Shown here piece after piece: positions 1 to 64,000 of a stretch of DNA of 64,000 bases (positions are counted from its first letter, which is position 1; each line of letters begins with the position of its first letter). A model generated the notes under the pieces. The model worked only from the letters and a program-made list of their open reading frames with translations, was not told the DNA's origin and ran no database searches. This stretch comes from Aequorivita vitellina. Lineage in GTDB: Bacteria; Bacteroidota; Bacteroidia; Flavobacteriales; Flavobacteriaceae. Position numbers and translations under genes: made by a program. The stretch covers positions 1 to 64,000 of the forward strand of contig NZ_JAIRBA010000012.1 of assembly GCF_022008365.1 (NCBI RefSeq). The letters run 5' to 3'.

Positions 1-272
1 TGGATATCGGCAGGGTTGGTAACTATGGAGTGCCAACCAAACCCAGTGAAACTACGATGAGCAGAATATCCGCAGCAGCCAGCTTCATAAGCAACGCTCA
101 CTTGATGATCTTTAAAGTTCTTCTGAACATAGTCATAAAGGGTTTTGGCCTCAGGTGGCATGGAAAAGGATTTGCCTGAGAATAGGTCCGTAGCACAGTG
201 AATCTTCCAGCTTCGCTTGTGGATGTCGATGCCAATGTATAACTTTGGTTGGGCAGTGGGTGCAGTTTTCAT
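1..272 (-). CDS. IS110-family transposase, N-terminal part (runs off the window)
   Basis: The reverse strand from an ATG at 272 reads as 90 codons and leaves the window without a stop. The start YIGIDIHKRSWKIH and the later AYEAGCCGYSAHR and IVTNPADI segments match the N-terminal DEDD (RuvC-like) domain of IS110-family transposases. The Asp of GIDIH and the Glu of YEAG are expected metal ligands of that fold. Members of this family are now known as RNA-guided recombinases that use a bridge RNA encoded in a non-coding end of the element. The C-terminal serine domain, and whether the copy is intact, cannot be seen. The structured region at 341-426 lies just upstream of this gene. Confidence 0.85.
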   Translation of the reverse strand, partial: MKTAPTAQPKLYIGIDIHKRSWKIHCATDLFSGKSFSMPPEAKTLYDYVQKNFKDHQVSVAYEAGCCGYSAHRSFTGFGWHSIVTNPADI

Positions 273-340
273 ATCTTATTGTTTTGGTGAACTTTAAAGA
301 TACTGGATTCACTGCTTTTTCATCGATGCCATAATTTATT

Positions 341-426
341 GCTAGTTCTAGCCTACTTACGAAAATCCTCGCGGATTTTCTATTCGGTTTTTATTTGCTA
401 AATTAGTTGCTTAAACACGCAACTAA
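341..426. repeat. Cluster of three palindromes upstream of the IS110 transposase
   Basis: Three perfect dyads follow each other: GCTAG-TT-CTAGC (341-352), GAAAATCC-TCGC-GGATTTTC (361-380) and TTAGTTGC with GCAACTAA separated by 8 bases (403-426). Together with AAAACCG at 436-442 they resemble either a dispersed palindromic flavobacterial repeat that served as IS110 target, or a structured RNA in the non-coding end of the element. I cannot choose between these from one copy. Region 273-500 contains no other gene. Confidence 0.6.
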
Positions 427-500
427 CCATACACAAAACCGTTCTCTGCAAGCTGATATTAACATATTAAAAATCTATAAACTATAATACAACAAAGAAT

Positions 501-1352
501 ATGAAAAATTCGGTGATGACTCTGTTTCTTTTTCTTACACCATTGTTTTTATTAAGCCAAAACTCTATATCTCATTCTAGCCCTAATTATACATCATGTT
601 TAGAGCTAATGAAAAATTTTAATAATGAGATGCAAATTAATTTCGGGGATAAAGCTGTAAAGATTTGGACCAAAAATTATTTACTTGTTGTAAAAAAAGG
701 TTCAGGTGCAGTACACGTCATGAAGCCAGAGCAAATTCACACAAAAGTTGATATAGAAAATAAAGCACTGGTGATTTATACCAAGACAGAAGATAGAGAG
801 ATATTTGAGTTAAGAGCAAAAGGAACTTTTACAGATTTTGATATATGGATTTACGGATTTGAAAATAATCTTAGTGATGAACTAATAGAGAAGCATGCAA
901 CAATTTTAAACGAACTGCTCGCGTGTTTAAAAGCGAACTCTACGTATGAAGATAAGATTACCATGAATAGGTATTTAGATACTTTATTAATTAAGTATCC
1001 ATTATGGAAAGCTCCAGAACCAACAAAATATACAGATGTCAACATCTTCTCTTCTAGCTCTTCAAAAAAAGAAAGAACTTTAACTCCCAATGAAATAGCC
1101 AAAATGAAGCGATTTCAGGATTCGATGAAAAGAGAATTGGACAAAGCATGGGTAAGGGCAAAAAAAGGTAGTAATTGCCCTAAATGCGCAGGTTATGGAC
1201 ACGTATTTACCTCAAAAAAAGTAAATAATACATATATAGAATTTTCAGAAGATACGTTTTATCTTTATAAGAAAACTACAACTACAAGTAACGATTATTT
1301 TCAGAAAATTAAGTGCTCTAAATGCAAAGGTACTGGTAAGATAAAATACTGA
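501..1352 (+). CDS. Secreted protein with two C-terminal CxxCxGxG motifs
   Basis: A 283-residue protein of unknown function. Residues 1-20 form a signal peptide ending in a hydrophobic stretch and LLSQ. The middle has no motif I recognise; a serine run lies near 184-188. The C-terminus carries CPKCAGYG (Cys226, Cys229) and CSKCKGTG (Cys272, Cys275), the type of repeat that binds zinc in the DnaJ central domain, but no J domain is present. The start ATG directly precedes the signal peptide and follows an AT-rich leader. The gene stands alone between two related inverted repeat regions (around 341-449 and 1394-1513) next to an IS110 end, so it looks like mobile or cassette-like cargo. Function unknown. 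Confidence 0.75.
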   Translation: MKNSVMTLFLFLTPLFLLSQNSISHSSPNYTSCLELMKNFNNEMQINFGDKAVKIWTKNYLLVVKKGSGAVHVMKPEQIHTKVDIENKALVIYTKTEDREIFELRAKGTFTDFDIWIYGFENNLSDELIEKHATILNELLACLKANSTYEDKITMNRYLDTLLIKYPLWKAPEPTKYTDVNIFSSSSSKKERTLTPNEIAKMKRFQDSMKRELDKAWVRAKKGSNCPKCAGYGHVFTSKKVNNTYIEFSEDTFYLYKKTTTTSNDYFQKIKCSKCKGTGKIKY

Positions 1353-1393
1353 TTATTTGAGGTAATGACGGCTTTAAATTAAAAAATAAGCCA

Positions 1394-1513
1394 GCAGAGA
1401 ACAACGCATAACGTCCATTGCTTATTTTGGCTTCTCGGATAAATCCACGCAATCGGTAAATTCGGGAAATTCTATGTATTTTGGTCAAAATGTTTCGCAA
1501 CGGAACGTTATAC
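1394..1513. repeat. Imperfect inverted repeat, attC-like, 3' of the 501-1352 gene
   Basis: GCATAACGTCC at 1406-1416 is matched in inverse orientation by GGAACGTTATAC at 1502-1513, enclosing about 85 bases. The left end starts with GCAGAGAAC (1394-1402), and the same nonamer occurs inverted at 441-449 on the other side of the gene. Size and layout recall integron attC or other folded recombination sites, but the core does not match GTTRRRY exactly. Confidence 0.5.
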
Positions 1514-1597
1514 AAACACGTAGCACTTCACTTCATCGAGAAACCATTTCACAAATCCAAAAAAATGTTTAATTTTGTATCTAACTGGATACAATAA

Positions 1598-1790
1598 ATG
1601 ATTGTCACTAAAAAGACATCTGAGTTTGATAAAATGGATTAGGAAGCTGAAAGATATACGTGCGAAATCTAAAATACTTTTCCGAATCCAGAAACTTGAA
1701 ACTGATGGGCACTTTGGAGATTGCAAACCTGTGGGAGAAGGAATTAGTCTTGACCGCCAAAAGCTGTCAAAATGCTTCCAAAAAATTTAA
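1598..1790 (+). pseudogene. HigB/RelE-like (phage Gp49-like) toxin relic, frameshifted
   Basis: From the ATG at 1598 the reading frame gives MIVTKKTSEFDK and then hits a stop. A shift of one base within the AAAA run before TGG (about 1629-1634) restores WIRKLKDIRAKSKIL followed by FGDCKPVGEGIS, which are hallmark segments of the Gp49-like/HigB addiction-module toxin family. The rest of the toxin (the MRI..YGPGYRVYF core) is missing and the frame ends at 1790 in unrelated sequence. No antitoxin gene is visible. A dyad GTATC-N6-GATAC (1577-1592) sits just upstream and may be the old operator. Both the frameshift and the truncation argue that it is dead. Confidence 0.7.
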
Positions 1791-1997
1791 ATCTATTTTG
1801 AATACCATTTGTGGATACGATATGGATATTGAAGAGGGGTGAAAGGATATTGAACACGAAAATGGAAACGCTCTTGGTACGTTTTGGGCTGCACTTTGCC
1901 TTGATGATTTGTTGAGACCCGATCCTTTATCCGAGGAATAGATAAAGCCATATAGGATAAAAGAAAGCAGTTAAAAGATATCAAGGCAAAATCATTC
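1791..1997. other. Degenerate intergenic stretch after the toxin relic
   Basis: Short plus-strand frames here look as if they once coded (for example GNALGTFWAALCLDDLL around 1865-1915) but are broken by stops. I do not recognise the family. It is probably more debris of the same accessory insertion. Confidence 0.35.
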
Positions 1998-2570
1998 CTA
2001 TTTTCGAAAAAAGTTACGGATTGAATCTATCACAGATTTAGATTTTGTTTCTTCTGCTTCAGCTTTTGTCTCTGCTGTCTCGTTTGTGCCAAAGGTATAT
2101 TGTCTTAAAAAATCACTATTGGATTTGTTGGTGGCGTATTTACGACGCTCTACACTTAGTCGATCCAATTTTTCTTTTTCAGCTGCTATTATCTCTTTAA
2201 ATAGGGGAGCCAATCGTTCGTTAAGTGTATTTATTGGTTCTTTTAGAAAAAAACCTTTTGCACCTTTCTTGAGCAATTCACCTTTATCTGCTTCGTATTT
2301 CAGATTGCCAGTAATAACTACAACCGGAATTTTGTCGTTATAATTTTTTATTATCCTAATCACGTCAAACGCATTCATTCCAACTAAATTAAAATCGGTA
2401 ATTACAATGTCGGGGATGTATGTTTTAAGTGCATTTATTAAACTTATCTCACTATCTACAAAACGAATTTCGGGATTATGACTAATTTTTTTAAGTTGCC
2501 GTTGCAATAAAAAAGTGTCTGATACAAGATCTTCAACTAACAAAAAATTTAAATTACTGGGTAGGTTCAT
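1998..2570 (-). CDS. Single-domain response regulator (CheY-like) with charged tail
   Basis: About 190 residues. The REC domain spans roughly residues 7-128: acidic pocket Glu13/Asp14 in LVEDLVSD, phosphoacceptor Asp59 in VITDFNLVG, the switch Thr87 in VVITG, and Lys110 in GFFLKEP. The tail to the C-terminus is charged and has no output domain. I take the ATG at 2570 (MNLPSN) rather than an upstream TTG at 2597, since the REC fold begins directly after it. It is transcribed divergently from the histidine kinase at 2776 and probably belongs to the same phosphorelay, either as a CheY-type output or as a phosphate sink. Partner assignment is inference from adjacency. Confidence 0.85.
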   Translation of the reverse strand: MNLPSNLNFLLVEDLVSDTFLLQRQLKKISHNPEIRFVDSEISLINALKTYIPDIVITDFNLVGMNAFDVIRIIKNYNDKIPVVVITGNLKYEADKGELLKKGAKGFFLKEPINTLNERLAPLFKEIIAAEKEKLDRLSVERRKYATNKSNSDFLRQYTFGTNETAETKAEAEETKSKSVIDSIRNFFRK

Positions 2571-2775
2571 AATTTTATGGTCGTTAGCGGTTAACAAGTA
2601 AAGTTATAATTTTTACGAATAAAAAATAAATTTAATTGTAAAAAAATATTAAAATGAATAATTACCAGTGAAAATTTTACGGAATAGCTAATTTGGCGAA
2701 AATTTATAATTTCGAGCACTTTTAGTACCCTCAATTTTTTTATCTTTTACCCATAAAATAAATTTTCAGCGCTGA

Positions 2776-4218
2776 ATGAAAAGAATTAGAAAGGTAGGAC
2801 TTACCAATTTTATTTTACTGGTTGCTTCGCTCTTATTTGCGATATTTCTAATTGGTTTCTCTTTTATTAAAAATTCGCAGTCTGTAGACGATATTGCCAA
2901 AAGTTGGGAGATTAAAAGCAATATACGGAAGATATCTTCAATTATTTCGCGGATTGAAAGTTATGGCCTGGCGTATAAATTTACAAATCAGGAAAAATAC
3001 AAACAGGCCGTTATAGATGCGCAGGTAGAATACGATTCACTTTTTAAAACTTTAGAAAATGCCACCCAAGAAGATGTGTTGCAAACCGAACGTTTACGGG
3101 TTATTGATGGAGAAATGAAAAGTCATTTTCAAAATTACAGCAAAATTCTATTTACTGATTCCACCAACAATAACTTACAAGCAAATGGCGACAACGCAAA
3201 TTTGTACCTCACAGAACCGCTTCAGGAAAATTTAGAAGAATTAATTGTTACAGCAGACCAACTTTTGGCGGAGCGCAACCAACGCTATACGCTATGGAAA
3301 TTTATTATTTTAGGGGCATTGGGGCTGGCCACGGTTATTGTGTTTACCAGTCTTTACAATTTAATTCAGAAAATTAAACCTTTAATAGAAGAGTTGCTTA
3401 GCACTCAAGAAAAACTCGAGTTTACAAACGTAAATCTCAAAAATACACTTACCGAATTAAAACAATCTAACGCGGATAAGGTAAAAGAAATTAAAGCGAA
3501 AGAATTGGCAATTGAAGAAGCAGAAAAACTTAACGAGTCTTTAATTGCTAAAAACCAACAATTAGATCATTTTGCTTATGTAGCATCGCACGATTTACAG
3601 GAACCGCTGCGAACGGTGTCTAATTTTTTAGAAATATTTCAAGAGGATTTTCCAGAAAGGGTAGAAGGGGAGGCGGTTATGTACTTCGATTTTATCAACA
3701 AAGCCGTGGAGCGTATGCGTAAATTAATTAGTGGATTGCTCTCTTTTTCGCGCCTTGGTACCAGTGGCGAGATGGAGTTAATAAACCTCAATAAAACAGT
3801 AAAAAAAATTAAGCAGGATTTTGCAGTTGTAATTAGTGACAGAGATATAATTATTGAAAACGACGAGTTGCCAAAAATAGTTGGCCATAAAATTGAAATA
3901 AAACAACTATTCCAAAACTTAATATCGAATGCTATAAAATTTACGCCTCCCCACGTAAAGCCGCACATTAAAATAACCTATCAAGAAACTGAGAACTACT
4001 ATAATTTTCATATTTCAGATAATGGTGTTGGAATACCGGAGAAAGATTTTACCAAAATTTTTGATATGTTCAGTCGTTTACACAGTGTTAAAAACTATGA
4101 AGGACAAGGCATTGGACTCGCATTCTGTAAAAAAATAGTAGAGCTTCACTTGGGTAATATTTGGGTGAGTTCTACTTTTGGAGAAGGCACCACTATACAT
4201 TTCACTTTAAAAAAGTAA
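2776..4218 (+). CDS. Membrane-bound sensor histidine kinase
   Basis: A 480-residue transmembrane kinase. TM1 is at about residues 10-30 and TM2 at about 173-195, bracketing a roughly 140-residue extracytoplasmic helical region like a CHASE3-type sensor. A coiled coil follows (about 205-260). The HisKA motif is HFAYVASHDLQEP with phospho-acceptor His272. The ATPase domain has the N box NLISNAIKFT, the G1 box DNGVGIPE and the G2 box GQGIGLAFCKKI. There is no attached receiver domain. The response regulator at 4221 begins 2 bases after the stop, so the pair is one operon, and another regulator lies divergently upstream. Signal unknown. Confidence 0.93.
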   Translation: MKRIRKVGLTNFILLVASLLFAIFLIGFSFIKNSQSVDDIAKSWEIKSNIRKISSIISRIESYGLAYKFTNQEKYKQAVIDAQVEYDSLFKTLENATQEDVLQTERLRVIDGEMKSHFQNYSKILFTDSTNNNLQANGDNANLYLTEPLQENLEELIVTADQLLAERNQRYTLWKFIILGALGLATVIVFTSLYNLIQKIKPLIEELLSTQEKLEFTNVNLKNTLTELKQSNADKVKEIKAKELAIEEAEKLNESLIAKNQQLDHFAYVASHDLQEPLRTVSNFLEIFQEDFPERVEGEAVMYFDFINKAVERMRKLISGLLSFSRLGTSGEMELINLNKTVKKIKQDFAVVISDRDIIIENDELPKIVGHKIEIKQLFQNLISNAIKFTPPHVKPHIKITYQETENYYNFHISDNGVGIPEKDFTKIFDMFSRLHSVKNYEGQGIGLAFCKKIVELHLGNIWVSSTFGEGTTIHFTLKK

Positions 4219-4220
4219 TA

Positions 4221-4622
4221 ATGAAAAGAATTAAAAACGTACTCCTAATTGACGATTCTGAAAGTGATAATTTCTATCATGCACGAAAGATAAAGAAGAT
4301 GGGAATATCAGACAATATACATATTTGTTATAGTGCAGAAGAAGCTTTAGATTATTTAAAAAGCGAATTAGACGGTAAGCATCCGCAACCTACTTTAATC
4401 TTTTTAGACATAAACATGCCCGGAATGAATGGATGGGAGTTTCTAAAGGCTTATGAAGCACTAGAAGTATCACAACAGGGCGAAATAGTATTGACCATGC
4501 TTAGCAATTCTATAGACGAGCGTGATAAATCTAAGGCACACGAGTTTAAATGTGTAAAAGGTTTTTACAACAAACCTCTAGATGAAACATATTTAAAAAA
4601 TATTCTTGAAACGCACTTTTAA
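4221..4622 (+). CDS. Rcp1-like single-domain response regulator
   Basis: A 133-residue stand-alone receiver domain. Asp11/Asp12 form the acidic pocket, Asp63 in FLDINMPGMNG is the phosphorylation site, and Lys118 in GFYNKPL is the conserved lysine. The start ATG at 4221 was chosen because the REC fold begins there and it lies 2 bases after the kinase stop; a longer frame to 4161 would overlap the kinase. With no output domain it should act by protein-protein contact or as a relay intermediate for the upstream kinase. Regulators of this short type are common partners of phytochrome-like and HWE/HisKA kinases. Confidence 0.92.
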   Translation: MKRIKNVLLIDDSESDNFYHARKIKKMGISDNIHICYSAEEALDYLKSELDGKHPQPTLIFLDINMPGMNGWEFLKAYEALEVSQQGEIVLTMLSNSIDERDKSKAHEFKCVKGFYNKPLDETYLKNILETHF

Positions 4623-4637
4623 AAAAAACAAAACCAA

Positions 4638-5183
4638 ATGCTTTCATTTCTTAAAAAAAATAAAGTGGCACTCATAGGTGGATTAATCTCTACTTTGTTT
4701 ATTGGTCTCGGCATTTTTTTATTGGGAAATGTTTCGGGCTACGAAGCCAAACAGCTGTTAGAAGGTTCGGTTCGCGGTATAAATATGCTTTGCAATACTG
4801 TTGTTTTGGCGTCTGCTACAATTTTGGCGTTGCTTCTTACACTGCTAGGTATTAGCTCTGGTTCGCAATCTAAATTAAAAAAAGCACACTATTTTCAAGT
4901 CTTATCCATTGCAAAAATTGATACAATATTATTTATAGCAGCACTTATTTTGTTTCAACTTTTTAATATTCCCATTACCGAATCTGAAAATGTACCTGTC
5001 TCTTGGTTTACTACTATTTATTGGGTTACCCTTTTAAGCTCTTCAGTAATTAGTGGAATGCTTGTTACGGTTATACTTTTATTGTACAGCACGGTAAAAA
5101 ACATTATTACAATCGTAGGATTGGGACAGGATCATCCGCTTATTTCTTCAGAGGAAGAAGAAGAAATAGAAGATGAAAATTAA
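4638..5183 (+). CDS. Four-helix membrane protein of unknown function
   Basis: A 181-residue integral membrane protein with predicted helices around residues 12-32, 48-70, 92-110 and 122-148. A cytoplasmic C-terminal tail ends in an acidic run (EEEEEIEDEN). No catalytic or binding motif is visible. It starts 15 bases after the response regulator on the same strand and could be transcribed with the kinase operon, which is weak evidence for a signalling link. I do not recognise a named family. Confidence 0.7.
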   Translation: MLSFLKKNKVALIGGLISTLFIGLGIFLLGNVSGYEAKQLLEGSVRGINMLCNTVVLASATILALLLTLLGISSGSQSKLKKAHYFQVLSIAKIDTILFIAALILFQLFNIPITESENVPVSWFTTIYWVTLLSSSVISGMLVTVILLLYSTVKNIITIVGLGQDHPLISSEEEEEIEDEN

Positions 5184-5316
5184 TACTTTATAAAAAATTA
5201 GTTTCAAATTGCTATCTTTCCGTCTGGGTGAATTTTTTTAGCGCTGTAGGAATCTATAATCACTTCAGAATTTACCTGAAATCCGGTGCCATCCCAAAAA
5301 CCTAAACATCTTTTAA

Positions 5317-7146
5317 ATGAGAAACACTAGCTTAAATTTAGTATTCATTTTACTAACGCTTAGCCTTTATACTTCTTGCAAAACCGAAGTAGATCGTGAA
5401 AGTTATTCCGAAGCAGAAATCGCTGCCGAATCAAAAAAAGTCAATGATTTCTTTCAGAAGTCATTCGATTATCAATTGAGTATATCTCCTGAATTTCAGA
5501 CGAGACAAGGAATAAAAACAGACTACGGCAAACTGAATGACAACACTCCCGAAGCCGCTGAAAGAGAGTTAGAATTAGACAAAAAAGAACTGGCGTGGCT
5601 AACAGATTCTGTGAATGTGGCTGCGCTTTCCAAGAATGCATTATTGAGCTATAAACTGTATAAACAAAAGAAGGAAAACAACATAGCCGATTATAAATAC
5701 AGACTGTATAACTATCCAGTAAATCAGATGTATGGCGCACATTCTGGCAAGCCGGCATTTATGATAAATATGCACCGTATTGATAGTGTTGCTGATGCAG
5801 AAGCCTATATTTCGCGATTGCACGAGTTTAACAGATTCTTCCCCCAAACAGTTGAAAACCTAAAGGCGCGCGAAGCAATTGGTGTTGTTCCCCCTAAATT
5901 TATTTACGATAAAGTAATAGAAGGCTCCGAAAATATTTTGATTGGTCAGCCATTTGATGCTTCAGATAAGCAAAGCACTTTATTAAAAGATTTTATGAAG
6001 AAAGTGAACACGTTAGATATTGATGCAACAACCAAATCTAAATTAGAAACACAAGCTAATGAAGCTCTTTTAACCTCGGTAAAACCTGCTTACGAAGCAC
6101 TTATTACGTTTATGAAAGAGCAGAAAGAAAGAGCTACCACAGACGATGGAGCTTGGAAATTTCCCGACGGTGACGCTTTTTATAATAACGCTTTAAATAG
6201 AACGACCACAACCAGTTTAACAGCTGATGAAATCCACGAAATAGGATTGCGTGAAGTTGCAAGAATCCACGAAGAAATGGAGGCAATTAAAAATGAAGTG
6301 GAATTTGAAGGAACACTGCAGGACTTTTTTCAGTTTATGCGAACCAACGAGCAATTCTATTACAGTGCAGACCAAGCCGGAAAGGATGCTTATTTAAAGA
6401 AAGCAGTGTTATTAATAGATAGCATGAAAACACGTTTAGACGAAATATTTATCACCAAACCCAAAGCAGATATTATTGTAAAAGCAGTGGAACCATTTAG
6501 AGAAAAGGCAGCGGGAAAAGCATTTTACAATCGCCCAGCAGCAGATGGCTCCAGACCGGGGATTTACTACGCTAACTTGTATGATATGGAATCTATGCCC
6601 AGCTATCAAATGGAAGCATTGGCCTATCACGAAGGTATCCCGGGGCACCATATGCAATTGGCAATTCAGCAAGAATTAGAAGAAGTGCCTATGTTTAGAA
6701 AATTTGGAGGCTACACAGCCTATACCGAAGGTTGGGGATTATATTCAGAATTTATTCCAAAGGAAATGGGTTTCTATACCGATCCGTATTCAGATTTTGG
6801 ACGTTTGGCAATGGAATTATGGAGAGCCTGCAGATTGGTTGTAGACACGGGAATACATGCCAAAAAATGGACCCGTGAAGAGGGAATTAAATACTATACA
6901 GAGAATACGCCCAATGCAGCCTTAGACGCAATTAAAATGGTTGAAAGACACATTGTTATGCCAAGCCAAGCCACAGCTTACAAGATTGGAATGTTGAAAA
7001 TATTGGAATTGCGTAAAAAAGCAAAAAACGCTTTGGGCGATAATTTTGATATCCGCGAATTTCACGAAGTGGTTCTCTCTCAGGGTGCAATTCCGCTAAA
7101 CGTTTTAGAAGATTTTGTAGATGAGTATATTGCTGCTAATAGTTGA
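5317..7146 (+). CDS. DUF885 family lipoprotein, putative metallo-hydrolase
   Basis: 609 residues. The N-terminus is a lipoprotein signal: a hydrophobic stretch, then LYTSC with Cys21 as lipidation site. The diagnostic motif HEGIPGHH (His438, Glu439, His444, His445) is the conserved metal-binding signature of DUF885 proteins, which look like gluzincin-type peptidases, with further conserved segments AYTEGWGLYSE and RACRLVVDTGIH downstream. Length fits the family. It is probably anchored in the outer or inner membrane facing the periplasm. The gene is monocistronic, with a 130-base leader containing TATCTTTC at 5213-5220, one base off the -7 consensus. The substrate is not known; peptidase activity is inferred from the motif. 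Confidence 0.88.
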   Translation: MRNTSLNLVFILLTLSLYTSCKTEVDRESYSEAEIAAESKKVNDFFQKSFDYQLSISPEFQTRQGIKTDYGKLNDNTPEAAERELELDKKELAWLTDSVNVAALSKNALLSYKLYKQKKENNIADYKYRLYNYPVNQMYGAHSGKPAFMINMHRIDSVADAEAYISRLHEFNRFFPQTVENLKAREAIGVVPPKFIYDKVIEGSENILIGQPFDASDKQSTLLKDFMKKVNTLDIDATTKSKLETQANEALLTSVKPAYEALITFMKEQKERATTDDGAWKFPDGDAFYNNALNRTTTTSLTADEIHEIGLREVARIHEEMEAIKNEVEFEGTLQDFFQFMRTNEQFYYSADQAGKDAYLKKAVLLIDSMKTRLDEIFITKPKADIIVKAVEPFREKAAGKAFYNRPAADGSRPGIYYANLYDMESMPSYQMEALAYHEGIPGHHMQLAIQQELEEVPMFRKFGGYTAYTEGWGLYSEFIPKEMGFYTDPYSDFGRLAMELWRACRLVVDTGIHAKKWTREEGIKYYTENTPNAALDAIKMVERHIVMPSQATAYKIGMLKILELRKKAKNALGDNFDIREFHEVVLSQGAIPLNVLEDFVDEYIAANS

Positions 7147-7197
7147 GCTGTAAAACTGACAGATAACATTACATATAGAAATAACGCGAATAGGGGA

Positions 7198-7413
7198 TTA
7201 ACTATTTGCCACAATAGCAATCTCCTCTTCCGTTAACCTATACAGTTCATAAACCATTTGGTCTATTTCTTTTTCGATGGTGGTTATTTGAGATTGTAGT
7301 GTTTGTGCTTTTTTCTTGTTTTCCTCAAAAAGTTCCATCCACTCAAACTCATCTTTTTTGGTGAGTTCTGCAATACTGAAAGTTGAAATAATTGCAATCC
7401 GCGTTATAAAGAA
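7198..7413 (-). pseudogene. C-terminal stub of a type IIG / Eco57I-like restriction-modification methylase
   Basis: The minus strand codes for about 71 residues with no start codon, closed upstream by a stop at 7414-7416 and ending with a normal TAA at 7198. The sequence FEWMELFEENKKKAQ then EIDQMVYELYRLTEEEI is the typical extreme C-terminus of class I SAM-dependent DNA methyltransferases of the Eco57I/BREX-like type (EIDxMVYELYGLTEEEI). The catalytic methylase and specificity domains are absent, so only a remnant of a lost system remains. The rest of the 7147-7660 gap shows no gene. Confidence 0.7.
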
Positions 7414-7660
7414 TTACTGAACTCTTAAAAATATCAAAAGTAAGTTGGCATTACTAATTTTCTTATGTACAGGATTTGAACATTTTTAGATAATCTGTAA
7501 TGGTTTGGTTCTTAGTTTTTAGAAGCGAGTAGTGGTAGCCCTAAAATTTGCCGCCATTGGTTTTATTTGGAAATTATTTTTAAATAAGTTTAGTTTGTGC
7601 GATGTTTACAAAATTGTCATTGTAAACAAGCTATAGAAACCTACTAACCAAAATATAAAT

Positions 7661-8383
7661 ATGGCCAAAATTCCTATTGAAATTGAAAAAATTAAGAAAA
7701 CTAGTCGCTATTTAGGAAGTACAGACAGCATTCCAAAAGAAATAACAGAATATTTAATTACCCTTACTGAGAAAGGTCAAGGTTGGGAAAAAACTGTACG
7801 CTGTAATATAAAAGAATTGACAAAGTTTCGTGACGAAATTTCACAATTAATAGAAACTACCACCACTGCCGAAAGGTTAAATATTACTAATGATGAAGCA
7901 AACGTACTTGACAGACACTATTCGCAAGATGCACTTTGTCAAGGTTGTATTTATAAATTCACCAATAATTGCTTAACCTGCATATTTGAGTTACAGAGCC
8001 CGCTGGAGAGAAAGTTATTTCTGGCACTAAACAAAGAATACATTCGCTTTTCAACGCAATATCCACTGAATTGGAAAGGCGAGAATATTTCCATTGAAGG
8101 TAAAACGTATAACAATCCGAAAAACAATTTTAAGGATGTATTGACGGTTGCAGATTTTTATATCGAGAAAAGAGGAGTGAAATTATGTGTTTATACAGAT
8201 GGGCATACATATCACGAACGCACAGAAGAACAAGCGCAACGCGATAAGCGAATAGACAGAAAACTTCAAGAATTAGGGTTTCAAGTTTTACGATATACAG
8301 GAAAGGATGTGAATGAAAATACAGATTCAATTGTAGCCGAAATTAAGAAATGGATTGAAAAAGCTTCTTATTATAATGTATAA
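7661..8383 (+). CDS. PD-(D/E)XK (DUF559/Vsr-like) nuclease-domain protein with a CxxC...CxxC motif
   Basis: 240 residues. Residues 114-215 resemble DUF559/very-short-patch-repair endonuclease folds: Glu116 in SPLERKLFLAL, Asp165 in VADFYIE, Asp180 and His182 in YTDGHTYH, the helix RDKRIDRKLQELGF and the strand VLRYTGKDV. The N-terminal half (about 1-90) is unfamiliar. Cys93, Cys96, Cys104 and Cys107 form a CxxC-x7-CxxC cluster suited to bind zinc. The gene stands alone, 250 bases from a methylase stub, in what looks like a decayed defence locus. It could be a restriction or repair nuclease, or part of a defence system; the exact role is unknown. Confidence 0.72.
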   Translation: MAKIPIEIEKIKKTSRYLGSTDSIPKEITEYLITLTEKGQGWEKTVRCNIKELTKFRDEISQLIETTTTAERLNITNDEANVLDRHYSQDALCQGCIYKFTNNCLTCIFELQSPLERKLFLALNKEYIRFSTQYPLNWKGENISIEGKTYNNPKNNFKDVLTVADFYIEKRGVKLCVYTDGHTYHERTEEQAQRDKRIDRKLQELGFQVLRYTGKDVNENTDSIVAEIKKWIEKASYYNV

Positions 8384-8512
8384 ACCGATTCCGATAAAAT
8401 TAACTAATTGAATAGGCCAATTGATTTTTGATTGCCGATTGTTGGCTTCTAAACACTCACCGCAAAAAAACTAATATTTTATTCGATTCAGTATATTTGA
8501 AATAAGCAACTT

Positions 8513-8520
8513 TAGATTTG
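8513..8520 (+). promoter_or_regulatory. Bacteroidota -7 promoter box TAGATTTG
   Basis: Perfect TAnnTTTG 25 bases before the ATG at 8545. It overlaps the TTG at 8518, which argues that the ATG is the true start. No clear -33 element was found at the usual spacing. Confidence 0.5.
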
Positions 8521-8544
8521 AGCCTACAACGAAACAAAAGAAGA

Positions 8545-8850
8545 ATGAGTTTAAGTTCGGCATATATTGGTGCTGGCAATCAGACTTCTTTTTTCAATAG
8601 GAAAGCTAGTGTGCCTTTTAAGCAGCTTAAAAAAATTTACGGAGAGGAACTTGCCTTAATAAGCAGTGAGCAATCTAAGCTTGGGTTAAATAGAAAAACG
8701 CTTTCTGAAACCGACCGTGTTTTATTAAAAGAAAAGATTCGAATTTTAATAAAAAATCAGCGTAGAAACTACATCATAAACTTACTTGTAACCATATGTA
8801 TTCTGGCAATCTTTCTTTTCACAATATTACTAATTGGATTTAAAATTTAA
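8545..8850 (+). CDS. Small single-pass membrane protein, unknown
   Basis: 101 residues with a soluble basic N-terminal part and one strongly hydrophobic helix at the end (about residues 76-99), giving a tail-anchored layout. A short motif near the start (SAYIGAGNQTSFFNRK) does not match a family known to me. The ATG at 8545 is preferred to a TTG at 8518 because a perfect -7 promoter box covers the latter. It is a monocistronic gene between the nuclease and the baeRF-type gene. Function unknown. Confidence 0.65.
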   Translation: MSLSSAYIGAGNQTSFFNRKASVPFKQLKKIYGEELALISSEQSKLGLNRKTLSETDRVLLKEKIRILIKNQRRNYIINLLVTICILAIFLFTILLIGFKI

Positions 8851-8913
8851 CAACACCAATACTTTATATTTAAAAATTTCCGCTCTCCACTTTTCTATTA
8901 CACATACCCAATA

Positions 8914-8939
8914 GCTGATATATGTCATTGTTTATCAGC
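8914..8939 (+). promoter_or_regulatory. Candidate Crp/Fnr-type operator upstream of the baeRF gene
   Basis: TGATATATGTCA (8916-8927) is one base off a perfect TGACATATGTCA dyad of the Crp/Fnr-HcpR type. It lies inside a larger palindrome GCTGATA (8914-8920) / TATCAGC (8933-8939). It sits about 170 bases before the ATG at 9108 in a gap with no gene. The regulator is not known. Confidence 0.4.
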
Positions 8940-9107
8940 CTTGCAAGGGTTATATTAGTCTTTTTGGGATACAGATTACATATAAATGAATATGATCTCA
9001 ATTAAGTTTTACGAAGGTTATAATTATATGAAATCTCCAAAAATACCATTCAAAAAAATGAAGGCATTTCTGCCCACACTTCAATAAAACTTTAAAACAA
9101 GAAAAAC

Positions 9108-10181
9108 ATGAACATTGCATTAAAAGAGCTTAAAGACATACGTTCGGAAAATTGTATCACCATTATTGCTACTACGCACCGAACAAAACCAGATTACTTA
9201 AATGACGGCTTACGTCTTAAAAATTTAATTAAGCAAGCGGAAGACAGGTTAATGGCAGATACCAGTAAACGCAACGCGAAAAGTTTAATAGAAAAATTAA
9301 ATAAGCTCGCTGCCCAAATTGATCATAGTAAAAATTTGGAGAGTTTGATGCTTTTTGTAAATGATGAGATTGGCGAATACACACGCCTCCCAATTAAGGT
9401 TGAAGATCGTGTGGTTATAGATGAGACCTTCGCCACACGCGATTTAGTGCGAGCTATGCACTTGGAAACCAACTACTACATTTTGGTTTTAAGTCAGGAG
9501 AAAATAAGACTTATTGAAGCGATGAACGATACGATAGTTCGCGAAGTTGGCACACCGTTTCCTTTTGAAAACACCCAGTTTTTTTCAAAAAATCGTGCGG
9601 CAAATGCCATGGCGGCAAAACAAACCAGTTTAATTGCTGAATATTTCAATCAAGCAGATAAAATGGTGAATGAAGTTAGAAAGCGCAACCCGTTACCAGT
9701 ATTGATTTGCGGTCTTGAAGAGAACCACAACGAATACCTAAAAATTGCCGATAACAAACGCAGTATTTTCAACGTGTTTTTAGATAAAAATAAAATTAAT
9801 GATGCGGCGCATTCCATAGTTGAAGAAAGCTGGGAGCTAGTGAAGGAGTACGTAGTTCAGAAAAACAACGAACGAAAGGCAGATTTGAAAAAAGCCGTGG
9901 GAGAAAACAAATTTTTAAGCGATACCAATGAAATTTGGAAAGCTATATCTGACGGAAAAATACAAACCCTATTTATTGAGCAAGGTCTATTTCAACCCGC
10001 CATTATAAAAGACGACTCCATAGTCTATGTTTCTAATATTGAACGAAACGACACTGGTGTAATCGACGATATTTACGACGAGATGATTGAGGAAAATATG
10101 AAGTTTGGTGGCGATGTGGTTTTCCTTCCAAAAGGGGAACTATCAAAGTTTAATGGTTTTGGTGCGATAACGCGGTATTAA
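9108..10181 (+). CDS. baeRF3-like protein (archaeo-eukaryotic release factor fold, putative ribosome hibernation factor)
   Basis: 357 residues, cytoplasmic, no signal or membrane segment. The order of segments (N-terminal helical/strand part, YYILVLSQEKIRLIEA in the middle, PLPVLICGLEE and a long helical linker, then the end VVFLPKGELSKFNGFGAITRY) fits the bacterial aeRF1-like families (baeRF3), whose members include the Balon-type hibernation factors that occupy the ribosomal A site. The glycine-rich catalytic GGQ loop of true release factors is not seen. A Crp/Fnr-like palindrome lies upstream, and a strong bidirectional terminator follows at 10202-10245. The hibernation role is inferred from the family, not shown here. 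Confidence 0.72.
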   Translation: MNIALKELKDIRSENCITIIATTHRTKPDYLNDGLRLKNLIKQAEDRLMADTSKRNAKSLIEKLNKLAAQIDHSKNLESLMLFVNDEIGEYTRLPIKVEDRVVIDETFATRDLVRAMHLETNYYILVLSQEKIRLIEAMNDTIVREVGTPFPFENTQFFSKNRAANAMAAKQTSLIAEYFNQADKMVNEVRKRNPLPVLICGLEENHNEYLKIADNKRSIFNVFLDKNKINDAAHSIVEESWELVKEYVVQKNNERKADLKKAVGENKFLSDTNEIWKAISDGKIQTLFIEQGLFQPAIIKDDSIVYVSNIERNDTGVIDDIYDEMIEENMKFGGDVVFLPKGELSKFNGFGAITRY

Positions 10182-10201
10182 AACCTAGCTTGATATTTTT
10201 T

Positions 10202-10245
10202 AAAAACCAGTCTTACTTTCAATGTTGAAAGTAAGACTGGTTTTT
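10202..10245. terminator. Bidirectional intrinsic terminator, 20-bp perfect stem
   Basis: AAAAACCAGTCTTACTTTCA (10202-10221) pairs perfectly with 10226-10245 around a 4-base loop, with T-runs on either strand. It lies between the convergent baeRF gene and the macroglobulin gene. Confidence 0.9.
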
Positions 10246-10269
10246 TTTTAACTGAAAAATTGAAGGAGG

Positions 10270-13200
10270 TTATTCTTCGATTTTAATTCTAATACCTTTC
10301 GAGTGGCTGCTAAATTCTGGGGCATACATACTCTGTATAGTGGTTATGCCATTTGAAAATTCACCTATATTATTTACGCGAACATCATATTCTAATACGT
10401 AAGTTCCTTTTTTAATACTATCAAAGAAAAAATGCGTTGCAGCATCGCGAGTACTCATATAATAGCCAAGACCATCTTTATAGATATATTTAGAAATTAC
10501 ATCTACGGGTTCTAAAGCAGAGGCTCGCATGCCTTTTAAATGAACGTATTCCATATCTTCTGCGGAGGAAACGATGAGCCTCACTGTAATCAAATCCCCA
10601 ATTTTCAGAGGGTTTATCGCAGTTATTTGTTGTAGTTGCTGCCCTGAGTCAGTATTCTTTTTTAGGTAGAGTTCTTTTGAAATTTTCAAAGGTTGATTGG
10701 CGTTAGTTTTAATTTTGTCTAAATCTTCAAAATACTGCCAATAAAAACCTCCGAAACCGGGTACTTCAGATTTATTGTTGACTGTTAAAGTCGCCATTTC
10801 TTGCGTCATTTCTGAGCCTTTAAAATCTATTTTGAAATAACCTGTTTCAATTTCTTTTTCAGCTTCGATTAACTTTTTTGGTAATGCTTTTGAATCGCCC
10901 AATTCAAATTTAGTTTTGTCTTTTATAGTTGTCCAATCGCTACCGAAAGTCAAAAGGGCATCAATAGCTTCGGTATTAGATTTTGTGGTCGCCCAGTGTT
11001 TTACTTGTTTGTTTTTCAAGAGCCAAACTTTCATTGCCTCTATAGACTTTTTATCATTGGCTACTTCGGCGAAAGCTTTTATTAGTAACGCTTGGGTTTC
11101 AATTGGAGATTTGTACCAATACCAACTCTGTTTATTTTCAATCCAATACATTCCCCAATCTTCATTATTTGCGGCTGTTTCTTTAAAGTTATTTATTATT
11201 TTTTTAGCGGTATTTGAATCTTCAAAACGTTGAAAAATGAGAGCAGCCATTCCTTTTTCGTATAAAGAAGCGTTTAGCCAATTCTCTTTAAGAAGTTTTA
11301 AGTCTTCATTAATTTTAAGTTTTAAAGTATCTGAAAGTGGAAGCGTTTTTAAATAAAAACTACGGGTGTATAAGTAATGAATTTCAGAATACTTAGGAAT
11401 AGTACTAGTTTGCAATTTTTCACGATTGAATTTTTGGTTCTCTTCAAACTTTTTATCCAAATAGGCAATTCCACGTTTTGTCATAAAACTAAAATTTGAA
11501 GGAAGGCTATCAGTTCTTTCCATAAGCTTTCCTAAGCCTGCAAGAATGTGTCTTGTAATAAATTCGTTTTCTCCACCGCCTTGAAACCAAGGAAAAGCAC
11601 CGCTAGACATTTGTTGACTGCTTAACTTTTCAAAGGCAGTTTGTTCGGCGTTTTTCATTTTTTCTAAATCGAACAATAGCGCTGTACGAGCCAGTTTTTC
11701 AGTTTTGGTTTGTGCATCGTTAAACCAAGGCGTTTCAGCAAGAATAATAGATTTTAGCGCTTCATTTTTCTCAAGTTTAGAAGCAATACCTTCCTTACTT
11801 AAATTTTCAAAATACTCAGCAATTTTTGGATTGCTATTTATAATGTCTGTCGCTATCGAATTTGCGTAATAGCGTGCAAACGTTTGCTCAGAACACTCGT
11901 GCTCGTATTCCATCAAATAGGGGAGTGCTTGCAGGGCCAACCACGTTGGGTTTGAAGTATATTCCAGAGTAAGTTGATGATTTTTTAAAGTAGTGGAAGT
12001 ATTATTTTTCCAGTTTTCAAAAGTGTATTCGCGCTTTGTATTTCCTTTCACCCAAAGCGGAATACTTTCGGTTACTAATATGTTATTGGTTAAAACGGGA
12101 ATTATATTTTCTTCACCATCAGAAAAATCTCCTGCCTTGGCGATAACTTTATATTGAACGCCTTGAAGGCCTTCGGGAATATGAATTTTCCAAGTTACAG
12201 TAGTGTTTCCTTTAGCGGAAATCTGAAAGTTTTGAAAGTTAGTTTCGTTACCCATTTCAGTATCTATTGGCTCCATGGTAATAGGGTCAAACAACTGTAA
12301 AATTGCTGTGCCCGATTTGTTTTCAGTAGTGAGATTCGAAATGCGAGCTGTTATTTTTATAGTATCCTTTTCTCTAAAAAAGCGTGGCATGTTTGGCGCT
12401 ATCATCAACTCTTTTTGAGTGATCACCAAATTTTCTAAATACCCTGAAAGTGCTGTTTTATTGTGTGCAAATAGCCGCAGTTTCCACTGAGTTAGAGATT
12501 CTGGACTGGTAAAATTGAAGCTTATTTGTCCATTTTTATCGGTTTTAAGGTGTGGATAGAAGAAGGCCGTTTCGTTGAAATTTTTACGCGTTGGCACTTT
12601 TTTTAATTCGTCTAAGGCCGTTTTGGTTGTAATTATTAGTACACCATTTGCACCTCGCGATCCGTATAAGGCCGTTGCACCTTCTCTTTTTAAAACATTT
12701 ATATTGGCAATATCGTCAGAGTTTAGATTTGCAAGAGTGATGATATTATTTTTATCAATACTGTTGCCAGAAATTTTATCTCCGAAATTTACGGGAACAC
12801 CATCAATTATAATAAGCATGTTATTTTGTTCACTTGATAGCGACCCTGCGCCCCTTATACGAACAAACGAACCTTGGCCAGGCTTTCCATTGGCAAAAGT
12901 CACTTGCACTCCTGGAATGCTGTCCAGAAGTAACTCATCAACACTAACAACTGAATAGCTCAGGCTTTGCGTCTCTTTACGTACACTATACCCCATAACC
13001 ACAACTTCATCTAACACAGCACCAGCCTCCAAAGACACATTATATTCACCAGAACTCACAATAAAACTGTTAGAATCAAAACCTACATAATTAATATCCA
13101 ACACTTCCCCGGGAGCTACTTCTAGGGAATAGTAACCGTCAAAATCTGTTTGCGTGCCGCGGCTTGTGCCACGTACAATTACGTTGGCTCCAGGTAAAGG

Positions 13201-16200
13201 CAAGCCGGTATCATCTGTTACTATGCCGTAAACCATATCTGCGCCCGCTGGTATTTTTGAAATTATCTTTTTCTTGTTTGTATAGTTTGTTATTCCTTTT
13301 GGATTAGTAAAATTGAAGCCAAACCAAAATATATCTACGTTACTATCAGTAAAGTGAAACAATGGCAAGGGATCATTTAGGGCACTGAGATTAGCGTATT
13401 CCAAACCTTCGCTAAGATTGTGAGTGGTGGAATAATTGTAATTGCCATAATAATTCCTAATTTTCAAACCGTCCCAATTTATGATTTTAAACTGGTCTAA
13501 CGAACTGTCGTACATAGATGCGAGTACTTCTGCCTCTATAGCCTTATTTTTATTGGTGATTGTAAAGCTCCAGTTTTGCTCGCTTCCCGGCTCAATTTTA
13601 TTTCTGAAACTGTTTATTGTTATATCAATTTCCCCAATTTCTTCTTTTTCAACTGTGAATGTTTCCGCAAAAAATTGATTTTCGAAATAGGTTTCAAAAT
13701 TTATATTCACATCTGCTGAGCTTTTAATATTAATTGGGACTTTTATTTTTGAAATACCATTTTTTAGCCGAACCGCTTTTATCATTTTTGAAATTCCTGC
13801 TGGTATAGAAACATTTATGTAGAGTGTTTTAATTTCAGAACGTATTTCAACCTCCACAAAGCCGTCTTTAAACGGATGCGCATTTATTTGTTTTAGAGTG
13901 AACAGTTTGTTGGATTGATTTGTGTTTTCGTGTAAAAGGGTGAAATTAGATGAAGTTTCAATATCATTGTTGTGAGCATCTTTAGCAGAAAAGACCAGCT
14001 TATAATTTCCAATCTCGTTCGTTTTTAGAAAATCGAGTGATAATTCTTTATCAAATTCTGTGTTTACTTCTTTCGAAAAAATCAGCGTTCCCAAAGCATC
14101 ATTTTTTTCAGCAGCGCTGGTTTTTTCATACGGAAAAAGTTGTTCAAATTCTTCTTTAGTAAAGCCCGGAATCTCAGGCTCACTAAACACTCGGGGTTTG
14201 AATTTTGTCTCTAAAGGTGTTTTGTAATAAATTTTTAGAACGCCTTTGGTTGCTAAAAAACTACCGTTGAGGTTGGTGCTGTTTAGTTGTACGGTATTTT
14301 CGTTTTTGGTGTTTATGATTGATGGAAGTGTAACTTCCAAATCGAGCGCGTGATACCCCACTTTTATTGTAGTTTCAGTGTTTTGTGTTTCTCCGCGACT
14401 ATCGGTTACAGTTGCATCAATTGTATAATGAAAAACTGGAAGGTCTTCTTTTTTAAAACCTAAATAGGGTAGGGCTGTAAAATCTATTTTAAAATTTCCT
14501 TCGGAATCTGTGGTAGTTTCGCCTTGGGTAATGGTTAAACTTTCTTCGGAATAATAACCGTGTCGATAGTTGGGGTACGAATTTCGCTCCACGCTATACG
14601 TTACTTTGGAATCGTTAAGATTTACACCAGCAAATGAAATCGCTTTCCCAGAAACGCTAACGGTGTCGTTAACCCCAAAGGTTTCAGTAACTGGATTGAA
14701 CTCTATTTTGAAAGTAGGACGTTTGTAGTCCTCGACACTGAATTCAGTTTCGGAATAATCAAAATCTACATAATCCCAAAAAAGATGTTCCTCTTCCTCT
14801 TCATCGTAGTACAGTTCATCATTTTCTAAATCATCGGGTTCATCCGCTTCAATGCTGTATTCGCCAGTAACACCGTTTTTTGGAATAATAAAATCGAAAG
14901 TGAAGGATCCAAATGCATTGGTTTTGTATTCGCGTTCGAGAATTGTGTCGTAATTGGCATCATTTACTTCTACATAAACCGTAAGATTTGGAACTACGCT
15001 TTTCACCCCGTTTTTACTTTGGAGGGCAATGGCTTTTACATAGGCTTTTTGCCCCGGCCTATAGATGGCGCGATCCATATAAAACTTCACATCTCCCGTG
15101 AGTTCGTCATCTTCATCATCACTATATTCATTATAGTAGCCTTTGTAGAAATCTACGTTTAAGGAATCAATCTCTTTTGAAATTTTTAGAATAGCATAGC
15201 CGTTGTTATTTCTTTTAGATTTCATTCTAAGTATTGATGCGCTACCGCTTTCATCGGTCTTTACAAAAGTGCTGTCAAGTTGAATAGTAGCGTTTTCAAT
15301 GGGTTTTCCAGATTTTCTATTTACTACTTGAAAATAGTCGGTATTCCCACTATCAGAATGCAGTATGGACATATCTGTGACGTTTAAAAATGTAAAATTA
15401 TGAGGTTTCTTTTCAGAAAAACGCTTTTCGTCTACGGCAAACAGAATTAAATATTTTCCTTTTTTCAATTTTGGCATTAACACCTCTGTACTGTAGCTAA
15501 AAAGGTCGTTTTTGCTTGGAAGTTTATAAGCAGCCGTTTTTTCGAATTTGGCATTTTTAAGTAAATTATTAATAACGCTGTCTCTGTCGAAGGCATTATT
15601 TGGGAATTGAAAATGGGTGGGTACCTTAAATAATTTTAGAATTAAACTATCAGCATTTTTAAAGTTAACAAACGCTCTTGTGTTCTCACCTTCATAAACG
15701 TATTTCTGCAATTGAATATTTACAGATTTTGCGAGCATACTTTGTTTTTTTACAAAGGCTATTTTATAATTATTAGAGCGGGAAGTTACGCTTAAAATAC
15801 TGTCCAGTATTTTCATCGCTTTTTCGTTATAATCTGGATGATTATTTTTAGAAGCCATTTTTGCATATAAATTAGCCCGTTGCAGTTGTACCTTTTGAAA
15901 AAGAATTGTGTCTTTAATTTTAGTCTGTAAACTATTTAGAACTTTTAAATAGTCAGTTTCGTTTTTATAAATATAGGTTTCGAAAAAAAGCATTCTTTCA
16001 AAATCCAACTGGTCATTCTCTGGATTTTGACGTTCTAATTCTTGATACAGCAAACTCGCACTTTTAAGATTGCCGTCGGCTAAGGAATCAAAACTTATGG
16101 ATAGAAATTCATTGCTGCTGCCAAAAATTTTATTTTCAATTTCTTTGAAATATGAACTAGTATCGTCCCACCGATTCAAGTGGCTTGCATAAATATCAAT

Positions 16201-16779
16201 GTATTTTTTAAGAAGAAATTCGTAGAGACTATTGTTTTCTAAATTGTCTAGCTTTTCAAAATCCAGAATAAGTTCGTAATCCTTTAGTGCTTTATTTTTT
16301 AAGCGTGAATTATTAGCAACACTTTTATTGATATACGTATCTATTTCGCGTTTAAAATCTGAAATAGTCCAAGTAAGAAAGTTATTTTTAAAAACGGTTT
16401 CTGTTTCCGTTCTTCTATTTAAATTATACTTGTTTTGTTGCCAATAACTATTTAAACAAGAAATATAGAGGTATTCCAAAACACTTTTGTTTGGTTCAGA
16501 AAGGGTATTAATATCTTCTTGAAGATTATTTATTATTTTAGTTTGGGCATTCTCTTCCAGTACTAACAAGTACTTAGATCTAAAGAAAAATGTTTTAATA
16601 ACTTCAAGGTCGTTATTTTTTCGTATCGCCTTTTCATAGATTTTATTTACTTCTTTCAAAGCAGATTTTATGCTACCTGTTTCTTCAAGTTGAATTACTT
16701 TCTTCCAGTTTTTTTCAAAATTCTGTCCGAATACAGGAAAGGCAAATAGCAGGAAAAATGCGAGGATTATATTTTTCAT
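10270..16779 (-). CDS. Giant alpha-2-macroglobulin family protein with an embedded TonB-receptor plug
   Basis: 2169 residues with a signal peptide (residues 1-18, cleavage after VFG). Macroglobulin repeats fill the N-terminal half, including the MG2-like VKFYMDRAIYRPGQKAYVKA. At about 1177-1390 lies an insertion of a carboxypeptidase-regulatory domain (VYGIVTDDTGLPLPGANV) and a TonB plug (VRIRGAGSLSS, LYGSRGANGVLIITTKTA), as at the N-terminus of SusC proteins. The A2M domain follows (TSPESLTQWKLRLFAHN), then the thioester motif CSEQ with Cys1629 and Gln1632, so the bait-trap chemistry may be intact. There is no beta-barrel, so the plug is not part of a transporter. Probably a periplasmic or surface protease trap. 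Long AT-rich monocistronic gene. Confidence 0.88.
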   Translation of the reverse strand: MKNIILAFFLLFAFPVFGQNFEKNWKKVIQLEETGSIKSALKEVNKIYEKAIRKNNDLEVIKTFFFRSKYLLVLEENAQTKIINNLQEDINTLSEPNKSVLEYLYISCLNSYWQQNKYNLNRRTETETVFKNNFLTWTISDFKREIDTYINKSVANNSRLKNKALKDYELILDFEKLDNLENNSLYEFLLKKYIDIYASHLNRWDDTSSYFKEIENKIFGSSNEFLSISFDSLADGNLKSASLLYQELERQNPENDQLDFERMLFFETYIYKNETDYLKVLNSLQTKIKDTILFQKVQLQRANLYAKMASKNNHPDYNEKAMKILDSILSVTSRSNNYKIAFVKKQSMLAKSVNIQLQKYVYEGENTRAFVNFKNADSLILKLFKVPTHFQFPNNAFDRDSVINNLLKNAKFEKTAAYKLPSKNDLFSYSTEVLMPKLKKGKYLILFAVDEKRFSEKKPHNFTFLNVTDMSILHSDSGNTDYFQVVNRKSGKPIENATIQLDSTFVKTDESGSASILRMKSKRNNNGYAILKISKEIDSLNVDFYKGYYNEYSDDEDDELTGDVKFYMDRAIYRPGQKAYVKAIALQSKNGVKSVVPNLTVYVEVNDANYDTILEREYKTNAFGSFTFDFIIPKNGVTGEYSIEADEPDDLENDELYYDEEEEEHLFWDYVDFDYSETEFSVEDYKRPTFKIEFNPVTETFGVNDTVSVSGKAISFAGVNLNDSKVTYSVERNSYPNYRHGYYSEESLTITQGETTTDSEGNFKIDFTALPYLGFKKEDLPVFHYTIDATVTDSRGETQNTETTIKVGYHALDLEVTLPSIINTKNENTVQLNSTNLNGSFLATKGVLKIYYKTPLETKFKPRVFSEPEIPGFTKEEFEQLFPYEKTSAAEKNDALGTLIFSKEVNTEFDKELSLDFLKTNEIGNYKLVFSAKDAHNNDIETSSNFTLLHENTNQSNKLFTLKQINAHPFKDGFVEVEIRSEIKTLYINVSIPAGISKMIKAVRLKNGISKIKVPINIKSSADVNINFETYFENQFFAETFTVEKEEIGEIDITINSFRNKIEPGSEQNWSFTITNKNKAIEAEVLASMYDSSLDQFKIINWDGLKIRNYYGNYNYSTTHNLSEGLEYANLSALNDPLPLFHFTDSNVDIFWFGFNFTNPKGITNYTNKKKIISKIPAGADMVYGIVTDDTGLPLPGANVIVRGTSRGTQTDFDGYYSLEVAPGEVLDINYVGFDSNSFIVSSGEYNVSLEAGAVLDEVVVMGYSVRKETQSLSYSVVSVDELLLDSIPGVQVTFANGKPGQGSFVRIRGAGSLSSEQNNMLIIIDGVPVNFGDKISGNSIDKNNIITLANLNSDDIANINVLKREGATALYGSRGANGVLIITTKTALDELKKVPTRKNFNETAFFYPHLKTDKNGQISFNFTSPESLTQWKLRLFAHNKTALSGYLENLVITQKELMIAPNMPRFFREKDTIKITARISNLTTENKSGTAILQLFDPITMEPIDTEMGNETNFQNFQISAKGNTTVTWKIHIPEGLQGVQYKVIAKAGDFSDGEENIIPVLTNNILVTESIPLWVKGNTKREYTFENWKNNTSTTLKNHQLTLEYTSNPTWLALQALPYLMEYEHECSEQTFARYYANSIATDIINSNPKIAEYFENLSKEGIASKLEKNEALKSIILAETPWFNDAQTKTEKLARTALLFDLEKMKNAEQTAFEKLSSQQMSSGAFPWFQGGGENEFITRHILAGLGKLMERTDSLPSNFSFMTKRGIAYLDKKFEENQKFNREKLQTSTIPKYSEIHYLYTRSFYLKTLPLSDTLKLKINEDLKLLKENWLNASLYEKGMAALIFQRFEDSNTAKKIINNFKETAANNEDWGMYWIENKQSWYWYKSPIETQALLIKAFAEVANDKKSIEAMKVWLLKNKQVKHWATTKSNTEAIDALLTFGSDWTTIKDKTKFELGDSKALPKKLIEAEKEIETGYFKIDFKGSEMTQEMATLTVNNKSEVPGFGGFYWQYFEDLDKIKTNANQPLKISKELYLKKNTDSGQQLQQITAINPLKIGDLITVRLIVSSAEDMEYVHLKGMRASALEPVDVISKYIYKDGLGYYMSTRDAATHFFFDSIKKGTYVLEYDVRVNNIGEFSNGITTIQSMYAPEFSSHSKGIRIKIEE

Positions 16780-17067
16780 TGGAATTTATTTTGGTTGTCT
16801 GCCGAAGATACTGTTTTCCTAAAAAATCGAAGCTGGCAAATTAGGCAACTAACAAATTTTGGCCGTGAAGAGTGGTTTTCAATTAGTTTGTGAGATTTTT
16901 TTATTGGCAAAAAGCATTGTTGGAGAGGGAATTCCGATTGTGTTAGAAATGGGACCACGAATTCACAAATACTTTTTTGGAGAATGGAGGTGGTTGGATA
17001 CTTCGGCTCTTTAATTTTTCAAAATTTGAAGAAACGAGCTTGAATCTTGCAATAGCTCAGTAAACCC
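16780..17067. other. Intergenic stretch upstream of the macroglobulin gene
   Basis: No convincing gene. One 60-codon minus-strand frame (16776-16958) overlaps the macroglobulin start and lacks any recognisable feature. The macroglobulin promoter should lie here, but I find no clear TAnnTTTG. Confidence 0.4.
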
Positions 17068-17103
17068 AAAAAACCGTCCACAAAAAATTGCGAACGGTTT
17101 TTT
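17068..17103 (-). terminator. Intrinsic terminator after purL
   Basis: AAAAAACCGT (17068-17077) pairs with ACGGTTTTTT (17094-17103). On the minus strand the stem is followed by a T-run, 20 bases after the purL stop. Confidence 0.75.
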
Positions 17104-17123
17104 ATAAATTATAAATCTATTTC

Positions 17124-20100
17124 TTACTTCTTCTCAATCCATTCCCTAGCATTAACCAAAGCTTGCACCCAAGGCGAAACCTCGTCGTTCATTCTGTCCT
17201 TTGGATAGGTTGCCCAGTTCCAAGGGAAAGTAGAACGCTCCAAATGCGGCATCATCACCAAATGGCGACCTGTTTTATCGGTCATCATTGCAGTGTTGAA
17301 ATCGCTGCCGTTCGGGTTTGCTGGCAAGGCATCGTAACCGTATTTTGCAACAATGTTATAATGGTTTTCGGGATTTGGGAAACTGAATTTTCCTTCTCCG
17401 TGTGCTGCCCATATTCCTAAGGTGCTTCCGGCCAATGATGATAACATAACCGAGTTATTTTCCTGAATTTTAACCGAAGTAAATCCACATTCAAATTTAC
17501 CAGTATCATTATGAAGCATTTTTGGTTTTTGCTCATCTTCCGGGTTCAACAATCCAAGTTCCACAAAAAGCTGGCAGCCGTTACAAACACCCAAGGAAAG
17601 GGTATCGTCTTTTGCAAAGAAATTTTTCAATGCTGCGTTTGCTTTTTCGTTGTATAAAAACGCACCGGCCCAACCTTTCGCACTTCCCAAAACATCACTA
17701 TTACTAAAACCACCAACGGCGACCAGCAATTTAATGTCTTCCAAAGTTTCGCGACCTTCAATAAGATCGGTCATATGCACATCTTTTACATCAAAACCTG
17801 CAAGGTGCATCATATAAGCCATTTCGCGCTCGCTGTTACTTCCTTTTTCCCGAATAACTGCTGCTTTTGGACGCGACGAACCGTTCTCGACTGTACTTCG
17901 ACTGCGCTCAGCAGAACCGCTGGAACTGACAGGAAGTTTTCCAGTGAAATTCTTCGGGAATTTAAACTTTAACGGCTGATTTTTATAATTATCAAAACGC
18001 TCTTTTGCAAGCGTGGCGCCACTTTGGTTTCTATCTAATAAATACGAAGTTTTATACCATGTATCGCGCATTTCGACAATATTAAAACTAAGTTTTTCTG
18101 AATTATTTTTTATTTGAAGTGTTTCTTCTTTTGAAACAGTTCCTATTTTTTGAAATTTGATTTCTTTTGAAGTAAATAGTTTCTCAACCGAAGCATCGTC
18201 TGAAGTTTGAATTACAACGCCAGCATTTTCAGCAAATAATAATTTCACCAAATCACTTTCACCCAAACCTGAAAGATCCAAATTCGCTCCTAAATCTACA
18301 TCGGCAAAACACATTTCAAGTAAAGTAGTAATCAATCCACCTGAAGCTATATCGTGCCCAGCTAGTATTTTATCGTCTTTAATTAATTCTTGTAAAGTGT
18401 TAAAAACCGTTTTTACGTAAGCTGAACTTTTTACATCGGGAGTTTCATTTCCTACAGCATTTAAAATCTGTCCGAAAGAAGAACCGCCTAGTTTAAACGC
18501 ATCTTGCGAAATATTAATATAATAAATACTGCCACCGTTTTTCTGCAGCACGGGCTCAACAACTTTCTTAATATCATTACAGTTTCCAGCTGCAGAAATA
18601 ATCACGGTTCCGGGAGAAATAACTTCACCATCTTTGTATTTCTGCTTCATTGAAAGCGAATCTTTTCCCGTAGGAACGTTGATTCCCAAATCGATTGAAA
18701 AGTCTGAAACGGCTTTAACGGCAGAATAAAGTCTGGCATCTTCGCCTTCGTTATTACAAGGCCACATCCAGTTAGCTGAAAGCGAAACGCTTTTTAATCC
18801 ATCTTTTAGCGGTGCCCAAACTATGTTTGTCAATGACTCAGTAATGGCATTTCGAGATCCCGCAGCCGGATCTATTAGGGCTGTAAGCGGGGAATGTCCA
18901 ATTGAGGTAGCAATTCCTTCTTTCCCGTGAAAATCTAACGCCATGACCCCACAATTGTTTAAAGGCAACTGTAATGGCCCAGCTGTCTGTTGCTTTGCAA
19001 CGCGCCCCGTAACACAGCGGTCAACTTTGTTTGTAAGCCAGTCTTTACAAGCTACAGCCTCTAATTGAAGCACTTGTGTAACGTAATCTTTTATTTTTGA
19101 AATCTCATAATCTGGATTTTTATAATTCCTAATTATGGTTTTGTCTTTCATTATTGTTTTTGGCGAGCTGCCGAACATATCTTCCAAAGCGAAATCCATT
19201 GGTTTTTCACCATTTTTGTTTTCAAAACAGAATCGCTGGTCGCCCGTAACATGGCCCACTTCATACATTGGGGAACGTTCGCGGTCAGCAACTTTTTTAA
19301 GTTGCTTAATGTGCTTATCCTCAATGATTAACCCCATTCGTTCTTGGCTTTCGTTGCCCATAATTTCTTTTGCCGAAAGGGTAGGGTCACCAATTGGAAG
19401 TTTATCCAATTCAATTCGGCCACCGGTATCTTCAACCAATTCGCTTAAGCAATTTAGATGTCCACCAGCGCCGTGATCGTGAATAGAAACAATTGGGTTT
19501 TCATCACTTTCAACCATTGCGCGAATGGCGTTTGCGGCTCTTTTTTGCATTTCGGGATTACTACGCTGAATTGCATTTAGTTCAATTCCGCTGTGGAATT
19601 CACCGGTATCTGCCGATGAAACTGCGGCACCACCCATTCCAATTCGGTAGTTATCGCCACCTAATACAACAATTTTATCTCCTTCTTTTGGAGTATCTTT
19701 TATAGCTTGACTCGCTTTGCCGTAGCCAATTCCGCCGGCAAGCATTATTACTTTGTCATAACCCAGTTTCCGCGAAGACCCTTCGACTGCGCTCAGGGTG
19801 ACATCCTCCTTTTCTTCGTGTTCAAAGGTTAAAACTGAACCAGCAATTAATGGCTGCCCAAATTTGTTTCCAAAATCTGAAGCGCCATTACTCGCTTTAA
19901 TCAAAATATCGAGCGGAGTTTGGTATAGCCACGGACGTTCTTTCATTCCTTGTTCCCACGGTTGGAGGGTCATTTCGGCTCCGCTCAATGACTGGCCGCT
20001 GAGCGGAGCCGAAGTTTGGTCGCTGAGCGGAGTCGAAGCGCCCAATCGTGAATAGGATGTCATATAAACCGCTGTTCCAGCCAATGGCAACGAACCTTTT

Positions 20101-20939
20101 CCACCAGCTAAACGATCGCGAATTTCACCACCGCTTCCAGTTGCTGCACCATTGAATGGCTCTACAGTTGTTGGGAAGTTGTGGGTTTCAGCTTTAAGTG
20201 AAATTACACTTTCAAAATCTTTTTCTTCGTACCAATCTGGTTTGTCGCCACTTTTTGGCGCCCATTGTTTTACATTCGGACCTTTTACAAAAGCCACGTT
20301 GTCTTTATAAGCCGAAACAATATCGTTCGGGTTTTCTGCGGAAGTTTTTTTAATTAATTTGAATAGGGAAGTGGGCATTTCTTTGCCGTCAATTTCAAAA
20401 ACACCGTTAAAAATCTTGTGTCGGCAGTGTTCGCTATTTACTTGGCTAAAGCCGAAAACTTCACTGTCTGTTAGTTTTCTTCCCAGCTTTTGAGATAAAT
20501 TTTCTAAATATTCAACCTCTTCATCGTTTAGGGCCAACCCTTCTTTTTGGTTGTATTCTGAAATATTGTCGATTTCTAAAATACCTTCTGGCTTCACATT
20601 TATATCAAAAATATCTTGATTTAACTCTAGATATTTTTGTGAAATCATAGGATCAAAAGTTTCTTTTTCAACATTGCTATTGTGAAACTCTTCAATTCTA
20701 ATAATGTCGGGAATGCCCATGTTTTGTGTTATTTCCACCGCATTAGTACTCCAAGGGGTAATCATTGCCGCACGCGGACCAATAAAAAAATCCGTCGCGT
20801 GTAAAGACAGGACGGATTGCGATATTTTAGGTTGGCCGCCAAAGAGCCACTCTAACTTTTTAGTATTTTCTTCTGAAATTTCTCCGTGGGTTTGGACTGC
20901 GAAAACCGTGGTTTCAACGTTCCCAAAAAAGTGAATCAT
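17124..20939 (-). CDS. purL: Phosphoribosylformylglycinamidine synthase (FGAR amidotransferase, single-chain)
   Basis: 1271 residues. Converts FGAR to FGAM in purine synthesis with ATP and glutamine. Visible landmarks are FGFSQVNSEHCRHKIFNG, the ATP-binding AETHNFPTTVEPFNGAATG, GGIGYGKASQ, and a C-terminal class I glutaminase with nucleophile Cys1119 in GVCNGCQ, followed by AAHGEGKF and MMPHLERS. The large single-chain form is used rather than PurS/Q/L. Three palindromic repeat insertions are read in frame, near residues 301-322, 379-386 and 1004-1022, giving low-complexity linkers such as STPLSDQTSAPLSG, SAVEGSS and SAERSRSTVENGSS; all lie between conserved blocks. A -7 promoter box lies at 20971-20978 and a terminator follows the stop. 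Confidence 0.96.
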   Translation of the reverse strand: MIHFFGNVETTVFAVQTHGEISEENTKKLEWLFGGQPKISQSVLSLHATDFFIGPRAAMITPWSTNAVEITQNMGIPDIIRIEEFHNSNVEKETFDPMISQKYLELNQDIFDINVKPEGILEIDNISEYNQKEGLALNDEEVEYLENLSQKLGRKLTDSEVFGFSQVNSEHCRHKIFNGVFEIDGKEMPTSLFKLIKKTSAENPNDIVSAYKDNVAFVKGPNVKQWAPKSGDKPDWYEEKDFESVISLKAETHNFPTTVEPFNGAATGSGGEIRDRLAGGKGSLPLAGTAVYMTSYSRLGASTPLSDQTSAPLSGQSLSGAEMTLQPWEQGMKERPWLYQTPLDILIKASNGASDFGNKFGQPLIAGSVLTFEHEEKEDVTLSAVEGSSRKLGYDKVIMLAGGIGYGKASQAIKDTPKEGDKIVVLGGDNYRIGMGGAAVSSADTGEFHSGIELNAIQRSNPEMQKRAANAIRAMVESDENPIVSIHDHGAGGHLNCLSELVEDTGGRIELDKLPIGDPTLSAKEIMGNESQERMGLIIEDKHIKQLKKVADRERSPMYEVGHVTGDQRFCFENKNGEKPMDFALEDMFGSSPKTIMKDKTIIRNYKNPDYEISKIKDYVTQVLQLEAVACKDWLTNKVDRCVTGRVAKQQTAGPLQLPLNNCGVMALDFHGKEGIATSIGHSPLTALIDPAAGSRNAITESLTNIVWAPLKDGLKSVSLSANWMWPCNNEGEDARLYSAVKAVSDFSIDLGINVPTGKDSLSMKQKYKDGEVISPGTVIISAAGNCNDIKKVVEPVLQKNGGSIYYINISQDAFKLGGSSFGQILNAVGNETPDVKSSAYVKTVFNTLQELIKDDKILAGHDIASGGLITTLLEMCFADVDLGANLDLSGLGESDLVKLLFAENAGVVIQTSDDASVEKLFTSKEIKFQKIGTVSKEETLQIKNNSEKLSFNIVEMRDTWYKTSYLLDRNQSGATLAKERFDNYKNQPLKFKFPKNFTGKLPVSSSGSAERSRSTVENGSSRPKAAVIREKGSNSEREMAYMMHLAGFDVKDVHMTDLIEGRETLEDIKLLVAVGGFSNSDVLGSAKGWAGAFLYNEKANAALKNFFAKDDTLSLGVCNGCQLFVELGLLNPEDEQKPKMLHNDTGKFECGFTSVKIQENNSVMLSSLAGSTLGIWAAHGEGKFSFPNPENHYNIVAKYGYDALPANPNGSDFNTAMMTDKTGRHLVMMPHLERSTFPWNWATYPKDRMNDEVSPWVQALVNAREWIEKK
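17896..17911. repeat. Short palindromic-family repeat inside purL (copy 1)
   Basis: CTTCGACTGCGCTCAG, read in purL as part of the linker before the glutaminase domain. Same core as the copies at 19781, 19974-20037 and (degenerate) 22586. Confidence 0.8.
19781..19802. repeat. Short palindromic-family repeat inside purL (copy 2)
   Basis: CTTCGACTGCGCTCAG followed by GGTGAC, read in frame as VTLSAVEGS in the purL protein. Confidence 0.8.
19974..20037. repeat. Triple repeat with perfect hairpin inside purL (copies 3-5)
   Basis: TTCGGCTCCGCTCA (19974-19987) is a perfect inverted repeat of TGAGCGGAGCCGAA (20000-20013) around a 12-base loop. A further direct copy TGAGCGGAGTCGAA follows at 20024-20037. 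All are read in frame within purL. Confidence 0.88.
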
Positions 20940-20970
20940 TCTTTTGAATATTAGGTGATTTTTGAAGTTG

Positions 20971-20978
20971 CAAAAGTA
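20971..20978 (-). promoter_or_regulatory. -7 promoter box TACTTTTG for purL
   Basis: Perfect TAnnTTTG on the minus strand about 30 bases before the purL ATG. The -33 element is not evident. No purine riboswitch is seen in the short leader. Confidence 0.55.
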
Positions 20979-21117
20979 AACAATTTTGAAAGAATTTAAT
21001 CATAAAATATACAAGTGGAATCAATAAAAAAATATAGATAACTCGCTGTATTTCTGTGAAATACCAGATATTTTAAATAAAACAAAATGCCAAAGTAATA
21101 AGCGTTAATAAAAAAGA

Positions 21118-21133
21118 GCGGGGATTAGCCCGC
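21118..21133 (-). terminator. Intrinsic terminator after the RsmB-type gene
   Basis: GCGGG (21118-21122) pairs with CCCGC (21129-21133) in a GC-rich stem. On the minus strand it is followed by TCTTTTTT. It lies about 30 bases beyond the stop at 21165. Confidence 0.8.
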
Positions 21134-21164
21134 ACTTTTTGATATAGAATATGAAATAGTTTTA

Positions 21165-22382
21165 TTATTTTTTCTGTAAAAGTGAGATATAAAATCCGTC
21201 GAAACCACTTTTGCTCGGCATTATTTTTTCTTCAGAAAAAAGTGTGAAATCTTTCCCTTCGTCTCGTTTAAGGAAATCTTTCACCTGCATTTCGTTTTCC
21301 GAAGGAAGAATAGAGCAAGTGGCATAAACTAACTGTCCGCCGGGTTTTACCATTCGCGAATAGCTATCGAGCAATTCTTTTTGGGTGGCGCGAATTTTAT
21401 CCATAAACTCAGGTTGTAATTTCCATTTGGCGTCTGGATTTCTTCTTAAAACACCCAAGCCCGAACAAGGAGCATCGATCAAAACCTTATCGGCTTTTTC
21501 AATTAATTTCTTAATCACTTTTGTTGAATCAATAACACGAGTTTCAATGTTGAAAATTTCGTTTCTGCGTGCGCGACGTTTCAACTCATTCAACTTATTT
21601 TCGTAAATATCCATTGCAATTAGCTGGCCTTTGTTTTCCATCATTGTTGCAATGTGCAGGCTCTTTCCGCCGGCACCAGCACAGGCATCAATAATGCGCT
21701 CACCGGGTTGCGGGTTTAAAATTTCAGCAACTTTTTGCGAAGAAGCATCTTGCACTTCAAAAAGACCATTTTTAAAGGCTTCGGTGGTAAAAACGTTAGT
21801 GCGTTCTTTAAGCTTTAAAGCGTGTGGGTAGCCTTTTAGAATTTCGGTTTCAATGTCTAAATCGGCCAATTCATTTTTTAAATTCTCAACGGTGGTTTTT
21901 AAGGTATTTACACGTAAAACCACATCGGCTTGTTTGTTTAGCGCGGTAATTTCGGCATCCCACTTTTTGCCTAATTCTTTTGCACCCAATTCGTCCAACC
22001 AATCTGGAATAGACTCGCGCATTTTTCTAATTTTAGAAAGTTCGTCAAACCTTCCTTTTATACGGCGGGTTGGGGTGTCTTCAAATTGTTTCCAATCTGG
22101 AATAGTAATTCCGTTTAGCGTTGCCCAAACTGTAAATAACCTAAAAAGGTTGGGACGGTCAAACGGCTCTCGTACTTCGGCAATTTCTGAATATAAACGT
22201 TTCCATCGTACAATATCGTAAGTGGTTTCGGCAATAAAGCCTCTATCGCGGGCGCCCCAGCGTTTATCGCGTTTTAATGTGTTTTTAAGCACTTTATCTG
22301 CCTGCTTGTTTTCGTTGAAAATCAAGTGAAGGGAGTCTATGGTGGCGAATACCAAATTTCTGTGTAGTTTCATTGTCTGCAT
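21165..22382 (-). CDS. RsmB/NOP2-type 16S rRNA (cytosine-C5) methyltransferase
   Basis: 405 residues. The N-terminal part (about 1-150) is a helical RNA-binding region like the NusB-like half of RsmB. The C-terminal Rossmann methyltransferase has motif I IDACAGAGGKSLHIA, motif IV DAPCSGLGVLRRNPD with a conserved Cys, and motif VI YATCSILPSENE with the second, catalytic Cys. These two cysteines define m5C RNA methyltransferases. Two starts are possible (ATG at 22382 or three codons later, MKLHRN). A TACCTTTG promoter box is at 22393-22400 and a strong terminator follows. Substrate base is inferred from the family; RsmF-like is the alternative. Confidence 0.92.
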   Translation of the reverse strand: MQTMKLHRNLVFATIDSLHLIFNENKQADKVLKNTLKRDKRWGARDRGFIAETTYDIVRWKRLYSEIAEVREPFDRPNLFRLFTVWATLNGITIPDWKQFEDTPTRRIKGRFDELSKIRKMRESIPDWLDELGAKELGKKWDAEITALNKQADVVLRVNTLKTTVENLKNELADLDIETEILKGYPHALKLKERTNVFTTEAFKNGLFEVQDASSQKVAEILNPQPGERIIDACAGAGGKSLHIATMMENKGQLIAMDIYENKLNELKRRARRNEIFNIETRVIDSTKVIKKLIEKADKVLIDAPCSGLGVLRRNPDAKWKLQPEFMDKIRATQKELLDSYSRMVKPGGQLVYATCSILPSENEMQVKDFLKRDEGKDFTLFSEEKIMPSKSGFDGFYISLLQKK

Positions 22383-22392
22383 TTTGCGGTTG

Positions 22393-22400
22393 CAAAGGTA
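22393..22400 (-). promoter_or_regulatory. -7 promoter box TACCTTTG for the rRNA methyltransferase
   Basis: Perfect TAnnTTTG on the minus strand, 10 bases before the first possible start codon. This short distance favours the downstream ATG at 22373. Confidence 0.5.
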
Positions 22401-22766
22401 TCTTTTTAAAATTAGAATTTTGAAAATGAAATGTGAAAGAAAACAAAACTGAAATTGAAAAATGAAGAAAGAGAAAAGACTTAAAAGAAATAGGACTCAG
22501 GACAATTCAAAGCTGTAAATTAAAGAGCGGAATTTAGATGAGCGATTGAATTCTTCTAAGTGCAACAGGTTGAAATATGTTTGTACTGAGCGCAGCTGAA
22601 GAATATTTAGGTTACTGTTCGGAGAAGACGAAATCGAAATCGAAACTGAAATCGAAAATCACTCATTCACAAAACTGTTTGACGAAAGCACGATTTCTAA
22701 TTAACAAATCACGAATTGACAAATCAACGAATCCCGAATTAAACTTCCAAAATTTAAAGTAATTGT
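22401..22766. other. Repeat-rich intergenic stretch
   Basis: No credible gene. It contains a degenerate copy of the purL repeat core (22586-22601, CTGAGCGCAGCTGAAG), a purine-rich tract, and imperfect tandem hexamers of the CGAAAT type at about 22630-22660. The same kind of degenerate tract occurs at 34598-34626. A 61-codon frame at 22577 is read through these repeats and is rejected. Confidence 0.5.
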
Positions 22767-22774
22767 TACTTTTG
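22767..22774 (+). promoter_or_regulatory. -7 promoter box TACTTTTG
   Basis: Perfect TAnnTTTG, 16 bases before the ATG at 22791. Confidence 0.55.
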
Positions 22775-22790
22775 GCAAAAAAACTGATCT

Positions 22791-23834
22791 ATGCGTTTTA
22801 TACTTGTTTTTATTGCTGCTCTCGTCTTTGTTTCGTGCAATAAGAAAGCTGAAATTGAATTCAATTCGGTTGAAATAACACCTGTTTTTATTGATAGCTT
22901 AAGCATTCGTGCCATTCAACCTTTGGACGAAAATAGGGTTTGGTTTGCGGCCGATAAGGGCAAAGTTGGGTTGATTGATGGCGATACGCCAAAACTTGCA
23001 ATTATAAAATACGGCGATTCGTTGCTTCATTTTAGGTCTATTGCGGCAACCAAAGAAGCTGTTTTTGTGTTGAGTATTTCAAATCCGGCCGTGTTGTATA
23101 AAATAGGTTTTAACGGCACCGAAGCCACCAATATTGAAGAAGTTTATACCGAAAAAGGCGATAATGTTTTTTACGACTCCATGAAATTTTGGAACGAGCA
23201 GGAAGGTATTGCTATTGGCGATCCGGTAGAGAATTGTATGTCGGTTATAATAACGCGCGATGGCGGTAATACGTGGGAAAAATTGTCCTGCGAAAATCTT
23301 CCAAAAGTTGAAAAAGGTGAAGCCGCATTTGCGGCAAGTAACAGCAATATTGCAATTTATGGCGACAATGCTTGGGTAGCCACAGGCGGTAAAAAATCGC
23401 GAGTAATGCGCACTGCCGATAAAGGGAAAACTTGGGAAGTTTTTAATACACCAATTGTGCAGGGGCAAGCGATGACCGGGATTTATAGCATTGATTTTTT
23501 AGATGAAAACAACGGTATTATTTTCGGTGGCAATTGGGAAGACAAAGCTTTTAACGAGGGAAATAAAGCCGTTACCAAAAACGGCGGAAAAACTTGGAAG
23601 CTGATTGCAAATGGCAAGGAACCGGGCTATCGTTCTTCGGTAAAATATATTCCCGGCACAGAAGGGCAGGGGATTGTGGCAATTGGTTCGCCGGGAATTT
23701 CATTTAGTGGCGACGGCGGAAAAAACTGGAAACAACTTTCAAAAGAAGGTTTTTTCGCAATTGAATTTGTGAACGATAGTACAGCCTTTGCTTCGGGAAA
23801 CAACCGCATTTCAAAATTAATTTTCAAAAGATAA
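22791..23834 (+). CDS. YCF48/BNR-type beta-propeller lipoprotein
   Basis: 347 residues. Lipoprotein signal with FVSC (Cys16) and then NKK. The rest is built from repeated blades with Asp-box motifs: TRDGGNTWEKL, TADKGKTWEVF, TKNGGKTWKLI and SGDGGKNWKQL. These place it among sialidase-like or photosystem-II-stability (YCF48) propellers, which in Bacteroidota are often annotated as oxidoreductases or glycosyl hydrolases without experimental support. No catalytic sialidase residues are obvious, so an assembly or binding role is as likely as an enzyme. It is probably membrane-anchored outside the cytoplasm. A -7 box lies 16 bases before the start. Confidence 0.8.
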   Translation: MRFILVFIAALVFVSCNKKAEIEFNSVEITPVFIDSLSIRAIQPLDENRVWFAADKGKVGLIDGDTPKLAIIKYGDSLLHFRSIAATKEAVFVLSISNPAVLYKIGFNGTEATNIEEVYTEKGDNVFYDSMKFWNEQEGIAIGDPVENCMSVIITRDGGNTWEKLSCENLPKVEKGEAAFAASNSNIAIYGDNAWVATGGKKSRVMRTADKGKTWEVFNTPIVQGQAMTGIYSIDFLDENNGIIFGGNWEDKAFNEGNKAVTKNGGKTWKLIANGKEPGYRSSVKYIPGTEGQGIVAIGSPGISFSGDGGKNWKQLSKEGFFAIEFVNDSTAFASGNNRISKLIFKR

Positions 23835-23909
23835 TTTTGCCTTTTATTTTTTAAAAATTTAGCTACATTAGCATTTTTTTAAAAACACCCCAATATTTAG
23901 ACCTAACCT

Positions 23910-24527
23910 ATGAGATTCTTCAAAATTACTCTGCTTTTACTTGCCATTATTTCTTTAACGAGTTGTGCTTCTGGCTACAAATCAATTCAGCCTAGAGCTA
24001 TTAATTATATTTCTACAAATGTGGATAAAGGGGTAAAGTTGGAATATAAATACGATCTGTTGTATAAAAAATACGAAAAGAAAGAAAAGAAAAAAGGCGT
24101 AAAATTGGTCGCTGTAAAAATCACAAACACTACTGATAATGACGTAATGTTTGGGAGAGATGTGAAATTAATTTATGAAAATGAATCTGAAGTACCCGTC
24201 ATGGAAAACGATAGGGTTTTTAAAACCTTAAAACAAAGTCCTGCTTCATACCTGCTGTATTTACTGCTTTCTCCGTTAAATTTAACCGTTACAAAAACGA
24301 ATGCTACTGGAATTCAAAAGAAATCTACATCTCCTATTGGCTTAATTTTAGGTCCCGGCTTAGCGGGTGGAAATATGATTGCAGCCAGTTCTGCCAATAA
24401 AAATTTTAAAACAGACTTGATGATTTACAATATATATGGCACAGTGATAAAAGCTGGCGAAACCAAGTATGGTTTAATTGGTATAAAATCTGAGTCGTAC
24501 GATGCCTTAAAGCTGAAGGTGGAATAG
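23910..24527 (+). CDS. Lipoprotein of unknown function
   Basis: 205 residues. Signal and lipobox LTSC (Cys19) followed by ASGYKS. A lysine-rich stretch KKYEKKEKKKGVK near 50-65 leads into a strand-rich region, with a hydrophobic segment SYLLYLLLSPLNLTV (about 111-125) and a glycine-rich segment near 143-156. No family recognised. Transcribed 75 bases after the propeller lipoprotein on the same strand, possibly as a second gene or from a weak box TACATTAG at 23862-23869 (one mismatch). Cell-envelope role likely from the lipobox only. Confidence 0.7.
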   Translation: MRFFKITLLLLAIISLTSCASGYKSIQPRAINYISTNVDKGVKLEYKYDLLYKKYEKKEKKKGVKLVAVKITNTTDNDVMFGRDVKLIYENESEVPVMENDRVFKTLKQSPASYLLYLLLSPLNLTVTKTNATGIQKKSTSPIGLILGPGLAGGNMIAASSANKNFKTDLMIYNIYGTVIKAGETKYGLIGIKSESYDALKLKVE

Positions 24528-24569
24528 CTAAGGTGTTATTGTTTTTATTTGTGAATTTGGGGTAACGAA

Positions 24570-25136
24570 TTATTTTAAGACAGAATTTTTCATATTGAAA
24601 GCTAAACTGATATAAGTATTGCTGTTAAACTGAAATTCGTCTATAATTTTCCAACCTAGCTTTTTGGTGTGTGCTTTTTCAGAAATCACATTTATTTTAT
24701 TGATGAAGGTAATGGAGATTGGGTATTTTTTGACAAATTCAATTCGCATTTCTTCAAAAATTTGGTTTAATAAACCTTTTCCTCTGTACTTTTTATCAAT
24801 ACAAACGGGACCGTATTGAAAACTGTTTTCGGCAGTAATTTCAATGTTATTAAAAGATAATTGTGGAAAACGCGATACCATAAAATTGAATATTTCCCAT
24901 TGTTCAAAATACTTCCAACTTCCTGCAAAAGCATAGGCAACAATGTGATTATTTTCGTTTTCAGCTATAAAAATTCCATTCTGTTTACTAATTTCTTCTA
25001 ATTGAAGCAGTGTGAAAGGCGTCGTAACAAAACCGCTTTTTCGTTCTATTTCGCTTAAGTTGCGATACAAATATTTTTCTTGAAGCGATAAAACTCCGGT
25101 AAAGTCGTTGTAATTTGCTATTCTTGTTTTTATCAT
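24570..25136 (-). CDS. GNAT family N-acetyltransferase
   Basis: 188 residues. The acetyl-CoA-binding motif A is visible as YGPVCIDKKYRGKGLLNQIFEEM (R/Q-x-x-G-x-G/A form, here YRGKGL), preceded by the strand IFIAENENNHIVAYAFAG and followed by a C-terminal GW/NSN segment, all as in the GNAT fold. The substrate is unknown. It stands alone and is convergent with the lipoprotein gene. Cytoplasmic. Confidence 0.8.
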   Translation of the reverse strand: MIKTRIANYNDFTGVLSLQEKYLYRNLSEIERKSGFVTTPFTLLQLEEISKQNGIFIAENENNHIVAYAFAGSWKYFEQWEIFNFMVSRFPQLSFNNIEITAENSFQYGPVCIDKKYRGKGLLNQIFEEMRIEFVKKYPISITFINKINVISEKAHTKKLGWKIIDEFQFNSNTYISLAFNMKNSVLK

Positions 25137-25308
25137 CTGTTTGCTAATTAAAAAACTTGTGCTGTTCTCTCGAAAAATAACGTACTTTATTTATGTCGAA
25201 ATTAGCCAATAAATTAATATGAAGGAATCTAAAATTTTTATGTCAACGTATTTTATTTCCTTAAATAGCTGTATTTTTTTAAAATTTTAAAAACGGAAAA
25301 TTAGTATT

Positions 25309-26232
25309 ATGAAAAATCAACAAGACAACCAATGGATTACCATCTTTGCTGTAATGGCGGTGGTTTTAATCGCTATTCATTATTTGTTAGAATTGAAAGT
25401 TTTTAATCCTTGGGATGATTATATTCCGTTTTTGAAAAAATTAAGTTTAAGCTTATTTTTAATAGCTTTAATTTTTCTGATTAGTAAAATCATTTCAAAA
25501 ATTGTAAACAATAAAACCTATCTGGAAGGCGACAGGTACAACTTATTGCGAATTATTCGGTTTCTGGCAATTGTATTTAGCCTCACGGTAGTAGTTTCAT
25601 TTTTGTTTGAGAGTTTTTATGCTTCAATAGTAAGTTTTGGACTGTTTTCGTTGGTGGTGGGTTTTGCATTGCAAGCGCCCATTACTTCTTTTATTGCTTG
25701 GGTTTATTTAATATTTCGACGTTCGTATTTGGTTGGCGATCGCATTCAAATAAAAGGATTCCGTGGCGATGTTGTAGAAATAAGTTATTTAGACACCTCA
25801 ATTTTGGAGTGTAGCGGCGATTATTTGGTAAACGATAGACGCAGTGGTAGAATAATTCGTTTTCCCAATAGTTTAATTTTAAGAGAAGAAGTAATTAATT
25901 ATTCTGGTTCCGAAGTGCCTTTTATATGGAATGAAACCCCGTTACAGGTGGCATTTAGCAGCGATTTGCAATTTGTGGAGGCTTGTTTATTAAATGCTGC
26001 GCGCAACGATTTTAAAGAACGTTACCCACAGTTAGATTCTCAAAAGAATGAAAAATGGGAGCCTGCGGTTTATTTTAGGGTTAACAGCTACGCGTGGATG
26101 GAAGCCGTAATTTCATATCCCGTAGAGCCAGAAGATACTACAGGCCGTAGAAATAGAATTTTAAAATATGCGTTACCATTATTAAACGAAGCACCCGATA
26201 AAGTTCAATTTCCCGAAGGAACGCTGCGGTAA
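25309..26232 (+). CDS. MscS-family mechanosensitive channel
   Basis: 307 residues. Three hydrophobic segments at about residues 12-28, 43-64 and 82-112, the last followed by SLVVGFALQAPITSFIAWVYLIFRRSYLVGDRIQIKGFRGDVVEI. This matches the pore helix and the start of the beta domain of MscS proteins. The C-terminal part (about 190-307) is cytoplasmic. The channel would release solutes on hypo-osmotic shock. Single gene, followed by a convergent symporter gene. A second MscS-type gene lies at 30692-31255. Confidence 0.87.
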   Translation: MKNQQDNQWITIFAVMAVVLIAIHYLLELKVFNPWDDYIPFLKKLSLSLFLIALIFLISKIISKIVNNKTYLEGDRYNLLRIIRFLAIVFSLTVVVSFLFESFYASIVSFGLFSLVVGFALQAPITSFIAWVYLIFRRSYLVGDRIQIKGFRGDVVEISYLDTSILECSGDYLVNDRRSGRIIRFPNSLILREEVINYSGSEVPFIWNETPLQVAFSSDLQFVEACLLNAARNDFKERYPQLDSQKNEKWEPAVYFRVNSYAWMEAVISYPVEPEDTTGRRNRILKYALPLLNEAPDKVQFPEGTLR

Positions 26233-26315
26233 ATTTTTATTCGAATTTTAGCAGAAAAGTAGGCAGGGATGTTTCCTCAATTCATTCTTTTTAAATACTG
26301 TATTCAAAGAAATTT

Positions 26316-28022
26316 TTAAGCTTCTTTTAAAGCTAAATCTTCCCTGTTTTTATTATTTGGTAGTGTTAGCTGCAGCAAGATTGCAAGTGCCATAACAATT
26401 GCACAACCCACTAAATTAAGCCACAGATAAGGCATTAAATCTATATACCAGAAATAAATAATGATAATTTGGGTAATTAATGCTGCAATAAAAACGGCTT
26501 TGCTTCGCACGTATTTTATAAAAAACGCGAGTAGAAATATTCCTAAAACGTTCCCGTAAAAAATAGAACCAATAATGTTTACAAGCTGAATAAGATTGTC
26601 GAATAAATTTGCCGTACAAGCCACGCCAATTGCAATAACGCCCCATAAAAGCGTGAAACCTCGCGAGGCTGCTACGTAGTGTTTTTCGCGTTTACCGGGG
26701 ACGTTTCTTTTATACAAATCTATGGTGGTTGTGCTTCCCAAAGCATTTAATTCTGAAGCTGTGGAAGACATTGCCGCACTTAAAATTACGGCTAAAAGCA
26801 ATCCAATCAAACCGCGGGGTAGATTTTCTAATATAAAATGAATAAAAACGTAATCTTTATCGTTGGTTTCCGCATTCGGATTTGCCTTTTTTATCATTGA
26901 AACAGTCTGATCGCGCAGCTGTTGTTCGTTTTCGTTCAAGCTTTTAATTTCTTTTGCAATGCCTTGTTTTTCAAGGTCGGATTGCGCTTGGGCATAACTA
27001 AGTTGGGCCGAAGCAAGTTTTTCGTCCAGCGCATCCTTTTTCACCTCTAAAGCTTTGTATTCGCCAGCGTATTCAGAATTTTTAACATCATTTACCGCCG
27101 AAGGGTTAAAGTGAAGCGGAGAGCTATTGAATTGATAAAAAACGAATACCATTATTCCCACCAATAATATAAAGAATTGCATCGGTACTTTTAGCAAACC
27201 ATTCATTATTAAACCCATTTGGCTTTGCTTTACGCTTCTTCCCGAAAGGTAGCGTTGCACTTGGCTTTGATCTGTCCCGAAGTAGGAGAGCGCTAAGAAT
27301 GTTCCGCCAATTATTCCGCTCCAAAAGGTATAACGGTTGTCAAAATCAAAGGAGAAATCGAGGATGTCCATTTTTCCGTTTGCACCTGCAATTTCAAGGG
27401 CTTTGGTGAAGGAAATATCGAGCGGCAAATAATTTAAAATTAAGAGAAAAGCGATAAACATTCCGAAAAATATTACCGCCATTTGTTGCTTTTGGGTAAC
27501 GCTTACGGCCTTTGTGCCGCCGCTTACTGTGTATATTATTACAAGTACACCTATGATGATATTCAAATAAATTAAATTCCATCCAAGCACTGCCGAAAGA
27601 ATAATGGAAGGTGCAAAAATGGTGATTCCGCAAGCGAGACCGCGCTGGATTAAAAACAAAATAGCCGTTAAGGTTCGTGTTTTTTTATCGAATCTACTTT
27701 CTAAATATTCGTAGGCTGTGTAAACGTTGAGTTTGTGATAAATAGGAATAAAAACCAAACAGATTATTACCATTGCAATTGGCAAACCAAAGTAGAATTG
27801 AACAAAGCCCATTCCGTCGTGAAACGCCTGTCCAGGGGTAGAGAGAAAGGTAATTGCGCTGGCTTGCGTTGCCATTACGCTCAACCCGATAGTCCACCAA
27901 TGCGCCGTGCTTCCACCTTTAAGATAATCGCCTACGTCTTTTTGTTGACGTGATTTCCAAGTGCCGTAAAGCACGATAAATAAAAGTGTCCCGATTAAAA
28001 CAATCCAGTCAATCTGCTGCAT
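26316..28022 (-). CDS. Sodium:solute symporter (SSS family)
   Basis: 568 residues with about 13 hydrophobic segments. SSS landmarks are TWKSRQQKDVGDYLKGGS near the start, STPGQAFHDGMGF, YTAYEYLESRF, TVSGGTKAVSVTQKQQ and SYFGTDQSQVQRYLSGRS. A charged coiled-coil-like loop at about 310-380 is long for the family. The final part has SAAMSSTASELNALGSTTTIDLYKR. It follows a PIG-L deacetylase and a 36-aa peptide on the same strand, with the peptide's stop and the ATG overlapping in TAAATG context, so it is co-transcribed. It could take up a sugar or amino sugar released by that enzyme; the substrate is inference only. Confidence 0.9.
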   Translation of the reverse strand: MQQIDWIVLIGTLLFIVLYGTWKSRQQKDVGDYLKGGSTAHWWTIGLSVMATQASAITFLSTPGQAFHDGMGFVQFYFGLPIAMVIICLVFIPIYHKLNVYTAYEYLESRFDKKTRTLTAILFLIQRGLACGITIFAPSIILSAVLGWNLIYLNIIIGVLVIIYTVSGGTKAVSVTQKQQMAVIFFGMFIAFLLILNYLPLDISFTKALEIAGANGKMDILDFSFDFDNRYTFWSGIIGGTFLALSYFGTDQSQVQRYLSGRSVKQSQMGLIMNGLLKVPMQFFILLVGIMVFVFYQFNSSPLHFNPSAVNDVKNSEYAGEYKALEVKKDALDEKLASAQLSYAQAQSDLEKQGIAKEIKSLNENEQQLRDQTVSMIKKANPNAETNDKDYVFIHFILENLPRGLIGLLLAVILSAAMSSTASELNALGSTTTIDLYKRNVPGKREKHYVAASRGFTLLWGVIAIGVACTANLFDNLIQLVNIIGSIFYGNVLGIFLLAFFIKYVRSKAVFIAALITQIIIIYFWYIDLMPYLWLNLVGCAIVMALAILLQLTLPNNKNREDLALKEA

Positions 28023-28133
28023 TTAAACGAAGTTTTGCATTAATAAATAAAACAAATAAATATAAACGGCATTCATTAGCAGCACTATTGTGTAGCTCCA
28101 TTTCCAAGTAAATTTTTGTTTTTCTTCAGTCAC
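28023..28133 (-). CDS. 36-residue single-helix membrane peptide between PIG-L and symporter
   Basis: From a GTG at 28133 the frame reads 36 residues: a charged start (TEEKQKFTWKW), one hydrophobic helix (SYTIVLLMNAVYIYLFYLLM) and QNFV. It begins 12 bases after the PIG-L stop, and its TAA directly precedes the symporter ATG, which is typical of tight operon spacing. It might be a small subunit or stabiliser of the symporter. An upstream frame extending to 28373 is only a shadow of PIG-L. The start codon is uncertain. Confidence 0.5.
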   Translation of the reverse strand: MTEEKQKFTWKWSYTIVLLMNAVYIYLFYLLMQNFV

Positions 28134-28144
28134 GATTTTTTGAA

Positions 28145-30637
28145 TTATTTTCCAATTGAAAGTATATTCGCAAACAATCTGTAAGCTCCGGGAACGCCTG
28201 CGGGGAGTTCGCGGAAAAAGCTCAATCCTGTATAAATATAGTATCCTTTTCCGTATTTGGCCACTAAAAGAGAACCTTTTGTTTGGACTTCGCCTTTGTC
28301 GTGCATTCCTAAAATTGGAGTGAATTCTTTTGCCCATGCGTCCGGAAAGTATAATCCGCGCTCTTGCACCCAACCTTCAAAGTCTTTTTGCGTAATTTTG
28401 TTTGGTGAATTTAACAACGGATTTTCCGGTGCCAGAATTTCTACTTCTGAAAATTCATCGGTAACGCGATCTCGCGAAAGTTTTAATTTATAAGGTGCAA
28501 TATTTTCGGAAACCAAACCGCGACTCGTATTGTATTGTACAATCATGGTACCGCCATTTTCAACGTATTTATTCAATATTGGTTGTACAAAGGCGAGTTC
28601 CGCAACGGTGTTGTAAGCTCTTATTCCAACAACAATTGCATCAAAACCCTGAAGATTTTCCACTGAAATATTTGAAGGATCAATGGTTGTTACCGAGTAC
28701 CCAATTTGCTTTAAACTTTCAGGAATTGCATCGCCGGCGCCGTTTATGTAGCCTATATTTTCACCCTTTTTCTGGATGTTTATTTTAGCAACTTTCGCTT
28801 CGGAGGGCAACAGAACGCTTTGATACGGAATATGTTCGTAATTGATGGTTACCAGTTCTTTATCAAATGTTTTTCCGTCAGCGTTTACAATTGTTTTTAA
28901 ATAACCTTCGCTTTGGCCTTTTGGCGGTGTTACGGTAAAACTGAAGGATTTAGACTCTCCGTTTCTGTTAAGTTGAAATGCTTGCTGTGCAGGTTCTACT
29001 TTCCAGCCTTCGGGATGTTGTAAACTCACATTGCCAGAAATTTTGTCCTTTCCGGCGCGTACAATTACCGATACATTTTCGGCACTATCGTTTGCAAAAA
29101 TTAGTACTTTTTCGGGCAATGAAGTCGTAACTTCGGGTAAAATTTCCAGCGGGCGATACACTTCGCCTTTTACGGGATCGTTGAATTTATAAATTATATT
29201 TTTTGTGAAAGGAATTGTTACATTTCCAAATTTTAGTTCAATAACCAGTTTCTCTAAAACCGGAGTTTCGGGCAAGCCGATTAATTCGTCCGGCGCAACG
29301 TACATGCCCACCGAACCTTTGTCATTTAACCAATAGGGCGAAGAAAAAGACGGATTGTGTTTTCCGGAATTAACAGTTATTTCAATGTTTTTCTTTTCAT
29401 TAAAAAGAAGTTTTTCCGAAGCATTCCAAAGAATTTCGTCGTCAGTATTTTTTACGGATTGCAACGAAACGTCACTTTCCCCGCGATTGATGGCTTCAAG
29501 ATTTACTTTGAAATTTTCGTTCGGGTTTATTGAATTTACTTCGGAAGCAGCTTCAATAAAGATGCCTCCGCAATCTAAAATAAGTTCTTTTAACTGTTTG
29601 AGCTTTATATTTCGCCAATGACTATCTTTTAATTTTGAAATTAACGGATATGCTTTTAGCAGCTGTGGCAACATTTCCGAAGGATTTTTAAAGTTGAAAT
29701 TTGCTTCCAACGGATTCAAAACTGCACCAATTTCAGTTCCGCCTTCAAGTCTTGACCAGTTTGTGTTAATTCCTTCATAAAGATTGTTATCTGCAGGTTT
29801 GCTGCCTTTCAACAACTCTAAATACTCCGTTTCAGTTCCGCGTGAACCCGTGCTGCCAAAACCTTGCGATTTGTGCATACTGCGACTTAAGGAAGCAATT
29901 TCACCATTTGATAATCCCAGGGCAGGGAAATAGTTGCCTGTTTCCACCGAAACCATTTTCGATTTATCGGCATTGTCAAACTTTTCCTGACTACCGTAAA
30001 ACCACCACGAAGTATTAAAAAACAGTCGTTGCGGTTTCCAAACGCCATATTTTTCGGCAGATTTGGGGAATTTTGAAGCATCGTTCACAGCATCAAAAGC
30101 CTCTAAACTAAGCATAGCCGAAGCCGTGTGATGCCCGTGTGTACTACCCGGGCTGCGATGGTCAAAACGGTTTACAATAATGTCTGGCTTAAATTTTCTA
30201 ATGGTCATTACCACATCGCTGAGAACATCTTCTTTGGTCCAAAACTCAAAGGTTTCGTCGGGGTTTTTACTGTAACCAAAATCATTCGCGCGGGTAAAAA
30301 ACTGTTGTCCGCCGTCGGTTTTACGAGCGGCGAGCAATTCTTGAGTGCGAATTACACCCAAAAGTTCGCGCAATTCTGGACCAATTAAGTTTTGTCCGCC
30401 GTCGCCGCGTGTAATAGACAAGTAAGCGGTGTTTGCGTGTACATCATTAACTAAATAGGAGATAAGCCGCGTGTTTTCGTCGTCGGGGTGCGCGGCAATA
30501 TACAGTGCAGAACCCAAAAAATTGAGTTTTTGAAGGTTGTGATAAATTTCGGAAGCCGTAGGTTTTTTTGGGGTTTGGGCAGTTGCGGCTATTGTGATAA
30601 ATAAAAATAGAAGACGGAAGAAAAACGATTTGTGCAT
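28145..30637 (-). CDS. PIG-L (LmbE-like) family deacetylase, large secreted form
   Basis: 830 residues. Signal peptide 1-20, then a PIG-L domain (about 40-290) with the zinc motif AHPDDE (His50, Asp52, Asp53, Glu54) and HRSPGSTHGHHTAS carrying the third ligand and catalytic neighbourhood. The long C-terminal part has an NPCBM/NEW-like beta region and, near the end, a Rossmann-like segment (GFDAIVVGIRAYNTVAEL, GGTMIVQYNT), the usual layout of the large Bacteroidota version. Family enzymes remove N-acetyl groups from amino sugars. First gene before the small peptide and symporter. Promoter box TATCTTTG at 30670-30677. Confidence 0.9.
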   Translation of the reverse strand: MHKSFFFRLLFLFITIAATAQTPKKPTASEIYHNLQKLNFLGSALYIAAHPDDENTRLISYLVNDVHANTAYLSITRGDGGQNLIGPELRELLGVIRTQELLAARKTDGGQQFFTRANDFGYSKNPDETFEFWTKEDVLSDVVMTIRKFKPDIIVNRFDHRSPGSTHGHHTASAMLSLEAFDAVNDASKFPKSAEKYGVWKPQRLFFNTSWWFYGSQEKFDNADKSKMVSVETGNYFPALGLSNGEIASLSRSMHKSQGFGSTGSRGTETEYLELLKGSKPADNNLYEGINTNWSRLEGGTEIGAVLNPLEANFNFKNPSEMLPQLLKAYPLISKLKDSHWRNIKLKQLKELILDCGGIFIEAASEVNSINPNENFKVNLEAINRGESDVSLQSVKNTDDEILWNASEKLLFNEKKNIEITVNSGKHNPSFSSPYWLNDKGSVGMYVAPDELIGLPETPVLEKLVIELKFGNVTIPFTKNIIYKFNDPVKGEVYRPLEILPEVTTSLPEKVLIFANDSAENVSVIVRAGKDKISGNVSLQHPEGWKVEPAQQAFQLNRNGESKSFSFTVTPPKGQSEGYLKTIVNADGKTFDKELVTINYEHIPYQSVLLPSEAKVAKINIQKKGENIGYINGAGDAIPESLKQIGYSVTTIDPSNISVENLQGFDAIVVGIRAYNTVAELAFVQPILNKYVENGGTMIVQYNTSRGLVSENIAPYKLKLSRDRVTDEFSEVEILAPENPLLNSPNKITQKDFEGWVQERGLYFPDAWAKEFTPILGMHDKGEVQTKGSLLVAKYGKGYYIYTGLSFFRELPAGVPGAYRLFANILSIGK

Positions 30638-30669
30638 AAAAGTAGCGTGCTGATTTATTCGAAACTTTT

Positions 30670-30677
30670 CAAAGATA
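30670..30677 (-). promoter_or_regulatory. -7 promoter box TATCTTTG before the PIG-L gene
   Basis: Perfect TAnnTTTG on the minus strand, 32 bases before the ATG at 30637. It suggests that PIG-L, peptide and symporter have their own promoter. Confidence 0.55.
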
Positions 30678-30691
30678 CTTATTTGTAAAAA

Positions 30692-31255
30692 TTAATCGTG
30701 GGGCAGTACTTCCTTATTTTTATCGTGCTCGTGTTGTTGTTCATAAAATTCTTCGGGTTTTATAATACTCACACCTTTTTGGAGCATCATACTATTGGGG
30801 TAGGTAATTATTTCATTATTGGCGGTGTGAAGTATAATATGAAAGGTTTTTATATCTTCAATTAAACCTTCCAACGGCGCTTCTTTATCGTGAATTTTTA
30901 TGTAATCGCCAATTCTATAGGGGAAGGTGAAAAACATAATTACCCCACTCGTTATGTTGCTAAGTATAGACCATTGTGCAAAAAAGGCGATACCGATTAC
31001 CGCAAAAACAGACGACATAACAAGCCCCAGATTTTCAAAATCGACTCCCCAAATAATAATTAACCCCAAAACAATTAAAATGAAAACTGCAAAATCTACG
31101 TGTTTCATGATAAGTCCTGTGCGGTGTTCCAGCCTTTCTATTCGTTTGGCAAAGTTTCGCACTGTTCTTTTTAGTATTAATCGCAACAACATCAATACTG
31201 CTATCAGGACGATAGATTCAATAAGTTCTGGGTAAAATTCTCTTAAATTTATCAT
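30692..31255 (-). CDS. Small MscS-type channel protein
   Basis: 187 residues. Hydrophobic segments at about 9-25, 50-68 and 75-95, then FFAQWSILSNITSGVIMFFTFPYRIGDYIKI, the pore helix and beta-domain start of MscS channels. It is a short version with only a remnant C-terminal domain and a charged tail. It starts 11 bases after the lipoprotein gene stop (31267) and is probably the end of the same operon. Function as an osmotic safety valve is inferred from the family. Confidence 0.85.
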   Translation of the reverse strand: MINLREFYPELIESIVLIAVLMLLRLILKRTVRNFAKRIERLEHRTGLIMKHVDFAVFILIVLGLIIIWGVDFENLGLVMSSVFAVIGIAFFAQWSILSNITSGVIMFFTFPYRIGDYIKIHDKEAPLEGLIEDIKTFHIILHTANNEIITYPNSMMLQKGVSIIKPEEFYEQQHEHDKNKEVLPHD

Positions 31256-31266
31256 TTCAATTTTTG

Positions 31267-32202
31267 TTATTTTAGGTCTAGGGAATCGCGTAATCCAAAG
31301 TGCTCATTTTTATTTTTTGTCCAATAATCACTTTTAATTCGCTTTAATTTTGTCGCCGTGGTTTTTAGTCGAAGCGTATCGTTTTGGTCGGCGGCATTAA
31401 CTTCTTCCCATTTTTCAATTTCATACGGAAAAGTACTGTTGAAAAACAACATCAACTGACGCTGCAAAGTTGGATAATTAACGGTGTAAATGGTTATGGA
31501 ATCGCCTTGCTTTAAACTTGCAAAAGCGTTGTGTTGCTTAATTTCTTTATGCCGAAGTCGTAAATATTCAAAGGAAGGAATAATCATAATATCGCCGGTT
31601 GGTAATTCTTCGGGGTTGATGCGGATGAGGTTCCAAATTTCGTTTTCTAAATAGGTTTTTGGCAACGATAGTTTTTGATCGGCTTCATCTTGAAAATAGG
31701 AATGACTTTCAATTTCGAAATCATTTCGATTGTTGAGCTGCATATACACTTGCCCACACCATTCCTGCACGCTATTCGTAATTTTTAACGGGTGTTCTTT
31801 TATCGAAATAGGGCTGAAAGTACTGGTCATTATTGAATATGGATAAATGCCAGTATTAAAACTTTTCATTTGATTTAGCTTTAAAACTGAAATATTTTCG
31901 TCGGAAGCATTGTTGGCTTTTACCTGCGCATCCGGCAGAAAATCTTCGGTAACAAAGATATTTACGGCCGTGCCTTCGCGAATTTCACCGTAACGTTCCT
32001 GCATTAAACTATACGAAGTAATTTCGGCAGTTCCGCTGTACCAATAATCTTTAAACTCTTCAGAAACCGTTCTCGGTTCCACGATTTTAGAAGCAGCCTT
32101 TTTATTTGAAATCTTTTGCAAACCATTTTTTTCTTCGGAAGAATTACAACTTCCAAGTAGAATTATTACAGCGAAAAGAGTGCAAGTTTTAAAAAATTTC
32201 AT
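31267..32202 (-). CDS. Lipoprotein of unknown function downstream of Maf
   Basis: 311 residues from the ATG at 32202. A lipoprotein signal (MKFFKTC... LGSC, Cys19) makes this start more likely than an extension to 32247, which would overlap the maf 3' end. The mature part begins with Asn-Ser-Ser and a basic stretch, then has a region of mixed strand and helix with VQEWCGQVYMQL in the middle. No family is recognised. Homologues may be mislabelled as Maf because of the neighbour; nothing in this protein resembles Maf. Probably envelope-located and co-transcribed with maf. Confidence 0.72.
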   Translation of the reverse strand: MKFFKTCTLFAVIILLGSCNSSEEKNGLQKISNKKAASKIVEPRTVSEEFKDYWYSGTAEITSYSLMQERYGEIREGTAVNIFVTEDFLPDAQVKANNASDENISVLKLNQMKSFNTGIYPYSIMTSTFSPISIKEHPLKITNSVQEWCGQVYMQLNNRNDFEIESHSYFQDEADQKLSLPKTYLENEIWNLIRINPEELPTGDIMIIPSFEYLRLRHKEIKQHNAFASLKQGDSITIYTVNYPTLQRQLMLFFNSTFPYEIEKWEEVNAADQNDTLRLKTTATKLKRIKSDYWTKNKNEHFGLRDSLDLK

Positions 32203-32233
32203 GGTGAAGCGTTTTATACAAAAATACACAATT

Positions 32234-32821
32234 TCAACCGGTGGCAATCTCGGTTAACGTTTTGTAAACAAGTCGTGTTGGCAAGCCCATTACATTAAAA
32301 TAACAACCTTCAATTTTGTCTATTCCAATATAACCAATCCACTCCTGAATGCCGTAGCTTCCGGCTTTATCAAAGGGTTTATATGTTTTTATATAGAAAT
32401 CAATTTCTTCTTCGGTAAGCGGTTTGACCCACACTTTTGTAAGGTCGTTCACCGTTTTCTGAAAGTTTTTTGAAGTAAAACATACCGAAGTGATAACCTC
32501 GTGCATTTGCCCGCTCAACTTTTGAAGCATTTGGTTTGCTTCTTCAAAAGATTTTGGTTTTCCGAGGGCTTTATCGCCCTGCCAAACAATGGTATCGCTT
32601 GTAATTAAAATGTCGTTTTCTGCCAAGTTGCTAAAAACCGAAGCTTTAAGTTGCGAGAGACAATCGGTTATTTGTGAGCGTTTTAAATTTTCAGGATACG
32701 TTTCTTCAACCTCTTTTACTTGAATGGTGAAATCTAAATTCAATTCCTTAAAAAAATATTGTCTTCGCGGCGAACCGGAAGCGAGGATGATGTTGTAGTT
32801 TTTTAGTTTTTCGCGAAGCAT
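32234..32821 (-). CDS. Maf-like nucleoside triphosphate pyrophosphatase
   Basis: 195 residues. The Maf signature is complete: ILASGSPRRQYFFKEL near the start, the catalytic Asp in ITSDTIVWQG, GKPKSFEEA, and the C-terminal DKAGSYGIQEW plus GCYFNVMGLPTRLVY. Maf proteins hydrolyse non-canonical or dTTP/UTP-type nucleotides to monophosphates. It lies in a minus-strand run with KdsC, UbiA-type and VOC genes. The ATG at 32821 begins the fold directly. Confidence 0.92.
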   Translation of the reverse strand: MLREKLKNYNIILASGSPRRQYFFKELNLDFTIQVKEVEETYPENLKRSQITDCLSQLKASVFSNLAENDILITSDTIVWQGDKALGKPKSFEEANQMLQKLSGQMHEVITSVCFTSKNFQKTVNDLTKVWVKPLTEEEIDFYIKTYKPFDKAGSYGIQEWIGYIGIDKIEGCYFNVMGLPTRLVYKTLTEIATG

Positions 32822-32912
32822 TTTGGCTGTTTAAATTTGTGGTTTTTCAATTTGAATAATTTCACAAAGATGCAAAATCTGAAAGTTGCAGCTGTAGTAT
32901 TTTCGGTTTCGC

Positions 32913-33587
32913 TCAAGTTATATGTTCAAAAATAATTGTTTCGTTTTTATATTCAACGCGCGTTACTTTTTCATTGGCCTCAATAGTTGCGAGAAATTCT
33001 GCTGAAAATGCTTTGTCGTTCGTAGGAAACCAATCTTTACGCGTTTTATCAATTAAAATAAAAAGCCCGTGTTCTGAGCCTATTGCGCTAAAAACTTCCA
33101 ATCCACCTCCAAATTTTTCGAGCCCGAGCGTCGAAGTTAAAAAACTGTATTTCTCTTTAAAATTGGTTGTTGCCAGCCCTATTTCTGAAATTTCCAAAAT
33201 GTCTTCCGAGCTAAAAGGTTTTTGCGAATTGTTGTTCAAATTCTTTCTTGCAATGAATTCTAAAATGTTTTTATCCGCGTCGTAAAAATAGATCGATTCG
33301 GCGTTCCAAGCGGGAAAATCCACGATTTCAGCTTTTCCATCTTTTTGAATTTCCACTCGTTTTTTAAGCCAATTTAAGGCATCATTTACTTTATTTGAAG
33401 GAATGTTGAAAGCAAAATGGTACGGCTGCGATATTTCTTTATTTAAAAAATTGAGAATAGAGTTTCCTGCTTTGAAAGAAATTTCATTTTCGTCGTCGCG
33501 GAAAATTTTCAAACCCAGCACCTCGCCGTAAAATTTCTTTTGTAGCGCTATTTGAGAGGTGTGAAGAGTGAGTTCCTTAATTTTCAT
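32913..33587 (-). CDS. VOC (glyoxalase/dioxygenase) superfamily protein
   Basis: 224 residues with two beta-alpha-beta-beta-beta modules. The first starts LHTSQIALQKKFYGEVLGLKI and ends IYFYDADKNILEFIARK, the second starts ISEIGLATTNFKEKYSFLTSTLGLEKFGG. A metal-type Glu in LEFIARK and His residues (YHFAFNI) suggest a glyoxalase- or catechol-dioxygenase-like site, but the substrate is unknown. It lies in the operon between UbiA-type and Maf genes. Annotation is at superfamily level only. Confidence 0.8.
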   Translation of the reverse strand: MKIKELTLHTSQIALQKKFYGEVLGLKIFRDDENEISFKAGNSILNFLNKEISQPYHFAFNIPSNKVNDALNWLKKRVEIQKDGKAEIVDFPAWNAESIYFYDADKNILEFIARKNLNNNSQKPFSSEDILEISEIGLATTNFKEKYSFLTSTLGLEKFGGGLEVFSAIGSEHGLFILIDKTRKDWFPTNDKAFSAEFLATIEANEKVTRVEYKNETIIFEHIT

Positions 33588-33650
33588 TACAAACAGTTTA
33601 ATTGATGACTAGCTGTGGGATTTTGCATATAACGGCTAGCTGTTTCCTAT

Positions 33651-34565
33651 TTATTTCAGAATTACAAATTGAAACAATGGGATGGAACATATTCCTAAAA
33701 ACATACTAATTTTTAAGAGAATTGAAAGGAATGTGTATTGTTTTGGTGTTTCGGCATCCCAGGCTTTTATGCAAAAATAGAGTAGCGGACCCACGATGGC
33801 AAATAGAAAATACAATAAAAGTATTTGCGTGTTGTACAAATTTTCATACATATAGAACACAATGCCGAAAACCAAAAGAACTCCTAAAATAAAAACTATT
33901 GTAATTGTTCGTTTTCTGCCTATGGCAATGGCTAAGGTGTTTTTCCCGCCTTTTTTGTCGCCGTTAATATCTTGAAGATCTTTTACTATTTCACGAATTA
34001 AATTAATGAAAAACGCGAACAGCGCATAATGCAAAACAATTGTAAAAACTGTGGATTGTATAGTTTGGTTGTGTTGTGTAATCGCGGGAAGTAAATCGAA
34101 AATTGGCACTATTATTAGGCTCATCGCCACCAAAATTGAAATTGTAATATTCCCTAAAAGCAATATTCCTTTTAAGTAAGTAGCGTACAAATAGAGCAGC
34201 GCGGAAATGGCGACGAATAGCGCTGCAAAACTGGGTTGCTGTATCCTATTTGAAAGATAAAAACCTATTGCAACTCCCGTTATATTTAAGATGATAAAAA
34301 GTTGATTGGCGTTTCTTTCGGAAATTTTTTTGCCAATTAATACTTTATTGGGTTTGTTAATTTTATCAATTTCTACATCGTAAATATCGTTGATAATGTT
34401 GCCGGCGGCGGCTATGCAAAGAGTTGCAAACACAAGCAGTGTAAAGTTGAAAGCGTCTAAAACTGTTGCGGCACCAAAAGGTTTGAAAAGCCCGTGTTTT
34501 ATAAAACCCTGTACCAAAGCTATAAATAGCAGATTTTGGTAACGAATGAGGTTTAGGTATTTCAA
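33651..34565 (-). CDS. UbiA-family prenyltransferase (geranylgeranylglycerol-phosphate-type)
   Basis: 304 residues with about eight membrane helices. The aspartate-rich motif NDIYDVEIDKINKPNK (about residues 63-78) is the Mg-prenyl-diphosphate site, and the second motif KDLQDINGDKKGGKNTLAIAIG is in the loop after helix 5 or 6. The neighbourhood KdsC-UbiA-VOC-Maf is common in Flavobacteriia, where this enzyme is usually annotated geranylgeranylglycerol-phosphate geranylgeranyltransferase. The acceptor is unconfirmed. Inner membrane. Confidence 0.88.
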   Translation of the reverse strand: MKYLNLIRYQNLLFIALVQGFIKHGLFKPFGAATVLDAFNFTLLVFATLCIAAAGNIINDIYDVEIDKINKPNKVLIGKKISERNANQLFIILNITGVAIGFYLSNRIQQPSFAALFVAISALLYLYATYLKGILLLGNITISILVAMSLIIVPIFDLLPAITQHNQTIQSTVFTIVLHYALFAFFINLIREIVKDLQDINGDKKGGKNTLAIAIGRKRTITIVFILGVLLVFGIVFYMYENLYNTQILLLYFLFAIVGPLLYFCIKAWDAETPKQYTFLSILLKISMFLGICSIPLFQFVILK

Positions 34566-34624
34566 AACTTAAAATTCAATATTAATCTTGGAGTGCGGTT
34601 TCGATTTCAGTTTCGGTTTCAATT

Positions 34625-35152
34625 TTAGTCATATTTTGCACTTACGCCATTTGTAACCATCCACTTTCCCTGAACTTTCAGGACTTGCTCAATCACATCG
34701 CGAACGCAGCCCTTGCCGCCTTTTTTATGTGAAACGTATTTAGAGATTGTTTTAATTTCGGGTACGGCATCCTGCGGACAAGTAGGAAGGCCAACCTCTT
34801 GCATAATTTCAAAATCGGGCAAATCGTCGCCCATATACAGGGTGTTTTCACGTTTTATATTATTGGAATTTAAGTATTCCTCCAGAACTTTAGTTTTATG
34901 ATGCGCTCCCAAAAAAATATCTTTTATTCCCAAATTTTGAAGTCGAACTCGTACGCCTTCATTCGTACCGCCAGAAATAACGCAAACGTGGTACCCCTGC
35001 TCAACTGCGGTTTTAAGTCCGTAACCGTCTTTGATATTCATAGTACGGAACATCTCGCCTTGGGTGTTTACTTGTATGGTGCCGTCGGTTAAAACGCCAT
35101 CAATATCAAAAATGAAAGTTGTAATGTGTTTTAAATATTCTTTATAGCTCAT
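34625..35152 (-). CDS. kdsC: KdsC-like HAD phosphatase (KDO 8-phosphate phosphatase)
   Basis: 175 residues, the standard length. HAD motif I is FDIDGVLTDG (Asp16 nucleophile, Asp18), motif II contains CVISGG, and motif III/IV is NTLYMGDDLPDFEIM. The fold has no cap domain, as in KdsC, which makes KDO from KDO 8-phosphate for lipopolysaccharide core. A C-terminal extension KWMVTNG is present. Upstream DUF2520 and downstream UbiA-type gene on the same strand. Confidence 0.9.
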   Translation of the reverse strand: MSYKEYLKHITTFIFDIDGVLTDGTIQVNTQGEMFRTMNIKDGYGLKTAVEQGYHVCVISGGTNEGVRVRLQNLGIKDIFLGAHHKTKVLEEYLNSNNIKRENTLYMGDDLPDFEIMQEVGLPTCPQDAVPEIKTISKYVSHKKGGKGCVRDVIEQVLKVQGKWMVTNGVSAKYD

Positions 35153-35260
35153 TTTCGCATTGTTTTTTATGAATTTACTGATTGGTTAATACCAACAAGG
35201 CAATTGCTTGGTGTTTCGCAATAAAACCTTGCAGTATGCTCGTGAGTTCGTAGCGTGTTT

Positions 35261-36010
35261 TCATTCTTTTTTTAAAGCTTTTGTAAATAATTCGTAAAAC
35301 GCTTTAAAGTCACTATTTTCCAGTAAATGTAAATGTTTTTCAATTGTTTTATTATCGTTTCTTTTTGCGGGGCCGGTTTGTGCTTCTTCCGGTGAAAGAG
35401 TTTCTATTTTTGAAGCGGTTTCGGCAATAAGCGGCTTCAACAGCTCAAAAGGCAAGTTATTTTCTTCTAAAATCTCGTTTCCAACTTTGTATAAATAGTT
35501 CACGAAATTATTCACAAAAACCGCGGCTAAATGTAGCTTCGCTCTTTGTTCCGAAGAAATTTCAACCACATTTTCCGAAATAGCTGCTCCCAAACTTTGC
35601 AATAGCTCCAAATCTTTTGGGTTTTCGGCTTCAATACAAATAGGAATGTTTACGAAATTTACAGGGCGTTGTTTTGAAAATGTTTGTAACGGATAAAATA
35701 TTCCGCGCGTGTTTTTTGAGGAAAGTACGTTCATTGCTGCGCCACCGGAAGTGTGCACAACTAATTTATTTTGAAATGGTAAGCTTTCCGAAAAACTAGC
35801 AATAGCATCGTCAGGAATTCCGATTATATAAATATCGGCATTGACGATTTTTGAAATATCATCGGTAAAGGGAATATTCTCAAAAGGAGAAATCATTTTA
35901 ATATAGTTTCGATTAAAGACCTGTGTAACAGAAACTTTATCACTTTTATATAAAGCGTTAAGTAAATGATGGTTTACGTTGCCAAATCCTAATAGAACCA
36001 CTTTTATCAT
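35261..36010 (-). CDS. DUF2520/Rossmann-like domain protein (ketopantoate-reductase-like)
   Basis: 249 residues. The N-terminal Rossmann motif VVLLGFGNVNHHL (GxGNxxxH) binds a dinucleotide. The strand IYIIGIPDDAIASF and the segment LVVHTSGGAA follow. The C-terminal helical half (about 135-249, DUF2520) contains RAKLHLAAVFVNNFVNYLY and PLIAETASK. Proteins of this type are annotated F420-dependent or pantothenate-related, without proof. It is the first gene of the minus-strand cluster with KdsC. Confidence 0.85.
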   Translation of the reverse strand: MIKVVLLGFGNVNHHLLNALYKSDKVSVTQVFNRNYIKMISPFENIPFTDDISKIVNADIYIIGIPDDAIASFSESLPFQNKLVVHTSGGAAMNVLSSKNTRGIFYPLQTFSKQRPVNFVNIPICIEAENPKDLELLQSLGAAISENVVEISSEQRAKLHLAAVFVNNFVNYLYKVGNEILEENNLPFELLKPLIAETASKIETLSPEEAQTGPAKRNDNKTIEKHLHLLENSDFKAFYELFTKALKKE

Positions 36011-36163
36011 AATACGAAGTTAACTTTTTTTAGTAGAATGGTGGGGGAAAAAGGAGGAAAGAAGATGGAAAAAAGAGTAAAGATGAAAGAAGAAAGAAAA
36101 AAGATGATTTTATCAATCTCGACTTTTTACTTTGGGCTGTTCTCAATAATTCTTTGTGGTTTT

Positions 36164-36751
36164 TCAACGGAAAACCTTGTGTTTTATCAATTTTAGTTCG
36201 CCGTCTTGTTCCAGTTGCTTAATTGCGCGAATTACGGTTTCTACCCGCAGACCGGTTAAATCTGCAATTTGCTGTCGTGTTAATTCCACTTGAAAAAGTG
36301 CTTCGGAACCATATTTCTTTTTTAGTAAATCTATAAGCGCCAAAATGCGATGTTCGGGTGTATGCACCGAAATTTCCTTTAGAATAGTGGCTTTATAAAA
36401 AAGTCGTTTCGCCATGGCTTTGGTAAATTTTAAATTTACTTCAGGATTGTGGGTTAGGAGTTCAAATAAATTTGTTTTGCTTAATTTGTAAAGCTCCGTG
36501 GGTTTTACTGCAGCTGCCGAAGCTGGATATTTAAAATCGCCAAACAAAGGCGGTTCGCCAAAACTTTCGCCTTTGTAAAAAATACCTTGTACAAATTCTT
36601 TTCCTTGATCGTTCAAATTATACATTTTTACTTCACCAGTTTTAATCTGAAAATAGAAATGGGCACGTTTTTTTTCGTGAAGTATTACTTCAGCAGCATC
36701 TATATTTTCAAGGGTTGCATTGTAGTCTAAGAGTAAATTTTCTGGGATCAT
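36164..36751 (-). CDS. Crp/Fnr-family transcriptional regulator
   Basis: 195 residues. An N-terminal cyclic-nucleotide-binding-like beta barrel (about 20-120) has KGESFGEPPLFGDFKYPASAAA as the phosphate-binding cassette position. The long C-helix and winged HTH follow, with RQQIADLTGLRVETVIRAIKQLEQDG as recognition helix region. Cys residues for an Fnr iron-sulfur cluster are not seen, so direct oxygen sensing of that kind is unlikely. A dyad lies 4 bases before the start (36755-36774). It is divergent from a membrane protein, a truncated haemoglobin and ccsBA, so control by NO, haem or respiration is likely. Confidence 0.88.
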   Translation of the reverse strand: MIPENLLLDYNATLENIDAAEVILHEKKRAHFYFQIKTGEVKMYNLNDQGKEFVQGIFYKGESFGEPPLFGDFKYPASAAAVKPTELYKLSKTNLFELLTHNPEVNLKFTKAMAKRLFYKATILKEISVHTPEHRILALIDLLKKKYGSEALFQVELTRQQIADLTGLRVETVIRAIKQLEQDGELKLIKHKVFR

Positions 36752-36754
36752 AGG

Positions 36755-36774
36755 TTTATGATTAGCCTCATAAA
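36755..36774. promoter_or_regulatory. Candidate Crp/Fnr operator between divergent genes
   Basis: TTTATGA (36755-36761) and TCATAAA (36768-36774) form a perfect 7-bp dyad with a 6-base gap. It lies directly before the regulator's ATG and about 60 bases before the divergent gene, so it could serve autoregulation. Confidence 0.45.
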
Positions 36775-36833
36775 ATAGGGGTTCATTGGTGTTGTAAATT
36801 TACATTTTAAAAAATCAAAACCCTATTCATATT

Positions 36834-37121
36834 ATGAAAACCCTTTCTTTAAAACATTGGCAACAACAATTTGAACACGATTATTACATGTATGTACCTT
36901 TGAGCATAATTTTAAATAGCTGCATTGGTTCTATTGCTGCTATGGCCATTTTGGCACAAGGAACTAGTTTAATATCAGGTATTGAGCTTACATTGTGTGT
37001 AGCATTGTGCATGGGTTATAACGCAGCTTTGCTAGCGGGTTCAAATAGAAAATTTGCTTTCTGGTTACTTATTGTTAGTTTAGTGGTAAATTTATTGTTG
37101 ATATTAATAACCTTATTATAA
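36834..37121 (+). CDS. Small three-helix membrane protein
   Basis: 95 residues. A short cytoplasmic start (KHWQQQFEHDYYMY) leads into three hydrophobic segments at about 22-42, 48-66 and 74-95. No family is recognised. The haemoglobin gene begins 2 bases after its stop, so it is co-transcribed. The Crp/Fnr gene lies on the other strand. Confidence 0.65.
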   Translation: MKTLSLKHWQQQFEHDYYMYVPLSIILNSCIGSIAAMAILAQGTSLISGIELTLCVALCMGYNAALLAGSNRKFAFWLLIVSLVVNLLLILITLL

Positions 37122-37123
37122 AA

Positions 37124-37531
37124 ATGAGCAAAAAGAAAATAGAGTCCCGAGAAGATGTGTCTTTACTAGTAAATACGTTCTATTCAAAAGTTAGGAAAGA
37201 CGCGCTTCTCGGGCCTATTTTCAACCGAATTATCACCGATTGGGATACGCATTTAGAGCTCCTAACCGATTTTTGGGAAACCAATTTACTGTACGCAAGA
37301 AAGTATTATGGAAATCCGTTACACGCCCATGTTGTAGTTGATCATAAAATGAACCATACCATTAATGAACTTCATTTTGGTGTTTGGATTAATCTTTGGT
37401 TAGAAACTATTAACGAGCTTTTTGAAGGCGAAACTGCACAGATTGCGATAAATCGTGCCAGAAATATGGGAACTTTTATTCATTTGAATATTTTTAACGC
37501 TAGAAATAGAGAAGCAAAGAAAGAAGAATAA
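37124..37531 (+). CDS. Group III truncated haemoglobin
   Basis: 135 residues, typical for the family. The fold shows Phe/Tyr at the B helix (FYSKVRKD with Tyr20), the sequence DWDTHLELLTDFW and the candidate proximal His84 in NELHFGVWINLWLET. Group III globins bind O2 or NO and are linked to NO detoxification or haem handling. It sits in a small operon behind a membrane protein and just upstream of ccsBA, with a Crp/Fnr gene on the divergent strand. This context supports a respiratory or NO-stress role. Confidence 0.87.
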   Translation: MSKKKIESREDVSLLVNTFYSKVRKDALLGPIFNRIITDWDTHLELLTDFWETNLLYARKYYGNPLHAHVVVDHKMNHTINELHFGVWINLWLETINELFEGETAQIAINRARNMGTFIHLNIFNARNREAKKEE

Positions 37532-37571
37532 TAGTTAACACATTTCAGTAGTCCAAATGGGTCTAATTCCT

Positions 37572-37579
37572 TATTTTTG
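37572..37579 (+). promoter_or_regulatory. -7 promoter box TATTTTTG before ccsBA
   Basis: Perfect TAnnTTTG, 17 bases before the ATG at 37597, so ccsBA may have its own start site in addition to read-through from the globin operon. Confidence 0.5.
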
Positions 37580-37596
37580 CGCCAAAATTTCCTGTA

Positions 37597-40500
37597 ATGC
37601 AAAAAAAGATTGCCTCCGTTCTTTTCTCTACTAGACTCACCGCTGTTTTATTTATTGTTTATGCCGCCGCAATGGCCGCTGGAACATTTATGGATGCAGA
37701 TTCACAGAGTCCGCCAACACCCTATACACGAGAACTTATTTATAACGCTTGGTGGTTTGAGGCCATTATGGCGCTTTTTGTAATAAATTTTGTGGGAAAC
37801 ATTTTTAGATACAATCTTCACAAACGCAAAATGTGGGCTTCATTAATGCTGCATCTTGCATTTATTTTAGTGATTTTTGGCGCATTCGTTACTAGATATA
37901 TTGGTTTTGAAGGTGTAATGCACATACGCGAAGGCCAAACAGAAAATACAATTCTTTCAGAGCAAACTTACCTCGACGTTTTTATTGACGGAGATTATAT
38001 GATTGATGGCGTTGCACAACGAAGAAAAGTTAAACCCAAAAAACTTCGACTTTCAGAAAAGTTAAACAACGATTTTACAATTAAAACCGACTATAATGGC
38101 GAACCGGTAACTATTAAATTTAAAGATTTTATTAGTGGGGCGACCGAAGGATTAACACCAAATGAAAACGGAGAAGAGTACTTAAAAATTGTTGAAGCAG
38201 GTGAAGGTGAACGCCACGATCATTGGGTAAAAGTTGGAGAGGTTTCAAACATTCACAATATTCTTTTTGCAATCAATAAACCAACAGACGGAGCAATTAA
38301 CATTACGTATTCCGAAGATGGAAATTACACGATTTCAAGTCCTTTTGAAGGTAATTATATGCGTATGGCAGACCAAATGGAAGGCGAAGTTCTTTCAGAT
38401 AGTGTGCAGCCTTTCAATTTACGCTCACTTTATAGACTTGCCGGGATTTCATTTGTTGCGCCAGAACCTATTACCAAAGGAGAATTTGGAGTTGTAAAAG
38501 CCGCAGCAGATCAGCCGAGTCACCAAGACGCACTTATTGTTGAAGTATCTGCTGGCGGGGAAACAAAAACAGTTTCTATGCTCGGCGGAAAAGGTACTGC
38601 CCCAAATCCTGTGGAAACAGAAATTGCAGGCTTAAAAGTATATACAAGCTATGGTTCTGAAAGCATAGCATTGCCTTTCAGTATTACCTTGAACGATTTT
38701 ATCGCCGATAAATACCCAGGTACCGAAAAAGGTTATTCTTCATTTAAAAGTAAAGTGACCGTTATTAACGAAGATAAAACTCATTTTGATGCCGAAATTT
38801 TTATGAATAATGTGTTGGACCATCAAGGGTATCGCTTTTTTCAGTCTGGTTTTGACCCCGATGAGGGCGGAACAATCCTCTCTGTAAACCACGATTGGTG
38901 GGGCACTTGGATAACCTACATCGGTTATTTTTTACTGTATCTTGGTTTGATGGCTATTCTTTTTAGTAAGCACAGTCGCTTTGGAAAATTGGAGGAGATT
39001 TTAAATAGAATAAAGCGAAAAAAGAAAAATATGATTACCATTCTGGTTTTACTTTTATCGTTTACAGGATTTGCACAGCAACACGAGCCTTCAGCGCACA
39101 CGGTAGTTCCGAAGCATCAAATTGATTCTTTAATTAAGGCCAATGCAGTTAGTAAAGAGCACGCCGCCAAGTTTGGGCATTTAATTATTCAAGATAACGG
39201 GCGAATGAAGCCTGTAAACACCTTTGCCAGCGAGCTTTTGCGAAAAATAAGCAGACACGAAACCTACCAGGGTTTGGATGCAAACCAAGTTTTTATTTCA
39301 ATGACGGAGTTTCCACGACTTTGGGTTGAAGTACCGTTAATTGCGCTTAAACGGGGCAACGACAGTATTCGTCACGTTGCGGGTGTTCCCGAAGGTCAGA
39401 AAGATATTGCTTTGCTCGATCTTTTTGACGAAAAAGGAAATTACAAATTGGAGCCTTATTTGTCTGCTGCAACACGCACCAATACGCCAAATCAATTTCA
39501 AAAAGATTTTATTCGCGCGCACGAAAACTTTTCACTGTTGAATGCAGCCTTAAGTGGAAGTATTCTGAAAATATTCCCCATACCTAACGACCCAGGGAAC
39601 AAGTGGGTTTCGTACCCCGAATTGGGAGAAGCCAATTTAAAAGGAATGGATTCGCTATATGCGAGGAATATTCTTCCGTTGTATTTTGACAGTTTGAAAA
39701 AAGCCAGAGAGACAGGCGATTACAATCAGGCAAACGATTTGTTGGAAAGCGTTACCAATTTTCAGAAAAAATACGGAGCCGAAGTAATGCCTTCGGAAAA
39801 TAAACTTCGCGCAGAAACTCTTTACAACCAAGCAGACATTTTTAATAGGCTTTATAAATATTTTGCAGTATTTGGAATTTTGATGATGCTCTTCATCGTG
39901 ATGCAGCTATTTAAAGATCGAAAAATACTTCGCACCTTAATTAGTGGTTCCAAGATTATAATGTGGGTTTTCTTCGCATTAATGACACTTGGGTTGGCAC
40001 TGCGCTGGTATGTAAGTGGTCACGCCCCGTGGAGTGATGCTTATGAATCTGTTATCTACGTGGCTTGGGCAACCATTTTCTTTGGACTGGCATTTGGACG
40101 CCGAAGCGATTTAACCGTTGCTGCCACTGCATTTGCTGGAGCTATTATTCTTTGGGTTGCACACGAAAACTGGTTAGATCCGTCTATTGCAACCTTACAA
40201 CCTGTATTAGATAGTTATTGGTTGATGATACACGTGGCGGTAATTGTAATGAGTTACGGCCCTTTCACTTTGGGAATGATTTTGGCTGCAGTTTCACTGT
40301 TTCTTATGATTTTTACCACAAAGCGCAACTATAAAAATATGGAGATCAACATCAGCGAGCTTACTGTTGTAACCGAAATGGCGCTGACGGTAGGTTTGGT
40401 TTTACTCACCATCGGTAACTTTTTAGGCGGGCAATGGGCCAATGAAAGCTGGGGACGTTATTGGGGTTGGGATCCAAAAGAAACCTGGGCACTTATTAGT

Positions 40501-40788
40501 ATTATGATTTACGCTTTTGTAATCCATGCCAGATTGGTACCAGGACTTCGCGGACGTTGGACATTCAACGTTTTAGCGATGTTTGCTTACGCTTCTATTA
40601 TGATGACCTACTTTGGGGTGAATTTCTACCTAAGTGGCTTACATAGTTACGCTAGTGGTGATGCGCCCGCTACACCAACCTTTGTATGGTGGATTACGCT
40701 GTTTGGAGTGATTTTAAGTGTGGTGTCTTATTTTAGATATAAGAAGTTTTATGGGAAGAAAAAGAAACCCAAAACTTTAAAAAAGTAA
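37597..40788 (+). CDS. Fused CcsBA (ResB-ResC) cytochrome c biogenesis protein
   Basis: 1063 residues. Residues 1-500 are the ResB/CcsB half: helices at about 10-30, 48-65, 82-100 and 448-465, with a large periplasmic region. The CcsA half follows a periplasmic part (about 500-740) and has helices from about 755 to 1050 with the haem-handling motif WGRYWGWDPKETWALISI (WWD-type, near residue 957) and conserved His residues in HVAVIVMSYGPF and YAFVIHARL. The protein delivers haem across the membrane and ligates it to apocytochrome c (System II). The fused form is common in Bacteroidota. A strong bidirectional terminator follows. Confidence 0.94.
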   Translation: MQKKIASVLFSTRLTAVLFIVYAAAMAAGTFMDADSQSPPTPYTRELIYNAWWFEAIMALFVINFVGNIFRYNLHKRKMWASLMLHLAFILVIFGAFVTRYIGFEGVMHIREGQTENTILSEQTYLDVFIDGDYMIDGVAQRRKVKPKKLRLSEKLNNDFTIKTDYNGEPVTIKFKDFISGATEGLTPNENGEEYLKIVEAGEGERHDHWVKVGEVSNIHNILFAINKPTDGAINITYSEDGNYTISSPFEGNYMRMADQMEGEVLSDSVQPFNLRSLYRLAGISFVAPEPITKGEFGVVKAAADQPSHQDALIVEVSAGGETKTVSMLGGKGTAPNPVETEIAGLKVYTSYGSESIALPFSITLNDFIADKYPGTEKGYSSFKSKVTVINEDKTHFDAEIFMNNVLDHQGYRFFQSGFDPDEGGTILSVNHDWWGTWITYIGYFLLYLGLMAILFSKHSRFGKLEEILNRIKRKKKNMITILVLLLSFTGFAQQHEPSAHTVVPKHQIDSLIKANAVSKEHAAKFGHLIIQDNGRMKPVNTFASELLRKISRHETYQGLDANQVFISMTEFPRLWVEVPLIALKRGNDSIRHVAGVPEGQKDIALLDLFDEKGNYKLEPYLSAATRTNTPNQFQKDFIRAHENFSLLNAALSGSILKIFPIPNDPGNKWVSYPELGEANLKGMDSLYARNILPLYFDSLKKARETGDYNQANDLLESVTNFQKKYGAEVMPSENKLRAETLYNQADIFNRLYKYFAVFGILMMLFIVMQLFKDRKILRTLISGSKIIMWVFFALMTLGLALRWYVSGHAPWSDAYESVIYVAWATIFFGLAFGRRSDLTVAATAFAGAIILWVAHENWLDPSIATLQPVLDSYWLMIHVAVIVMSYGPFTLGMILAAVSLFLMIFTTKRNYKNMEINISELTVVTEMALTVGLVLLTIGNFLGGQWANESWGRYWGWDPKETWALISIMIYAFVIHARLVPGLRGRWTFNVLAMFAYASIMMTYFGVNFYLSGLHSYASGDAPATPTFVWWITLFGVILSVVSYFRYKKFYGKKKKPKTLKK

Positions 40789-40793
40789 ATTAA

Positions 40794-40842
40794 AAAACTG
40801 CGAAGTCGAGAATTCTTTACTCATTCTCGACTTCGCAGTTTT
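40794..40842. terminator. Bidirectional intrinsic terminator, 20-bp perfect stem
   Basis: Arms at 40794-40813 and 40823-40842 pair perfectly around a 9-base loop, flanked by A and T runs, between convergent ccsBA and fumC. Confidence 0.92.
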
Positions 40843-40869
40843 ATACAACTATATAATTTTGAATTACTT

Positions 40870-42255
40870 TTAAACCATATCTTCTGGTTTAACCCATTCT
40901 TCAAATTCTTCAGCAGTTAGATAACCTAGGTTTACTCCTTCTTCTTTTAAAGTAGTTCCGTTTTTGTGGGCTGTGTTCGCAATTTCAGCAGCTTTGTAGT
41001 AACCAATTTTTGGGTTTAACGCAGTTACTAGCATTAAACTGTTGTTTAATTGTCTTTTTATTACTTCAAGATTTGGTTCAATACCTTGGGCGCAGTGAAC
41101 ATCAAATGAAACACACGCATCGCCAATCAATTGTGCAGATTGAAGAAAGTTTGCCGCCATTACTGGTTTAAAAACATTTAGCTCAAATTGCCCCTGCATT
41201 CCGCCAACTGCTATTGCCATATCGTTTCCTATAACTTGTGCGCAAACCATTGTAAGTGCTTCGCATTGCGTTGGGTTTACTTTTCCGGGCATGATAGATG
41301 AGCCGGGTTCGTTGGCAGGAATGGTTATTTCGCCAATACCACTTCTGGGGCCGCTGGCAAGCATTCGCACATCATTCGCAATTTTATTTAACGAAACGGC
41401 AAGTTGTTTTAAAGCACCGTGACTTTCAACAAAAGCGTCGTGCGCAGCAAGTGCTTCAAATTTATTTTTAGCAGTTACGAAAGGTAGATCGGTAAATTTC
41501 GCAATGTAATCAGCAACTTTTACATCGTAGCCTTTTGGGGTGTTTAAGCCAGTTCCAACCGCAGTACCGCCCAAAGCAAGTTCTGCCAAATGTGGAAGTG
41601 TGTTTTTTAATGCTTTAATACCGTGCTCAAGTTGTGCGGCGTAGCCACTAAATTCTTGCCCAAGGGTTAGGGGAGTGGCATCCATAAAATGGGTTCGACC
41701 TATTTTTACCACATCTTTAAAATCGGCAGCTTTTTTAGCGAATGTTTTTTGAAGTTGTTCAACACCGGGAAGGGTGTTTTCAATCAATTTTTTATAGGCT
41801 GCAATATGCATTCCCGTTGGGAACGTGTCGTTAGACGACTGCGATTTGTTAACATCGTCATTGGGTTGAAGGGTTTTTTCGCCTTCGCCAATGGTTTTTC
41901 CAGCTAGTTGGTGCGCGCGATTTGCAACCACTTCATTCACGTTCATATTGCTTTGGGTGCCGCTTCCGGTTTGCCATATTACCAATGGAAATTGATCGTC
42001 GTGTTTGCCTTCTAAAATTTCGTCGCAAACCTTTGCAATCAGGTCTCTTTTTTCTTCCGAAAGTACGCCAAGCTCGCAGTTTGTGTAGGCGGCAGCTTTC
42101 TTAAGATACGCAAAACCGTAAATGATTTCTAACGGCATTGATGCTTTTGGACCAATTTTAAAATTTTCGAAAGAGCGTTCTGTTTGTGCACCCCATAGTT
42201 TATCGGCAGGTACTTTTACCTCGCCCATAGTGTCTTTTTCTATTCTATATTGCAT
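40870..42255 (-). CDS. fumC: Class II fumarate hydratase
   Basis: 461 residues, the usual length. Interconverts fumarate and malate in the TCA cycle, no iron-sulfur cluster required. The superfamily signature [16 protein letters not shown] is present with the catalytic Ser. [19 protein letters not shown] and [15 protein letters not shown] provide the other two conserved active-site regions. Cytoplasmic tetramer. A -7 box TACCTTTG with TTG 20 bases upstream lies at 42349-42379. Confidence 0.97.
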
Positions 42256-42348
42256 TGTGAAAGTATTAATTATGAATTAGTAACGTTCCTTCACCGTAGC
42301 TTGGGAACCTTTTAAAAAATCTTGAGCTGTAGCTTTTAAATTTGCATA

Positions 42349-42379
42349 CAAAGGTAACGAAAAGCCAAAAGTTGTTCAA
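42349..42379 (-). promoter_or_regulatory. Complete Bacteroidota promoter for fumC
   Basis: -33 TTG at 42379-42377 and -7 TACCTTTG at 42356-42349, spacing 20 bases, on the minus strand. This fits the TTTG-N19-21-TAnnTTTG consensus. The start codon is about 95 bases downstream. Confidence 0.6.
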
Positions 42380-42447
42380 CCCGCGTAGGTGTTTATTTGT
42401 TGTGAATAAATCGAAAAGTTTTCTTGTTGTTTTTCAAAAAATCCTAT

Positions 42448-42455
42448 TATCTTTG
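42448..42455 (+). promoter_or_regulatory. -7 promoter box TATCTTTG before the 57-aa gene
   Basis: Perfect TAnnTTTG with TTG about 18 bases upstream (42427-42429) and the ATG 25 bases downstream. Confidence 0.6.
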
Positions 42456-42480
42456 AGGCATCAATTAAAAACGCTGCAAC

Positions 42481-42654
42481 ATGTTTACATTCGAACAATA
42501 TTTAGGTTTTCTTGTTTTCCTTACCATCCTTACAATGGGGTTTTGGTTAATGATATTTTTAGTGAGCATTCTACCATACTGGATTGGAGGATCTCTTTAC
42601 GAAAACTGGAAATTGAAGCGCGAAGAAAAACGCAAAAATGAAGTGAAGGAATAA
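42481..42654 (+). CDS. 57-residue membrane protein
   Basis: A small frame from the ATG at 42481. One hydrophobic region covers residues 7-34, with Gly/Trp/Pro-rich IPYWIGGSLYENWKLKREEKRKNE as a very basic/acidic tail. It has a perfect promoter box in front and a strong terminator hairpin (42677-42708) behind, which supports a real gene. It is divergent from fumC and convergent with the receptor at 42730. No family recognised. Confidence 0.72.
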   Translation: MFTFEQYLGFLVFLTILTMGFWLMIFLVSILPYWIGGSLYENWKLKREEKRKNEVKE

Positions 42655-42676
42655 CTTCAGAATAAAATGATATATA

Positions 42677-42708
42677 AAAAAAGGGAACCAATTTGGGTTC
42701 CCTTTTTT
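42677..42708. terminator. Bidirectional intrinsic terminator
   Basis: AAAAAAGGGAACC (42677-42689) pairs with GGTTCCCTTTTTT (42696-42708), loop of 6 bases, between the 57-aa gene and the receptor gene. Confidence 0.88.
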
Positions 42709-42729
42709 GTTTGCAATTAATCACTAGTG

Positions 42730-45222
42730 TTAACCTTCAAATCCACCTTCATCAAAATTACCGCCTCTGTCTGGACGTTGGCGTTGTTTTTTCTGGTTGA
42801 ATCTATACGTAAAAGTTAAGGTTACTTGGCGGCGTCTCCATTGAAACTCGCTTTCGCTAGTAAAAGTGTTTGTTGTGGTTAGGCTATTTCTTTTTCGCGT
42901 GTTTAGCAAATCGCTTACGTTTAATGCCAAGGTGCCATTGTCGTTAATTATATCTTTGCTCATCGCCATATTTAATGACAAAATTGGGTCACTTTCAGTC
43001 TGTGAGTTGTTTGACGGCCCTCTGTAAAAAGCATTGGTTTGCCATTCAACTTTCCACGGAAGTTTTACTTTGCTGCTAAAACGCCCAAAATAGCTGGTAT
43101 TTTCTGCACCGTAATCTACGCCGTTGTAAAAGCCTTCGGTTTTAAACTGAAAGTAGTTAAAGCTTCCGTTTAAGTTAAGCCATTTTGTAGGGTTGTAAAG
43201 CAAACCTAGCTCAAAACCATAGCGTTGATTTGTTGAAAGGTTAATTGGCAATGTTCGAATAATTGGGATTCCGTTGCTGGTTACTTCGCCAGTTTCTTCC
43301 TGCACTCTTTCAAAAGCATCTGTTTCGTGCTGGTAGTAAATTGAAGTGGTTAACGTAAGTTTTTTCCAACGTTTTAAATAACCCAAATCAAAGGCACTTG
43401 CGTATGCGGGATCTAAATTGGGGTTACCCTGAAATACGTTTGCTTCACTAGAACGCGAAGGGAAAGGGTTTATATACCAGTGGCGTGGTCTGTTGATTCG
43501 TCTGTTGTAACCTAAAGTAATGTTTTCGCTTTCTTTAATTTCATACGTAAGGTTTACCGTTGGAAATAAACCCGTGTAATTTTTATCGAAATTTAAGTTT
43601 AAAGGGGTGTTTTCTGAAACATTTTCGGCGTCTACTTTTCCTTTTAGCTGGGTATTTTCAAGACGAAGCCCTAATAGGAAAGAGAAATTTCCAAATTTAT
43701 TTCCATACTGCGAATAAAAAGCGTGAACGTTTTCATTGTAGGTGAAAATATTTGAAAGACTGTCATTTCTTACAAAATTGCCAGACGTACCGGTTTCTTC
43801 CAATAAGGTGTAATCTGTTTCAGATTCTTCAAATTTGCCACGGTAACCCGCTTCAAATTGTGCATTTTCACCAATAGGAAGCACATAGTCTGCCTGTGCT
43901 AAATATTCGGTTTGATTGCGCTTTTCAATAATTTCTTCAGCAGAAAGCGCCAAGGTAGTGGGAAAGGTTCTTTGTTCTGTAATCAAGGAACGCTCGTCAT
44001 CTTTACCGCGGTCGTATTGTAAATCGGCAGTTAATTTATGGCCTTTATCATCAAAGTTGTTTACGTAGTTTAATGAAAACTGATAGTTTGAGTCGTCTTC
44101 ATCCTCATTCTCAACCCTTAAAATGGTTTCTTCAATTGTATTATCATTGAAGTTTGAAGTATTATTGGTAGTAACATCTTTGCCACCACCTTTCCGGTAG
44201 AAACCGCTTGCAGTTAATGAAGATTTATCGGTTAAAAAATATTCAATTCCAAGGTTGGTATTAAAGCCATCTCCTTGCCTGTCATAGTCTCTTCGTTCAA
44301 TAACTTGATCAAATTGTGGATCTACTGTTACGGTTTCACCATTTTCATCTATAAAGGTACGTGGGAAATAATTATTGTTGAAAAATGCTCTTCCCGGACC
44401 GTTGCGATAGTAAACACCCGTAGTGTTGAAAATATTAAATTTATCGGTACGGATATTAATATTTCCCGAAGCGTTGCTGTTTAACGGAACGCCAATACTG
44501 GTACTAATAGAACCGTTTAGGCCAAGCGTTTTTTCCTTTTTAAGAATAATATTTAAAATTCCTGCAGTTCCTTCGGCATCGTAGCGAGCCGATGGCGATG
44601 TAATTACTTCAACGCGCTCAATGGCTTCAGCGGGAAGTTGGCGAAGCGCATCTGTAGAGCCAAACCCAGCAATTGCAGATGGTTTTCCATTAATTAAAAT
44701 ACGCACGTTTTCATTTCCGCGCAAAGCAATTGCACCGTCAATATCTACTGTTACCGAAGGTACGTTGTTTAACGCGTCACTAACTGTGGCGCCACCTGCG
44801 GTTAGGTCCTTCCCAATATTATAGATTTTTTTGTCTAACCGAACTTGCACTTCTGTAGTTTCGGCACGCACTACTACTTCGTCTAAACTTGCAGCATCTA
44901 TTGCCAATTTAACGGTGGGTAGGGTGGTATTTTTTGTAAGATTTTGGTTCGGAACTTCTTTCGTTTTATATGAAATAAATTCATAACGCACCGTGTAAAC
45001 TCCTTCTGGCACGTCAATACTATATTTTCCTTCTTCAGTCGTAATTCCACCAGTAACCGTTTTTCCTTCTTTATTGATGAAAGAAACGGTAGAATACTCG
45101 AGCGGATAGTCGGTTCCCTCTTCTAGAATGGTGCCTTTTACGGTAACTTGTTTTGTGTGAGTGTTTTGAGCCACAAGTAGTGTCGTGGCAAATAGGAATA
45201 GAAGCGATAGTTTGAGTTTCAT
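42730..45222 (-). CDS. Outer-membrane beta-barrel receptor (OMP_b-brl_3 type) with regulatory-like and plug domains
   Basis: 830 residues. Signal peptide ends at LLVAQ (about 18). A carboxypeptidase-regulatory domain covers about 25-110 (VKGTILEEGTDYPLEYSTVSF, EGKYSIDVPEGVY). The plug follows at about 115-225 (LDEVVVRAE, VRILINGKPSAIAG, GTAGILNIILKKE). The C-terminal part is a TonB-receptor-type barrel. Such proteins often serve in export or uptake of peptides, siderophores or unknown ligands. No TonB box is obvious. Single gene; the substrate is unknown. Confidence 0.9.
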   Translation of the reverse strand: MKLKLSLLFLFATTLLVAQNTHTKQVTVKGTILEEGTDYPLEYSTVSFINKEGKTVTGGITTEEGKYSIDVPEGVYTVRYEFISYKTKEVPNQNLTKNTTLPTVKLAIDAASLDEVVVRAETTEVQVRLDKKIYNIGKDLTAGGATVSDALNNVPSVTVDIDGAIALRGNENVRILINGKPSAIAGFGSTDALRQLPAEAIERVEVITSPSARYDAEGTAGILNIILKKEKTLGLNGSISTSIGVPLNSNASGNINIRTDKFNIFNTTGVYYRNGPGRAFFNNNYFPRTFIDENGETVTVDPQFDQVIERRDYDRQGDGFNTNLGIEYFLTDKSSLTASGFYRKGGGKDVTTNNTSNFNDNTIEETILRVENEDEDDSNYQFSLNYVNNFDDKGHKLTADLQYDRGKDDERSLITEQRTFPTTLALSAEEIIEKRNQTEYLAQADYVLPIGENAQFEAGYRGKFEESETDYTLLEETGTSGNFVRNDSLSNIFTYNENVHAFYSQYGNKFGNFSFLLGLRLENTQLKGKVDAENVSENTPLNLNFDKNYTGLFPTVNLTYEIKESENITLGYNRRINRPRHWYINPFPSRSSEANVFQGNPNLDPAYASAFDLGYLKRWKKLTLTTSIYYQHETDAFERVQEETGEVTSNGIPIIRTLPINLSTNQRYGFELGLLYNPTKWLNLNGSFNYFQFKTEGFYNGVDYGAENTSYFGRFSSKVKLPWKVEWQTNAFYRGPSNNSQTESDPILSLNMAMSKDIINDNGTLALNVSDLLNTRKRNSLTTTNTFTSESEFQWRRRQVTLTFTYRFNQKKQRQRPDRGGNFDEGGFEG

Positions 45223-45306
45223 ATAATCTTTAGCAATTTTGACCTGCGAAAATAGCGGTGGTTTAATTGGGAATTGCTAAACTTCTGTTAAATATAGGAA
45301 GTCAAT

Positions 45307-45648
45307 TTATAAAATATCCAACACCTTTTGTGGCGGTCTTCCTATAACTGCGTGTGTACCTTTTATTGCAATGGGTCGTTCTATTAATTTTGGGTATTTA
45401 ATCATTGCGTCTATGAGCTCATCATCGGTTAGCGCTTTGCCTTTGTAGTTTTCTTTCCACGCAGCTTCGTTGGTTCTAATTAGGGCTATGGGTTTAATGC
45501 CCAGCAACTCAATAACCTGTTTTAATTCTTGGTGCGATGGTGGGGTTTCAAGATATTTTATAATCTCAATTGTTTCGCCTTCTTCTTCCAAAAGTTGAAG
45601 TGCTTGACGCGATTTGCTGCAGCGGGGGTTGTGGTATAATGTGGTCAT
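45307..45648 (-). CDS. ArsC-family glutaredoxin-like arsenate reductase
   Basis: 113 residues. The catalytic Cys10 is in YHNPRCSKSR, Arg in IRTNEAAWK and RPIAIKG near the end are the other conserved residues of the ArsC/YfgD family. The enzyme type reduces arsenate via glutathione/glutaredoxin, but many homologues (YfgD type) have no known arsenic role. No arsB/arsR neighbours are present, so a different function is possible. Confidence 0.88.
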   Translation of the reverse strand: MTTLYHNPRCSKSRQALQLLEEEGETIEIIKYLETPPSHQELKQVIELLGIKPIALIRTNEAAWKENYKGKALTDDELIDAMIKYPKLIERPIAIKGTHAVIGRPPQKVLDIL

Positions 45649-45709
45649 CGGTTTTAGTTTAAAGTTGAAGAATTGAGAAAAAAGAATAAAAGAACAAAGA
45701 AAAAAGAGG

Positions 45710-46189
45710 CTACTTTTTCGATAATTCTTCGAGTTCTAATTTATAGTCGTACTGTAAGTCTTCGTGAAGTGTTTCCACTTTTTTTGAAATATAATCAATT
45801 TGTCGGTTGTATATATTGGTAAGTGTTGTATTTCGGTTTATTGATGGTTTAAAATCTTTTAATTTTTCACAAAAATAAAGCAAAAGTTCAACTTCGGTTT
45901 CTTTGTTTTGCGAATAGCGGATGAATTTTTTAATCTCTCGCAAAATTTTTCGAACACTTTTTTTAATGTAAAAATAGGTTTTGGTATTTATGGCTTCAAA
46001 ATCTTCGTCTATCTTTGCTTTTATACTTTCAATAAAAGCTTCTTCATTTGCAGATTCAAACAATAAATAGGTAAGGAGCTCTTTATTTTCTTTTTTAAAT
46101 TTTGAAAGCCGAAGGCAAAGTTCCAGCAATTCCTGAGTAGAACGGTGGTTTAATTCGGTTTTAATTTCTTTTAAAGAGGCTGCTTTCAT
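45710..46189 (-). CDS. Conserved helical protein, unknown
   Basis: 159 residues, all-helical and highly charged, no signal peptide or membrane helix. Starts MKAASLKEIKTEL and includes a basic segment IKKSVRKILREIKKFIRY in the middle. No family I can name. Single gene before the ArsC-like gene on the same strand, 61 bases apart, and separated from it by a purine-rich stretch. Confidence 0.6.
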   Translation of the reverse strand: MKAASLKEIKTELNHRSTQELLELCLRLSKFKKENKELLTYLLFESANEEAFIESIKAKIDEDFEAINTKTYFYIKKSVRKILREIKKFIRYSQNKETEVELLLYFCEKLKDFKPSINRNTTLTNIYNRQIDYISKKVETLHEDLQYDYKLELEELSKK

Positions 46190-46270
46190 AACACTATTTG
46201 CGGTAAAGATACTAGTGTTTTTCAGAAATTAAAACTCTAATTGCTGCTATTAGAAAGTTTGGTAAATAAA

Positions 46271-46311
46271 AAATTCACTGTTGTAAAAAAAAATAAAACA
46301 ACAGTGAATTT
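46271..46311 (-). terminator. Intrinsic terminator after the cupredoxin gene
   Basis: AAATTCACTGTTGT (46271-46284) pairs perfectly with ACAACAGTGAATTT (46298-46311), loop 13 bases, 20 bases after the stop on the minus strand. Confidence 0.75.
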
Positions 46312-46331
46312 CCTTACTAAAAATGGAGCAA

Positions 46332-46694
46332 TTAACGACTTTTTACGGCTACGGAACCTTTCATAATAACGTGTAAACTGCAAAAATAATTGAAATCTTC
46401 TGTTATTACTTTTGAAAACTTATCGCCTGGATTCATCGGTTTCGATGTCCATTTTTTATTGATCTCGGTAACATCGTGCGGAACGATATCTTTGTTTACC
46501 CACGCTACAATATCTCCTTTATTTACAACAATGTTTTGCGGATCAAATTTCATTTGATGGATAGTAACAACATGGGTTACGGCTTTAGTAGTATTGACAC
46601 TTTCACTTTTAAAACTCGAAGTAATTACAAATACACCAATTAACACTAGGCTCAATGTTGAAAATATTGCAACTGATTTTTGAAATGTTTTCAT
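46332..46694 (-). CDS. Cupredoxin (plastocyanin/azurin-like) protein
   Basis: 120 residues with an N-terminal membrane/signal segment (about 8-27). The cupredoxin fold is VTIHQMKFDPQNIVVNKGDIVAWVN, and the type 1 copper ligands are His73 (VPHDVT), Cys105, His108 and Met111 (CSLHVIM). It would act in the periplasm as an electron carrier or copper-binding protein. Its ATG overlaps by one base with the stop of the DUF4142 gene, so both are translated from one mRNA. Terminator at 46271. Confidence 0.9.
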   Translation of the reverse strand: MKTFQKSVAIFSTLSLVLIGVFVITSSFKSESVNTTKAVTHVVTIHQMKFDPQNIVVNKGDIVAWVNKDIVPHDVTEINKKWTSKPMNPGDKFSKVITEDFNYFCSLHVIMKGSVAVKSR

Positions 46695-47233
46695 TATTTT
46701 GAGATTTTACTTTGGGCCATTTCGGCGTGCCCTAAGTGTGTTTCTAAAATTGGCAAGGCAACTTTAAGTAATGCTTTTAATTCGGCATTTTGCGATTGTG
46801 GAATCAATAGACCTTTTACCGCACTAATTACGGCTTTGTGATAGGCAACTTCGTTAGCTACGTATGCTTTGTCGAATGCGTCGCCTTTCGCAGCTTTTAA
46901 TTTTTTGGTCGTTGCTTCGGCTTGTTGTAATAATGATTCGCTTACTTTACTATCTTCGGGCACAACTCCAAGTTTGGTGACTAGGGCCACAGCTTGTTCT
47001 ATAATTGCGTTGTGATCTGCAATCATTGTTTGAGCGAATTCGCGTATATCGGGGTTTTTAGAACGTTCCATTGCAAGTTTGGCGTAATCTACGTCTATTT
47101 GATTTGCAACAACAGCTACTTTGGCAATTTCGGCATCGTTAAGTTGCGGCGTGTCCTGTGCAAATCCAAAAGTGGATACTAATAACATTACGAATAAAGA
47201 GGCCAGTACTTTAATTTTTAAAATTGTTTTCAT
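46694..47233 (-). CDS. DUF4142 domain secreted protein
   Basis: 179 residues. Signal peptide ends at TFGFAQ (about 25). The four-helix DUF4142 domain includes VANQIDVDYAKLA, REFAQTMIADH and AYVANEVAYHKAVI, with His residues that resemble a ferritin-like metal-binding bundle. It overlaps the cupredoxin gene, so a role in copper or redox stress in the periplasm is likely. The biochemical activity of the family is not known. Confidence 0.87.
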   Translation of the reverse strand: MKTILKIKVLASLFVMLLVSTFGFAQDTPQLNDAEIAKVAVVANQIDVDYAKLAMERSKNPDIREFAQTMIADHNAIIEQAVALVTKLGVVPEDSKVSESLLQQAEATTKKLKAAKGDAFDKAYVANEVAYHKAVISAVKGLLIPQSQNAELKALLKVALPILETHLGHAEMAQSKISK

Positions 47234-47457
47234 GATATTTGTTTTAAATGGTTTATGTTTTATTGATTTGATGACAAGACATAACCCAGGTTACAATCCA
47301 TGTAGATTTTAATAAAACTTTGGCAAACCCCAATTTATTTATTGGGAAGAATTAAGACTATTTTATTCTTTTTAGAATTTAAATTTCATTTTATTAAAAG
47401 CCTTTAAAAAATGTTTTTTTCGTTACTTTTAAACGAAATTTTTATACAGTTACAACT

Positions 47458-48186
47458 TTGAAGATATCATTCGCCTTTTTTACACTTCTTTTTTTTCTTA
47501 CATTTTGCTTACATGCACAAAACCAATTAGACGACAGGGTTTACAAAACGTACGATGCGCTCGTGGGGCAGGACAATACAGGGCTTTACAACGGCACCGA
47601 ATTTACAGACTTGTTTTTAAACACAGATGGAAGCTACCGCTATTTTAATGCGTTTGATTACACCAAAGGTTCTGTAACCTACAAAGGACAATATTATGTA
47701 AATGTATTATTGAAATACGACCTTTTGGAAGATAATTTACTAACCCGCTCTGAGGACAATTTGAGCATTTTTAATGTGAAGTTAATCCCCCAATTTGTCA
47801 ATTCATTTTCAATATACAATCGTCATTTTGTGCGGCTTACCGATACCAATTTAAACCTATCCGGAAACGGTTATTTTGAAGTGGCCGTTCTGGGCAACGA
47901 TTTAGAATTGTACATAAAACACACAAAAAAGAAAAAGGACAAAGCTTTAAAAAGCGGGATTCAATACAGGTTTTCTGAAGCCGATTTCTATATTTTGAAA
48001 AGCGACGGAAAGTACAATATAGTAAGCTCTCCAAGAGATATGCGGAAAATACTTCCGCAAAAAGAAGAAGAAATAAAATCGTATTATAAAACTTATAAAA
48101 AACGCTACAAATCTAATCCCAATGTTTTTATGGCGAATCTCGTAAAATACCTCGATGGCCCTAAAATGGAAAAAAATCAATTATAA
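47458..48186 (+). CDS. Secreted protein of unknown function, TTG start
   Basis: 242 residues. There is no ATG in front of the signal peptide (KISFAFFTLLFFLTFCLHAQ), so translation probably begins at the TTG at 47458, about 27 bases after a near-consensus -7 box TACTTTTA. The mature part has no recognised domain and ends in a basic-acidic segment. The next gene, a TonB receptor, starts 2 bases after the stop at another TTG, so it is the first gene of that operon. Confidence 0.72.
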   Translation: MKISFAFFTLLFFLTFCLHAQNQLDDRVYKTYDALVGQDNTGLYNGTEFTDLFLNTDGSYRYFNAFDYTKGSVTYKGQYYVNVLLKYDLLEDNLLTRSEDNLSIFNVKLIPQFVNSFSIYNRHFVRLTDTNLNLSGNGYFEVAVLGNDLELYIKHTKKKKDKALKSGIQYRFSEADFYILKSDGKYNIVSSPRDMRKILPQKEEEIKSYYKTYKKRYKSNPNVFMANLVKYLDGPKMEKNQL

Positions 48187-48188
48187 TT

Positions 48189-50966
48189 TTGAAGTCGAAT
48201 TTCTCCGTACAATATAGATTTTTTGCCATTGCAATTTTTCTGTTCACTACCGCCGTTTCTTTTGCACAAAACGATACTCATATTACGGTAACATTTAATC
48301 ACACACCTTTAAAGGAAGCAGTTTTAAAAGTGGAAACGCTTTCAAACAAAACCTTCTATTTTGATGAAACGTGGCTGAAAGGACATTTTGTAACCAAAGA
48401 TTTTAAAAACGAATCGCTTCGCACCGTGTTGGACGATCTTTTCAGCAATACCAATATCAACTATGTTTTAAAGGATGGAAAGGTGATTTTACTGAACAAC
48501 ACTTATGTTTACACGCTATTGCCAACAGATTTTTTCAACGAAGCCAAACCCGATGAAAAAGAATTTGACGACAATAACAATGCACCCATATTTCAGGAAG
48601 AATACGCGTCTAATGCTATTCAAACCAGAAAGCTGGTAACTATTGGCAAACAAACACCAAATGCTGCCAACAAAACGTACACGCTTTCGGGTGTTTTTAA
48701 AAATGCGAAAACGGGCGAGCCACTTCAAAATCTTTCCATTTCAACCACAGATAGAAGTAAATATGCGGTAACCGATTCCGAAGGACGCTACAGCATTCGC
48801 TTGCCGTACGGGTTGAATAAATTAGAAACAAATCTTTTGGGTTTTGAACGTATTCGTCAAGACGTAGTTATGTATGGCGATGGCAGTTTAAATATTGAAC
48901 TGCGCGAAAACACAGAGTCGCTAGATGAAGTGGTTGTAAAATCTAACAAAGACGCCAATGTTCGCGATGCAGTTGTGGGCGTTACAAATATTAATATTGA
49001 ATCGGTTAAAACCATTCCGTTGGTTTTGGGGGAGCGAGACATATTAAAAGTTGCAACCACAATGCCAGGAATTAAAACTGCGGGTGAAGGCTCCAGCGGT
49101 TTCAACGTGCGTGGCGGGCGCGCGGATCAAAACCTTATTTTGTTGGACGATGCCGTGCTTTACAATCCTTCACATTTTTTGGGATTCTTTTCGGCAGTAA
49201 ATCCGTTTACTACGGGGAGTTTAGAAATCTATAAAGCCAGCATCCCTGCGGAATACGGGGGGAGGCTTTCTTCAGTTTTTGATATTGAAACCAAATCTGG
49301 CGATATGGAAAAATTTAAAGGCGAAGGTTCTGTTGGGCCAATAACCGCCAATCTTGCCGTAGAAGTTCCAGTTGTTAAAGGTAAAGCCTCAGTAATTGCA
49401 GGTTTCCGTGCTACGTATTCCGATTGGATTTTAAGAAGTTTAGACGAAGAAGAACTAAAAAACAGTGAAGCTTCCTTTTATGATGGCATTGTAAAGTATA
49501 AGCATAATATAGACAGCGACAATTCTATTCAAGGTACCGTATATTATAGTAAAGACCGTTTCAGCATAACTTCAGATTCAATTTTTGATTATAACAACCG
49601 TTTAATTTCATTGAAATACGGTCACAATTTTAGCGATAAAAGTAGGGCAGAGGTAATTTTTGTGAATAGCCAATACGAGTACGGAATTAATTATGAAGCA
49701 GACGCCAACCAGGATTTCGACTTTGGTTACCAACTCAACGAATATCAGGCAAAGCTTAATTTATCGTATAAAATAAACAAACAACACAAACTAAGTTACG
49801 GGGTGAGCAGCAAACTGTACGCAATAGATCCGGGCGATATTGAGCCTATTGGAATAAATTCTGATGTGCAACCAAAAACCTTAGATCGCGAAAAAGGTTT
49901 GGAGTCTGCCATCTATCTTTCAGATTTATTTGAAGTAAATAAAAACCTATTATTAGATGTGGGGCTGCGCTATTCGTTTTATGCCGCGTTGGGTGAAGCC
50001 ACTCAAAATGTTTACAAAGAAGGTGTTCCCAAAAGTGAAAGTTCAATTGTAGAAGTTAAAACCTATGACAAAAACGAAGTAATTGAAACCTACGGCGGCC
50101 CGGAATACAGAATTTCGGCACGTTATTTATTGGGGAGTGATTTTTCGGTGAAGGCGGGTTTTAACAGAACAATTCAATATTTACATCTTCTTTCAACAAA
50201 CACCACGCAATCGCCAACAGATATTTGGAAACTTTCCGATTTAAACATCGCGCCACAACGCGCCAATCAATACAGTTTGGGCTTCTTTAAAAACCTGCCC
50301 GGAAAAGATGTAGAGTTCAGTTTAGAAGGATACTATAAAACAATGACCGATTTGCTCGATTATAAAATTGGAGCCCAATTAATTTTAAACGATAAACTGG
50401 AAACCGAATTATTACAAGGGGAAGGAAAAGCCTACGGTATCGAATTTCTGGTGAAGAAAAATGCGGGAAAATTTAATGGGTATTTGGGGTACAGTTATTC
50501 CCGTTCGCAAGTAAAACTAGATAGTCAGCTAATGCAGGAACGCGTAAACAACGGCGAATTTTTCCCTGCAAATTACGATAAACCACATGATTTTTCGTTG
50601 GTGGCTAATTACAAGCTAACCAAGCGTTTTAGTTTTTCGGGAAACTTCACCTATCAAACTGGACGACCAATTACGTATCCAATTGGTCGTTATGTTTTTG
50701 CGGGTGAAGAACAGGTGCTGTACAGCGACCGCAATCAATTTCGAATACCAGATTATTACAGGTTAGACTTGGGGGTTAATATTGAAGGCAGCCATAAATT
50801 GAAGAAACTAGCGCATAGTTTTATCAATATTTCGGTGTATAATGTGTTAGGAAGAAACAACCCATATTCCGTATTTTTTGTGAATGAAGCTGGAGAAATA
50901 AAAGCGTACAAAACTTCTATATTTTCCGTACCTGTTCCTACAATAACCTATAATTTTAAGTTTTAG
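48189..50966 (+). CDS. TonB-dependent receptor with STN and plug domains, TTG start
   Basis: 925 residues. Signal peptide 1-27. An STN domain (about 28-102, ITVTFNHTPLKEAVLKV, VLKDGKVILLNN) suggests signalling to a sigma regulator or SusC-like function. A carboxypeptidase-regulatory domain (about 158-240) and a plug (about 245-370, NVRGGRADQNLILLDDAVLYNPSH, IPAEYGGRLSSVFDIETKSG) precede the beta barrel. The start is TTG at 48189, the only plausible one for the signal peptide. It is followed in operon by a DUF4249 lipoprotein, as in other Bacteroidota receptor loci. Ligand unknown. Confidence 0.92.
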   Translation: MKSNFSVQYRFFAIAIFLFTTAVSFAQNDTHITVTFNHTPLKEAVLKVETLSNKTFYFDETWLKGHFVTKDFKNESLRTVLDDLFSNTNINYVLKDGKVILLNNTYVYTLLPTDFFNEAKPDEKEFDDNNNAPIFQEEYASNAIQTRKLVTIGKQTPNAANKTYTLSGVFKNAKTGEPLQNLSISTTDRSKYAVTDSEGRYSIRLPYGLNKLETNLLGFERIRQDVVMYGDGSLNIELRENTESLDEVVVKSNKDANVRDAVVGVTNINIESVKTIPLVLGERDILKVATTMPGIKTAGEGSSGFNVRGGRADQNLILLDDAVLYNPSHFLGFFSAVNPFTTGSLEIYKASIPAEYGGRLSSVFDIETKSGDMEKFKGEGSVGPITANLAVEVPVVKGKASVIAGFRATYSDWILRSLDEEELKNSEASFYDGIVKYKHNIDSDNSIQGTVYYSKDRFSITSDSIFDYNNRLISLKYGHNFSDKSRAEVIFVNSQYEYGINYEADANQDFDFGYQLNEYQAKLNLSYKINKQHKLSYGVSSKLYAIDPGDIEPIGINSDVQPKTLDREKGLESAIYLSDLFEVNKNLLLDVGLRYSFYAALGEATQNVYKEGVPKSESSIVEVKTYDKNEVIETYGGPEYRISARYLLGSDFSVKAGFNRTIQYLHLLSTNTTQSPTDIWKLSDLNIAPQRANQYSLGFFKNLPGKDVEFSLEGYYKTMTDLLDYKIGAQLILNDKLETELLQGEGKAYGIEFLVKKNAGKFNGYLGYSYSRSQVKLDSQLMQERVNNGEFFPANYDKPHDFSLVANYKLTKRFSFSGNFTYQTGRPITYPIGRYVFAGEEQVLYSDRNQFRIPDYYRLDLGVNIEGSHKLKKLAHSFINISVYNVLGRNNPYSVFFVNEAGEIKAYKTSIFSVPVPTITYNFKF

Positions 50967-50971
50967 AAAAG

Positions 50972-52180
50972 ATGAAAACAAAGATTTTATTTAGTGTTTT
51001 TTTCGCAATTTTTCTCGCACAGTGGGGATGTACCGAACCATACGAAATTGAAACCGTAGAATTTGAAAGTGTCTTGGTGGTAGAAAGCACAATTACCGAT
51101 GAATTGAAACCACAAATTGTGAAGCTTAGCAAGACTTCAACTTTAGAAAATCCTGCAATTTTATATGAAAAAAATGCAACAGTCGCCGTTAACTCCAGTA
51201 ATGGCAACAACTTTGGTTTTTCATGGAATAATGAAAAAAATTACTATGTTTCCGATTTACCTTTTAAAGCCGAACCAAATGTTAGTTATACCTTAAACAT
51301 AATTACCCAAGACGGAAAGCACTACAAGTCGTCTGTCGTTAACTTGCCTCCAAAGGTTGAAATGAATGAAGTTTATCCCGAACGCATTGACGATCCTACA
51401 GCAGAGAAGGATGGCGTGCAGGTACTGGTAAATACTGAAGATCCTACGGGCAATGCTAAATATTTTAGATACGAATATGAAGAAACCTATAAAATTGTAG
51501 CGCCCAATCCGTCGCCCTATTTTGCTGAAATTATAAATCACGATCCAATGGCAGGAACATACGAAATTGTTCTTACACCCAGAGAACCCGAAGAAATTTG
51601 CTACTCAACAGAATATTCAACAGGTATTGTGCAAACTTCTACCACCGAACTAAACGAGAATAGAGTTTTTAGATTTCCTGTAAAATATATGGACAAAACC
51701 GATGCTAAATTTCAAACGCGATACAGCATTTTGGTGAGGCAATACGTGCAGAGCGTAGAAGCTTTTACTTTTTATAAAATTGTGAAAGAACTTGGCAGCG
51801 TTGAAAGTTTACTATCGCAAAGTCAGCCAGGTTATGTAGCCGGTAATATGGTTTCAGAAGCAAACCCCAACGAAAAAGTTTTGGGTTTCTTTGAAGCTTC
51901 TTCAATGACTAAGAAGAGAATATACTTTAATTATGAAGACGTAGGCTTAGAAAAACCGCCGTATTTTATAGACTGCGAAGTGTTGACATTAGATTATAAC
52001 GATGCAACGGTTTTGGATAACGATCTCGATGAACGCGCGGCATTATATCAACTTTTAACTTATGATGACTATCAAGTTATCGGCGCAAACTCACGCCTTA
52101 TTTATAGAATTGTGCAGCCCCAATGCAGTGTTTGCACTTATTTTTCATCAAATGTAAGACCCGATTTTTGGGAAGATTAA
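50972..52180 (+). CDS. DUF4249 domain lipoprotein
   Basis: 402 residues. Lipoprotein signal with Cys20 in AQWGCTEP. The body has immunoglobulin-like beta strands (VLVVESTITDELKP, YTLNIITQDGKHYKS). The C-terminus has QPQCSVCTYFS. DUF4249 genes pair with STN/plug TonB receptors, as here (5-base spacing), and the protein probably serves as accessory surface lipoprotein of the receptor. The function is inferred from context only. Confidence 0.87.
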   Translation: MKTKILFSVFFAIFLAQWGCTEPYEIETVEFESVLVVESTITDELKPQIVKLSKTSTLENPAILYEKNATVAVNSSNGNNFGFSWNNEKNYYVSDLPFKAEPNVSYTLNIITQDGKHYKSSVVNLPPKVEMNEVYPERIDDPTAEKDGVQVLVNTEDPTGNAKYFRYEYEETYKIVAPNPSPYFAEIINHDPMAGTYEIVLTPREPEEICYSTEYSTGIVQTSTTELNENRVFRFPVKYMDKTDAKFQTRYSILVRQYVQSVEAFTFYKIVKELGSVESLLSQSQPGYVAGNMVSEANPNEKVLGFFEASSMTKKRIYFNYEDVGLEKPPYFIDCEVLTLDYNDATVLDNDLDERAALYQLLTYDDYQVIGANSRLIYRIVQPQCSVCTYFSSNVRPDFWED

Positions 52181-52182
52181 TT

Positions 52183-53913
52183 ATGGTCAAAAAATTAAAT
52201 TTTATATTATTTCTTTTCGTTGGACTGACTGTTATGGCTCAAATTCCGAAGGATGAAGTTTTACTTGATAGCAGTGTGTTTCCGAAAGAAAATGTAAAGC
52301 TTGTTGTAAATTCAAACGTTTTGCTTGCTGGGGAATTACTTCAGTATAAAGGGTTTATCCTTAATGCTTCCAAGAAAAAAAGTGCGCTGAGCAAAATACT
52401 GTACGTTTCATTGCGAAACGCGAACGATTCTGTAGTTTTCAACCATAAACTGAAAGTTGAAAACGCAACTGTAAATGGAGATTTCTTTGTCCCTTCCAAC
52501 TTAAAAACAGGGATTTATAAGCTGATTGGTTACACTAATTTTTCAAAAAACAATATAAACGATGCATTTACCCAAGTGAATATTTTCATTATAAATACGT
52601 TTGTAAAAAGTGAAGTAGCCCCCGCTGCAAAAGAGACCGTTGAAATTGCAGCTTCACCCGAAAAAGTTGGTGATGTTTTAACGAATAAAGCTAATACCAA
52701 ATCACTTAAAATAAAACTGAACAAACAATCTTTCGGCCTGCGCGAAAAGGTGACTTTAAATATAGAAAATACCGATAATAACGATAACGGAAGCTATGTG
52801 CTTTCTGTTCGAAAGGTTAATCCGGTTGAAATTATTGGAGAAATTGCAAAAGCATCTAAATCTAAATCTTCGGCAATGTTTTACGTGCCCGAGCTTCGTG
52901 GCGAACTCATTTCGGGTCTGGTTGTTTCAAAACAAGACAATATACCTGCGGCGAACAAGGAAGTGGCGCTAACCATTCCCGGTGAAGATTATATTTTTAA
53001 AATTGCAAAAACCAATGCGCAGGGGCGTTTTTTCTTTTCGGTAGATGAAACCTATAATGCTGAAGAAAGTATTTTACAATTGTATGGCAATGAAGCGTAT
53101 CGCAGTGCGTACAACTTGGTTTTGGATTCAAAAGACTTCAAATTAAATGAAGAAGAATACAATTTAAAATTAGACAAGCAATTGAAAGATTGGCTACTGG
53201 AACGCAGCGTGCAGTTGCAAGTAGAGAACGCTTATTACGATACAAAAAGAGATAGTATTTTAACAAAAAAAACAAATACAGCGTTTTACGATAATTTGGG
53301 AACAGTCTTTTTATTAGACGATTACACGCGTTTCCCTACAGTTAGAGAAACTTTTATTGAAGTGGTTACGCTTGCCGCCGTAAGAGGCACTGGCAGCGAT
53401 ACAAGGTTTTTAGTTTACAATGCATACGACCCAAATAGAATAGCGAAATTCAACAGTATAGACCCATTGGTGTTGATGGACGGAATGCTGGTACAAGACT
53501 ATTCTGAATTACTAAATTACAATGCGCGCAATATAGAAAGTGTGCGTGTTGTAACTGAACCTTATCGGTATGGCCCAAAAATTTACAGTGGAATAATTGC
53601 TGTGGAAACTAAAGAAAAGGACTTTGTTCCGAGGCATACAAACGATTATGTAGCAGAGATAAATTTACCACCCGCTGTAAAGAATAAAAAATATTATCGT
53701 CCAGATTATAGCGATAAAGTTCAACTTTCTAGAATACCCGATTATAGGGTTCAATTACTTTGGCAACCAGAGATAAACCTTTCTAAGGAGGGATTTACTA
53801 CTTCATTTTATACTTCAGATGTTTCGGGAGTTTATGAGATTTTAATAACGGGATTTTCTAAAAATGGATTGCACATTCTCAATAAATATTATTTTAAAGT
53901 TTCGAAAAATTAA
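52183..53913 (+). CDS. Secreted macroglobulin-like (MG2) and plug-like protein, receptor operon
   Basis: 576 residues from the ATG at 52183, 2 bases after the DUF4249 stop; an earlier start at 52123 would overlap that gene. Signal peptide ends at VMAQ (about 19). MG2-like strands follow (LAGELLQYKGFILNA, KTGIYKLIGYTNF) and a middle carboxypeptidase-like part. The C-terminal third shows a TonB plug-like fold (VLMDGMLVQDYSELL, YSGIIAVETK) without any barrel. It ends the operon of TonB receptor and DUF4249 lipoprotein. It may be a partner of the receptor on the cell surface. Not a transporter by itself. Confidence 0.78.
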   Translation: MVKKLNFILFLFVGLTVMAQIPKDEVLLDSSVFPKENVKLVVNSNVLLAGELLQYKGFILNASKKKSALSKILYVSLRNANDSVVFNHKLKVENATVNGDFFVPSNLKTGIYKLIGYTNFSKNNINDAFTQVNIFIINTFVKSEVAPAAKETVEIAASPEKVGDVLTNKANTKSLKIKLNKQSFGLREKVTLNIENTDNNDNGSYVLSVRKVNPVEIIGEIAKASKSKSSAMFYVPELRGELISGLVVSKQDNIPAANKEVALTIPGEDYIFKIAKTNAQGRFFFSVDETYNAEESILQLYGNEAYRSAYNLVLDSKDFKLNEEEYNLKLDKQLKDWLLERSVQLQVENAYYDTKRDSILTKKTNTAFYDNLGTVFLLDDYTRFPTVRETFIEVVTLAAVRGTGSDTRFLVYNAYDPNRIAKFNSIDPLVLMDGMLVQDYSELLNYNARNIESVRVVTEPYRYGPKIYSGIIAVETKEKDFVPRHTNDYVAEINLPPAVKNKKYYRPDYSDKVQLSRIPDYRVQLLWQPEINLSKEGFTTSFYTSDVSGVYEILITGFSKNGLHILNKYYFKVSKN

Positions 53914-53962
53914 CATATTTTGTTAAAATTTTTGCATAAATGTTAAAATATGTCGCATAAAT
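53913..53962. repeat. Tandem 20-21-bp repeat and inverted repeat before the 57-aa gene
   Basis: GTTAAAATttttGCATAAAT (53922-53941) repeats as GTTAAAATatgtcGCATAAAT (53942-53962). It also includes the perfect inverted pair ACATATTTT (53913-53921) / AAAATATGT (53945-53953). Could be a regulator site. Confidence 0.5.
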
Positions 53963-54010
53963 AATTTATCTTTCATTTTAATTTAACTGAAATTTTAAAT
54001 TTAAAAGGTT

Positions 54011-54184
54011 ATGCTTCATTGGAAAGCGACATATATAATATTAGCCATTGTCTTCGGAGTTATTGGTTTTATTGGTATTGGAGAAGAAGGTGGTTTAGAG
54101 CCAGCCAAATATATTTGCGGGATTTTTATAATTTTATTGGTAACAACTTGGGCCACAGAATTTAGCGGAAGAAAACGCGGATAA
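54011..54184 (+). CDS. 57-residue membrane protein, DUF1328-like
   Basis: A small frame from the ATG at 54011, with hydrophobic segments at about 8-24 and 33-47 separated by a Gly/Glu-rich turn (IGEEGGLEPAKY) and a basic end (SGRKRG). The layout resembles DUF1328/YtjA proteins (WKATxIILAIVFGVIGFxGI). It has an upstream repeat region and is followed by the TPP riboswitch. No clear partner. Confidence 0.62.
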   Translation: MLHWKATYIILAIVFGVIGFIGIGEEGGLEPAKYICGIFIILLVTTWATEFSGRKRG

Positions 54185-54248
54185 TCTGCTGTTAAAGTTT
54201 TAATAAAGATTATTTTAAATCAAATAATTTCAGTAATTTTATTTCATT

Positions 54249-54336
54249 ATCATATCGGGGTGCTTAAGTTTTAAAAACAGCTGAGAATACACTCGTAAAA
54301 CTTCAAAATGGATAATGCCAACGGAAGGAATATGAT
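54249..54336 (+). ncRNA. TPP riboswitch (THI element), orphan
   Basis: The conserved core is present in order: CGGGGTGC (54256-54263), GCTGAGA (54280-54286), TGGATAATGCCA (54309-54320) and CGGAAGGAA (54322-54330). P1 closes with ATCATAT (54249-54255) and ATATGAT (54330-54336). P5 TGG/CCA surrounds the conserved ATAATG and P4 pairs CTTC with GAAG. P2 is 4 bp with one wobble and P3 is AT-rich. A terminator follows at once. No plus-strand gene lies downstream for 1.3 kb; prfB is on the other strand. Weak -7 box TAATTTTA at 54234-54241. Known elements of this class turn off thiamine genes when TPP binds. Confidence 0.85.
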
Positions 54337-54339
54337 TTG

Positions 54340-54383
54340 CAAAGGGAACTTAGATTTTTTAAATCTTGTTCCCTTTGTTTTTT
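54340..54383 (+). terminator. Intrinsic terminator of the TPP riboswitch
   Basis: CAAAGGGAAC (54340-54349) pairs with GTTCCCTTTG (54368-54377), with an inner stem AGATTT/AAATCT, and is followed by TTTTTT (54378-54383). On the minus strand there is no T-run after the stem, so it works in the riboswitch direction, not as the prfB terminator. Confidence 0.88.
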
Positions 54384-54412
54384 GTTTCAATTAATTATTG
54401 TGTTCAATTCTT

Positions 54413-55520
54413 TTAAAGCTCATCTGAAGCTTCCGGCTGCCCACTCATCATTAAATAAGCTTTCAAAAAACCATCAATTTCGCCATTTAACACATTGTCT
54501 GTATTTCCGGTTTCGTGGCCGGTACGCACGTCTTTCACTAATTTATAGGGGTGTAAAACGTAATTGCGTATTTGTGAGCCCCATTCAATAGCCATCTTGC
54601 TGTCTTCAATTTCGGCGCGTTGGGCCATTTGTTTGCGAAGTTCAATTTCATAAAGTTGCGATTTCAACATTTGCATAGCCTTTTCCCGATTTTCTAACTG
54701 GCTGCGGGTTTCACTGTTGTGAATAACAATTCCCGAAGGGTGGTGGGTAAGGATGGCTTTGGTTTCAACCTTGTTTACATTTTGTCCGCCAGCGCCGCCG
54801 CTTCGTGCAAAATCCCACGATATATCGGCTGGATTGATATCAATTTCAATAGTGTCATCTACCAATGGATAAACGTAAACACTAACGAAACTGGTATGCC
54901 GCTTGGCATTACTGTCGAATGGTGAAATGCGTACCAATCTGTGTACACCATTTTCACTTTTTAACCAACCAAAGGCGAATTCGCCGGCAATCTCTAAGGT
55001 TACCGTTTTAACTCCGGCAACATCGCCCGCTTGAAAGTTGAGTTCTTTTACTTTGTAATCGTGTTTTTGAGCCCACATTAAGTACATGCGCATTAGCATT
55101 TCTGCCCAGTCGCAACTTTCGGTGCCACCAGCGCCGGCGGTAATTTGTAGCACCGCGCTCATATCATCGCCTTCATCGCCAAGCATGTTTTTAAATTCAA
55201 GTGTTTCAATTGCGCTTTCGGCTTTTTCAAATGCCGCATTTACTTGCTCGGGAGTGCCTTCGCCTTCTTTTTGAAATTCAAGTAAAATTTCGGCTTCTTC
55301 GGTAAGTGTTTTGGCTGTTTCGTAATCGGAGACCCATTTCTTTTTGGTGCGCAGAACCTTCATAAACGCTTCGGCTTCTTGGGTATTGTTCCAAAAATTG
55401 GGGTCGAAAGTTTTTTCTTCTTCGTTGGTAATTTCTACTTTTTTTCCGGCAATGTCAAAGATAGTGCCTCAAAGCATCTAACCGCACTTTAAGGTCTTTT
55501 ATTTGGTCTGTTGAAGTCAT
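54413..55520 (-). CDS. prfB: Peptide chain release factor 2, with programmed +1 frameshift
   Basis: Translation starts at the ATG at 55520 (MTSTDQIKDLKVRLDALRHYL) and meets an in-frame TGA at 55457-55455. At TATCTTTGAC (55463-55454) the ribosome must slip +1 at CTT-T to read GAC, and the frame then runs DIAGKKVEITNEEEKTFDP and on to 54413, for about 368 residues. The main frame has the release-factor GGQ motif RSGGAGGQNVNKVETK and the tail AYLMMSGQ. The slippery site equals that of E. coli (TATCTTTGAC) and an AGG lies at the usual place for an internal Shine-Dalgarno (AGGCAC rather than AGGGGG). Low RF2 favours the shift, so RF2 controls itself. The TPP riboswitch points at the gene's 3' end from the opposite strand. 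Confidence 0.95.
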
Positions 55521-55698
55521 ATATACAAGCCCGCAGAGACGGGAAATTTTTTAATTAAATGAATTTGAAACGAATTTTCCAGTTGCAATTGCAGCAAAAA
55601 TACCATTAACTTAGTGAGAAGAAAGATTTTTTCGGCTAATTTTATACTTTCTTAATTTTTGAATTTCCAAAATACTTAAATCACTTAAAACCATTATT

Positions 55699-56328
55699 AT
55701 GAAAAATATACTTTTTTTATTCGCGCTTTTATTAGGCACGACTGGTTTCGCACAAAACGACGAAGCTTATGTAAATTCATTAGTTGCACAAAAATTTGCT
55801 GAATTGGAGCTGCAACAAAATCAAGAATATTTTTTGAGGAAAGATTATTGCGATGGACAGGTAATGATTTTTAATATGCCCGATGGCAGCCTTTGCACCT
55901 CGTCATCTACCTATTATGCAGTTTATGTTTTTTGGAAAGAAAGTGACTCTGTTTTGAAAATTCAGAAATTTGACAACTGCGGAAGTTATATGCCTATTAG
56001 TATTAGCAGAAGTAAAGTTTTTGTAAAAGCAATAGCAGATAGAGATGCGTTGATGAATGGCGAAGTGAAACCTTATAAAGGTGAACAAGTAGATGAAAAT
56101 GCCTTTGGAAATATGAGCGTAGAATCTTGCCATAAAGCTTATAAATTTGTTTTAGGCGGTATTAAATTCGAAAAAAAATTCAGAGAATTTGATTTAACGA
56201 ACGAGTCGAAATATAAAAACGTAAATGCCGAACACAACAACTCGCTTCAATTGATAAAACTAGACGAATTAATTTCTGAATTGGTTAATCATTTTGAAGA
56301 TAACGGCAAATTTATTAGAGAGCGATAA
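55699..56328 (+). CDS. Secreted protein of unknown function
   Basis: 209 residues. Signal peptide ends at TGFAQ (about 19). The mature part has Cys in DYCDGQVMIF, SLCTSS, DNCGSY and VESCHKAY, which could form disulfides in the periplasm, and a charged helical end. No family recognised. The threonine aldolase ATG starts 1 base after its stop, so it may lead that operon. Confidence 0.65.
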   Translation: MKNILFLFALLLGTTGFAQNDEAYVNSLVAQKFAELELQQNQEYFLRKDYCDGQVMIFNMPDGSLCTSSSTYYAVYVFWKESDSVLKIQKFDNCGSYMPISISRSKVFVKAIADRDALMNGEVKPYKGEQVDENAFGNMSVESCHKAYKFVLGGIKFEKKFREFDLTNESKYKNVNAEHNNSLQLIKLDELISELVNHFEDNGKFIRER

Positions 56329-56329
56329 T

Positions 56330-57355
56330 ATGATTATAGATTTAAGAAGTGACACAGTTACCCAGCCTACGACAGGAATGCTGCAGGCAATTTTAAATGC
56401 TAAGGTTGGCGATGATGTTTATAAAGAAGACCCATCTGCAAATAAGCTTGAGCAAAAACTCGCCGAAATGTTTAGCATGGACGCAGCGTTGTTTTTTCCC
56501 ACGGGCAGCATGGCCAATCAAGCCGCAATTAAAATGCTTACTCAGCCAGGGGAACAACTAATTACAGATAAATGGGCCCACGTTTATAATTACGAGGGGG
56601 GTGGCGTTTCGTTTAATAGTGGCGTTTCCTGCAAACTTTTGGATGGCAATCGCGGGATGATTACGGCAAAACAAGTGGAAGAAAACATTAATCCACCCGA
56701 TTTTTACCACAGTCCGCTCACAAGTTTGGTGTGTTTAGAAAACACAACAAATAAAGGTGGAGGAGCGTGTTATGATTTTTCTGAAATTGAAAAAATTAGA
56801 ACAGTGTGTAATTCACACGGTTTGGGGCTCCATCTTGACGGTGCACGAATATGGAACGCGTTAGTAGCAAAAAAGGAAGATCCAAAAACCTACGGAAAAG
56901 TTTTCGATACGATATCAGTCTGTTTGAGCAAAGGTTTAGGCACGCCCTTGGGCAGTGTATTGCTCGGTAAAAAAGATATAATGAAAAAAGCCATGCGTGT
57001 TCGCAAAGTGTTGGGCGGCGGCATGCGGCAGATTGGTTTTATGGCTGCGGCAGGTATTTATGCTTTGGACAATCATTTGGAACGTTTGGCCGAAGACCAT
57101 AAAAAAGCTGCTGAAATTGCCGAAACACTTTCGCAACAATCGTATATAAAAATGGTGGAACCTACCGAAACGAATATTGTAATATTTTACTTATCGCAAG
57201 CTGTTTCCGAAGAAAAATTTATGGACGATTTACTTCAGAAAAATATTAGAATTAGTTCAATGGGGCAAGGAAAACTTCGCATTGTAACACACTTAGATTA
57301 CACGAACCAAATGCACGAAACCTTTCTTGGTGTATTGAAAAATTATTCGAAATAA
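56330..57355 (+). CDS. Low-specificity L-threonine aldolase
   Basis: 341 residues from the ATG at 56330 (MIIDLRSDTVTQPT). An extension to 56294 would overlap the upstream gene. Fold-type I PLP enzyme with Lys201 in CLSKGLGTPLGSVL as Schiff base lysine, LHLDGARIWNA with the Asp that contacts the pyridine N, and FPTGSMANQAA. It splits threonine or allo-threonine into glycine and acetaldehyde. It stands in line with pncB and pncA, spacing 10 bases. Confidence 0.9.
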   Translation: MIIDLRSDTVTQPTTGMLQAILNAKVGDDVYKEDPSANKLEQKLAEMFSMDAALFFPTGSMANQAAIKMLTQPGEQLITDKWAHVYNYEGGGVSFNSGVSCKLLDGNRGMITAKQVEENINPPDFYHSPLTSLVCLENTTNKGGGACYDFSEIEKIRTVCNSHGLGLHLDGARIWNALVAKKEDPKTYGKVFDTISVCLSKGLGTPLGSVLLGKKDIMKKAMRVRKVLGGGMRQIGFMAAAGIYALDNHLERLAEDHKKAAEIAETLSQQSYIKMVEPTETNIVIFYLSQAVSEEKFMDDLLQKNIRISSMGQGKLRIVTHLDYTNQMHETFLGVLKNYSK

Positions 57356-57365
57356 AATTTTAGTT

Positions 57366-58766
57366 ATGCTCGACTTTTCAGCTTCATATACCGATTTGTA
57401 TCAATTAACGATGGCTCAGGTTTATTTTAAAACGAAACCCAAAAGTGTGGCCGTGTTTGATTATTATTTTCGAAATAATCCTTTTAACGGGGGCTACACT
57501 ATTTTTGCTGGTTTAGAAAATATTCTTCATATACTCGAAAATTTGCGCTTCACAAAAGAAGATATAAGTTTTCTGAAAATGCACGATTTTGAAGCAGATT
57601 TTTTAGAGTACCTTACAGATTTTAAGTTTAACGGAAGTATTTTTTCTGTTAAAGAAGGTGACGTAGTTTTTCCAAATAGACCCATTTTGCAAGTAACAGG
57701 CAATATAATGGAAGTGCAAATAATAGAAACTGTTTTACTAAACATATTAAACTTCCAAACACTTATTGCAACAAAAGCCAGTCGCATTCGCCACAGCGCA
57801 GGCGCTAGAATTTTAATAGATATGGGCTTACGTCGCGCGCATGCAACGGGTGGCTATTTTGCAACGCGTGCAGCTGCTATTGGAGGCTTTAGTAGTTCCA
57901 GTAATGTAATAGCTGCGAGAGATTTTGATATTGCAGCGTCTGGTACTATGGCGCATTCATTTATACAAAGTTATACTAATGAACTACAAGCTTTTCGCGA
58001 TTTTGCTAAAACACGACCAAAAAATTGTGTGCTTCTTGTAGATACTTACAACACGCTAAAAAGTGGCTTACCCAATGCAATTACAGTTGCAAAGGAAATG
58101 GAAAAGCGTGGCGACAAGTTGTTGGGAGTGCGTTTAGATAGTGGAGATTTGGCTTATCTCGCCAAAGCAACTCGCAAACTGCTCGATGCGGAAGGATTAG
58201 CATACGTAAAAATTGTTGCGTCAAATCAATTAAATGAATATGTTATAAAGAGTTTGAACGAACAAAATGCACCAATCGATATTTTTGGCGTGGGAACAAA
58301 TTTGGTAACAGGAAAACCCGATGCCGCTTTGGACGGGGTGTATAAACTTTCAGAATACAACGGCAAAGCTCGTATAAAACTGTCAGAAAATATTATTAAA
58401 ATATCGCTTCCTTCCAAAAAGCAAGTTTATAGAATGATTGACGATCACGGAATGTTTTATGGTGCAGACGTTGTGGGGCTTGCTTCGGAAGAAACAATAT
58501 CGCAAATGCTCCATCCTTTCGATTCAAATAAAAGTTTGGACCTCCAAAACTTTACGCACGAAGTTTTGTTGAAAGAAGTAATGACCAACGGGAACAGAAC
58601 TATAGAAAAGCAAACAGTAGCCGAAATTGCGAAGTACGCACAAACCCGTTTATCACTTTTACCCGAAGAATACAAGCGTTTTCAAAATCCGCATATTTAC
58701 AAAATTGGTTTGAGTGAAAAACTTAAAAACACGCGTGATCGCTTGGTTACAGAACATAAATTTTAA
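57366..58766 (+). CDS. pncB: Nicotinate phosphoribosyltransferase
   Basis: 466 residues. Makes nicotinate mononucleotide from nicotinate and PRPP in NAD salvage. The start DFSASYTDLYQLTMAQVYF and the segments RRAHATGGYFATRAAAIGGFSSSSN, GTMAHSFIQSY (His used for autophosphorylation in the family), VDTYNTLKSG and LGVRLDSGDLAYL define the enzyme. The pncA ATG follows the stop at the next base, so the two are translationally linked. Confidence 0.94.
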   Translation: MLDFSASYTDLYQLTMAQVYFKTKPKSVAVFDYYFRNNPFNGGYTIFAGLENILHILENLRFTKEDISFLKMHDFEADFLEYLTDFKFNGSIFSVKEGDVVFPNRPILQVTGNIMEVQIIETVLLNILNFQTLIATKASRIRHSAGARILIDMGLRRAHATGGYFATRAAAIGGFSSSSNVIAARDFDIAASGTMAHSFIQSYTNELQAFRDFAKTRPKNCVLLVDTYNTLKSGLPNAITVAKEMEKRGDKLLGVRLDSGDLAYLAKATRKLLDAEGLAYVKIVASNQLNEYVIKSLNEQNAPIDIFGVGTNLVTGKPDAALDGVYKLSEYNGKARIKLSENIIKISLPSKKQVYRMIDDHGMFYGADVVGLASEETISQMLHPFDSNKSLDLQNFTHEVLLKEVMTNGNRTIEKQTVAEIAKYAQTRLSLLPEEYKRFQNPHIYKIGLSEKLKNTRDRLVTEHKF

Positions 58767-59375
58767 ATGATGAAAACACTTATAATTGTTGACGCACAGA
58801 ATGATTTTATGCCGGGCGGCTCGCTTCCGGTGCCCAATGGAGACCAAATAGTCTCGGTAATTAACACCATACAACCTAAGTTTGATTTGGTTGTTGCTTC
58901 TCAAGATTGGCATCCGCAAAATCATATTAGTTTTGCGTCAAACCATCCTGAAAAGGATGTTTTTGGCACCATAGAAATACAGGGCCAATCGCAAACTTTA
59001 TGGCCAGACCATTGTGTTCAAAATACAAATGGCGCCCGCTTTCACCCAAAACTCAACACCGATTGTTGGGAAGCAATTTTCCGAAAGGGTACAGACCCAA
59101 GTATCGATAGTTACAGCGCTTTTTATGACAACGGGCATTTAAAATCTACTGGGCTTGCCGGCTATTTAAAAGAAAAAGGTTCTTCGCAACTTTTCTTTTG
59201 CGGACTGGCTGCAGATATTTGTGTGTACTATTCTATTTTTGATGCTTTTAAAGAAGGGTTCGCTTGTTTTTTTATTGAAGATGCTTCAAAAGCTTTGGAT
59301 GCTGAAAGGTTCGAAAAAATGAAAGCCGAAATGGTATATCACGGAATCCAAATTATTTCTTCAAAAGAAATTTAG
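58767..59375 (+). CDS. pncA: Nicotinamidase
   Basis: 202 residues. Isochorismatase-fold amidase that converts nicotinamide to nicotinate, the substrate of the pncB product. The catalytic triad is Asp9 (VDAQNDF), Lys107 (FRKGTDP) and Cys152 (LAADICV). Metal ligands are in SQDWHPQNH (Asp47, His49, His53). It lies directly behind pncB, completing nicotinamide salvage. Either of the first two Met codons may be the start. Confidence 0.95.
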   Translation: MMKTLIIVDAQNDFMPGGSLPVPNGDQIVSVINTIQPKFDLVVASQDWHPQNHISFASNHPEKDVFGTIEIQGQSQTLWPDHCVQNTNGARFHPKLNTDCWEAIFRKGTDPSIDSYSAFYDNGHLKSTGLAGYLKEKGSSQLFFCGLAADICVYYSIFDAFKEGFACFFIEDASKALDAERFEKMKAEMVYHGIQIISSKEI

Positions 59376-59435
59376 GGTGAAAGTTCGTTTCTTTTTGAAG
59401 CCTATTTAACAAGAACATACTTTTTCATTTCAAAG

Positions 59436-59443
59436 TAATTTTG
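59436..59443 (+). promoter_or_regulatory. -7 promoter box TAATTTTG
   Basis: Perfect TAnnTTTG, 37 bases before the ATG at 59481. Confidence 0.5.
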
Positions 59444-59480
59444 GTAATTTTAAAAAACTAACTTTTAATATATTTATAAA

Positions 59481-59720
59481 ATGTCTGAACAAGTTGAAAT
59501 GATTCCTGGAAATTCACTAATTACCAAAACTCCCGAAGAAGGGAGACAATTGGCTGTGAAAATGGCGCGATTGGTTATAAAAGCAACGCAGCCAGATGCA
59601 GCGGTACGCGAAAAATTACGGCCTATTTACGCTGAAGATGCAGCCATGCTCATTGCTATTGGGCAAGTGGTGGCATCAGAATTTGCCACGATTGCAGCCG
59701 CAAATAATTACTGGAAGTAG
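59481..59720 (+). CDS. Small conserved-looking cytoplasmic protein
   Basis: 79 residues without signal or membrane segment, mostly helical (EEGRQLAVKMARLVIKATQPDAAVREKLRPIY and EDAAMLIAIGQVVASEFATIAAANNYWK). No family name comes to mind. It has a perfect promoter box and a following hairpin, which supports its being a real gene. Confidence 0.6.
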   Translation: MSEQVEMIPGNSLITKTPEEGRQLAVKMARLVIKATQPDAAVREKLRPIYAEDAAMLIAIGQVVASEFATIAAANNYWK

Positions 59721-59783
59721 TATTTAAAATTTGAGAAAATTACTTTTAATAGTATTGTTTCCGTAATTTAATAGAATAAAAAA

Positions 59784-59834
59784 AGCCACGAAATTACGAA
59801 TGTACCTTAAAGTATAATTCGTGAATTCGTGGCT
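59784..59834. terminator. Long imperfect hairpin between the 79-aa gene and yegP
   Basis: AGCCACGAAATTACGAAT (59784-59801) pairs with AATTCGTGAATTCGTGGCT (59816-59834) with small mismatches; preceded by an A run and followed by TAAAACTTT. Probably a bidirectional terminator; similar CACGAATTCACGAAT hairpins occur as dispersed repeats in related genomes by general knowledge. Confidence 0.65.
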
Positions 59835-59855
59835 AAAACTTTACAGAAGGTTTTA

Positions 59856-60173
59856 CTATACTTCTTTTACAGATGCACCTGGAGCATTTTTTCGCACAGA
59901 TTCAATTCCGTTTTTTGCACCGCTTTCGGCAGCGTACATTTGGCTGCTTCCAATAATTTGACCGTTGCTCGCTTTTATGTTGAAATGGATTTTTCCATTT
60001 TTGGCGGTTTTCATTTCAAAGCTCTCATCTTTCCCACAATTTTTCTTAACAGATTCAATGCCATTGGTAGCAGAAGCTTTGGTAGCGTACATTTGGCTAG
60101 TTAAAATAACTTGTCCGTTAGATGCTTTTAATACAAAGTGAAATTTATCACCGCTTTTTTTGAGTTCAAACAT
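59856..60173 (-). CDS. YegP (DUF1508) family protein
   Basis: 105 residues formed by two tandem DUF1508 units: FHFVLKASNGQVILTSQMYATKASATNGIESVKKN and IHFNIKASNGQIIGSSQMYAAESGAKNGIESVRKN. This is the YegP two-repeat architecture. Cytoplasmic, function not known. Single gene. Confidence 0.92.
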   Translation of the reverse strand: MFELKKSGDKFHFVLKASNGQVILTSQMYATKASATNGIESVKKNCGKDESFEMKTAKNGKIHFNIKASNGQIIGSSQMYAAESGAKNGIESVRKNAPGASVKEV

Positions 60174-60282
60174 AATAATTAGGTGTTTTTTTAGAATTAA
60201 TAATTTATCCAGCGCTCAATATCGTAAATAACAAGAAATTATAAAAAATTACTTGCCATTTTTATAATAAGTTTAGCATAAC

Positions 60283-60606
60283 TTATTTAAACATATCCAT
60301 TCCCGGAATGTTAGGCATACCTTCTTTAGCCACGGCGGCAACCTCGGTTTCATGCAGGTTTGTCGCTTTTTCAATTGCTTTGTTTAAGGTAAGGATTAAA
60401 TAATCTTCCAATTGTTCTTTATCTTCCAAAAGACTATCTGCAATTTCAATTGTTTTAATTTTTCGGTTAGCGGTAAGGGTTATTTTCAATAATCCATCAC
60501 TACTGGCTTCGTCAATTAAAACGGTGTCTAATCGTTTTTTGGTAGCTTCTACTTTTTGCTGGGTTTCTTTTAATTTGCCCATCATTCCCATTAAATCTCC
60601 AAACAT
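60283..60606 (-). CDS. YbaB/EbfC nucleoid-associated protein
   Basis: 107 residues from the ATG at 60606 ([25 protein letters not shown]), which is the family's usual start; an extension to 60630 has no support. The first helix is followed by a small beta-sheet ([23 protein letters not shown]) and a C-terminal helix. Binds DNA as a dimer. A perfect -7 box TAAATTTG lies at 60628-60635. No recR or dnaX neighbour is present. Confidence 0.92.
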
Positions 60607-60627
60607 AATTTTAGTTTTAGTTTGATG

Positions 60628-60635
60628 CAAATTTA
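60628..60635 (-). promoter_or_regulatory. -7 promoter box TAAATTTG before ybaB
   Basis: Perfect TAnnTTTG on the minus strand, 21 bases before the ATG at 60606. Confidence 0.55.
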
Positions 60636-60666
60636 GTAATTTGTAGCGCTATTCAACAATTATAGA

Positions 60667-62805
60667 ATGATGAAAAAAGTAACCCTCCTTTCAATTGCTT
60701 CCCTTATTTTTGCTGCTTCAATAAATGCGCAGGAAACTTCAAAAGATATTATGAAAATTACGTCCCCCAAAGCCGAAAAGATTTCAAAAAAACTTAAAAA
60801 ACACGGCGATGTTAGAAATGATGACTATTATTGGCTTAACAATCCTGAAGATGAAAAGGTTTTAGCATACTTAAATGAAGAGAACGCGTATTACGAAGCA
60901 GTTACGGCCCACACTCAACAATTGAAAAAAGATCTTTTTGAGGAGATGAAGGCGCGCATAAAGGAAGATGACGAATCTGTTCCGTATAAATTAAACGGCT
61001 ATTATTACATCACAAAATATGAAACCGGAAAAGATTACCCCATTTACACCCGTAAAAAGGGTACGTTAGATGCTGCTGAAGAAATTCTTTTTGATGTAAA
61101 CGAAATGGCGAAGGATTATTCCTATTACAATCTTGCGGGGCTTAGTGTTTCCGAAGATAATAAACTTGTTTCTTTTGGTGTAGATACGCTAAGCCGAAGA
61201 AAATACGACATCTACATTAAAAATCTTGAAACGGGCGAAATTTATGCAGAACGTATTCCGCTTACCACGGGAAGTGCCACTTGGGGTAGCGACAATAAAA
61301 CGCTTTTTTATACCAGAAAAGACGAAAAAACCCTGCGGGCAGATAGAATTTATCGTCATACGTTGGGTACAGACCCCATAACAGACGAATTGGTATACAC
61401 CGAAAATGACGACACTTTTGGCACGTATGTTTACAAAACAAAGTCGAAAAAATATATTGTAATTGGCTCGTACAGCACGCTTACTTCAGAATACAGAGTT
61501 TTGGATGCCAACAACCCAATTGGCGATTTCAAAATTTTTCAACCACGCGAAAGAGGTTTAGAATACAGTATTTCGCATTACGGTAACAATTGGTACGTTT
61601 TAACGAACAAAGACAAGGCGCTCAATTTTAAATTGATGAAAACTTCCGAAGACAAAACTTCCAAAGAAAATTGGGAAGATATGATTGCACACCGAACAGA
61701 TGTGCTTTTGGAAGACATTGAAATTTTTAAAGATTATTTGGTGATAAGCGAGCGCAATAACGGGCTTACAAAAATTCGAATTAAAAAGTGGGTGGGAAGT
61801 GAAGATTATTACCTTCCTTTTGACAATGAAACCTACACAGCTTTTACAACCCAGAATCCCGAGTTTGATACAAAAACGCTTCGTTACGGATACAATTCTT
61901 TAAACACGCCTGCCTCGGTAATTGATTTCAATATGGAAACCAAGACCAAAACGGTATTAAAAGAAACCGAAGTTTTGGGCGGAAAGTTTGATAAAGATAA
62001 TTACGAAACCGAGCGTTTATGGGCAACAGCCGCTGACGGAACAAAAATCCCGATGTCGGTTATTTACAGAAAAGGCATAAAGAAAGACGGAACAAACCCC
62101 CTGCTTATTTATGGTTATGGATCGTACGGTGCAACCATAGACCCGTATTTTTCAACGGTGCGTTTAAGTCTTTTAGATCGAGGTTTTATTTTTGCAATTG
62201 CCCACGTTCGCGGTGGAGAATATATGGGAAGGCAATGGTACGAAGACGGAAAACTGTTGAAAAAGAAAAATACATTTACCGATTTTATTGATGCTTCAAG
62301 ATATTTGGTTGCGCAGGGCTATACTTCGCCTAAACATTTATATGCTTCGGGTGGTTCTGCTGGTGGTTTATTGATGGGGGCTATTGCAAATATGGCTCCA
62401 GACTTGTACAACGGGGTAGTTGCTTCGGTTCCGTTTGTAGATGTTGTAACTACAATGCTCGACGATTCAATTCCACTAACAACAGGTGAGTATGACGAAT
62501 GGGGCAATCCAAATGAAGAAACATATTACAATTATATAAAAAGTTATTCACCGTATGACAATGTGGAAGCAAAAGCCTATCCAAATATGCTTGTAACCAC
62601 AGGGCTACACGACAGTCAGGTGCAATATTGGGAGCCAGCAAAATGGGTCGCAAAACTTAGAGATTTAAAAACCGACAAAAATATACTATTACTTCAAACA
62701 AATATGGATGCCGGTCACGGCGGGGCTTCTGGGCGTTTCGAGGCATTAAAGGAAGTGGCCATGGATTACGCCTTTCTATTGGATTTAGAAGGAATTAAGG
62801 AGTAA
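60667..62805 (+). CDS. S9 family peptidase, oligopeptidase B/prolyl oligopeptidase-like, secreted
   Basis: 712 residues. Signal peptide ends at INAQ (about 22). A seven-bladed propeller (about 80-420) precedes the alpha/beta-hydrolase domain with the catalytic Ser564 in ASGGSAGG, Asp649 in LHDSQVQYWEP and His684 in DAGHGG. The domain starts NPLLIYGYGSYG and has HVRGGEYMGRQWYEDGK. This is the oligopeptidase B type that cuts short peptides, here exported. Convergent neighbours none; divergent from ybaB. Confidence 0.93.
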   Translation: MMKKVTLLSIASLIFAASINAQETSKDIMKITSPKAEKISKKLKKHGDVRNDDYYWLNNPEDEKVLAYLNEENAYYEAVTAHTQQLKKDLFEEMKARIKEDDESVPYKLNGYYYITKYETGKDYPIYTRKKGTLDAAEEILFDVNEMAKDYSYYNLAGLSVSEDNKLVSFGVDTLSRRKYDIYIKNLETGEIYAERIPLTTGSATWGSDNKTLFYTRKDEKTLRADRIYRHTLGTDPITDELVYTENDDTFGTYVYKTKSKKYIVIGSYSTLTSEYRVLDANNPIGDFKIFQPRERGLEYSISHYGNNWYVLTNKDKALNFKLMKTSEDKTSKENWEDMIAHRTDVLLEDIEIFKDYLVISERNNGLTKIRIKKWVGSEDYYLPFDNETYTAFTTQNPEFDTKTLRYGYNSLNTPASVIDFNMETKTKTVLKETEVLGGKFDKDNYETERLWATAADGTKIPMSVIYRKGIKKDGTNPLLIYGYGSYGATIDPYFSTVRLSLLDRGFIFAIAHVRGGEYMGRQWYEDGKLLKKKNTFTDFIDASRYLVAQGYTSPKHLYASGGSAGGLLMGAIANMAPDLYNGVVASVPFVDVVTTMLDDSIPLTTGEYDEWGNPNEETYYNYIKSYSPYDNVEAKAYPNMLVTTGLHDSQVQYWEPAKWVAKLRDLKTDKNILLLQTNMDAGHGGASGRFEALKEVAMDYAFLLDLEGIKE

Positions 62806-62819
62806 TAAAAATATTTCAT

Positions 62820-62827
62820 TATCTTTG
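62820..62827 (+). promoter_or_regulatory. -7 promoter box TATCTTTG before the cysteine synthase gene
   Basis: Perfect TAnnTTTG, 90 bases before the ATG at 62918, giving an untranslated leader of about 85 bases. Confidence 0.6.
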
Positions 62828-62839
62828 TCGCATTAAAAA

Positions 62840-62890
62840 CCAGCCCTCCTAATTTTTAAGGTTGGCAGGTGGGATTCAGTATTTTGCTGA
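62840..62890 (+). other. Structured leader of the cysteine synthase gene
   Basis: CCAGCC (62840-62845) can pair with GGTTGG (62860-62865), and TCAG (62876-62879) with CTGA (62887-62890) followed by a T-run. It resembles a weak attenuator but fits no riboswitch class I know. Confidence 0.3.
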
Positions 62891-62917
62891 GTATTTTTTA
62901 TAACGAACTCCCTCTTT

Positions 62918-63955
62918 ATGAAAGAAGAAATAAAAGCCTACAACAATGTGTTGGAACTAATAGGCAACACACCGTTGATTAAGCTTAACAAAATTACCCA
63001 AAATATGAAGGGTAATTACTTTGCAAAAGTAGAAGCATTTAATCCAGGGCATTCTACTAAAGACCGCATAGCTCTTTACATTCTTGAAGAAGCTGAGAGA
63101 AAAGGCATTCTAAAACCAGGCGATACTATAATTGAAACCACAAGTGGAAACACGGGGTTTAGTATTGCAATGGTTAGTATTATTAAAGGTTACGAATGTA
63201 TTTTGGCTGTAAGTTCAAAGTCTTCGGCAGATAAAATTGATATGCTGAAAACAATGGGCGCTAAGGTATATGTTTGTCCGGCAAACGTTAGTGCAGACGA
63301 TCCGCGCTCGTATTACGAAGTCGCAAAAAAACTTCACAGCGAAATTAAAGGTTCGGTTTACATTAATCAGTATTTCAATGAATTGAATATTGATGCACAT
63401 TACCACACTACAGGACCCGAAATCTGGGAGCAAACTGCAGGAAAAATCACACATTTGGTAGCTTGTAGCGGAACTGGCGGTACTATTTCGGGTACGGCTC
63501 GTTTTTTAAAAGAACAAAACCCAAATGTAAAAGTTATAGGAATAGACGCTTACGGCTCAGTGCTTCAGAAATATCACCAAACAAAAGAATTTGACGCCAA
63601 TGAAATCTATCCGTACCGAATTGAAGGTTTGGGAAAAAACTTGATTCCTACGGCAACAGATTTCAACATAATTGATGCGTTCGAAAAAGTAACCGATGAA
63701 AGTAGCGCGCATACAGCACGTGAGCTTGCAAACACCGAAGGGCTTTTTGTTGGTTATACCAGTGGAGCCGCAATGCAAGGTTTAAAGCAACTTGATGAAG
63801 AAGGCGAGTTTACCGCAGATAGCAATATTGTGGTTATATTTCCAGACCACGGCTCGCGTTATATGAGTAAAATTTACAACGACGAATGGATGAGCCAGCA
63901 AGGTTTCTTTGATTCTGAAACTGCTGAGATTCCACAAATAGAATACATCAAATAA
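62918..63955 (+). CDS. PLP-dependent cysteine synthase / cystathionine beta-synthase family
   Basis: 345 residues. Fold-type II PLP enzyme: the Schiff-base lysine is in [11 protein letters not shown], the phosphate and substrate loops are [12 protein letters not shown] and [13 protein letters not shown], and the C-terminal [11 protein letters not shown] contacts the cofactor. The Asn-Pro-Gly-His start is a variant of the usual NPxxSxKDR. Makes cysteine or cystathionine from serine derivatives. Single gene with a promoter box and structured leader. Confidence 0.9.
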
Positions 63956-64000
63956 TTTTTTAACAATAGATATACTTAAAACCGGTTGAGCATCACTCAA

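Follow-up and report, generated by a model that had tools for sequence, protein, structure and literature searches.

A putative stand-alone small RNA gene derived from the TPP riboswitch in Aequorivita vitellina and other Flavobacteriaceae

We have analyzed a 64,000-nucleotide stretch of DNA from Aequorivita vitellina (contig NZ_JAIRBA010000012.1), referred to here as the window, and found on its plus strand an element of about 138 nt (54246-54383) that probably represents an old small RNA gene which stands alone, arose from a TPP riboswitch and acts in trans. Sequence comparison brought out its structure and conservation, a predicted promoter box, a terminator and the absence of a gene that it would serve, and we infer that the RNA is transcribed, binds a ligand and acts in trans on a target. 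In the proposed mechanism, RNA polymerase would initiate at about 54246, transcribe a TPP-type aptamer and terminate at the hairpin that follows immediately, so that a free RNA of about 138 nt results. Because a gene to be switched is usually missing and no antiterminator was seen, this RNA would itself be the product, and its action would have to be in trans, either through base pairing with mRNAs or through capture of a protein. The most likely task of the aptamer is to make the fold, stability or activity of the RNA responsive to a thiamine-type ligand. Many marine flavobacteria probably carry such a separate regulatory RNA, which resembles a riboswitch sensor for vitamin B1 and mostly stands without a gene to switch. 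To our knowledge, few small RNAs have been characterized in the phylum Bacteroidota.

When the 64 kb window was searched with cmscan, the TPP family RF00059 matched positions 54246-54346 (+) over its full length (1-105) with 55.6 bits (gathering score 54.3) and an E-value of 3.5e-8. This was the sole Rfam match above a cut-off in the window, and it was also the single Rfam match in 53900-55700 at E-values up to 5. The match agrees with the first-pass annotation, which had described a plus-strand TPP element with a strong terminator directly behind it and had named a search against RF00059 as a check. The TPP-type aptamer consists of a six-pair P1 helix (54249-54254 with 54331-54336, two-sided changes in all pairs among 54 copies), a P2/P3 arm serving as the pyrimidine-side sensor (54258-54294, with the CTGAGA loop strand at 54281-54286) and a P4/P5 arm in the position of the pyrophosphate-side sensor (54301-54327), which is a variant according to motif counts across copies. 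The predicted intrinsic terminator (54339-54383) begins two bases after P1 and is composed of a hairpin with the stem GCAAAGGGAAC...GTTCCCTTTG (54339-54377) and six T residues (54378-54383). A simple terminator scan of the window did not report this hairpin, probably because its stem is interrupted. The stretch 54240-54395 folds with -34.8 kcal/mol (z -2.4), and a chance origin of the element is excluded by its conservation within the genus and by the covariation of its helices. A plus-strand frame of 20 codons (54332-54394) does exist as had been pointed out in the first-pass annotation, while the suggestion that it encodes a regulated peptide is not supported, since the frame is not conserved and ranges in length from 6 to 50 codons in 21 loci of the genus.

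The comparisons below use 89 distinct copies, obtained from 122 elements after removal of 33 duplicates, with 87 copies available for promoter counts, 88 for an upstream GTTAAA motif and 84 for folds. The available text of PMC9723704 gives TAnnTTTG, located at -12 to -5, as the consensus of the Bacteroidota -7 promoter box. The sequence TAATTTTA at 54234-54241 (+) is of this type, and with the known spacing it predicts a start at 54246, the position at which the aptamer match begins. A box of the form TAnnTT[TA][AG] starting 31 to 17 nt before the GGGG was found in 84/87 copies and in 2-15/87 in ten control windows, and this predicted -7 box would give the RNA a promoter of its own, as expected of a stand-alone sRNA gene. 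A sigma-70 promoter scan of the window was unsuited to the phylum Bacteroidota. Further upstream, GTTAAA (54191-54196, +) is a candidate promoter or activator element; present between -90 and -40 of the element in 61/88 copies, compared with 2-6/88 in four control stretches, it may be an activator binding site. The promoter box also bears on the idea that the element is a 3' part of the upstream gene, namely a terminator with a structured tail that ends and protects that mRNA. Of the 89 copies, 62 have a same-strand ORF next upstream, as this idea requires, but 26 have an opposite-strand one, the identity of this ORF differs among genera, and a promoter box stands directly before the aptamer in nearly all copies; we therefore regard this explanation as improbable. 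In the window, an ORF of 57 aa (54011-54184) sits between the upstream gene of 596 aa and the RNA, and its only NCBIfam matches were sub-threshold ones to PRK13682. No Pfam family was found for the upstream 596-aa and 57-aa ORFs or for the downstream 209-aa ORF.

Within Aequorivita, the RF00059 matches represent one and the same element at 21 loci, most of which have a homologue of the 596-aa gene on the upstream side and a convergent prfB on the other. The order of promoter, aptamer and terminator is identical at all 21 loci and is found also in other genera. Mean pairwise identity over these loci was 0.896 for the element, 0.655 and 0.665 for two upstream stretches and 0.576 for the downstream stretch. 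The Rfam cut-off is exceeded by only 2 of these 21 copies and by several from other genera. The model R1, built from the 21 genus copies, matched 24 of the 28 genus genomes, 21 of them at 127.9-174.4 bits. In the three weaker matches (genomes G022, G020 and G021; loci L078, L079 and L080), the aptamer has decayed, been replaced or been cut and the terminator persists; the RNA is in the course of loss in some Aequorivita species.

Above 60 bits, R1 matched 33 of the 397 Flavobacteriaceae genomes. A wider model, R2, was built from 54 elements and matched 37 of these genomes in 26 genera at an E-value of 1e-9; two of them (G117 and G213, loci L066 and L067) were removed because inspection showed gene-linked TPP elements. 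The element is thus present in 35/397 genomes and 24/237 genera of the family, numbers that are lower bounds because large searches apply stricter filters. The 35 include one atypical case (G249, locus L069), whose terminator is altered and is followed after 26 nt by a same-strand ORF; in G330, which was newly met with R2, the box, the aptamer and the stem were all present on inspection. The window copy, which belongs to the training sequences of both models, is matched end to end with 165.0 bits by R1 and 149.1 bits by R2. Over 395 genomes of the order, R2 gave no match above 61.1 bits beyond Flavobacteriaceae, and of 23 weaker R2 matches inspected (51.7-61.1 bits), 22 could be parsed, all with a same-strand ORF behind (22/22). 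A pattern scan of named genomes yielded 83 stretches, of which 80 were entered as loci, from Aequorivita, Gelidibacter, Christiangramia/Gramella, Arenibacter, Winogradskyella, Altibacter, Ulvibacter, Lacinutrix, Robertkochia and others, with one record from an unclassified Bacteroidia MAG. R2 confirmed 68 elements in 66 of the 80 loci (71.7-155.3 bits), though many of these genomes had also fed R2; the 14 unconfirmed loci are ten from other phyla and four from Bacteroidota. Two copies per genome were observed in L116, L102, G235 and G291, lying about 3 kb apart in L116 and L102.

The helices are supported by covariation. In the alignment of 54 elements, 96.8% of pair cells were standard, two-sided changes occurred in 27 of 36 pairs, and the covariation score was 0.322 versus 0.122 for shuffles and 0.05-0.09 for slid helices; for the named set of 68 elements, the score was 0.341 versus 0.137 for shuffles, with 25 of 36 pairs. 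Both alignments share many genomes and were fitted to the model structure, which was set by hand, partly from the TPP fold, so that they favour that structure. On an unfitted MAFFT alignment of 30 diverse copies, RNAalifold recovered P2, P3, P5 and the terminator, with 12 of 20 pairs covarying, and did not recover P1 and P4. Conservation and covariation over 24 genera speak strongly against the idea that the element is a remnant left behind in recent times by a thi operon. The possibility of a relic had been raised in the first-pass annotation, and the finding of no thiC in 26 of the 28 genus genomes, that of the window included, would fit it. Against it, the element is 0.90 identical among the 21 genus members while the flanks have only 0.58-0.67, and it coexists with ordinary TPP elements, even where thiC is present: the two genus genomes with thiC carry a TPP element (79-80 bits) before thiC in addition to the stand-alone element at its own place. 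We consider such a relic highly improbable.

Ordinary TPP elements and thiamine genes were surveyed also in a wider set of genomes. By raw counts, thiC was found in 3 of the 33 element-bearing genomes (at least 60 bits) versus 82 of all 397, and a further TPP element was present in 23 of 29 element-bearing genomes. The genome of the window had no match to the thiamine pyrophosphokinase family PF04263, and it carries a second TPP element, of low score (34.7 bits), before a TonB-dependent receptor. Among the loci L226-L241 and L271-L290, many TPP elements were observed before TonB-receptor-like ORFs of Flavobacteriaceae, with a variant P4/P5 arm CCTAGAACAG...CTGTTTAGG and with scores below the Rfam cut-off, and routine annotation may therefore miss them. 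As a possible target, we considered the terminal AAGGGAA of ordinary TPP elements, to which the terminator stem would be antisense. This idea was dropped after comparison by eye in 20 element-bearing genomes, because TTTAGG closes 16 of the 20 ordinary elements and no co-variation with the stem was seen.

As had been noted in the first-pass annotation, no thi gene follows the element in the window, and prfB (54413-55520, -; TIGR00020, 438.9 bits) faces it from the opposite strand. Apart from plus-strand ORFs inside prfB, no same-strand gene is near, the next one being at 55699. The prfB gene starts at 55520 (-) and meets a stop in CTTTGA (55455-55460) after 19 codons, and the ORF list shows the gene only from 55363; this CTTTGA resembles the usual site of programmed +1 frameshifting. 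Among the 89 copies, 67 have an opposite-strand ORF next downstream, 21 have a same-strand one at a distance of 26-683 nt, and one has none; flanks were limited to 1.5 kb at many loci. As controls, we used RF00059 matches other than this element (L222-L241 and L271-L290), chosen before their downstream genes were known. For gene-linked TPP controls, a same-strand ORF was found behind 38 of 38 parsed elements (of 50, since 12 without a GGGTG anchor were dropped) and behind 19 of 20, in one control (L286) at a distance of 947 nt; an opposite-strand next ORF occurred in 1 of the 58 parsed gene-linked controls and in 0 of the 22 parsed weaker R2 matches. The position that defines a cis-regulatory TPP riboswitch, upstream of a same-strand thiamine gene that it controls, was not found for the element. 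Among the observations that count against our preferred explanation of a stand-alone RNA, a same-strand ORF does follow in 21/89 copies, and some genus members are without the element or have it decayed.

The arrangement of a terminator immediately behind an aptamer, together with a convergent next ORF in 67/89 copies, would also suit an attenuator in cis, in which low TPP allows read-through into RNA antisense to prfB or to another convergent gene. The version with prfB had been proposed in the first-pass annotation, and the data do not favour it, since no competing antiterminator was seen and the neighbour is not constant. Specifically, folds of 84 of the 89 copies gave no antiterminator signal, the terminator arm was paired with a probability above 0.9 in 81 of the 84, and the duplex of aptamer and terminator arm (-5.11 kcal/mol) was like that with shuffled aptamers (-5.18); an expression platform with alternative pairing was thus not detected. 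The convergent gene, moreover, varies by genus. Neighbour genes fall into many clusters, prfB is downstream in 20/89 copies, 17 of which come from the genus set, and while it is adjoining and convergent at 17 of the 21 genus loci, it does not adjoin at the other four and gives way mostly to other neighbours in other genera. Attenuation in cis is consequently an unlikely explanation. Under the stand-alone reading, the covarying stem with its T-run would serve as the intrinsic terminator of the RNA gene itself. This stem was observed to be unusually conserved for a terminator, beginning with CAAAGGGAA in 65/89, CAAAGAGAA in 8/89 and CAAAGGAAA in 7/89 copies, and its conservation is about that of the aptamer.

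The ligand side was assessed by counts of motifs. [CT]TGAGA, representing the CUGAGA loop of the pyrimidine sensor, is kept in 83/89 distinct copies, the CTGAGA form being absent in six, and a set of 30 diverse copies shows no variation in the TAAT loop. In solved TPP riboswitches, the GA of CCUGA and the CG before AGG contact the pyrophosphate. Counted anywhere in the element, AACCTGA was found in 0/89 copies versus 23/24 references of a thi group and 1/19 of a TonB group, and CGnAGG in 5/89 versus 23/24 and 0/19, respectively; these two groups make up 43 of the 65 control references and were formed by locus number and the appearance of the downstream ORF, the TonB receptor being confirmed by Pfam for L002 only. 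Judging from these motifs, most copies appear to be without the pyrophosphate-sensor residues, and TPP itself may not bind, a further point against the preferred explanation. Because the TonB-group elements are also without them, this change neither proves nor excludes TPP binding.

Two more specific forms of the stand-alone reading therefore have to be considered. In one, which we put forward tentatively, the element is a family-wide metabolite-sensing sRNA, whose aptamer left its mRNA long ago and now reports the thiamine state in trans to unrelated mRNAs or to a protein, the ligand being TPP or having shifted to thiamine or HMP. In the other, the sRNA gene has merely inherited the TPP fold and acts in trans, free of ligand, through its structure or its terminator stem; this is a sub-case of the preferred explanation, with which its likelihood overlaps, and we hold it possible but short of probable. 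The pyrophosphate-side motifs unlike those of thi-group riboswitches, the terminator stem conserved about as well as the aptamer and the lack of an expression platform are in its favour. Maintenance of the CTGAGA and TAAT loops and covariation of the aptamer helices count against it, and similar changes in the gene-bearing TonB-group elements mean that the change alone shows no loss of binding.

Comparison with known systems places the element as follows. With the TPP riboswitch (RF00059) it shares the P1-P5 architecture, the CTGAGA and TAAT loops and, in the window, a score above the Rfam cut-off, and it differs in being mostly without a downstream gene, in having a constitutive terminator as its sole platform and in its changed P4/P5 arm. 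In the open-access literature searched, as far as its available text extends, we found no description of a stand-alone TPP RNA. Rfp18 of Flavobacterium psychrophilum is described in the accessible part of PMC9723704 as a structured sRNA of Flavobacteriaceae, and the likeness is one of description; in genus g127, perhaps Flavobacterium in view of its many species, R2 had no match above 53.4 bits among the matches listed, a value in the range of ordinary TPP elements. According to the available sections of PMC8383071, SreA and SreB of Listeria are terminated SAM riboswitches, and SreA acts on the prfA mRNA, which offers an analogy for the trans action proposed here for an RNA made of aptamer and terminator. 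SreA, however, is the short transcript from a riboswitch that has kept control of a gene downstream, whereas our element is as a rule without such a gene. Rli55 and EutX are described in the same sections as sRNAs that contain a B12 riboswitch and sequester EutV; they resemble the element in having a riboswitch aptamer within a non-coding RNA with a role in trans, which here would be a presumed one, and differ in ligand, in fold and in their known protein-binding part, of which the element has no known counterpart. Barrick and Breaker (2007), in the available text of PMC2258182, remarked on a handful of high-scoring aptamers not located upstream of fitting genes, and suggested for them either a role with trans-acting antisense RNAs or recent orphaning. 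Their remark concerned a handful of matches, in contrast to the covarying family reported here, which with its predicted promoter and terminator speaks against recent orphaning and, within the scope of that text, helps to separate recent rearrangement from a trans-acting role. Since the family is old, covarying and, by prediction, self-promoted and self-terminated, the reading as a trans-acting RNA is amenable to tests in marine flavobacteria that grow in culture; if it is true, riboswitch sensors can turn into independent RNA genes.
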